Shown: positions 1 to 22,440 of the stretch, piece by piece
How the letters are laid out: each line of letters opens with the position of its first letter
Numbering within the stretch: position 1 is the stretch's first letter
DNA from: a virus
Length of the DNA stretch: 22,440 nucleotides
Reading direction: 5' to 3' (one strand)
Virus record (IMG/VR): IMGVR_UViG_3300021093_000391
Coordinates: 1 to 22,440 of that record
The notes under the pieces: generated by a model
The model's input: only the letters and a program-made list of their open reading frames with translations
Database searches by the model: none
Told to the model about the DNA's origin: nothing
Program-made: the position numbers and the translations under genes

Positions 1-107
1 AACGATGGAATAGCGTTAGTGGTGGTATTGAGATTGGCATCAGCAACGAATAGCGCTGCTGCACCTACGATAATGTTAGTGGACGTACCACGAGAATATG
101 CTGGCAT
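1..107 (-). CDS. Probable major tail protein, N-terminal part (runs off the window)
   Basis: The first 35 codons of a gene whose remainder lies beyond position 1. It begins MPAYSRGTSTNIIVGAAALF and then becomes Asn/Thr-rich. The ATG at 107 is preceded by a good ribosome-binding site (AAAGAGGTG, about 8 nt upstream) and by its own promoter at 176-204. In tailed phages the gene after the head-tail connectors and tail terminator is normally the major tail tube protein, and a short hydrophobic strand early in the protein fits that. A tail sheath protein is the main alternative. The assignment rests on gene order more than on sequence recognition. Confidence 0.45.
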   Translation of the reverse strand, partial: MPAYSRGTSTNIIVGAAALFVADANLNTTTNAIPS

Positions 108-175
108 ATTAAATTCACCTCTTTTTAGTTTTGTATTAAGTTATATGGCAAACAGGCGATGTTTCCTCTATAGCA

Positions 176-204
176 AGTATAACAGCGTTTTTAGGTGTAG
201 TTAA
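176..204 (-). promoter_or_regulatory. Promoter for the tail gene: TTAACT-17-TATACT with extended -10
   Basis: On the minus strand TGTTATACT occupies 184-176, with a -35-like TTAACT at 204-199 and an exact 17-nt spacer. The -35 lies in the last codons of the preceding gene. The -10 sits 68 nt upstream of the ATG at 107. The 83-nt gap at 108-190 holds nothing else I recognise. This gives the tail gene an independent start, as expected for a highly expressed virion protein. Confidence 0.5.
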
Positions 205-802
205 TGTCAGGATCTGGAATGGGTGTATTAGTGGTTTTAACCTGATTTATCATGTGATAATCATATTCAATAACAAACTTATTAAGGGTTAAACCTCTTA
301 GGGCGGCAAGTTCAGTCAAATCCCTTACCTCTTCTAACTGATAAACCTTAATGTCATGGAAATATACATTATGAGCAATTGGAACCGCTAGATCTAGGAT
401 TGGACTGCTACCGTTTTGTTTTGCCATACACCACCTATTTAAGTCTTCAGCAGCAGCATCAGACCTGTCTAATAATTGCGAAATAATAATCCCTGCATCT
501 ATAATTTTGCTTGGTACTGCGTAAACATAATATAATAACTGTTCGCATTTCATAGGATAAAATGAATTTCGTCTAAATCTTAAAAGTCTGTCATATTGAA
601 TTGCAATATCCCATGTTGTTGATAGTGGGTTGCCATCTTCATCAAATTGTTGTGGAATATCTACTCTGTTTTTTGTTAAATCATCAATTGCATTAGGGCT
701 GCTTGGAATAGTCAATACGCTAAAACCATATTTATTTAACTCTTCCTTGATATATTCATTTACCCATATAGGTGCAAACGGAAGATCTCTAATATCTTTC
801 AT
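191..802 (-). CDS. Putative tail terminator / tail completion protein
   Basis: A 203-aa protein I do not recognise by motif. It has an N-terminal alpha/beta-like region (PIWVNEYIKEELNKYGF), a middle stretch describing strands (TWDIAIQYDRLLRFRRN), and a C-terminal strand that ends in a Pro/Asp-rich tail. There is no signal peptide or membrane segment. It lies 4 nt after the preceding connector gene and directly before the probable major tail protein, the usual place of the tail terminator (lambda gpU or HK97 gp10-like position) in siphoviruses. The function is inferred from synteny and protein size only. It could equally be a neck protein. Confidence 0.4.
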   Translation of the reverse strand: MKDIRDLPFAPIWVNEYIKEELNKYGFSVLTIPSSPNAIDDLTKNRVDIPQQFDEDGNPLSTTWDIAIQYDRLLRFRRNSFYPMKCEQLLYYVYAVPSKIIDAGIIISQLLDRSDAAAEDLNRWCMAKQNGSSPILDLAVPIAHNVYFHDIKVYQLEEVRDLTELAALRGLTLNKFVIEYDYHMINQVKTTNTPIPDPDINYT

Positions 803-806
803 GGTA

Positions 807-1490
807 CTATTCTACCCCAATTGTAGCATTTGCTATCCAGTTATAACCAGTGCTTAAACCTTTTGATCTACCTTGTTTTGATCCTGCACGAATGTTTTGT
901 TTATATGAAACTGGATTCTCTAAATAATCTAATATTCCACTGGCTCGTAAAAAAGATTGTGTAAAATATCTATTAAAAAATGTATCAAATGCTTTCTCAT
1001 AAGATCCTTGTACTGCATCTCCTCCAGGATTTTCTACTTTTACTGGATTTGGCGTAAATATTTGCTCGCCACTGTCTTCAAAAGCCAAAACTTTTGCTTT
1101 ACGTGGCTTTATAATTACTGGAGTTCCATTTTCCATTATTTCAGCCTTATTAATAAAAGGAACTGTAGATCCATTTTTTATTGACTTAGACTGTTTAAAA
1201 GTTGAATTAAAAAATATAGCATTTTTACCATTACTAGAATATGTTATATTATAAAGCCTTGCTCCTGGACTACCAACCTGATCCCATTCATAAATATGGT
1301 GTAATGCTCCTGGACTCATTCTTGCTGTAACATCAATATACTGCTTAAAGGATTCTATTGTTCCAAGTGCTAGATTGTTTAAAAAAACTTTATGTCCTTT
1401 TTTAGTTCCATCTAAAAAACCTAAAGAGTATTCAACAACATTGTTCATCATTTTTTCAAACATTACAGTGTTTGCTCTTGCGTTTAACAT
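807..1490 (-). CDS. Putative neck / tail-completion protein
   Basis: A 227-aa protein. It starts with a helical-looking segment (NTVMFEKMMNNVVEYSLGFL). It then has a conserved-looking block ALHHIYEWDQVGSPGARLY, followed by strands, a basic segment (IIKPRKAKVLAF) and a basic Gly/Ser-rich C-terminus. The start ATG overlaps the stop of the upstream gene in TAATG, so translation is probably coupled. Position between head-closure and tail-terminator candidates suggests a tail-completion or HK97-gp10-like neck component. No catalytic motif is visible. The block HHIYEWDQVGSPGARLY is the best anchor for a profile search. Confidence 0.4.
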   Translation of the reverse strand: MLNARANTVMFEKMMNNVVEYSLGFLDGTKKGHKVFLNNLALGTIESFKQYIDVTARMSPGALHHIYEWDQVGSPGARLYNITYSSNGKNAIFFNSTFKQSKSIKNGSTVPFINKAEIMENGTPVIIKPRKAKVLAFEDSGEQIFTPNPVKVENPGGDAVQGSYEKAFDTFFNRYFTQSFLRASGILDYLENPVSYKQNIRAGSKQGRSKGLSTGYNWIANATIGVE

Positions 1491-1936
1491 TAATCATCAA
1501 CGCCTTGATTTTCTGCTCTTCTTACTAATATTTTATAATATTCTATATTTCCAAACGGTCCTACTAGTGGCTCCATTGTTGCAATTTCATAAATAGTACC
1601 ACGATCTTCTCTGGCCCCAGACGTTTCTTTGTAAATAAGTTCACCAGAACAATTACGAATATTTGTTAATAATACGTTTGTAATTGAATTATTGCTTCCA
1701 TCTTTTGCAATACGAATATCATTTTTTACCCTGCCAAGCAGCATATTTTCATACTGAACAAACACTTTTGGTTTTACTTCTTCTTCAAATGCAGAACCAA
1801 CTGGAGCAAGGTTAATTACGACAGTTCTATCAAATCCCCAGTCTTTTTTTACTTGCCCGTAAATATCTTGTTTAACAATTGGATGGTATATATCTGCAAT
1901 CATTGGGTACATAAAATCTATTTCGTTGCATGACAT
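1490..1936 (-). CDS. Putative head-closure (stopper) protein
   Basis: A 148-aa protein beginning MSCNEIDFMYPMIADIYHPI. Its pattern of a tyrosine-rich N-terminus (ADIYHPIVKQDIYGQVKKDW) followed by a compact beta-rich body resembles the small SPP1 gp16-like stoppers, whose role is to seal the connector after packaging. Size and place after the 304-aa connector candidate agree. The start overlaps the upstream stop in TAATG, and GGGG about 8 nt upstream can act as a ribosome-binding site. I see no residue that proves the function. Confidence 0.4.
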   Translation of the reverse strand: MSCNEIDFMYPMIADIYHPIVKQDIYGQVKKDWGFDRTVVINLAPVGSAFEEEVKPKVFVQYENMLLGRVKNDIRIAKDGSNNSITNVLLTNIRNCSGELIYKETSGAREDRGTIYEIATMEPLVGPFGNIEYYKILVRRAENQGVDD

Positions 1937-2850
1937 TACAATACCCCAGGAATAACAATATTACCCGCATATCTCTTAAGAATCTTATCAACAATTAAAT
2001 TTCCAGTACCAGTAAACAATGTTTTATTAAACTGAATTTTAAATTGATCGGTATTATAAGCAGAAGCATATCTCTTAAAATAATCTAATTTACCACACTT
2101 AATATCGTCCATTAACATTAGTGTTGCTTCTTGAATGTCTACTGGAACTACTTTATACCCTGCCTCTACAACGAATGTATAGTCTGAACTTTTAGAGAAT
2201 GTATTGCCCCAACCAATTGGACCCAGCCAGTCTGACTGTGCTGTAGGCAGCATTAGCGGTGCTTGATCTGCTCTATTATATGCCCCTGTAACTTCTTGAA
2301 CAATGGCAGTTTTATTATCACTTAGTTTATAGGTTACTCCAAAAATCGCTGGTTCTTCTAAAGAAGAATCATACCAAAGTTCATTGTTTTGATATACCTT
2401 TAATATTTTACGAGTTCTTGGCTTTACTGGCGCATAATCTGTATTAAGACCAGTATGTTCTATTGTTTCAGTTTTATAATAAAATCCAGCAGTAATAGCG
2501 TCAATTATTAGTCTTGCTGTTAGTTCTCTTTGAGTAATTTCTGCTATTTCTGTTGCTGTTGTGCCAAGGCTTGCTGGATCAACATACGGCCTTGTAATTT
2601 CAAGCATATCTTCTACAACAATATCTCCATCAGCCTCTTGAATTCTTAATGCATAAATTTTGTCATACAAATGCCAATTATCTGTTTCAAATGTATAGTT
2701 TATTTTTTTCCCTGATGTTGACGTTATTGTTTCTTCTAAAATAACTATGTCTCTATCTTCATCTTCAATAATCAAATCATACGCTGTAGATGCTGCTGGA
2801 ACATCGTATGAAATGCTTAACGGGTAGGGTGGAAGACGAAGTATTTTCAT
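1936..2850 (-). CDS. Putative head-tail connector with N-terminal beta-sandwich extension
   Basis: A 304-aa protein. Residues 1-90 look like a beta-sandwich with alternating hydrophobic strands (YDLIIEDEDRDIVILEETIT, then INYTFE, IYALRIQEAD, DIVVEDMLEITRPYVDP). Residues 100-300 hold helices and strands such as TQRELTARLIIDAITAGFYY and VDIQEATLMLMDDIKCGKLDYFKRYA, reminiscent of gp6/gp15-type head-tail connectors that dock under the portal. It is the second gene of the operon after the capsid terminator. It overlaps the 71-aa gene by 4 nt (ATGA) and has no clear ribosome-binding site, so it probably depends on translational coupling. Function is inferred from place and general fold impression. 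Confidence 0.45.
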   Translation of the reverse strand: MKILRLPPYPLSISYDVPAASTAYDLIIEDEDRDIVILEETITSTSGKKINYTFETDNWHLYDKIYALRIQEADGDIVVEDMLEITRPYVDPASLGTTATEIAEITQRELTARLIIDAITAGFYYKTETIEHTGLNTDYAPVKPRTRKILKVYQNNELWYDSSLEEPAIFGVTYKLSDNKTAIVQEVTGAYNRADQAPLMLPTAQSDWLGPIGWGNTFSKSSDYTFVVEAGYKVVPVDIQEATLMLMDDIKCGKLDYFKRYASAYNTDQFKIQFNKTLFTGTGNLIVDKILKRYAGNIVIPGVL

Positions 2851-3062
2851 TTATTTTTGCCGTAGTATTTTGCTAATTCAACAGCACTAACCTCTCGTAC
2901 CGACTTTGATTGTAGATAAACATCTAAATTTTCTTTATCAATAACTGTAAATCCCTGATCAATATGACCATATCCTTCAAAATATAAGTTTTTGTCAGAA
3001 TAAATTACTGTCTGACTTTCAACATCAGATTTTACTGTTACCTTTTTTGCTGTATTTGCCAT
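2847..3062 (-). CDS. Small phage protein of unknown function, first gene of connector operon
   Basis: A 71-aa acidic/lysine-rich protein (starts MANTAKKVTVKSDVESQTVI, ends ELAKYYGKNK). It is preceded by AAGGAG 7 nt upstream of the ATG and by an extended -10 promoter just after the capsid-gene terminator. The middle part (YSDKNLYFEGYGHIDQGFTV) could form a small beta-barrel. Small proteins at this site in other phages include capsid decoration or cement proteins and connector accessories. I cannot tell which applies. There are no cysteines, signal peptide or membrane segment. Confidence 0.6.
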   Translation of the reverse strand: MANTAKKVTVKSDVESQTVIYSDKNLYFEGYGHIDQGFTVIDKENLDVYLQSKSVREVSAVELAKYYGKNK

Positions 3063-3085
3063 TGTTACTCCTTAATCGTACCTTA

Positions 3086-3094
3086 ATTATAGCA
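3086..3094 (-). promoter_or_regulatory. Extended -10 promoter of connector operon (TGCTATAAT)
   Basis: TGCTATAAT on the minus strand, 23 nt upstream of the ATG at 3062 and immediately after the U-tract of the capsid-gene terminator. No -35 match to TTGACA is seen at 16-17 nt. It is identical to the element before the gene at 19663. Confidence 0.5.
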
Positions 3095-3101
3095 GATTGT
3101 T

Positions 3102-3131
3102 AAAAAGGGCAGAGGAAAGATCCCCTGCCCT
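3102..3131 (-). terminator. Rho-independent terminator after the major capsid gene
   Basis: On the minus strand GGGCAGGGGA and TCCTCTGCCC form a 10-bp stem (one G-T pair) around a TCTT loop at 3130-3107, followed by five T residues at 3106-3102. It starts 18 nt beyond the capsid stop codon and is followed within 10 nt by the next promoter. It is the only strong terminator I see on the coding strand of the window. Confidence 0.85.
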
Positions 3132-3148
3132 AATTAATTGCTTAGTGA

Positions 3149-4270
3149 TTAGGAAGCAGCAATGTCCTTATAGGCAATTGCATCTTCTTCTTCAATCTGG
3201 ATACCGAAACGGACAAATACTGTATATTCGATAGTATCTTTCTTTGGTTGATACTGACGATTTACAGTGATGTCTCGTTGGAAGCCCCAGATACGGTTTG
3301 CTGGGAATGTCAAATCGACATAATCTGCTGGATAGTAAGGAACTTCCATTACGTCAATGCCGAGTACGCGAGTGGTACGAGCATCTCCGACAACTTGTCC
3401 TGCACCATCAAGATATGCTTGACGATTTGCTTGTGTGCTACCAATGCGGCTTGAGAAAGCCTCAGAAATAGCGTCTGCAAGAGTACCGTTGTTACGAACA
3501 ATGCTTTGGAACACATCTGTACCTGCATAGAACTTAAGATTTTGCTTAAGTGCACGATACTTACGTGGCATTGCATTGATGATATTTTGCATAACTGGTG
3601 TTGTCCAGTTATCTGATACAACCGCTGGAAGCACAGAATCATGTGCATCTCCATTGGATGTAATCTTGTGATAGAAACCTTCCATAATTGAAAGGAAGTT
3701 TCCTGTTGAACCATCTCCGTTGATAGCCAAATCTTCGATATCATTACCGAATGCATTGGTCATCAAGCGAACAAGATGATCTTCAAGTGCTGCGCCTTCA
3801 ACGTTATCTTCAAGCGCTTCTGTAGTAACTTCCCAATCAAGACGAATCTTTTTGGTTGTAAGTTCTACCTTTGTAAATTGTGCACCAGTGTTAGTGTAAT
3901 CACCATCACCTTGAGCAGCAGCGCGAAGAACACGCTCACCAACGTTAACTTTTTCAAGTTCCATTGTGTTGGCTCGCATAGTAACTCTACGGCCATCTTT
4001 AGCGAGAACTGTAGCATCCCAGACATAATCAATAAATTGACGTGCCTGTTCTGGTCTCAGAATTCCACTAGCGGCAGATCCCGAAGGATTTACAGCGTTT
4101 GCACCAGTTGTTACACCTAATTGTGCGGTTGGGATGTTACCCAAAGTGCTTGCACCTGGAGTTGTAACACCACCGATTCCACCAGAAGCAAAGCCACCAT
4201 CCGCGTTAAATAAACCCGAGTCTGATGCGCCACCGCTACCTGGTTGATTCTTAATAATTTCTTCTGACAT
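3149..4270 (-). CDS. Major capsid protein (HK97-fold type)
   Basis: About 373 aa from the ATG at 4270. Residues 1-70 are a flexible Gly/Ser/Ala/Thr/Pro-rich arm. The body then reads as a phage capsid protein: ARQFIDYVWDATVLAKDGRR, a strand-rich segment (VELTTKKIRLDWEVTTEALE), the long spine-helix region ALEDHLVRLMTNAFGNDIED followed by LAINGDG, and the C-terminal strand block ending in TVFVRFGIQIEEEDAIAYKD. I chose ATG 4270 because a perfect AGGAGG lies 8 nt upstream. The GTG at 4279 lies inside that ribosome-binding site and cannot be the start. It follows the protease-scaffold gene and ends at a strong terminator, the classic order portal, protease, scaffold, capsid. The N-terminal arm may be trimmed by the upstream protease (inference). 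Confidence 0.9.
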   Translation of the reverse strand: MSEEIIKNQPGSGGASDSGLFNADGGFASGGIGGVTTPGASTLGNIPTAQLGVTTGANAVNPSGSAASGILRPEQARQFIDYVWDATVLAKDGRRVTMRANTMELEKVNVGERVLRAAAQGDGDYTNTGAQFTKVELTTKKIRLDWEVTTEALEDNVEGAALEDHLVRLMTNAFGNDIEDLAINGDGSTGNFLSIMEGFYHKITSNGDAHDSVLPAVVSDNWTTPVMQNIINAMPRKYRALKQNLKFYAGTDVFQSIVRNNGTLADAISEAFSSRIGSTQANRQAYLDGAGQVVGDARTTRVLGIDVMEVPYYPADYVDLTFPANRIWGFQRDITVNRQYQPKKDTIEYTVFVRFGIQIEEEDAIAYKDIAAS

Positions 4271-4278
4271 ATTGTTCA

Positions 4279-4284
4279 CCTCCT
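4279..4284 (-). promoter_or_regulatory. Consensus ribosome-binding site that fixes the capsid start
   Basis: AGGAGG on the minus strand, 8 nt before ATG 4270. The longer reading frame from GTG 4279 would begin within this site, so ATG 4270 is preferred. It is one of the strongest ribosome-binding sites in the window, fitting the high demand for capsid protein. Confidence 0.8.
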
Positions 4285-4295
4285 AGTGAATTTCC

Positions 4296-4805
4296 TTATT
4301 TAAATAGGTCAGTTGCGAGGAAACGACCACCCCATAAGGATTTCTGAACCATTTCTGGCTCCTGTACGATCTCGCCTAGATCGCCAGACTTGCGGAAAGC
4401 AGTATCTTGCTCTACGGCATCTACTCTCTTTCCAAACTCAGCATTACTTTCTTTGACGCTCTTAACCTCTTTAGATACGTCTGTAATGGACTTGCTTAAT
4501 TCAGCAACTTGAGCCTGGACCACTTTCATGGTCTCTTCATTCAAGGACTTAATAGTTGCTGCTAGATCGCCAAAGGCACTCGCAAGAGTTTCTTTAATTT
4601 CGGCAACTGCATTGACTACTACCTCGTCAGATTTTGCAATCTCTTCTGACTTGGCAAGTTCAGTCTCAACAACTGCTTCGGTTGCTTCGGTTGTTTCAGC
4701 AACAGGTGCTTCTTCAACTTCAACACTCTTGGTAACAGTATCAACATCTGTTGCCTCTGGAGCGACCTCAACATCTTCAACAACTGCTGTTGTTTCGTTT
4801 GTCAT
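4296..4805 (-). CDS. Nested in-frame scaffold protein (internal start in protease gene)
   Basis: The ATG at 4805 (codon 255 of the 423-aa frame) is preceded by AAAAGGAGG with an 8-nt gap to the start, a better ribosome-binding site than the one serving the full gene. Translation from it gives a 169-aa acidic, coiled-coil-prone protein (MTNETTAVVEDVEVAPEATD...) that holds the scaffold part and lacks the protease. This mirrors lambda, where Nu3 scaffold is made from an internal in-frame start of the C protease gene. The sequence shows the site directly; production of the shorter protein is inferred. Since the full frame is open throughout, both products are expected. Confidence 0.7.
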   Translation of the reverse strand: MTNETTAVVEDVEVAPEATDVDTVTKSVEVEEAPVAETTEATEAVVETELAKSEEIAKSDEVVVNAVAEIKETLASAFGDLAATIKSLNEETMKVVQAQVAELSKSITDVSKEVKSVKESNAEFGKRVDAVEQDTAFRKSGDLGEIVQEPEMVQKSLWGGRFLATDLFK

Positions 4806-5567
4806 AGGACTTACCTCCTTTTGAATCTCAGTTGTACTAATACCTTTGGCACTATCAACTAAGAACTTTATCATGTCTGTTTTTTCATTGTCACTTTTTT
4901 CAACAAAACCTATATTTTTCATTGGTTGACCAGAAGTTGGACTAACTTCTGTTTCATTATCAGAAACCATTACAAGTCCTGATTCTTTATCCCAAAACAC
5001 ATTTTCTACAACAATATCTGCTGCAGATCCTTTAAGAACATCTATCCCGTCAACCTTTTCAATAGAAATAATGCTTGCAAATTGATTTGCTGGATTATCA
5101 ACAAGCGATAGTTCTACAAGATCATAATCTTTAATAATTCTAATTGGCTTATCCATTTTCTCATCATAGCCATCGTCCCACTTGTTCATTTTTCCACCAA
5201 TTGAAAAACCTGTATATGTTCCATCCAATACTTTCTCCCACGCATTTTGTGCGCCTTTTGATACATATGCAGAAACAAAAACACCAGAATAAAACTTCTT
5301 TGTGTCTGGATCAAAATACTTATCTTCTTTAAATGCAACCATTTTGCCTACAGCAGAAGGTTGATGCATTTCACGAATGTTCCCTCTAAATTTAGAAAAA
5401 GCCTTTAAACTAGCATCGGTTGTGACAATATCGTTTTGTCTGTCAAGATTGTCAAGTGTCGCAAAACCTGATACAACTCTGCGTTCCTTGTCAACCTTGG
5501 CAAAAGGCATTGACAACCTTACGTTGTCTCCTTCTGTTGACCAATGGGCTTTATTAATGATACTCAT
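4296..5567 (-). CDS. Prohead serine protease fused to scaffold domain
   Basis: A 423-aa protein with two parts. Residues 1-175 match the HK97/XkdF-type prohead protease pattern: VVSGFATLDNLDRQNDIV, the catalytic histidine H68 in REMHQPSAVG, the serine S122 in YTGFSIGG, and the trailing DLVELSLVDNPANQF block. Residues 255-390 are Glu/Val/Ala/Thr-rich and then heptad-like, as in delta or scaffold domains that line the inside of the procapsid. The C-terminus (KSLWGGRFLATDLFK) is basic and could contact capsid protein. The protein is expected to guide capsid assembly and then cleave scaffold and perhaps the capsid arm. An extended -10 promoter lies 9 nt before the ATG. An internal start at 4805 is probable (separate entry). 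Confidence 0.88.
   Translation of the reverse strand: MSIINKAHWSTEGDNVRLSMPFAKVDKERRVVSGFATLDNLDRQNDIVTTDASLKAFSKFRGNIREMHQPSAVGKMVAFKEDKYFDPDTKKFYSGVFVSAYVSKGAQNAWEKVLDGTYTGFSIGGKMNKWDDGYDEKMDKPIRIIKDYDLVELSLVDNPANQFASIISIEKVDGIDVLKGSAADIVVENVFWDKESGLVMVSDNETEVSPTSGQPMKNIGFVEKSDNEKTDMIKFLVDSAKGISTTEIQKEVSPMTNETTAVVEDVEVAPEATDVDTVTKSVEVEEAPVAETTEATEAVVETELAKSEEIAKSDEVVVNAVAEIKETLASAFGDLAATIKSLNEETMKVVQAQVAELSKSITDVSKEVKSVKESNAEFGKRVDAVEQDTAFRKSGDLGEIVQEPEMVQKSLWGGRFLATDLFK
4814..4819 (-). promoter_or_regulatory. Internal ribosome-binding site for the nested scaffold
   Basis: AGGAGG within AAAAGGAGGTAAGTCC on the minus strand, inside the protease-scaffold coding region and 8 nt from the in-frame ATG at 4805. 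A full consensus match at ideal spacing exactly at the protease/scaffold domain border is unlikely to be chance. Confidence 0.75.
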
Positions 5568-5576
5568 ATCACATCC

Positions 5577-5585
5577 ATTATATCA
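5577..5585 (-). promoter_or_regulatory. Extended -10 promoter before protease gene (TGATATAAT)
   Basis: TGATATAAT on the minus strand, with only 9 nt between the -10 and the ATG at 5567. A transcript starting 6-8 nt after the -10 would have a leader of about 1-3 nt. No -35 consensus is visible. A weak GGA lies 7 nt before the ATG. Confidence 0.45.
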
Positions 5586-5608
5586 ACTATTTTAGTAGTT
5601 TGTTGATA

Positions 5609-7210
5609 TTATGTGGAAGACCTGCCCTCTCCCTGTGGATTTCTTCCAGAAATTGTGGAAGTAGAGTCTGAATTATTATTTGTTCTTTCAGAATCTCTTT
5701 CTCTATTTCCAGCAATATTTGCTCTAGCATCTGTTGCCTGTCTTGCGGACATCTCAAACGGAGCATCGCCATCTGGTCTTTGTGGCAAACCAATAACTTC
5801 TCTAGCCTCGTTTGGCATCATAACTTGAGTCTTTACATAGCGTTCAAGAATCTGAGACTGTGCAATTTCATCAGTAAGAGTAAGTTCGTTGAATTTAAGT
5901 TCAAGAATATCTGTTTTTTCACGAACAACTTTATTAATAAGTTTTTCTAGTTCTTGTTGTGCTGGTCTAGCAACCTGCTCCTTAAATGTTCTATCTTGTG
6001 CTAAAGCAGCAGCAATTGATCCGCTATCTGCTCCGCCAAGTTTAGAAATAGGAACTTGATGAGCAATCAAAATATCATCACGATTTCTAATTCTGTATTC
6101 ATTAAACGAAGCCTCTTGAATACCATTTTCAATTGGATCCATCTTAAACTCAACTTTATTATTTTCGCTATCTCCAGGAAGCGGAATATAAAGTGTTCTA
6201 TGTGATTGAGACTTTAATCCAGTCTGCAAGAATCTAAACATTTTATCTTCTGCATCAGCAGATAACTTTGCACCCTTAAGTGTAATAATATATCTTGGAA
6301 CAGCCTTGTTTTCAAAATAATCAATGTTGTATTGTGTTGCTAATTGATCTCCAACAAGTGCTGGCAGTGCAGCAATAATATCTGGTACGCCATAGTATGT
6401 ATTTAATGGTGAGTATTGTTTAAAATGAATAATTTCATTTGGTCTACGATCAGTTGTAATTGGGTTTACGTTATTTGCCCCAAAATTTCTAAAGTAAATT
6501 ACAGATGGTCCAATGATTTGAACATAGCCATCCCTTAATCTACGAACACGGATTGTAGTTGCAGGAATGTGTCCGATATATCCAATCTCTCCAGTTACTG
6601 TACGACCAATTTCCATATAGCCATTACCAGTTGCTTGCATATCTACATAAATTTTTTCCATTGTTTTTGTAAAACTGTCGTCATCATTTAGGCTTTCTAG
6701 CCAATCTTTCATTTCAATCTTTGCACGTTCAATACGTTTTCTTGCTCTACCCAATGCAGTTTCATCTTCAACGTTTTCAAGTTTAAGCATTGTACGTGAA
6801 CCAACAACAAAATCATATCCAAGACCAACAACGTTTTCTACCTTAGCATCAATGGCTGCGTGATTGGCAAAAGAAGTATCATAATAATTTGCTAATTCAT
6901 AAAGATTATATGGTGGTGTAATAACATCAAATAGACCATAACCGTTTCTAATTACGGCACCTGGATTAATAGCCTTAGACCTTGCATCTTCAATACCTGC
7001 TGCACTTGAATTAGCGCTATTAAGATATGCGGTTGCTGCTGTATCTACTTTGCCTATATTTCTTGATGTACGTCTTTTAAAATTTTGATCTAAATTTCCC
7101 AAACCTTTTAAATCATCCCAAGATTTATTAAATGGGTCACTTTTTTTAAATGTGTCATCTTTTTCTAATGGATCACTTATTGATGCACCAAGTATATAAT
7201 CTTCATTCAT
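5609..7210 (-). CDS. Phage portal protein
   Basis: A 533-aa protein of normal portal length and PBSX/HK97-like style. Diagnostic stretches are PPYNLYELANYYDTSFANHA with AIDAKVENVVGLGY (about 98-130), the wing/stem start FTKTMEKIYVDMQATGNGYM (about 185-205), then PNEIIHFKQYSPLNTYYGVP (about 258-278) and VPISKLGGADSGS (about 390-402). The last 50 residues are Ser/Asn/Arg/Gly-rich and likely disordered. Portal forms the dodecameric DNA gate at one capsid vertex. The start overlaps the stop of the upstream 121-aa gene in TAATG. A promoter and the protease gene follow 41 nt later. The terminase genes that normally lie next to a portal are absent here. Confidence 0.9.
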   Translation of the reverse strand: MNEDYILGASISDPLEKDDTFKKSDPFNKSWDDLKGLGNLDQNFKRRTSRNIGKVDTAATAYLNSANSSAAGIEDARSKAINPGAVIRNGYGLFDVITPPYNLYELANYYDTSFANHAAIDAKVENVVGLGYDFVVGSRTMLKLENVEDETALGRARKRIERAKIEMKDWLESLNDDDSFTKTMEKIYVDMQATGNGYMEIGRTVTGEIGYIGHIPATTIRVRRLRDGYVQIIGPSVIYFRNFGANNVNPITTDRRPNEIIHFKQYSPLNTYYGVPDIIAALPALVGDQLATQYNIDYFENKAVPRYIITLKGAKLSADAEDKMFRFLQTGLKSQSHRTLYIPLPGDSENNKVEFKMDPIENGIQEASFNEYRIRNRDDILIAHQVPISKLGGADSGSIAAALAQDRTFKEQVARPAQQELEKLINKVVREKTDILELKFNELTLTDEIAQSQILERYVKTQVMMPNEAREVIGLPQRPDGDAPFEMSARQATDARANIAGNRERDSERTNNNSDSTSTISGRNPQGEGRSST

Positions 7211-7575
7211 TATTCTTCACCATGTACCTTTAATGTTTGTTGTGCATCATAAACTGCACCAAGATCGTTCATGTTTGGAATTAACCCCTCGCGCATTCTA
7301 GATAATTGCTCTGTGTATTCCATCTCACTAACTCTTTTAATACCAGGATGAAACTCGGCATGACCGCCTTCACAGCCATAATATTCTGCTGCTCGTCTTA
7401 ATTCAGCCATTTTTGACAAGTCTCCACGCATTGCTGGAATATTAAGAAGGTTTCCGTGACCATCGCCAAATGCTTTTCCGTTTGGTTTAATCCATATATA
7501 CATGCCCCAGTCATATCCTTTTTCAATCAATTTCATTTTTGATTTACCAAGTTTGTCTGGTTTTGGTTTATTCAT
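7210..7575 (-). CDS. Conserved-looking small protein before portal, function unknown
   Basis: About 121 aa from ATG 7575 (a GTG two codons earlier at 7581 is possible but lies too close to the -10 element). It is basic at the N-terminus (NKPKPDKLGKSKMKLIEKGY). It then has YDWGMYIWIKPNGKAFGDGH, a segment YGCEGGHAEFHPGIKRVSEM with one cysteine and two histidines spaced C-x3-H-x3-H, and a helical C-terminus. It has no membrane segment. Its stop overlaps the portal start by one base, so it is co-translated with the portal and probably serves head assembly or packaging. I do not recognise a family. The Cys/His group may bind a metal (inference). Confidence 0.6.
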   Translation of the reverse strand: MNKPKPDKLGKSKMKLIEKGYDWGMYIWIKPNGKAFGDGHGNLLNIPAMRGDLSKMAELRRAAEYYGCEGGHAEFHPGIKRVSEMEYTEQLSRMREGLIPNMNDLGAVYDAQQTLKVHGEE

Positions 7576-7582
7576 AACCACC

Positions 7583-7591
7583 AGTATACCA
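7583..7591 (-). promoter_or_regulatory. Extended -10 promoter of head operon (TGGTATACT)
   Basis: TGGTATACT on the minus strand in the 18-nt gap before ATG 7575, with 7 nt between the -10 and the ATG. GGTGG just before the ATG may help ribosome binding, or the mRNA may be leaderless. Confidence 0.4.
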
Positions 7592-7593
7592 TA

Positions 7594-10500
7594 TTATGCT
7601 GGAGTAATAATGTATTCTTGCCAATTAGCGTCTTGATAAATAGATAGGGCATTAGACACTACCTTAAACTCATCACTAAGATCATCAATAATAATTGATC
7701 TTGAACCAGTATAATTTTTATATATTTCTGATGGATTTACTACGTATCTAGAATCTTTTGAACGAATCAATACATTATTCCAGTCGCCTTCATCTTCCCA
7801 TGCCTGCCAACTGGCTTGCTCATTTTCTGTTTCTTGCCAGGTTCTCAAAATAAGTCTTTGTACAACCTGCAAAGATGTTCCTTGATAAAAAGAAATATTA
7901 TTAAACATCATCAAATACTTTAGTGTAATGTTTCCAGCATAATTATCAAAACTTAATGAACTATTAAAAGATACACCAAAAACATACCATTGTTGAATAT
8001 CTAAAACTGGCTGACCTACAAATTTGCCATTAATGTAATATGATAAATCTGTAAATTCTTCTCCAGTTGATCTTAACTTTGAAAAAATTAAACCTCTTTT
8101 TCCAGTAGAAGAATTTGCAACAATGTAAAAATCTAAAGAGTCATCTTTATAATTAATTTCAAATATTTTAACTGGACTTTCTGGAAATGCATAAAGATCA
8201 CACCTAAGAAACATTTGCAAAGCGCTTAAAGAATATTTGGTTACGTTTGATGAAGATACTGGAATAGAAATTCCTCTTTCAGAATCATTAGTACCATTTT
8301 TTAACTCTAAACCAGTTTTTCTAGTTAAATATAAATATGGAGTGTTTTCTTTGTCTATTAAAACTGGATTTTTACCTTTATGGTCTGTATAAAATCCAAC
8401 CTTTTTAAATGGAAAAACATCTATACCAAACTTTGTTCCGATTGGAGTATTTGATGTATAATTTAACGTTCGTCCAGCAAATTCTAACTTTCTTAAAAAT
8501 ATATTCTTTTTTAATATACTTTTAACTTTAAAATTTACAAAATAAATAAAAGACATGTTTTCAATATTTGTTTGTTTATCTGGATATACTAAATAACCAT
8601 CAACAATTTCAAATCTTTTATTAGTCCAACTTGTTGTATTTAAATCTAAAACTCTAGATTGATTTGCTGCAACGTCTGTATAATCTTCATCTGGTTTAGA
8701 ATATCCATTAGCAGTATAATCAAATGCAATATAAGATCGTATTGATGAATTAGATGTAGCATAAGTATTTGATAATGAAGAATTTGTCCAATATGTTTGA
8801 CCAGAACTTGGTGTGTCTGATGGAGATGGATAATCTATATTAAACTGAACATAGTCTAAATCATTTTTTGTATTACCGTTTCCATCTTGTACTTGTGATG
8901 TTAAAACTGATATTGGCAGGTAGTCTCTCCAATACCCTGATGCTGAAATATCTAAAAAGAATTTTCCATATTCTTCAAAGGGTGATAGAGTATAACTTGC
9001 AACATGTGGTAATAAAGAAGAATATGCATTTATACTTGCCGTTCCATTTGCTGCAAAATGATCATCTATTTCTAATGAATTTTTTAATGTTGATATTCCT
9101 AAAGTATATATTTTTCCAGTAAATTTATTTTGATCTAAATCATTTCCAATAAATAACTTTAAAGAAGATGGATTTGATAAAAATTGAGAAAGACCTAAAA
9201 TATTATTACTTAATAGTTTATTAAATTCAATGCCTGCAACAAACTCATGTGCGGGGATTGCTAATGATCCAATAGTTGTTATATTTCCGTTATAACAAAA
9301 AATATAATTTATATTAGCATTGCTGGCAAGTCTTCTAACCTTTATATAGTTATTTGCATCTTGAAATAAACACATTAATGTTTGATCTGTTGCAGAAGTT
9401 GTAAACTCAAACACTCCGTATATTGCATTAATTAAAGATGGAACAAATGCTAAATTATTAAAATAGATCGAAGTATTAATTGAATTCCATGTAGAGTTTG
9501 GATTTAATGAAAAAAACAACTCTCCATCATCTTGAATGGCATAGTTATCAGATTCAAGTTGTAACAATGTTTTAGAACCAAGATTTAAAGTTGGTAAAGA
9601 ATAGTCTGGAACAGTTAATACAGAGTTTGTTGCTTGCAAATTATCAATATCTGCTTGCTCCCATGAAAGATTTAGTGGGTAAGTTTTATTATTGTTATAC
9701 TTTGCAACAGAATAGTCTATTTCTACTGAAGTTCCGCCATAATAACTATCAATAACTTCAGAGGACAGCGGAACACCTTGACCATATAAATAATGAGATT
9801 TTGCAACTAAGGTTGACATTGGATAAGAAAAAATAGAAAAAGAACCTAAAATAATTGGATCTACAACATTATCTTTATAAGAATAAAATCCTAACCAGTC
9901 ATTACTTTTATTATCTTCGCTAAATTCTTCTGGTAAATCTAAATCTTGAGTTACAAAAGAAATTTCACCAACTTCTTCTCCATTTACAATTAGGGTAGCC
10001 AAATCTTTAACTAATCTAATATGAACAAGTAATGGTCTAAACCACTCTCCAACATAATGTGAAACAAAGTTATTTCCTATAACTAAAGTTAAAAATGCAT
10101 TTTCTACATATAACCCATCTGTAGAATTAATTGGTCCAAATATTCTTTTTGGTGTTGTTGCATTTGAATCAATATTAAGCCACATTTCAATTGTATAATT
10201 TTGATTTTTTCCAGACTCATTTAAAAATCCAAAACCTGGAAAAACTATACACGGTTTTGCGTTAATAATAAATTCTGATTGCTTAAAATTAAGCATGCTT
10301 GACCAAGTATAATTGTCTTCCCAGTATTGCCAATCTTGGTTATTTATATTTTCCCAATCCCTCGTTGTTATTATTTCTTCATGCGGAATTAATTCAACAG
10401 ATCCAATCGAACCAAAAACTAATGGTATAGATCCGTGTCTTGCCACTAAATTATTATTTGCAACAATATAATATCCATTGTAATCATTAACTCCATATGC

Positions 10501-11193
10501 ATCTGCAGCAACTGCACCATCAACAGAAATATTAATAGAAGATGGGAGTGTAATTTGTTGCTTGCCTAAAGATTCAGCATGATACTCTTCACATAATTGA
10601 CCCATTGTTAAACCATGCCAACTAAATCTATAGTCTGATGATGAAGATCCTGCTGTGCTTGTTGTTATTTTTATAAGTAAGTCTATGCTTTCGTTTGTAA
10701 CTCCTGCAGGTATGTCAAAAGTTCCAGAAATAAAAAACCATCCCTGTTTTTCTTGTGAATCAAAAATACTTAAATCTTTATATACTGTTGATCCACCAGA
10801 ATATTTGTATCCAATAGAAAGTTTATTCAAATATATGCTTTCTGAATAAACCCAAACACCAATACAAAATGTTTTAAGGTTTACATCAAGATCATCAAAA
10901 CCAACAAAACCTGATGTTTCTAAAACTATTGGTTGAGCCTCATTGGTAATTTCAACAGAAAGAATGTCTTCTTCTGGAAATGGGTATGGAGACATTGTTG
11001 TTAAAACTTCTAAAGATGGAGAATAGGTGTTTACTCCGTTTGTAATTGTCCAATCTTCATACCCAGTAAATAAATCTGATCTTACTGCATCACTAATTAA
11101 ACTAATATAATCTGTATTGTCGTCTAAAGACCATACGGCAAGCGGATGCTCAGAATATATTTTTTCAGAATACAGATTTGATAAAACTGTCAT
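7594..11193 (-). CDS. Large multi-domain lectin-like adhesin / minor tail protein
   Basis: A 1199-aa, Asn/Ser/Tyr-rich, mostly beta protein. Several stretches look like LamG/concanavalin-A-type jelly rolls that bind glycans. The first is about residues 95-195 (FCIGVWVYSESIYLNKLSIG..., GWFFISGTFDIPAG). The clearest is about 330-460 (YTIEMWLNIDSNATTPKRIF..., VHIRLVKDLATLIVNGEEVG). Two likelier-divergent copies lie at about 590-705 and 990-1105 (DFYIVANSSTGKRGLIFSKL..., YYINGKFVG...WYVFGVSF). A Trp-rich motif occurs twice, at 278-311 and 1117-1153. The start LYSEKIYSEHPLAVWSLDD is typical of phage structural proteins of this kind. It probably sits on the virion surface and contacts host polysaccharide. 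It has its own extended -10 element directly at the start codon. No enzyme motif is seen. Confidence 0.7.
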   Translation of the reverse strand: MTVLSNLYSEKIYSEHPLAVWSLDDNTDYISLISDAVRSDLFTGYEDWTITNGVNTYSPSLEVLTTMSPYPFPEEDILSVEITNEAQPIVLETSGFVGFDDLDVNLKTFCIGVWVYSESIYLNKLSIGYKYSGGSTVYKDLSIFDSQEKQGWFFISGTFDIPAGVTNESIDLLIKITTSTAGSSSSDYRFSWHGLTMGQLCEEYHAESLGKQQITLPSSINISVDGAVAADAYGVNDYNGYYIVANNNLVARHGSIPLVFGSIGSVELIPHEEIITTRDWENINNQDWQYWEDNYTWSSMLNFKQSEFIINAKPCIVFPGFGFLNESGKNQNYTIEMWLNIDSNATTPKRIFGPINSTDGLYVENAFLTLVIGNNFVSHYVGEWFRPLLVHIRLVKDLATLIVNGEEVGEISFVTQDLDLPEEFSEDNKSNDWLGFYSYKDNVVDPIILGSFSIFSYPMSTLVAKSHYLYGQGVPLSSEVIDSYYGGTSVEIDYSVAKYNNNKTYPLNLSWEQADIDNLQATNSVLTVPDYSLPTLNLGSKTLLQLESDNYAIQDDGELFFSLNPNSTWNSINTSIYFNNLAFVPSLINAIYGVFEFTTSATDQTLMCLFQDANNYIKVRRLASNANINYIFCYNGNITTIGSLAIPAHEFVAGIEFNKLLSNNILGLSQFLSNPSSLKLFIGNDLDQNKFTGKIYTLGISTLKNSLEIDDHFAANGTASINAYSSLLPHVASYTLSPFEEYGKFFLDISASGYWRDYLPISVLTSQVQDGNGNTKNDLDYVQFNIDYPSPSDTPSSGQTYWTNSSLSNTYATSNSSIRSYIAFDYTANGYSKPDEDYTDVAANQSRVLDLNTTSWTNKRFEIVDGYLVYPDKQTNIENMSFIYFVNFKVKSILKKNIFLRKLEFAGRTLNYTSNTPIGTKFGIDVFPFKKVGFYTDHKGKNPVLIDKENTPYLYLTRKTGLELKNGTNDSERGISIPVSSSNVTKYSLSALQMFLRCDLYAFPESPVKIFEINYKDDSLDFYIVANSSTGKRGLIFSKLRSTGEEFTDLSYYINGKFVGQPVLDIQQWYVFGVSFNSSLSFDNYAGNITLKYLMMFNNISFYQGTSLQVVQRLILRTWQETENEQASWQAWEDEGDWNNVLIRSKDSRYVVNPSEIYKNYTGSRSIIIDDLSDEFKVVSNALSIYQDANWQEYIITPA
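7735..7845 (-). repeat. C-terminal copy of Trp-rich motif in the adhesin
   Basis: Encodes residues 1117-1153, containing RTWQETENEQASWQAWEDEG and then DW, VL and YVVN. It aligns with the copy at 10261-10362: R-x-W, about nine residues, W-Q-x-W-E-D, a third W, then a hydrophobic pair, and a final hydrophobic strand ending in Asn. Confidence 0.6.
10261..10362 (-). repeat. N-terminal copy of Trp-rich motif in the adhesin
   Basis: Encodes residues 278-311, containing RDWENINNQDWQYWEDNYTW and then ML and EFIIN. It directly precedes the clearest jelly-roll domain of the protein, so it may be a linker or docking strand. Confidence 0.6.
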
Positions 11194-11202
11194 AGTACCC
11201 TA

Positions 11203-11211
11203 ATTATATCA
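11203..11211 (-). promoter_or_regulatory. Extended -10 promoter overlapping the nrdJ stop codon (TGATATAAT)
   Basis: On the minus strand the nrdJ stop codon TGA supplies the TG of TGATATAAT, and 9 nt separate the -10 from the ATG at 11193. AGGG lies 4 nt before the ATG and may act as a short ribosome-binding site. The transcript leader would be 1-3 nt. No -35 is seen. Confidence 0.45.
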
Positions 11212-13242
11212 GGAACCAGTTTTAATTTCACAATAATCTGTTGTACAGTACATTTCTCCAACAGAATCTAAATTTTGTACCCCATCATAAATTGCTGACC
11301 AATCAATTTTTGCAATTTTGCCAACATAATCGTCATATTCTTGTTGAGAAATCTGTTGATATGGTTGCTGAGGATATATCATATTGCCCATTGGAAGAAA
11401 CGAAACAGCCTTTAACTGCCCCTCATACATATGTAGTGCTGGAGCAATATGTTTAGTTTCTGACTCTTTGTCAAATGATAATGTTACAGAAACGCCATTA
11501 TCAGACCAATACTTTTGTGTTGTTGCAGCAAGACCAATCTTTTCAAACAAAGTTACATCTTTTTCTGATCTTGGATGACCAGAATGAACTGGGAAATAAA
11601 CAACTGTTGTGTTGGCAGAAACTAAATCTTCTTCGATTTTATATCCCGCTGCTTTAAATAAATGAATCATTGGATCTTGATCACTAAATCTAATTGCACG
11701 AAGGAAATATTCTCCCCCTACTGGCCAATGAACTCCTGGAGATGCTCCTGAAAGAAGTGATACTGAACCAGAAGGCTTTACCGTTGTTACACGAATTGAC
11801 TCACGAACACACAACCATTCTGAATATTGTTTATCGTATTTACGAATTGTTTGATATCCTTCATCCATCCAATCACGAGTTGCTGGAAGGCCATGCGTAT
11901 CAGCAAATGATGCAATACCAGTAAGTGATGTACCAATACGGCGATTTCGTTGCATAATACCATTTGTAATTTGCCAATGTGTAGGAACAAGCGTTACAGT
12001 TTTACCATACAAATAAGCAAACTTTAATGTACGCAAAAAGTCTTCTTTGCTGTCGTGACGATTAAGGTGTACTTCTACAAGAGTACAAAGTTCATAGGAC
12101 TCTAATGGCTGCTCAGCACATGGATTAAAACCCATAACTCTATAATCTTTACTATCTGCTGGATCTGCAAGACGACCAAAATTACGAGCAACATCAAGCC
12201 AAATAAATCCTGGCTCTCCATTGTTAGAAATTAAATCTACATAATCTTCATATTTTGTTCCTATGTTTGCTGAAATAGAATTATTACTCATCCATGCCCA
12301 GCCTGGACTGTCTGAATCAAACGAATTTCTTTCTGGAAATACTTCTGAATTTTTTAAATTAATAAAATTATTATCTCCTGCAGAGCCTAATGCCAAAGTT
12401 GCAGAGCGTCTAACATTACCAGAAACAACACAGGTTCCAATAAGATTAACAATATCTACAATAGCCCTTGAATCAAGTGTCTCACCGACCCTAGAACCGA
12501 TTACTTTACGAAGTCTGTTGTGAAGGTCAATCAATGGCTGTGGACCGCTTGAAACGCCTCCAAAGCCTTTAATTGGTGCTCCTGCGGGACGTATCAAGGA
12601 GTAATCAAACTCTTGAATGTTTTGATTTTGTCTTAACATAGAATTAAGCAATATTCTTGTTGATTCTACCCATCCTTCACGAGTATCTGGAATTTGATAA
12701 ATTACGATAGGCTCAGTTGGTGCATAAATTGGCATTTCTTTATCTTGACCAACAGTATCAAACCCAACACCAACACCTAACATTAATGCATCCATAACCC
12801 AAGCAAAAAGCGCACCTGGATCGTTTCTATCAATATCACGAGTAGATACCATTGCACAATTTTGAAGAGCAGCAGAGTTTCGTTTCTCCATAGTCATTGG
12901 AGTTCCAAATGCCCATAGGCCTCTTCCTGGTGGAGTCCATTTTAAATTAAACATACGATCAAACGCTTCTTGTGCTGATTTTTGTGCTTTATAATCATTC
13001 CAAGGCAGTCTGTTTTCCTTTGCGTGATTCTTTTGTACGGAATACATGCCTTCGATTACTCTTTTGCAAACCTCATGCCATCTTTCCTTAGTTCCGTCTT
13101 CTTTAACGCGGGAGTAAGTACGAATAAAAGTAATCTCTCCTAACGAGTTAAGCCCAGCATCCTTGAAGCCAAACGGAGGCTCTATTTCTGCATATTTTGT
13201 AACAAAGTCATCGGAAAGTCGAAAAGAAAAAACATCTGACAT
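11209..13242 (-). CDS. nrdJ: Adenosylcobalamin-dependent (class II) ribonucleoside-triphosphate reductase
   Basis: A 677-aa enzyme that reduces ribonucleotides to deoxyribonucleotides using a thiyl radical generated from coenzyme B12, supplying dNTPs for phage DNA synthesis. The residues known from the Lactobacillus leichmannii monomeric enzyme are all present. C129 (in ALQNCAMVS) and C386 (in ELCTLVEV) are the active-site disulfide pair. C375 in FNPCAEQPLESYE is the thiyl cysteine, with N373 and E377 as partners. The C-terminal shuttle pair C666/C671 has the expected CX4C spacing. The 11-residue step from C375 to C386 matches the 408-to-419 step of the reference. PPGRGLWAFGTP and TVKPSGSVSLLSGASPG are further family signatures. 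The gene looks intact and has its own promoter and AGGAG ribosome-binding site. No cobalamin riboswitch fits the short upstream gap. Confidence 0.95.
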   Translation of the reverse strand: MSDVFSFRLSDDFVTKYAEIEPPFGFKDAGLNSLGEITFIRTYSRVKEDGTKERWHEVCKRVIEGMYSVQKNHAKENRLPWNDYKAQKSAQEAFDRMFNLKWTPPGRGLWAFGTPMTMEKRNSAALQNCAMVSTRDIDRNDPGALFAWVMDALMLGVGVGFDTVGQDKEMPIYAPTEPIVIYQIPDTREGWVESTRILLNSMLRQNQNIQEFDYSLIRPAGAPIKGFGGVSSGPQPLIDLHNRLRKVIGSRVGETLDSRAIVDIVNLIGTCVVSGNVRRSATLALGSAGDNNFINLKNSEVFPERNSFDSDSPGWAWMSNNSISANIGTKYEDYVDLISNNGEPGFIWLDVARNFGRLADPADSKDYRVMGFNPCAEQPLESYELCTLVEVHLNRHDSKEDFLRTLKFAYLYGKTVTLVPTHWQITNGIMQRNRRIGTSLTGIASFADTHGLPATRDWMDEGYQTIRKYDKQYSEWLCVRESIRVTTVKPSGSVSLLSGASPGVHWPVGGEYFLRAIRFSDQDPMIHLFKAAGYKIEEDLVSANTTVVYFPVHSGHPRSEKDVTLFEKIGLAATTQKYWSDNGVSVTLSFDKESETKHIAPALHMYEGQLKAVSFLPMGNMIYPQQPYQQISQQEYDDYVGKIAKIDWSAIYDGVQNLDSVGEMYCTTDYCEIKTGS

Positions 13243-13284
13243 AATAATAAATCTCCTAATTAAATGAATTTTATATAATGGTTA

Positions 13285-13313
13285 ATTGTAGCAGAGTTTT
13301 TAGTTTTTGTAAA
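13285..13313 (-). promoter_or_regulatory. nrdJ promoter: TTTACA-17-TACAAT with extended -10
   Basis: On the minus strand TTTACA at 13313-13308, a 17-nt spacer ending in TGC, and TACAAT at 13290-13285. This is the best complete sigma70-type promoter in the window. A start site near 13278 would leave a leader of about 35 nt containing AGGAG 9 nt before the ATG at 13242. Confidence 0.7.
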
Positions 13314-13343
13314 CTCTCTATCTGTAGATTAGGTAGAGTTTTT
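13311..13343. other. Inverted repeat in the gap before nrdJ, overlapping the -35
   Basis: AAACTCT and AGAGTTT arms flank an imperfect inner palindrome (ATCT/AGAT), making a long imperfect hairpin. Read on the plus strand it is followed by five T residues, like a terminator pointing away from all known genes. Read on the minus strand only TTT follows. The arm overlaps the -35 hexamer of the nrdJ promoter, so it could be an operator, or a weak terminator for the unit ending at 13356. The rest of the 113-nt gap (13243-13355) holds the promoter and ribosome-binding site only. Confidence 0.4.
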
Positions 13344-13355
13344 ATATAAACAAAA

Positions 13356-13832
13356 CTATGAATTTAAATTATATTCTATGCCAAGATCATTTAAAAATCT
13401 TTCTGGATTAAATCTCCAATTATCTTTAGCAAAAACAGTCATTATATCAATACACAATTTATTATAAACCTTTTTATCTATAGAATCTTTTACTCCAAAA
13501 AGTATTTTTTGAATATCATAATAGTCTTTTCTAACAAAAGTACATTCTCCAGCCTGATCTCTTTTTAATATTTTTTGATTTACTATTCCTGAAGGTTCAT
13601 ATAAAGTTACAGTTAAAAAATTTTTTGCAAAACCCCAGTCAGTATATTTATTGTATGCGCTAGAAGCATCAATAGCATTGCTGTAATATAAAATACTTCT
13701 TGCTGGTTCTTCACCATCTCTTGCAATAGTTAACATGTAAACATTTTGTGTTTTTTCATTAACGCGTTTTACATAGTCATCTACTAAAATTTTATGGTCT
13801 GGTTTTAATTCTGATTTGATGTTTGTCAACAT
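13356..13832 (-). CDS. Protein of unknown function, last gene of oxygenase operon
   Basis: A 158-aa protein that I do not recognise. It has an N-terminal strand/helix region (KILVDDYVKRVNEKTQNVYM, ARDGEEPARSILYYSNAIDA), then YTDWGFAKNFLTVTLYEPSG, QKILKRDQAGECTFVRKDYY, and a helical C-terminus ending NPERFLNDLGIEYNLNS. There are two cysteines, far apart, with no obvious metal site and no signal peptide. It begins 5 nt after the last oxygenase gene and is followed by the nrdJ promoter, so it belongs to the oxygenase transcript rather than to nrdJ. Its single domain and lack of low complexity suggest an intracellular factor. Confidence 0.6.
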   Translation of the reverse strand: MLTNIKSELKPDHKILVDDYVKRVNEKTQNVYMLTIARDGEEPARSILYYSNAIDASSAYNKYTDWGFAKNFLTVTLYEPSGIVNQKILKRDQAGECTFVRKDYYDIQKILFGVKDSIDKKVYNKLCIDIMTVFAKDNWRFNPERFLNDLGIEYNLNS

Positions 13833-13837
13833 AATAA

Positions 13838-14539
13838 CTACATCATACTAGATTTATTGAATTCCATATTGTTATGAATCCAATGTCCTGGAACCATGTA
13901 TTTTACACCACTTTTAACTAAGTGTGCTGTGTGATGATATGGTGCTGACGAAGGAAATATAATAATACTTCCTTTTGTTGGTTTAACTCCAAAATCAATT
14001 GTTTTATCCTGAAATGCTTTTTCATAATCTAAATCTGGATTTTGTTTTTGCAAAATACCATCATAATCAGACATAGTAAAAGATATTTCTCCACCTTCAC
14101 AGTCATCATTTAAATACATAACTAAAGAATATCTCAATGTTTTATCACCATCTAGTTGATCAAAATGTGGTCCCATTCCCATTCCAGTATTATATATTTT
14201 TATATTAAATGATGGAAATAAATTTGGTTCATCATAATCGTTTTGACTTACGGCATAATCTTTACAAACATCATATAAAGATTTTGTAATTAAATCATAA
14301 ATAAATTGCATTTTTTCTTTATATGGATCTTCCATATTATTAATTGATGCCAAATCAAATGATTTTGTTTTTCCATAAATAAAATCTTTGTTGTTTGAAG
14401 AAGTCCAAACATCCCATGATTCTTTATTGTTGTTTTTATCCAGTTCTTCTATTTCTGCAAGAGTTGACATAAGTTTATCTAAGTTTTCAATTGCATCTTC
14501 ATAATAATAAACCTTTTCTTCTAAAATATGCTTCTTCAT
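13838..14539 (-). CDS. 2OG-Fe(II) oxygenase, prolyl-4-hydroxylase type (copy 6)
   Basis: A 233-aa dioxygenase expected to use O2, 2-oxoglutarate and Fe(II) to hydroxylate a substrate that is not known. The iron ligands are H125-F-D127 in GMGPHFDQLDGD and H203 in PYHHTAHLVKSGVKY, with K213 ten residues on as the 2OG-binding base. The signature YLNDDCEGGEISF (142-154) matches the five sister genes. It differs from them by an insert at about 155-180 (MSDYDGILQKQNPDLDYEKA) between the strands of the double-stranded beta-helix. The start overlaps the upstream stop by 4 nt, with AGGAG 8 nt upstream. The exact choice of H203 over H202 or H206 rests on the +10 spacing. Confidence 0.85.
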   Translation of the reverse strand: MKKHILEEKVYYYEDAIENLDKLMSTLAEIEELDKNNNKESWDVWTSSNNKDFIYGKTKSFDLASINNMEDPYKEKMQFIYDLITKSLYDVCKDYAVSQNDYDEPNLFPSFNIKIYNTGMGMGPHFDQLDGDKTLRYSLVMYLNDDCEGGEISFTMSDYDGILQKQNPDLDYEKAFQDKTIDFGVKPTKGSIIIFPSSAPYHHTAHLVKSGVKYMVPGHWIHNNMEFNKSSMM

Positions 14540-15288
14540 TTGTCTAACTCCTCAATTCTATACTTATTTCCTTTTTGGTCTAACTTGTAACCTTCTTTAA
14601 TCATATCTTGCCATTCTGCTTTTTCTTTTGCTTGATATTCTCTAACCTTTTTGATTTCTTCTTCCCACTGTTTTCTTAACTCTTCTGGATAATCTGACTC
14701 TTCTCTGTCATCCCAAAAAGACCCTAAAGTATATCTAACACCTTTTGTGATAAGAGTAACCTCATGCATATTTTCAAAACCTCCAGCAAACGCAGCCAAA
14801 AGACCAGTTTTTGGTTTTACAGAAATATTATTCTTTGTAAAATTTAATACACCACCATCAAAATCTTCATTTAAATAAATGAAAGCAGCATATCTACTTC
14901 TTTCAAATGCTGATGGATTTCCTTGTTCATCAGTGTTGTCTGAATGTGCTCTTGCAAAAGCACCTGGCTCCCATTTTTGTGTATGATATCCAATTTGAAC
15001 AACAGATTGTGGATCTATGTCTTCAATTGAGGCGACTGCTTCTATAATTTTATTTTTTACATCTGAAAAAAACGTTGGTGATAATCCAAACTCTTCTAGC
15101 GCTGGATCATTATCTTGAGGCAAAACAGATGAATATGATTCATAAAAAGAAATTGGTGTCCAAGATATTGTATTATTTTCAACTGTTTTTTCTAAAACTT
15201 TAATAACCGCAGCAGATTCCTCTTCTGTTAAAAAATTTTTATATACAACTATATCTTTTGACAGTCTTTCTTTGTTATCTAAATTCAT
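14536..15288 (-). CDS. 2OG-Fe(II) oxygenase, prolyl-4-hydroxylase type (copy 5)
   Basis: A 250-aa dioxygenase. Iron ligands H115-S-D117 (FARAHSDNTDEQ) and H175 (ENMHEVTLITKGVRY) with R185 at +10. The common signature appears as YLNEDFDGGVLNF, with Val replacing the usual Glu after GG, the only such change among the six. The last 55 residues are a charged Lys/Glu-rich helix (PEELRKQWEEEIKKVREYQA and on) that the sisters lack and that may mediate oligomerisation or partner binding. It overlaps its neighbours by 4 nt on both sides, so it is co-translated within the second oxygenase operon. The substrate is unknown. Confidence 0.87.
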   Translation of the reverse strand: MNLDNKERLSKDIVVYKNFLTEEESAAVIKVLEKTVENNTISWTPISFYESYSSVLPQDNDPALEEFGLSPTFFSDVKNKIIEAVASIEDIDPQSVVQIGYHTQKWEPGAFARAHSDNTDEQGNPSAFERSRYAAFIYLNEDFDGGVLNFTKNNISVKPKTGLLAAFAGGFENMHEVTLITKGVRYTLGSFWDDREESDYPEELRKQWEEEIKKVREYQAKEKAEWQDMIKEGYKLDQKGNKYRIEELDK

Positions 15289-16160
15289 TTTATTCTTACC
15301 CCATCTATAACTTTATTTTTTTGTGGATTTTTTTGTCTAAACTCTTCCATTATATCATCCTGCATTGATGCCCAAACATCTTTTCCAAACTTTGTTTCAT
15401 TTTCAAACCACTCATTATCTCCCTCTTCATATTTTACTAAATACATTCTAGAAAGATACTTATGTCCATTTTTTGCAGGAAGAACTCCATGCAAATATAC
15501 ATCTCCATCTTTTCTTAAAACATCTGGATGACCAGATGGGAAAACTAATATATCGCCAATTTCTGGTTTATACATATATAGTTCTTTTCCTATTGCAAAA
15601 TCAATTTCTCCACCATCGTAGTCATCATTAAAATATGTAAGAACGGTTATTGCAAACTTATAACCTGGACTTACAATAGGCTCTCTAATAAAATCAGAAT
15701 GATATGACATAGCCAGAGGAATATCTAAAATAACTTTAGAATAGTCATGATATCTTACAATTGATGGACCATACAACTTCCACCTTGGAACAGTTTGGCC
15801 ATGCATATCAACAACAGTTTCATTAAAATCAACATTAACGCCAGTGCGTGATATGTAATCTTTTATAACAAAATTAAAGTTATTAATTAATTCTACAACA
15901 ACAGTTTTTTGATTATTTTCTTTTTCTGTTGACACATTTACATTATCAAGAAATTCAACATTAAGACTTGAATCTAATAAAGTTGGATTTAAATACTCTC
16001 CAAACCTTGACCATTGTGACCAGTAATTAAAAAATCTATCTGGATCTTCATTAGTAGATTCTTTTAATGCTTCATAATTTTTATTTGCATCTTTAAATAA
16101 ATTTTTATAAACAATAATGTTTGGATACAATTCAATTAAATCTTTATATAATTCTGTCAT
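15285..16160 (-). CDS. 2OG-Fe(II) oxygenase, prolyl-4-hydroxylase type (copy 4)
   Basis: At 291 aa it is the longest of the six. Iron ligands H154-S-D156 (MSYHSDFIRE) and H224 (VYLHGVLPAKNGHKY) with K234 at +10. The signature is YFNDDYDGGEIDF, followed by YKPEIGDILVFPSGHPDVL. Residues 110-150 (VDMHGQTVPRWKLYGPSIVR and on) add a segment before the first ligand. The C-terminal 50 residues are charged (DDIMEEFRQKNPQKNK). Overlaps of 4 nt (ATGA) join it to both neighbours. The broad shape resembles phage P4Hc-like proteins. The substrate could be protein, nucleotide or lipid; nothing in the sequence decides. Confidence 0.87.
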   Translation of the reverse strand: MTELYKDLIELYPNIIVYKNLFKDANKNYEALKESTNEDPDRFFNYWSQWSRFGEYLNPTLLDSSLNVEFLDNVNVSTEKENNQKTVVVELINNFNFVIKDYISRTGVNVDFNETVVDMHGQTVPRWKLYGPSIVRYHDYSKVILDIPLAMSYHSDFIREPIVSPGYKFAITVLTYFNDDYDGGEIDFAIGKELYMYKPEIGDILVFPSGHPDVLRKDGDVYLHGVLPAKNGHKYLSRMYLVKYEEGDNEWFENETKFGKDVWASMQDDIMEEFRQKNPQKNKVIDGVRIK

Positions 16161-16825
16161 GGCTTTTTATCTCCAGTATGCTCTAGAATTGTCCAAAAAA
16201 ACGGACAGGTATACCTAATTCCTTCTTCGACCTTTGTTACTCCATGTATATAATTTTTATCTCCTGGGAAAAAATAAGCAGCACCCCTTTTTGGTTTAAT
16301 TTGAATATCTTGTAATGGAAAATATAATTCTCCCCCAACATAGTCGTCATTTAAATAAAATAAACTAGCAATATCATAATGTGGAAAATCATTTGGTTTT
16401 CCAGCATCTGGCCCATCATGTAGTTCTTTATCTGCATGTGGGTGTTGGAATTGTCCTGGAAGCCATTTTACAATAGCCTTGCCTGTTGGTTCAATAACTA
16501 CATTAAAAAATTTTTCAATTTCAATTTTTAATCTTTGAAATAAATTTTCTAATATGATAGAAATTTGTGGATCATTTTTATCTAATGTTGGTCCAGTTGC
16601 AACACGGTCTTTCCAGTAGTCTGCATCATAAATTACAGTACCGTTTTCATTTTTATGTGTTTCTGTAATGTCCCAAATTTTTATAGATTTTGCTGCACTT
16701 TCAAGATATTCAATTTCTTCTGTAGTCATAAAATTTTCTAATTCAACAATCATAGATTTATCGTGTCCAAAAAATCCTGATGGAGTTATTGATTGTTTTT
16801 TAAATGGGTTAGTATTATTAATCAT
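16157..16825 (-). CDS. 2OG-Fe(II) oxygenase, prolyl-4-hydroxylase type (copy 3)
   Basis: A 222-aa dioxygenase, first gene of the second oxygenase operon. Iron ligands H130-A-D132 (FQHPHADKELHD) and H194 (NYIHGVTKVEEGIRY) with R204 at +10. Signature YLNDDYVGGELYF, then IKPKRGAAYFFPGDKNY. The segment between D132 and the signature carries a loop (GPDAGKPNDFPHYD) that may line the active site. No ribosome-binding site precedes the ATG. Instead an extended -10 ends 6 nt upstream, so a leaderless transcript is likely. The start is supported by that spacing and by the N-terminus not being conserved with its sisters. Confidence 0.87.
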   Translation of the reverse strand: MINNTNPFKKQSITPSGFFGHDKSMIVELENFMTTEEIEYLESAAKSIKIWDITETHKNENGTVIYDADYWKDRVATGPTLDKNDPQISIILENLFQRLKIEIEKFFNVVIEPTGKAIVKWLPGQFQHPHADKELHDGPDAGKPNDFPHYDIASLFYLNDDYVGGELYFPLQDIQIKPKRGAAYFFPGDKNYIHGVTKVEEGIRYTCPFFWTILEHTGDKKP

Positions 16826-16831
16826 ATTTTA

Positions 16832-16840
16832 ATTATACCA
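16832..16840 (-). promoter_or_regulatory. Extended -10 promoter of second oxygenase operon (TGGTATAAT)
   Basis: TGGTATAAT on the minus strand in the 20-nt gap after the gene ending at 16846, with 6 nt between the -10 and the ATG at 16825. Only TAAAAT separates them, with no Shine-Dalgarno match, making it the clearest leaderless candidate. It should drive 16825 to 13356. Confidence 0.5.
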
Positions 16841-16845
16841 TTTCT

Positions 16846-17580
16846 TTACTCATAAGTTCTTGGCTCCCATACATTTTTTTTATAAACTCCACCGTCTGGA
16901 ACTCTATAAATTTTAGCATTTTTTTGATACTCTTTTTTTATTTTATTTTGATCTGGCTCTTCAAGTATTTCTGAAATCCAATTTTCTCTTTTAAAAGGAA
17001 TTAACTGAATGTATGATGTTCCTGCTGGTATAATACCTGTAAATCCTTTTCGTATAAAAAATGGATATGATCCTGGTAAATGCACTTTATCTAAATCAAT
17101 AATGCCACTTGTAGTTAAAAATGGTAATTCATATCTATTAAATGGTGGTGCATAAATTGCACTATATCCGCCTGGAAGGATAATTTCCCAATCTCCAAAC
17201 CAAGAAAAATGATCTTCATAATACCCCTCTGGATGCATAAACTGTGGCATAGAAGGTCTTTTTTCTACAAATGATGCATATTTTGAGTTGTGAACTTTTA
17301 CATCAATTTTATTATCTTTGTTTAAAAAAAATTCAATATCGCATGGGGTATTTAAAGAATATCCAGTAGCCATAATGTCAAATATTGCTGGACATGCTTT
17401 CCAGGTTGGAATTTTTCCTTTATCTGGACCAATAATAAAATCATTATTAAAATCTTTTGCATATCTATCTGCTTTTCTATACCAGTCTGGTATTGATTTA
17501 GCAATTGGTTTTGGCACAGACTTACTTTCTGATGATAGCCATGCTCTTGCAGCCTTAAAAATAATTTTATGTTTGTCCAT
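16846..17580 (-). CDS. DUF6065-like protein of unknown function (copy B)
   Basis: About 244 aa. I start it at ATG 17580 because AAAGGG lies a few bases upstream; an in-frame ATG at 17601 has no ribosome-binding site and overlaps the previous gene more. Residues 60-90 (TWKACPAIFDIMATGYSLNT, then CDIEFFLNKD) and 152-201 (PFLTTSGIIDLDKVHLPGSY, then IIPAGTSYIQLIPFKRENW) parallel blocks in the preceding gene, so the two are diverged paralogues. The sequence is rich in Trp, Tyr and Pro, with many strands and no HxD motif, signal peptide or membrane segment. It resembles what I recall of the DUF6065 family; this naming is uncertain. It is co-transcribed with two oxygenases and may be a partner or substrate-side protein. 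Confidence 0.65.
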   Translation of the reverse strand: MDKHKIIFKAARAWLSSESKSVPKPIAKSIPDWYRKADRYAKDFNNDFIIGPDKGKIPTWKACPAIFDIMATGYSLNTPCDIEFFLNKDNKIDVKVHNSKYASFVEKRPSMPQFMHPEGYYEDHFSWFGDWEIILPGGYSAIYAPPFNRYELPFLTTSGIIDLDKVHLPGSYPFFIRKGFTGIIPAGTSYIQLIPFKRENWISEILEEPDQNKIKKEYQKNAKIYRVPDGGVYKKNVWEPRTYE

Positions 17581-18289
17581 TATTACCCTTTGTATAATCA
17601 TTAAAACTTAATTTTAAACTTTTAACTTCATGGTCTCCAAGTTTATTGCCATTATGATCGACACCATCTCTGTAAAAGTTAGTCCACTTATCTGTCATTA
17701 TTTTTTCTTGTGATGACATCCCATAATCTTGTAAAAATTTATAATGATCTTGGCCAAATTGTGCATCATATAAATTAACAGATACATCTTGCAAATCTTT
17801 TAATGAAATAGGAATAATAGATGCAATTGGGGTGTTTGCTGGTATAGTAATTTCTTTATTAGCCAAAGTTACTCTCCATGCCGCTGGGATTGGTGCCTTT
17901 AATATTGATGGATTGATAATTGTTGTAAAACAATTTGTACCTTCAATAAATTGATTTGGAACTGGCATTAACATTATGCTTATATCACTATCTGATCTTA
18001 AATATAAATTAGTATCAAAACTTATAGTAGCATTTGCTCTATTTAAATTGACAAATTTATTGCCATTGATAATTTTAATATGGTCAGAAAATGTATCTGA
18101 AACTCCATCCCAAATAAACGTAATGTCTTCTGGAAATGAAAAAGTCCATCCAATTAAATTGGCAGAAGAAACTGGAAAACATCTATATGCATGCTTTCCG
18201 TCTGTATTTTCCATCCACTCTCTTTTCATTGTCAACGGATGAAAATTAATCAATGATCCTTTTTCTTTATAAAAATCTAAAGTAACCAC
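17567..18289 (-). CDS. DUF6065-like protein of unknown function (copy A)
   Basis: A 240-aa protein with a GTG start that overlaps the upstream stop by one base (TAGTG) and has GGAG 4 nt upstream, supporting this start. Residues 35-61 (AYRCFPVSSANLIGWTFSFP, then EDITFIWDG) and 119-165 (NCFTTIINPSILKAPIPAAW, then ITIPANTPIASIIPISLKDL) are the blocks shared with copy B. The IPANTPIASIIPI segment suggests a beta-barrel or jelly-roll edge strand. Residues 175-210 are helical and charged. It has no known catalytic motif. Its place in the middle of four overlapping genes with two oxygenases ties its role to theirs, but the role is unknown. Confidence 0.65.
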   Translation of the reverse strand: MVTLDFYKEKGSLINFHPLTMKREWMENTDGKHAYRCFPVSSANLIGWTFSFPEDITFIWDGVSDTFSDHIKIINGNKFVNLNRANATISFDTNLYLRSDSDISIMLMPVPNQFIEGTNCFTTIINPSILKAPIPAAWRVTLANKEITIPANTPIASIIPISLKDLQDVSVNLYDAQFGQDHYKFLQDYGMSSQEKIMTDKWTNFYRDGVDHNGNKLGDHEVKSLKLSFNDYTKGNNGQT

Positions 18290-18978
18290 TAGTCTCCAGT
18301 TTCTTGAAAAAACTTTGGATTATGAAATTTTGAACTGTAGTCAAGCATTGTTACTATAGAATATTTAGTACCAGATGTGACTGGCATGGCTCTATGTGGA
18401 TACATAAAATTAGATGGAAATACAAAAAGATCTCCAGCCTTAGCCTTTATATTTAAATTTTGCAGCCTAAAAGTAAGTTCTCCACCTTCATAATCATCAT
18501 TTGGATAGCCTACTAATGAAACAACACAGTTATATGAAAATCCGTGATCATGATGCTCCATAAAATGTTGTCCTGGACCATACTTAACAAAATTCATTGC
18601 CTCCCAATACTTTAATTCTCCTATATGAAAACTATTGCAATAATGATCAACAACTGGTTTTGACTTATCATAAACATCTTGCCAAAGATTTTGTAACAGT
18701 AATGATTCATTAGACTTGTCGTGCTCAATATCAGTTTTTTTAAATTTAAAGTCTACACAATCTCTGTACTCTGGCATTCTTTGTTGATATCCAACAAGCG
18801 CTTCTCTCCATTGATATCTAGCTGTTTTATCACTAGACACAACTGATTCTAATCTATTTATAATATCAATATCTTTAGTTAAAACATCATGATATACAAA
18901 AATTCCACTACCAAGATCTTCATAAGAAGACCAAGTCTGTCCTGGATAAAAGTGATTTAAATTAGTAACTGGTTCCAT
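18289..18978 (-). CDS. 2OG-Fe(II) oxygenase, prolyl-4-hydroxylase type (copy 2)
   Basis: A 229-aa dioxygenase closely related to copy 1. Iron ligands H142-H-D144 (HFMEHHDHGFSYN) and H195 (FMYPHRAMPVTSGTKY) with K205 at +10. The signature is YPNDDYEGGELTF, then IKAKAGDLFVFPSNF. The region before it, EAMNFVKYGPGQHF, aligns with EAFNFVKYSKDEYF of copy 1, as do DCVDFKFKK and the C-terminal YSIVTMLDY. It overlaps copy 1 by 17 nt and has AAGGAG upstream of the ATG. The two genes look like a tandem duplication that then diverged. Confidence 0.9.
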   Translation of the reverse strand: MEPVTNLNHFYPGQTWSSYEDLGSGIFVYHDVLTKDIDIINRLESVVSSDKTARYQWREALVGYQQRMPEYRDCVDFKFKKTDIEHDKSNESLLLQNLWQDVYDKSKPVVDHYCNSFHIGELKYWEAMNFVKYGPGQHFMEHHDHGFSYNCVVSLVGYPNDDYEGGELTFRLQNLNIKAKAGDLFVFPSNFMYPHRAMPVTSGTKYSIVTMLDYSSKFHNPKFFQETGD

Positions 18979-19663
18979 TATTCTCCTTGTGATTGTTATC
19001 GTTATAATCTAACATAATTACAACAGAATACTTAATTCCTTCAATAATATTTTTTGATTCATGCTCATAAACAAAATTAGAAGGAAATATTGCAATGTCT
19101 CCTGCTTTTGGCTTAATTGATAAATTATGTCTGGTAAAATCTAATTCCCCGCCATCGTAATTATCATTTAAATATACTACTGCGGATATAGTACACGTGT
19201 AGTAAGGACCATGATCTACATGTGTTTTAAAGTATTCGTCTTTTGAATATTTAACAAAATTAAAAGCCTCTTTATAATTCATTTTTAAATGCCATAAAGA
19301 CTCGTAGTGTTGAAGGCATAGGTCAAGTTGTTTTTCTACAACTTCATGAATATCAAATAAATTTTGATTATACTCTTGATACTTACCTAAATGCTCTCGT
19401 TTATATTTAATATCAAAACAATTTCTAGCATTTAACTTATCTTCAATTGCATTAACTTTTGCACCATGCCATCTTAAAGTATTGTCTTTTTCAACTTCTG
19501 ACTCAAGTGTATTGATAATAAAGTCACACTGTTCTTTTGAAATTGCATTATTATAAAGATGAATTCCATAGTCTAAATTATTAGCAATAATATTGTTACC
19601 AATATTAATTGGCTCAAGCCTGTAATTAATTTTTTCTTCTCTTGGTAAGTTAAACCAGTCCAT
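18962..19663 (-). CDS. 2OG-Fe(II) oxygenase, prolyl-4-hydroxylase type (copy 1)
   Basis: A 233-aa dioxygenase, first gene of the first oxygenase operon. Iron ligands H148-V-D150 (YFKTHVDHGPYY) and H201 (FVYEHESKNIIEGIKY) with K211 at +10, the same spacing as H483 to K493 of human collagen prolyl 4-hydroxylase. Signature YLNDNYDGGELDF, then IKPKAGDIAIFPSNF. The promoter at 19687 and AAGGAG 7 nt before the ATG serve it. It is directly downstream of the fibronectin-III protein with the Phe/Pro tail. A peptidyl-proline substrate is a reasonable hypothesis, but related enzymes also act on other amino acids and small molecules. Confidence 0.9.
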   Translation of the reverse strand: MDWFNLPREEKINYRLEPINIGNNIIANNLDYGIHLYNNAISKEQCDFIINTLESEVEKDNTLRWHGAKVNAIEDKLNARNCFDIKYKREHLGKYQEYNQNLFDIHEVVEKQLDLCLQHYESLWHLKMNYKEAFNFVKYSKDEYFKTHVDHGPYYTCTISAVVYLNDNYDGGELDFTRHNLSIKPKAGDIAIFPSNFVYEHESKNIIEGIKYSVVIMLDYNDNNHKENNGTSY

Positions 19664-19686
19664 AAAACTCCTTGTGTCTATATTTA

Positions 19687-19695
19687 ATTATAGCA
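19687..19695 (-). promoter_or_regulatory. Extended -10 promoter of first oxygenase operon (TGCTATAAT)
   Basis: TGCTATAAT on the minus strand in the 46-nt gap after the fibronectin-III gene, 23 nt upstream of the ATG at 19663, with a ribosome-binding site in between. It should drive the four overlapping genes down to 16846. Confidence 0.5.
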
Positions 19696-19709
19696 CAACA
19701 AGTTTTGTA

Positions 19710-20528
19710 TTAATCTCTAAAGAATCCAAAGTATGGCGGGAAGAACGGTGGGAAGAACGGTGGGAAGAACGGGAAGAATGGAGGAAAGAATGGAAATGAT
19801 GGCGGGAAGAACGGTGGGAAGAACGGTGGGAAGAACGGGAAGAACGGTGGAAAGAACGGAAAGAATGGTGGAAAGAATGGTTGAGTAGTAACAGAGTTAG
19901 AAGCAGCGCTTTCAGCGGAAGAACCATTAGCATTAATTGCTACAACTTTATAAGTTTGTGATGTTCCTGCTGTTTCATTTACCGTTAATGGTGATGTTGC
20001 ATTAGTATAAGACGGACCATCGCTAGAAATAACAGTAAAACTTGTTATTGATTTTCCACCAGTTGCTGCTGGAGCAGACCAGGTTACAACGTCTTGGTTT
20101 GAATTAGCAGATGAAGCAGATGGTGCTGCTGGTGCGTTTGGAACAGTTGTGGCAGTTACCGAAGAAGAGGTTGTTCCACTAGCAGTTCCTACTGCATTTT
20201 TTGATTTTACTGTAAATGTATAAGATGTATTTGCTGCAAGACCTTCAAATGTGTATGATGTAGATGAAGATCCAGTATCATGTGTATATGTAGAAGGTGT
20301 TGTTGTAATAACATAAGATGTTGCTGCTGGAGATGTTCCTGGTAATGTCCAAGAAAGGCTTACTGCTCCACCAGTTCCAGAAGCAGATGCTGCTGAGGTG
20401 GTATTTGCTGTAGCAAGGTATGGACGATTTGTTCCAACATCTGTTGCACTTAAAGAAGTAACATTTTCTGGTTCTAAAAAGTTGTCTTGTGCTGAAGACT
20501 TAATACCTCTTCTTTTACTAGTTGCCAT
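19710..20528 (-). CDS. Fibronectin-III virion protein with Phe/Pro-only C-terminal tail
   Basis: A 272-aa protein. Residues about 43-128 and 133-215 are two fibronectin type III modules (VSLSWTLPGTSPAATSYVIT, TSYTFTVKSKNAVGTAS; VVTWSAPAATGGKSITSFTV, QTYKVVAINANGSS). Residues 217-269 consist almost wholly of FFPP and FFP units (exceptions S244, Y266, G268), and the protein ends GFFRD. Such modules on phage surfaces are thought to bind carbohydrates weakly. The tail is extremely hydrophobic yet Pro-broken, so it is not a normal membrane helix. It could be an anchoring or aggregation segment, or an enzyme target. The N-terminus has no signal peptide. The ribosome-binding site GGAG and an extended -10 lie upstream. 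The tract is built from 9- and 12-nt repeats. Confidence 0.8.
   Translation of the reverse strand: MATSKRRGIKSSAQDNFLEPENVTSLSATDVGTNRPYLATANTTSAASASGTGGAVSLSWTLPGTSPAATSYVITTTPSTYTHDTGSSSTSYTFEGLAANTSYTFTVKSKNAVGTASGTTSSSVTATTVPNAPAAPSASSANSNQDVVTWSAPAATGGKSITSFTVISSDGPSYTNATSPLTVNETAGTSQTYKVVAINANGSSAESAASNSVTTQPFFPPFFPFFPPFFPFFPPFFPPFFPPSFPFFPPFFPFFPPFFPPFFPPYFGFFRD
19734..19844 (-). repeat. 66-nt tandem duplication in the Phe/Pro tail coding region
   Basis: The 45 nt at 19734-19778 recur exactly at 19800-19844, an offset of 66 nt (22 codons). Inside, the plus strand is purine-rich, built of GGTGGGAAGAAC and GGGAAGAAC units. Each copy has four GGG runs with loops of 9, 9 and 6 nt. The tract continues less regularly to about 19880. 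Confidence 0.85.
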
Positions 20529-20545
20529 TTATTACTCCTTTTTTT

Positions 20546-20554
20546 ATTATATCA
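20546..20554 (-). promoter_or_regulatory. Extended -10 promoter of the fibronectin-III gene (TGATATAAT)
   Basis: TGATATAAT on the minus strand in the 31-nt gap after the tail-fibre stop, 17 nt upstream of the ATG at 20528, with GGAG between. Confidence 0.5.
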
Positions 20555-20559
20555 AACTT

Positions 20560-22257
20560 TTATGCTGATAGGTCGCCCATTACGATCCATGTATCTGTTG
20601 CTCTCTTGAAAAGAGTTGCAGATGAATATTGAGCACGTAATTTCAAACCAGGTGTAGCATTTACAGTTACTCCTGCTGCGCCAGCAACAGTTACCTGTCC
20701 AGCACCAGTTTGAATAATATCAATTGATGTTCCTACTGGATATGCTGTTGTTGAGTTTGCTGGAATTGTTAGTGTAATTGCTGATGATGAACCTAGTTCA
20801 AGCATAGTATCTCTTAATGTTAATCCACCAGTTGATAGATTATAAGATGCTGATGCTGTATTAATTGTAGTTCTTGAAGGTACGCCTTCTTTTGTTTGTG
20901 TACCGTCTGTAAAAGCAATTCCATCTGCTGCTACAGTTACTGTACCAGTAAATGTTGGGGAAGCAAGTGGAGCCTTTGTTGCAATACTATTTGTAACCGT
21001 AGTAGAGAAGTTTGCATCATCACCAAGTGCTTCAGCCAATTCATTAAGAGTGTCTAATGCTCCAGGTGCTGAAGCGATAACATTGTCTACTGCAGTTTTA
21101 ACGAATGCGGTTGTAGCAATTTGAGTTGTATTAGTATTGGCATCAGCGGTAGGTGCTGTTGGTGTGCCAGTTAAGGCTGGTGAGGCAAGAGGCGCATAAG
21201 TTGAAGCGGCAGATGCCGAAGCCAACTTGTCATCAAGTTGTGTTTGAATAGCAGAGGTTACTCCATTTACATATCCAATTTCAGTTGAAGATACGTCACC
21301 TATTGATGTAGTTGAAGGAAGAACAACTGTACCTGTAAAAGTTGGATCTGCAGATGGTGATTTTGCATCAAGTTGTGTTTGAATGGCAGAGGTTACACCA
21401 TTAACATATGAAAGTTCAGTCTCAGATACGTCTCCGATTGAAGTTGTTGAAGGAAGCACTACGTTTCCAGTAAAGGTAGGGCTTGCAGCAGGTGCTTTTG
21501 TATCAATTTGTGTTTGAATTGCAGAAGTAACACCGTTAACATATCCAATTTCTGCTGATGAAACATCACCTATTGATGTAGTAGAAGGAAGTACGACGGT
21601 TCCAGTAAATGTAGGACTTGCAGTAGGTGCCTTCGCAGAAACATCTGTTGTAATATTACTAAATTGTGTTTGAATTGCTGAAGTTACTCCACTAAGATAT
21701 CCAAGTTCTGTTGCAGTTGCTCCAGTATCACTAAGATTTCCAGTTGTTATTACCGTTCCAGTTGCATTCGGTAAAGTAACAAATCTATCAGCAGTTGGAT
21801 CAACAACATTAAGGGTTGTCTCATATGCATCTGCTGTAGATCCTTCAAAAGTAATTGAAGTTGTAAGATTAATTGTTGTTGAATCTACTGTTGTAGTGGT
21901 TCCTTGTACCGTTAAATTACCAGAAACTGTTACGTTACCGCTGCCATCTGCAAGAACTACTGTTCCTGTAGAATTTGGAAGTGTAATTGTACGATCTGCT
22001 GTAGGATCTGCAACTGTAAGTGTTGTTTCGTATGCGTCTGAAGTAGCACCTTCGAAAGTAATGCTTGAACCAAATGCTGGGTTTACTGTGGAGGATTGAT
22101 CAATAAAGTAGTCAAGGTCTGCCCAGTGATTAGTACCATCACCAATCTTAAATTTATTGGTATCAGACTCCCATCCCATTTCACCTGCATTTAAAATAGG
22201 ATTTGCGCTTGTCCATTGGGCTGCAGTGCCTCTCCGTTGCTGCATTCTTGTTGCCAT
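20560..22257 (-). CDS. Tail-fibre-like protein with tandem repeats
   Basis: A 565-aa protein. Residues 1-51 (MQQRRGTAAQWTSANPILNA..., then FKIGDGTNHWADLDYF) are the common N-terminal module of phage fibre proteins that attaches to the virion. Residues 65-112 and 134-175 are two copies of an ITFEGxTxDAYETTL...DPTADR...TLPNxTGTV module. Residues 213-347 are three copies of a 45-residue repeat (SPTFTGTVVLPSTTSIGDVS, then GYVNGVTSAIQTQLDxK), with partial copies on either side. The rest ends in a compact C-terminal domain (LRAQYSSATLFKRATDTWIV). Such repeats form trimeric beta-helical and coiled-coil shafts. It probably carries or extends a receptor-binding tip. AGGAGG precedes the ATG and an extended -10 lies 35 nt upstream. 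Confidence 0.82.
   Translation of the reverse strand: MATRMQQRRGTAAQWTSANPILNAGEMGWESDTNKFKIGDGTNHWADLDYFIDQSSTVNPAFGSSITFEGATSDAYETTLTVADPTADRTITLPNSTGTVVLADGSGNVTVSGNLTVQGTTTTVDSTTINLTTSITFEGSTADAYETTLNVVDPTADRFVTLPNATGTVITTGNLSDTGATATELGYLSGVTSAIQTQFSNITTDVSAKAPTASPTFTGTVVLPSTTSIGDVSSAEIGYVNGVTSAIQTQIDTKAPAASPTFTGNVVLPSTTSIGDVSETELSYVNGVTSAIQTQLDAKSPSADPTFTGTVVLPSTTSIGDVSSTEIGYVNGVTSAIQTQLDDKLASASAASTYAPLASPALTGTPTAPTADANTNTTQIATTAFVKTAVDNVIASAPGALDTLNELAEALGDDANFSTTVTNSIATKAPLASPTFTGTVTVAADGIAFTDGTQTKEGVPSRTTINTASASYNLSTGGLTLRDTMLELGSSSAITLTIPANSTTAYPVGTSIDIIQTGAGQVTVAGAAGVTVNATPGLKLRAQYSSATLFKRATDTWIVMGDLSA
21217..21621 (-). repeat. Three 135-nt repeats in the tail-fibre gene
   Basis: Three in-frame copies of a 45-codon unit (codons 213-257, 258-302, 303-347), each with PTFTGxVVLPSTTSIGDVS and a following (Y/S)VNGVTSAIQTQ(I/L)D segment. 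The DNA has drifted more than the protein, so selection on the repeat is likely. Confidence 0.85.
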
Positions 22258-22292
22258 ATTATTTTCCTCCTACAGAAAATTTATTCTTTATT

Positions 22293-22301
22293 ATTATAAC
22301 A
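22293..22301 (-). promoter_or_regulatory. Extended -10 promoter of the tail-fibre gene (TGTTATAAT)
   Basis: TGTTATAAT on the minus strand in the 49-nt gap before the tail-fibre gene, 35 nt from the ATG at 22257, with a strong AGGAGG ribosome-binding site in the leader. No clear -35. Confidence 0.5.
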
Positions 22302-22306
22302 GATAA

Positions 22307-22440
22307 TTAATTAAAATTATCTATTGCTATTCCTCCATCATAGGTATTTTCCCATGAGTCTGTATTATAAAATCCTGCGCTTATTAAAACTCCTGGTTCG
22401 TTGTAAGCCCCGCCAGAAACGAATGTACTTACAATAAGAC
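22307..22440 (-). CDS. C-terminal end of an unidentified gene (runs off the window)
   Basis: The last 43 codons of a minus-strand gene whose start lies beyond 22440. They read LIVSTFVSGGAYNEPGVLIS, then AGFYNTDSWENTYDGGIAID and NFN before a TAA at 22307-22309. The Gly/Asn/Tyr-rich composition resembles the end of a phage surface or structural protein, which fits its place before the tail-fibre gene. I cannot name it. The reading frame is open to the window edge. Confidence 0.6.
   Translation of the reverse strand, partial: LIVSTFVSGGAYNEPGVLISAGFYNTDSWENTYDGGIAIDNFN

Follow-up and report, generated by a model that had tools for sequence, protein, structure and literature searches.

The window, a 22,440-nucleotide stretch of viral DNA (IMG/VR record IMGVR_UViG_3300021093_000391), contains a compact block of six 2OG oxygenase genes, designated A to F hereafter, with two DUF6065-type genes between B and C. 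The features of the block and of the tail-fibre locus in front of it are as follows, in cassette order.

20560..22257, minus strand: tail-fibre/receptor-binding-type protein with an Mtd_N domain (PF18454, 1.1e-12)
19710..20528, minus strand: Fn3 protein (PF00041, 4e-12) with a C-terminal Phe/Pro repeat, the proposed substrate
19713..19880, minus strand: repeat tract PFFPPFFPFFPPFFP..., 56 residues including 23 Pro and 28 Phe, the proposed hydroxylation sites
18962..19663, minus strand: 2OG oxygenase A, first cassette enzyme, 233 aa; HxD 148-150, H201, K211; PF13640, 47 bits
18289..18978, minus strand: 2OG oxygenase B, 229 aa; HxD 142-144, H195, K205; PF13640, 51.6 bits
17567..18289, minus strand: DUF6065 paralogue 1, 240 aa; PF19541, 87.9 bits, over the curated cut-off
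16846..17601, minus strand: DUF6065 paralogue 2, 251 aa; phrog_7084, 1e-32; remote dUTPase-like (beta-clip) fold
16157..16825, minus strand: 2OG oxygenase C, 222 aa; HxD 130-132, H194, R204; PF13640, 37.6 bits
15285..16160, minus strand: 2OG oxygenase D, most divergent copy, 291 aa; HxD 154-156, H224, K234; no Pfam match
14536..15288, minus strand: 2OG oxygenase E, 250 aa; HxD 115-117, H175, R185; PF13640, 36.6 bits
13838..14539, minus strand: 2OG oxygenase F, 233 aa; HxD 125-127, H203, K213; PF13640, 41.8 bits

Genes of the cassette overlap or abut, with B overlapping A by 17 bp. An earlier, sequence-only reading described six intact, diverged prolyl-4-hydroxylase (P4H)-type oxygenases at 13838-19663, and this description holds: metal and 2OG ligands are complete, including a Lys or Arg exactly ten residues after the distal His (211, 205, 204, 234, 185 and 213 in A to F). 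Because this +10 residue is usual in the P4Hc family, its presence is no surprise by itself. The common signature proposed in the same reading is real but loose, with an invariant core of only Asn, Gly-Gly and Phe around it; the two DUF6065-type genes in the block and the Fn3 repeat gene immediately preceding it were absent from that reading.

Profile searches match A, B, C, E and F to PF13640 with 36.6-51.6 bits (Pfam cut-off, 27 bits), which places these five. The AlphaFold2 model of D (pLDDT 89.6) has a prolyl-hydroxylase-type double-stranded beta-helix fold, resembling PHD2 (Z 15.1), P3H1 (Z 14.4) and vCPH (TM 0.72 by target length). When a profile of all six proteins is compared with solved structures, peptidyl-prolyl hydroxylases are the nearest relatives (P3H1, 1.4e-11; BaP4H, 1.1e-9; PBCV-1 P4H, 1.2e-9; CrP4H, 3.4e-6), the best of them, P3H1, being a 3-hydroxylase; TET-like enzymes are far weaker (3e-4). 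Judged by these sequence features, A to F are P4H-type enzymes, all apparently active.

The DUF6065 paralogues are joined as one group by blastp single linkage. Paralogue 2 of the window does not match PF19541, and 5 of its 54 aligned relatives do. Its model (pLDDT 92) resembles dUTPases (Foldseek best E, 1.1e-3; VIA Z, 10.3) in fold only, its sequence matching no solved chain up to E 10; D169, D171 and Q199 are invariant. VIA and Foldseek yield no confident enzyme family for DUF6065, and our literature search found no mention of it.

Retention of the enzymes across a phage group

From IMG/VR we assembled 113 distinct cassette loci of related uncultured phages. The cassette begins with the Fn3 gene, whose product carries an (F/Y/H)FP(P) repeat, followed by 2OG A, B, two DUF6065 genes and 2OG C, D, E and F; the A-B-C-D-E-F order is fixed among related loci. 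DUF6065-type proteins occur in 111/113 loci, both paralogues together in 105. Where enough downstream sequence is available (41 loci), A, B, C and E are each found in 40-41, F in 33 and D in 22. Loci carry 2 to 11 2OG genes, mostly 5-9; the cassette is not a strict set of six enzymes.

A tree of 221 2OG sequences from 32 loci resolves A (31 loci, support 0.967), B (32 loci, 0.941) and C (32 loci, 1.0) as single-copy orthologue clades, and E (32 loci, 0.988) and F (25 loci, 0.928) as clades; D forms a weak clade (28 loci, 0.56) with additional copies. Each copy thus clusters with its own orthologues from other phages, in agreement with the earlier view of an old divergence rather than a recent amplification, and phage-wide retention of each copy as its own clade is borne out for A, B, C, E and F and weakly for D. 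The HxD...H motif and the +10 Lys/Arg are essentially invariant in 115, 110, 103, 46, 61 and 47 orthologues of A to F, respectively; exceptions in the metal triad are single gaps only, and one D orthologue has a K-to-R change at +10. With dN/dS of 0.04-0.31 across the copies (D, 0.24-0.31) and catalytic residues kept in orthologues, neither loss of active sites nor duplication under relaxed selection applies: ligand conservation rules out the former, and tree, gene order and ligand conservation rule out recent within-phage duplication. The sequence comparisons support copies that are anciently diverged, non-redundant and under purifying selection.

These phages are tailed and probably infect Actinobacteria, as WhiB genes in long records (8/20, compared with 0/31 controls) point to actinobacterial hosts. 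Among the bacterial and archaeal genomes searched, the repeat occurs in one contig, a phage-like fragment. Isolated phages gave no DNA match to the block or the repeat and no tblastn match to the repeat protein, although the BLAST low-complexity filter may hide some; the cassette therefore has no known isolate here.

The Phe/Pro repeat and its linkage to the enzymes

The Mtd_N-domain neighbour at 20560..22257, whose family lies upstream in 72/113 cassette loci, places the repeat protein in a tail-fibre locus. The repeat tract is regular: across 147 repeat proteins, exactly two residues separate one Pro run from the next in 2674/2788 spacers, and the second residue is always Phe. Lys and Arg do not occur in the repeats. 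Variants change the aromatic residue and keep the Phe-Pro step, as in FPHFPPHFPP (locus L061) and FPYFPPYFPP (L007). Codons in the window's tract vary at synonymous third positions (TTC 21, TTT 7; CCA 12, CCG 10, CCT 1), which fits selection on the peptide. This variation, and the repeat's occurrence in 0/120 control loci, rule out a chance repeat or a wrong frame. The overlapping ORF at 19688-19933 reads the repeat tract in a different frame. In some phages a second, distant gene also carries the repeat.

Repeat and enzymes are linked. Searching for the repeat with a DNA pattern blind to 2OG genes recovers 108 loci, of which 82 contain 2OG genes (3.74 per 10 kb); in a matched set of random viral loci (n=120, drawn with a 14-mer), 2OG genes occur in 7/120 (0.088 per 10 kb) and the repeat gene in none. 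In the other 26 repeat loci the retrieved stretch holds no 2OG gene; for 14 of them, 6-13 such genes lie in another part of the record, compared with 1/41 control records. Three records of 25-48 kb (G006, G024 and G026), possibly fragments, carry the repeat without a 2OG gene. Enough downstream sequence is available for 124 distinct repeat ORFs; 114 of them are followed by a 2OG gene on the same strand, 96 within 1 kb. Conversely, a repeat gene lies upstream in 76/76 loci anchored on enzyme B with at least 3.5 kb upstream (70 by the strict repeat definition and six read directly); in one of these it is 7.8 kb away. Across 32 loci, 2OG gene count and Phe-Pro unit count are uncorrelated (Spearman 0.12, p 0.53).

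The main caveat is vertical linkage inside one broad phage group. B orthologues are mutually 52-92% identical (1st-99th percentile), so that most loci represent one such group, in which common descent and not function could account for the linkage. Locus L131 is the one clearly independent case, with an otherwise different 971-aa repeat protein followed 6 bp on by a single 2OG gene.

Proposed substrate and alternative explanations

We consider a dedicated cassette that hydroxylates the Phe/Pro-repeat virion protein to be the best explanation (probability about 0.7). Since the cassette adjoins the gene of a tail-region Phe-Pro repeat protein, the phage probably decorates its own proline-rich virion protein chemically. 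Non-redundant Fe(II)/2OG peptidyl hydroxylases, with the DUF6065 pair, would act on the (F/Y/H)-F-P(-P) tail of the upstream Fn3 protein, hydroxylating repeat Pro and perhaps Phe; peptides such as PFFPPFFPFFPP are candidate repeat substrates of A to F, and comparable repeats in further virion proteins that the phage encodes are probable additional targets. The sequence-only reading had suggested six distinct substrates or sites. Distinct substrates are the less likely half of this suggestion: what accompanies the cassette throughout is a single family of repeat proteins, which favours different sites or chemistries within one type of substrate. The paralogues would most likely divide positions or chemistries (first or second Pro of PP, C3 or C4, possibly Phe), and the very hydrophobic tail may thereby be stiffened, solubilized or primed for further modification before virion assembly. 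A fuller picture, offered tentatively, is an assembly line of four to eight paralogous hydroxylases, each modifying its own position (Pro C3/C4, possibly Phe) in Phe-Pro repeats of a new class, with DUF6065 pairs as partners and Hint (intein-like) C-terminal processing in some phages, that would yield a heavily modified adhesive or spring-like appendage.

P4Hs classically act on collagen, and the enzymes could instead hydroxylate a different part of the virion, for example collagen-like (Gly-X-Y) tail proteins; the Phe/Pro gene would then be a mere lineage-wide neighbour in the tail-fibre locus. In a Baltic Sea virome, viral P4H was tied to tail-fibre collagen and its use termed 'cryptic' (PMC9301287). 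Collagen-like ORFs do occur in 16/76 B-anchored loci, but none is within reach in the other 60 or in the window. The Phe/Pro repeat, by contrast, occurs in 76/76, and searched alone it still predicts 2OG genes. Collagen is thus ruled out as the common substrate, and we regard the broader explanation by other virion targets as unlikely.

A further alternative is nucleotide or DNA modification, with base hydroxylation by the 2OG enzymes, nucleotide handling by the dUTPase-like DUF6065 proteins and an adjacent RNR gene. The fold and invariant residues of paralogue 2 suit such a role, a class II RNR gene lies downstream in the window and in 33/113 loci, and halophage HF1 has an RNR gene near a DUF6065-like gene. 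We nevertheless find this very improbable: the RNR is inconstant whereas the repeat protein is constant, the profile ranks peptidyl-prolyl hydroxylases far ahead of TET-like enzymes, and six parallel paralogues are hard to account for in base modification. Bacterial P4Hs hydroxylate proteins such as ribosomal proteins or EF-Tu, and hydroxylation of such host proteins in host takeover would agree with the PHROGs category of these genes (moron/host takeover) and with P4H structures from P. putida and B. anthracis that include EF-Tu work (4iw3, 5v7y). However, the genes keep one place in the tail-fibre region, next to a virion-type gene, and host targets would leave the tie to the Phe/Pro repeat unexplained; we give them very little credence.

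Relation to known hydroxylase systems

A close viral parallel is PBCV-1, a chlorella virus and thus a eukaryotic virus, with a single known P4H. Its vCPH (PDB 5c5t) is a P4H-type enzyme that shares ligands and fold with the cassette enzymes (profile E, 1.2e-9), and PMC9301287 cites Eriksson et al. 1999, whose title announces evidence for 4-hydroxyproline in viral proteins. The phage cassette differs in having five to nine paralogues and a DUF6065 pair beside a Phe/Pro repeat gene. Human P3H1 and the collagen and HIF prolyl hydroxylases are similar in that P3H1 is the top profile match and the D model resembles PHD2 and P3H1; however, identity to the D model is ~13-15%, no chaperone, PDI or CRTAP partners are seen, and the cassette's putative substrate is neither collagen nor HIF. 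Cyanophage 2OG-Fe(II) oxygenases (phrog_61, phrog_81) belong to the same superfamily, and A matches 236 phage records, mostly of Synechococcus phages; an EGLN3-like fold has been described for phage 2OG enzymes (PMC12774648). Identity to the cyanophage enzymes is at most ~32%, each listed record has them at one or two places, and the Phe/Pro repeat gene was not found in the isolated phages searched.

Plant hydroxyproline-rich cell-wall proteins, whose Pro-rich repeats are modified by P4Hs, offer a functional analogy: a Pro-rich repeat together with a family of P4H paralogues (PMC7960765 for the paralogues). The plant system has no sequence relation to the cassette, and a glycosyltransferase family was not recognized among the cassette's recurrent neighbours.

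As 'auxiliary metabolic genes', 2OG oxygenases are common in phages. Viral use of prolyl hydroxylases has been described as cryptic (PMC9301287), and the cassette supplies a concrete candidate substrate, a repeat that predicts hydroxylase genes ~40-fold over the viral background. Our literature search turned up neither a Phe/Pro repeat associated with 2OG enzymes in phages nor such multi-enzyme modification of a virion protein. The cassette points to an entire phage group whose members modify a virion protein post-translationally, using several non-redundant enzymes.

Fold, conservation and selection of the six oxygenases

Every gene discussed in the window lies on the minus strand, in an order that places the six 2OG oxygenases (A to F) behind a tail-fibre-type gene and a repeat gene. 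Transcription continues from the repeat gene through A, B, two DUF6065-type proteins, C, D, E and F, then a 158-aa protein, the class II ribonucleotide reductase and a 1199-aa structural-looking protein, beyond which lie the portal, protease and major head protein. The window, an IMG/VR-type virus record of 22,440 bp, is probably a fragment.

20560-22257, minus: tail-fibre-type protein with an Mtd_N domain, first in transcription order
19710-20528, minus: Fn3 protein ending in a 56-residue Phe/Pro repeat, second in transcription order
13838-19663, minus: oxygenases A to F
16846-17601, minus: DUF6065 paralogue 2 (model pLDDT 92)
11209-13242, minus: class II (B12-dependent) ribonucleotide reductase, following oxygenase F and the 158-aa protein

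On checking the sequences, all six proteins carry the HxD, distal His and Lys/Arg at +10 exactly as the sequence-only reading had described. Five copies (A, B, C, E and F) pass the 2OG-FeII_Oxy_3 cut-off and D has no match in our Pfam search of the window proteins; the closest pair, A and B, shares 40% identity. Our model of D, built from 42 sequences (pLDDT 89.6), matches PHD2 (Z 15.1), P3H1 (Z 14.4) and the P. putida P4H (Z 14.4), and aligns to chlorella virus vCPH with a TM-score of 0.72, normalised by target. The best solved relatives of a six-protein profile are P3H1, BaP4H, PBCV-1 P4H and CrP4H, with TET-like enzymes trailing far behind. The superfamily and subgroup of A to F are therefore secure, a placement that does not itself fix the hydroxylated atom or residue (C3 or C4, proline or other).

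A profile scan of viral contigs returned at least 569 relatives, from which 80 loci were kept; the order A-B-C-D-E-F recurs across these and later loci. Outside the closest relatives, identity to the window copy is typically 60-75% for B and C, 41-62% for A and 35-70% for E. The 221-sequence tree, which covers 32 loci, recovers A, B and C as single-copy clades of 31-32 loci (support 0.967, 0.941 and 1.0), E a clade of 32 loci (0.988) and F one of 25 (0.928); D groups 28 loci with duplicates and weak support (0.558). Where enough sequence follows downstream (41 loci), A and B are present in all 41, C and E in 40 each, F in 33 and D in 22. Against close relatives, dN/dS is 0.04-0.09 in the four copies A, B, C and E, 0.10-0.20 in F and 0.24-0.31 in D. 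The check proposed by the sequence-only reading thus comes out in its favour: each copy keeps its own clade across phages, more weakly for D. Metal and 2OG ligands are essentially invariant among the orthologues. A to F are intact P4H-fold enzymes, under selection, syntenic and tied to the repeat protein of the tail-fibre locus.

The Phe/Pro repeat protein and its linkage to 2OG genes

The window repeat tail holds 28 Phe and 23 Pro among its 56 residues, with codons that vary synonymously at third positions. Across 147 repeat proteins, Pro runs are nearly always separated by two residues. The second of these is always Phe, which the count favours by delimiting the repeat with Phe-Pro; the first is Phe in most cases, followed in frequency by Tyr, His and Ser. 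In one locus (L061), the gene lies some 1.6 kb upstream of B and His replaces the first Phe (FPHFPPHFPP...); this His/Phe/Pro tail might bind metal. Several phages carry further repeat genes distant from the cassette (for example at 44.7 kb in G001 and 37 kb in G077). A Hint/intein-like domain follows the repeat in L026:6648-8012, L028:2791-4128 and L131:3566-6481 (Pfam Intein_splicing or Hint_2, below cut-off) and, by eye, in L051:1182-2726, which suggests that these proteins self-process the putatively modified tail.

A degenerate DNA pattern was used to search viral contigs for the repeat. Among the matches listed, 82 of 108 newly found repeat loci, a count in which some contigs may stand twice, carry 2OG genes at 3.74 per 10 kb, against 7 of 120 control loci drawn with a random 14-mer (0.088 per 10 kb), none of which has a repeat gene. 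Fourteen of the 26 repeat loci without a 2OG gene have 6-13 such genes elsewhere in the same record (control records, 1/41); in four of the others (G002, G009, G013 and G019) the contig breaks off at the repeat gene, on the side where the cassette is expected, and the remainder are mostly short. A same-strand 2OG gene lies downstream of 114 of the 124 distinct repeat ORFs with room, among the matches listed. Conversely, with duplicates removed, all 76 B-anchored loci whose upstream stretch reaches 3.5 kb or more contain a repeat gene (among the matches listed), 70 by the strict definition and six as variant or shorter repeats in the same Fn3 gene (FPHFPPHFPP, FPYFPPYFPP and CPFFPNFCPSFCPFFP among them); a stricter positional count gives 75/76, missing L051, whose gene is about 7.8 kb upstream. 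The pattern matched once in 257 billion bases from bacterial and archaeal genomes, on a 5.3-kb contig (L194, JAFMJX010000128.1) that has four 2OG genes besides the repeat gene. It is a close relative of the cassette, assigned to a Chitinophagaceae MAG, and most likely a phage fragment, probably misbinned.

The contigs compared are fragments, and B orthologues are 52-92% identical pairwise, placing most loci in one broad phage group, so shared descent inflates these counts. Among the loci compared, the only clearly independent pairing is L131, where a different tail-type protein carries the repeat and Hint-like domain with one 2OG gene 6 bp downstream. In a random control phage (L272 record, G067:C1:54406-57411), four PF13640 genes lie clustered without Phe/Pro repeat or DUF6065; phage 2OG clusters with other targets therefore exist.

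DUF6065 pair, neighbouring genes and hosts

Among the matches listed, DUF6065-type proteins (225 in total) occur in 111 of the 113 distinct loci left once loci sharing identical enzymes and duplicate contigs were removed, typically as two genes between B and C; both paralogues were identified in 105, and PF19541 in 20/20 long cassette records. Paralogue 2 has no sequence match to any solved chain. Its model looks like a remote dUTPase-fold protein (best Foldseek E 1.1e-3; VIA Z 10.3), with D169, D171 and Q199 invariant and IIDLD and IQLIP stretches that we take to recall dUTPase motifs III and IV. The IDxD motif is apparently absent from paralogue 1. Haloarchaeal tailed viruses also have a DUF6065-like protein; in halophage HF1 (L322:5857-6741) it is encoded near a ribonucleotide reductase gene, with no annotated 2OG oxygenase nearby.

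A ribonucleotide reductase is found downstream of the cassette in 33/113 loci, among the matches listed. Two other gene types recur near the cassette, each in 26 loci: short-chain dehydrogenases and a Cys-rich DUF6171-like protein of 80 aa, with examples at L051:15106-15774 and L171:6748-6990.

Enzyme similarity alone would suggest a cyanophage origin. The window portal is 48% identical to portals of Streptomyces phages such as Annadreamy, and 8/20 long cassette records, against 0/31 controls, contain WhiB, a gene type typical of Actinobacteria and the phages that infect them; these findings make a cyanophage origin unlikely, and we infer actinobacterial hosts.

A proposed role in tail modification

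P4H genes of viruses and 2OG genes of phages are already known; in the literature that we searched, no conserved cassette combined several hydroxylases with a DUF6065 pair and a Phe-Pro repeat partner dedicated to them. We propose that A to F would hydroxylate the Phe/Pro repeat during or after translation, ahead of virion assembly. Each enzyme may act at its own position or atom of the repeat; this would account better than redundancy for the fact that distinct paralogues are kept. Hydroxylation could affect the tail conformationally, prevent aggregation of this very hydrophobic segment, or serve adhesion.

Follow-up and report, generated by a model that had tools for sequence, protein, structure and literature searches.

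A virus-encoded prolyl 4-hydroxylase (P4H), vCPH (5c5t; Eriksson 1999), has been described in PBCV-1, a eukaryotic algal virus; for it, both peptide substrates and the presence of hydroxyproline in proteins of the virus have been reported. One survey, which cites that work, describes viral use of prolyl 4-hydroxylase as something that "remains cryptic" (PMC9301287). The phage locus described here resembles that system in encoding a P4H-type enzyme of the same fold, and in both cases a proline-rich repeat protein is found in the same virus; here this protein, with a stalk of Phe and Pro (F/P), adjoins the oxygenase gene ox1, as in 104 of 111 cassettes with FFP repeats. It also differs in belonging to a tailed phage, in having F/P stalks, in the grouping of several paralogous oxygenases into a single conserved cassette, and in that stalk and enzyme switch together. 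The initial annotation had suggested a new virion modification system; because PBCV-1 is a viral precedent, "new" needs to be qualified.

In the protist Skp1 pathway, the P4H PhyA is followed by a GlcNAc-transferase (PMC8724618), and in some relatives of the present phage a P4H-type oxygenase gene likewise lies beside a PF11397 gene. The bacterial P4Hs (Bacillus anthracis P4H, 3itq/5hv0/5v7y; Pseudomonas putida P4H with EF-Tu, 4iw3) have the same fold and are the solved sequences nearest to the ox1 profile, but they are cellular enzymes that are not tied to an adhesin gene and their known targets differ. Aquatic phages commonly carry 2OG-Fe(II) oxygenases. Those of cyanophages (phrog_61, phrog_81) belong to the same superfamily and PHROGs as the cassette enzymes, but their identity to ox1 does not exceed 32%, and the annotation of the two cyanophage regions that were read shows neither an F/P stalk nor a cassette.

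The Stalk Protein and the Downstream Cassette

The window, the whole 22,440-nucleotide stretch of viral DNA that was analyzed (IMG/VR record IMGVR_UViG_3300021093_000391), includes the following features.

20560..22257, minus strand: tail-fibre-like protein with an Mtd_N (PF18454) N terminus, the upstream context of the stalk protein
19710..20528, minus strand: 272-aa protein with two fibronectin III (FN3) stretches and a Phe/Pro stalk; predicted tail protein/adhesin and proposed substrate
19713..19883, minus strand: FFP/FFPP stalk, 57 residues, 51 of them F or P
18962..19663, minus strand: ox1, PF13640 2OG-Fe(II) oxygenase (5e-12; HVD148/H201/K211); AlphaFold2 fold nearest peptidyl prolyl hydroxylases
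18289..18978, minus strand: ox2, PF13640 oxygenase (2e-13; HHD142/H195/K205)
17567..18289, minus strand: DUF6065 (PF19541) protein, kept in the cassette; predicted beta fold, weak dUTPase-like match
16846..17601, minus strand: phrog_7084 family protein (PHROG match), kept in the cassette
16157..16825, minus strand: ox5, PF13640 oxygenase, triad with Arg (R204)
15285..16160, minus strand: ox6, divergent 2OG-oxygenase-like protein; no Pfam match, weak PHROG match; HSD154/H224/K234
14536..15288, minus strand: ox7, PF13640 oxygenase (HSD115/H175/R185)
13838..14539, minus strand: ox8, PF13640 oxygenase (HFD125, distal H202/203, K213)
13356..13832, minus strand: 158-aa protein, no family assigned; in 23 of 111 cassettes

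A domain search places FN3 (PF00041, 4e-12) in two stretches of the 272-aa protein, and its C-terminal end, QPFFPPFFPFFPP...FFPPYFGFFRD, contains 12 FFP motifs in the 57-residue tract, in agreement with the tail of about 50 residues of FFPP and FFP recorded in the initial annotation. The F/P repeats of the gene differ mainly at third codon positions and the tract is seen again as protein in relatives of the FN3 protein, so that the F/P frame is the coding frame; chance is also an inadequate explanation of the tract, since the FFP pattern occurs seven times in the window but not at all when the window is read backwards. In relatives, the tract usually lies inside the protein as a stalk, with a Hint domain, a Cys-rich cap, or a short tip after it, and the N-terminal modules that carry FFP across phages include FN3, PASTA-like, and other types. 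The weak similarity of the FN3 protein to a tail-fibre-J PHROG (phrog_31) and the position of its gene, directly downstream of the Mtd_N tail-fibre-like gene, suggest that it is a virion or tail protein. With the low-complexity filter on, it had no match among cultured phages, and a literal text search of a library of papers found no occurrence of FFPPFFP.

The next two genes had been described as prolyl-4-hydroxylase-like, and both ox1 and ox2 are indeed PF13640 proteins with triads, but the count was too low: six same-strand genes downstream of the stalk gene have candidate HxD...H...K/R triads, four of them beyond ox1 and ox2 (three PF13640 and one weaker), in company with the DUF6065 and phrog_7084 genes. 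It should be noted that six oxygenases exceed the need of a simple P4H reaction, an observation that counts against hydroxylation. The DUF6065 protein has no match in cultured phages, and its fold gave only weak matches of dUTPase-like type, so that no enzyme was assigned; relatives of phrog_7084 occur in the haloarchaeal viruses HRTV-7 and HJTV-1 and reveal no function. As guesses, ox5 to ox8, DUF6065, and phrog_7084 might perform further hydroxylations or have helper roles.

The Predicted Fold of ox1

Fold prediction in the cluster covered one oxygenase, ox1. The first Foldseek match of its AlphaFold2 model (pLDDT 84.5) is PBCV-1 vCPH, and every one of the top 50 PDB matches listed carries a description as a prolyl hydroxylase; among them are 5c5t, PHD2, an algal P4H with (Ser-Pro)5, and BaP4H. 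The modeled fold is that of the peptidyl prolyl hydroxylases and resembles P4H/PHD more closely than it does other 2OG oxygenases. When the ox1 profile is compared with solved sequences, the best match is B. anthracis P4H (3.5e-7), with weaker matches to the lysyl hydroxylase LH3 and to an enzyme of the PKHD type, and the Fe/2OG residues His148, Asp150, His201, and Lys211 are invariant in 38 homologues. FFP matched none of the known P4H motifs, which counts against hydroxylation of the stalk.

Co-occurrence of FFP Stalks and Oxygenases

In a widespread group of uncultured phages, the predicted F/P-stalk tail protein and adjoining prolyl-hydroxylase-like genes are nearly always found together. 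In 117 viral records gathered by the FFP DNA pattern alone, PF13640 is present in 107, as compared with 2 of 50 random viral records, and of the 111 distinct FFP genes for which 8 kb of downstream sequence can be seen, 104 have an ox1-like gene after them, mostly in one conserved gene order. All 79 records holding relatives of the FN3 protein contain PF13640. Conversely, an FFP gene lies upstream of every ox1 relative that has enough upstream sequence; a six-frame scan of ox1-relative loci that seemed FFP-free gave short stand-alone FFP frames in most, the others being truncated upstream. No FFP-oxygenase fusion was found. The check proposed with the initial annotation, co-occurrence of such tails and oxygenases across phages, is therefore strongly positive, and FFP tails lacking an oxygenase are infrequent: of the FFP loci in which 2 kb or more of downstream sequence is visible, only four (L127, L139, L162, and L211) have none in the 2–4 kb downstream.

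The capsid relatives include 26 records that are negative for the FFP pattern, and 20 of these have no PF13640; two of the six that do (G108 and G109), although negative by DNA pattern score, proved to have FFPFFP/PPPFPPPF stalks. The pattern also matched seven times in bacterial genomes. Six of these matches, which have no long F/P stalk, are apparently due to chance; the seventh (L092) is a phage contig binned with Chitinophagaceae, in which oxygenase genes lie beside the same stalk protein. The adjacency of stalk and oxygenase genes means that they may move as one block, a further observation that counts against hydroxylation.

Stalk Type and Oxygenase in Orthologous Proteins

In orthologous FN3-Hint proteins with FFP/PPPF stalks, an oxygenase is found within 2 kb in 15 of 15, whereas in 31 of 36 with other stalks, including those with GAFGAF, GFTPF, and SPF/APF repeats, there is none within that distance. 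The five exceptions, which have an oxygenase but no FFP/PPPF, contain other proline-rich repeats (TPTPTP, SPVGSPVG). Proline content alone is not decisive, since (SPF)n and (APF)n stalks, in which proline is as dense as in (FFP)n, occur without an oxygenase. On the capsid-gene tree, stalk type and oxygenase each change four times, and the three supported independent pairs are all concordant; supported switches on the Hint tree are too few for significance in independent-pair tests, and only three to four independent stalk/oxygenase switches can be counted. Functional coupling of the stalk and the oxygenases is well supported, and because phages whose related tail protein has a different stalk lack the neighboring enzymes, hydroxylation of the stalk by the phage itself is probable.

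Proposed Modification and Alternative Explanations

The best explanation, which we hold to be probable, is that ox1 and ox2 hydroxylate prolines in the F/P stalk of a predicted tail adhesin. The tract forms the stalk, placed after FN3 (in relatives also PASTA or another module) and before variable tips; ox1 and ox2, as P4H-type 2OG-Fe(II) oxygenases, would act on its prolines while the aerobic host is infected, either ahead of virion assembly or in the course of it, and the resulting rod might be more polar, stiffer, and polyproline-like. The earlier proposal that the phage hydroxylates its own stalk is partly supported by the co-occurrence, the coupled switching, and the fold of ox1, whereas the chemistry of the prolines remains predicted; we infer both that proline is the modified residue and that the rod is physically altered.

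An unlikely but appreciable alternative is a linked cassette with another substrate, in which the oxygenases, DUF6065, and phrog_7084 modify a different target (some component of the host surface, a virion protein other than the stalk protein, or a metabolite or nucleotide), the FFP gene co-traveling as a tail module exchanged in the same block. The order of the up to six paralogous oxygenases and two uncharacterized families downstream of the FFP gene is conserved, genes so close together are easily transferred as a block, and the distantly related oxygenases of cultured cyanophages lie, in the two regions examined, amid many hypothetical genes and therefore indicate that other uses exist. 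However, the association spans non-homologous N-terminal modules and divergent oxygenases, the oxygenase in orthologous FN3-Hint proteins tracks the stalk sequence even where the proline-rich stalk is unrelated, and the ox1 fold is that of enzymes acting on peptidyl proline.

That the stalk works without modification, as a hydrophobic rod that is sticky or associates with itself, while the oxygenases tune other tail parts such as FN3 loops or Cys-rich tips, appears quite improbable. The orthologues with GAFGAF or GFTPF stalks do establish that Phe-rich stalks can function without oxygenases, but they have the same FN3 and Hint parts, so that the absence of oxygenases beside them points to the stalk rather than to the other domains. 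Similarly, we give very little credence to the view that these are ordinary auxiliary metabolic genes, PF13640 genes being usual in aquatic phages and not particularly linked to the stalk: an oxygenase similar to ox1 is present in 236 phage records, most of which are Synechococcus or Prochlorococcus, but such a view is at odds with the rarity of PF13640 in random viral records relative to FFP records and with the capsid relatives, including the two positives that have FFP/PPPF stalks after all.

A broader scheme, offered tentatively, is a dedicated stalk-maturation system. A modular adhesin with swappable proline-rich stalks (FFPP, PPPF, TPTP, SPVG) might be served by several prolyl hydroxylases tuned to their substrates, with DUF6065 and phrog_7084 as helpers and in some cases a GT60 glycosyltransferase, to give a hydroxyproline-rich and, in some phages, glycosylated tail rod comparable to plant extensins or collagen. 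The cassette provides a concrete candidate substrate for one large phage group. Stalk hydroxylation, if correct, would to our knowledge be a first case of a phage hydroxylating its own tail protein, would tie infectivity to host oxygen, iron, and 2-oxoglutarate, and would offer a source of prokaryotic enzymes for F-P, T-P, and S-P repeats.

GT60-Family Genes in Relatives

The initial annotation also envisaged hydroxylated prolines as sites for sugars. PF11397, the GT60 (Skp1 hydroxyproline-GlcNAc-transferase) family, is represented in 7 of 50 FFP records as against 0 of 50 random records. The sugar proposal thus draws some support from an adjoining GT60-family gene in a minority of relatives but none from the window, where no GT60 was seen among the genes scanned; this restricted distribution is also the difference from the Skp1 pathway. 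In that minority, a GT60-family enzyme could add GlcNAc to hydroxyproline or threonine, and GT60 is known to take in Ser/Thr-type transferases too (PMC8724618). Cultured phages yielded three distant GT60 matches, and in one of these phages, XacN1, no oxygenase is annotated beside GT60. A GT60 gene adjoins P4H in phages with (TP)n stalks and follows in several of the five TPTPTP/SPVGSPVG exceptions; at one locus (L071) it sits between the FFP gene and ox1.

The Stalk Protein and the Oxygenase Cluster

The initial annotation described a fibronectin-III (FN3) protein ending in FFPP and FFP repeats beside two prolyl-hydroxylase-like enzymes. The protein is borne out: its C-terminal tract is 57 residues long, with F and P accounting for 51 of these in an FFP and FFPP arrangement and YFGFFRD alone as the tip. 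The next two genes, ox1 and ox2, do encode PF13640 proteins with complete triads, but the remainder of the cluster had been missed; on the same strand it includes DUF6065, a phrog_7084 protein, and four further oxygenase-type genes (three PF13640 and one divergent), after which comes a ribonucleotide reductase gene.

Features of the locus
20528..19710, minus strand, FN3 and Phe/Pro protein, 272 aa (PF00041, 4e-12, two stretches)
19663..18962, minus strand, ox1, PF13640 2OG-Fe(II) oxygenase, complete HxD...H...K triad
18978..18289, minus strand, ox2, PF13640 2OG-Fe(II) oxygenase, complete HxD...H...K triad
17567-18289, minus strand, DUF6065 protein (model with a weak dUTPase-like fold match)
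16846-17601, minus strand, phrog_7084 protein

The iron and 2OG residues are invariant in an alignment of 38 ox1 homologues, and the profile of these homologues matches the prolyl 4-hydroxylase of Bacillus anthracis at 3.5e-7 and, more weakly, lysyl hydroxylase LH3 and a prolyl 3-hydroxylase. The AlphaFold2 model of ox1 (mean pLDDT 84.5) has the PBCV-1 viral collagen prolyl hydroxylase as its first structural match, followed by PHD2 and algal P4H-1, and the best 50 structural matches listed are all described as prolyl hydroxylases. Profile and model establish the predicted fold and family of ox1, not its substrate.

The reading frame of the window tract is that of the protein, since the repeats vary chiefly at third codon positions and the FFP pattern is kept in relatives. 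IMG/VR relatives have a conserved N terminus and FN3, then the FFP/FFPP stretch, and then a varied C-terminal part, which can be a Hint-like domain (in most cases scoring below Pfam cut-offs), a cap rich in cysteine, or a short tip; the tract thus normally forms a stalk between modules. The stalk also sits on other N-terminal modules, PASTA-like ones among them, and in the interior of large proteins; among bacterial genomes, the only real case came from a phage contig that had been binned with a Chitinophagaceae genome. Many stalk proteins terminate in the Hint/intein-like domain (L010, L026, L049, L446, and many others), some ending THNK or HNK, and this domain could act on the end of the stalk by cleavage or ligation. 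The cysteine-rich caps are variable, some being knottin-like (L014, L022, L072, L074, and others), and are possible receptor-binding tips.

The stalks of the window (19713-19883) and related loci show an extreme local codon bias, TTC providing 92% of Phe codons and CCG 29% of Pro codons, versus 14 and 5% in neighboring cassette genes (21:7 versus 30:285 in the window alone), which may serve to avoid T-runs and slippage or to meet some requirement of FF/PP translation.

Co-occurrence of Stalks and Oxygenases

PF13640 is present in all 79 records with relatives of the FN3 protein, some of them <5 kb. The co-occurrence check proposed with the initial annotation was run across viral records in an unbiased scan with a DNA pattern of FFPPFFPFFP; among the 117 distinct further records found, 107 contain PF13640, compared with 2 of 50 controls drawn by random 15-mer. 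In six of the 10 lacking it, the sequence visible after the FFP gene is <0.8 kb, and three of the six show none; the true exceptions, with 2.1-4.3 kb downstream, are L127, L139, L162, and L211. The FFP tail proteins of L127, L157, L162, L175, and L211 form a group that adjoins other tail genes. Within it, L127, L162, and L211 have no oxygenase over 2-3 kb, L157 and L175 have <0.8 kb visible, and L211 has a DXD glycosyltransferase (PF04488), with a similar-looking gene in L157.

Where 8 kb can be read downstream (111 distinct FFP genes), the cassette genes usually follow in one order: ox1 (104), ox2 (102), DUF6065 (102), phrog_7084 (97), ox5 (97), ox7 (90), and ox8 (86), DUF6065 and phrog_7084 being present in about 90% of cassettes. 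The seven FFP genes without ox1 are in L063, L082, L097, L173, L019, L033, and L047; in several of these, another FFP gene does have the cassette. In the reverse direction, FFP is present upstream of ox1 relatives on every contig of sufficient length.

Stalk Type and Oxygenase Presence

Among 30 records >25 kb sharing the capsid protein of the window, chosen regardless of tail, all four positive for the FFP DNA pattern have 7-8 PF13640 matches, whereas 20 of the 26 negative records have none (Fisher p 0.008). On reading the proteins, two records (G108/G109) proved to have F/P stalks (FFPFFP and PPPFPPPF), with ox1/ox2 59 bp downstream; orthologous proteins in G127, G128, G122, G117, G110, G121, G126, G116, G112, and G113 have GAFGAF, GFTPF, APF/SPF, or similar stalks, and no oxygenase lies beside these genes. 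The capsid-gene tree has four changes in stalk type and four in oxygenase, and the supported independent pairs, of which there are three, all agree; this number is too small for a sign test to reach significance. A second sample was collected with conserved Hint/FN3 peptides and was thus blind to the stalk; among its 51 distinct proteins, an oxygenase lies within 2 kb of 15/15 proteins with FFP or PPPF stalks, whereas 31 of the 36 with other stalks have none within that distance (p 5e-9, without correction for kinship). The (SPF)n stalks lack oxygenases, which shows that the amount of proline in a stalk does not by itself decide the matter. Coupling of the proline-rich stalk with oxygenases is shown as a gene-content pattern, in which our confidence is high. 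Since the stalk and oxygenase genes are physically linked, block transfer could give such a pattern without a substrate relation.

The five exceptions among other-stalk proteins, which include the near-copies L552 and L553, are themselves instructive, having long TPTPTP/PTTTPAP or SPVGSPVG repeats.

Proposed Modification and Precedents

In the simplest reading, prolines of the stalk would be hydroxylated by ox1 and ox2 during infection, inside the host cell; the hydrophobic F/P tract would thereby gain polarity and stiffness and, in some phages, could accept glycans. Our confidence in this chemistry is moderate; the reaction, the modified residue, and a virion location of the stalk protein are what we infer. 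The nearest precedent is PBCV-1: the survey PMC9301287 cites Eriksson et al. 1999 as reporting a P4H of this virus and viral proteins that contain hydroxyproline. How viruses use P4H "remains cryptic" according to the same survey. The proposal of a new virion modification system is accordingly narrowed by PBCV-1, already a viral precedent; in the papers searched, neither a phage example nor the FFP repeat turned up.

The five exceptional loci (L552, L553, L554, L571, and L586) encode PASTA-like proteins with (TP)n or (SPVG)n and Hint, each with a single P4H-like gene. In all but L571, this gene is abutted or overlapped by a glycosyltransferase gene of PF11397 (GT60), which we take to be the family of the Skp1 GlcNAc-transferase. 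Such loci may represent a parallel modification system. GT60 comprises the Skp1 hydroxyproline GlcNAc-transferase and also Ser/Thr-directed enzymes (PMC8724618). No GT60 gene was seen in the window. In L071, however, one is part of the FFP cassette and separates the FFP gene from ox1, and L245 has one in the corresponding position with respect to ox1. Overall, GT60 occurs in 7/50 FFP records versus 0/50 random records.
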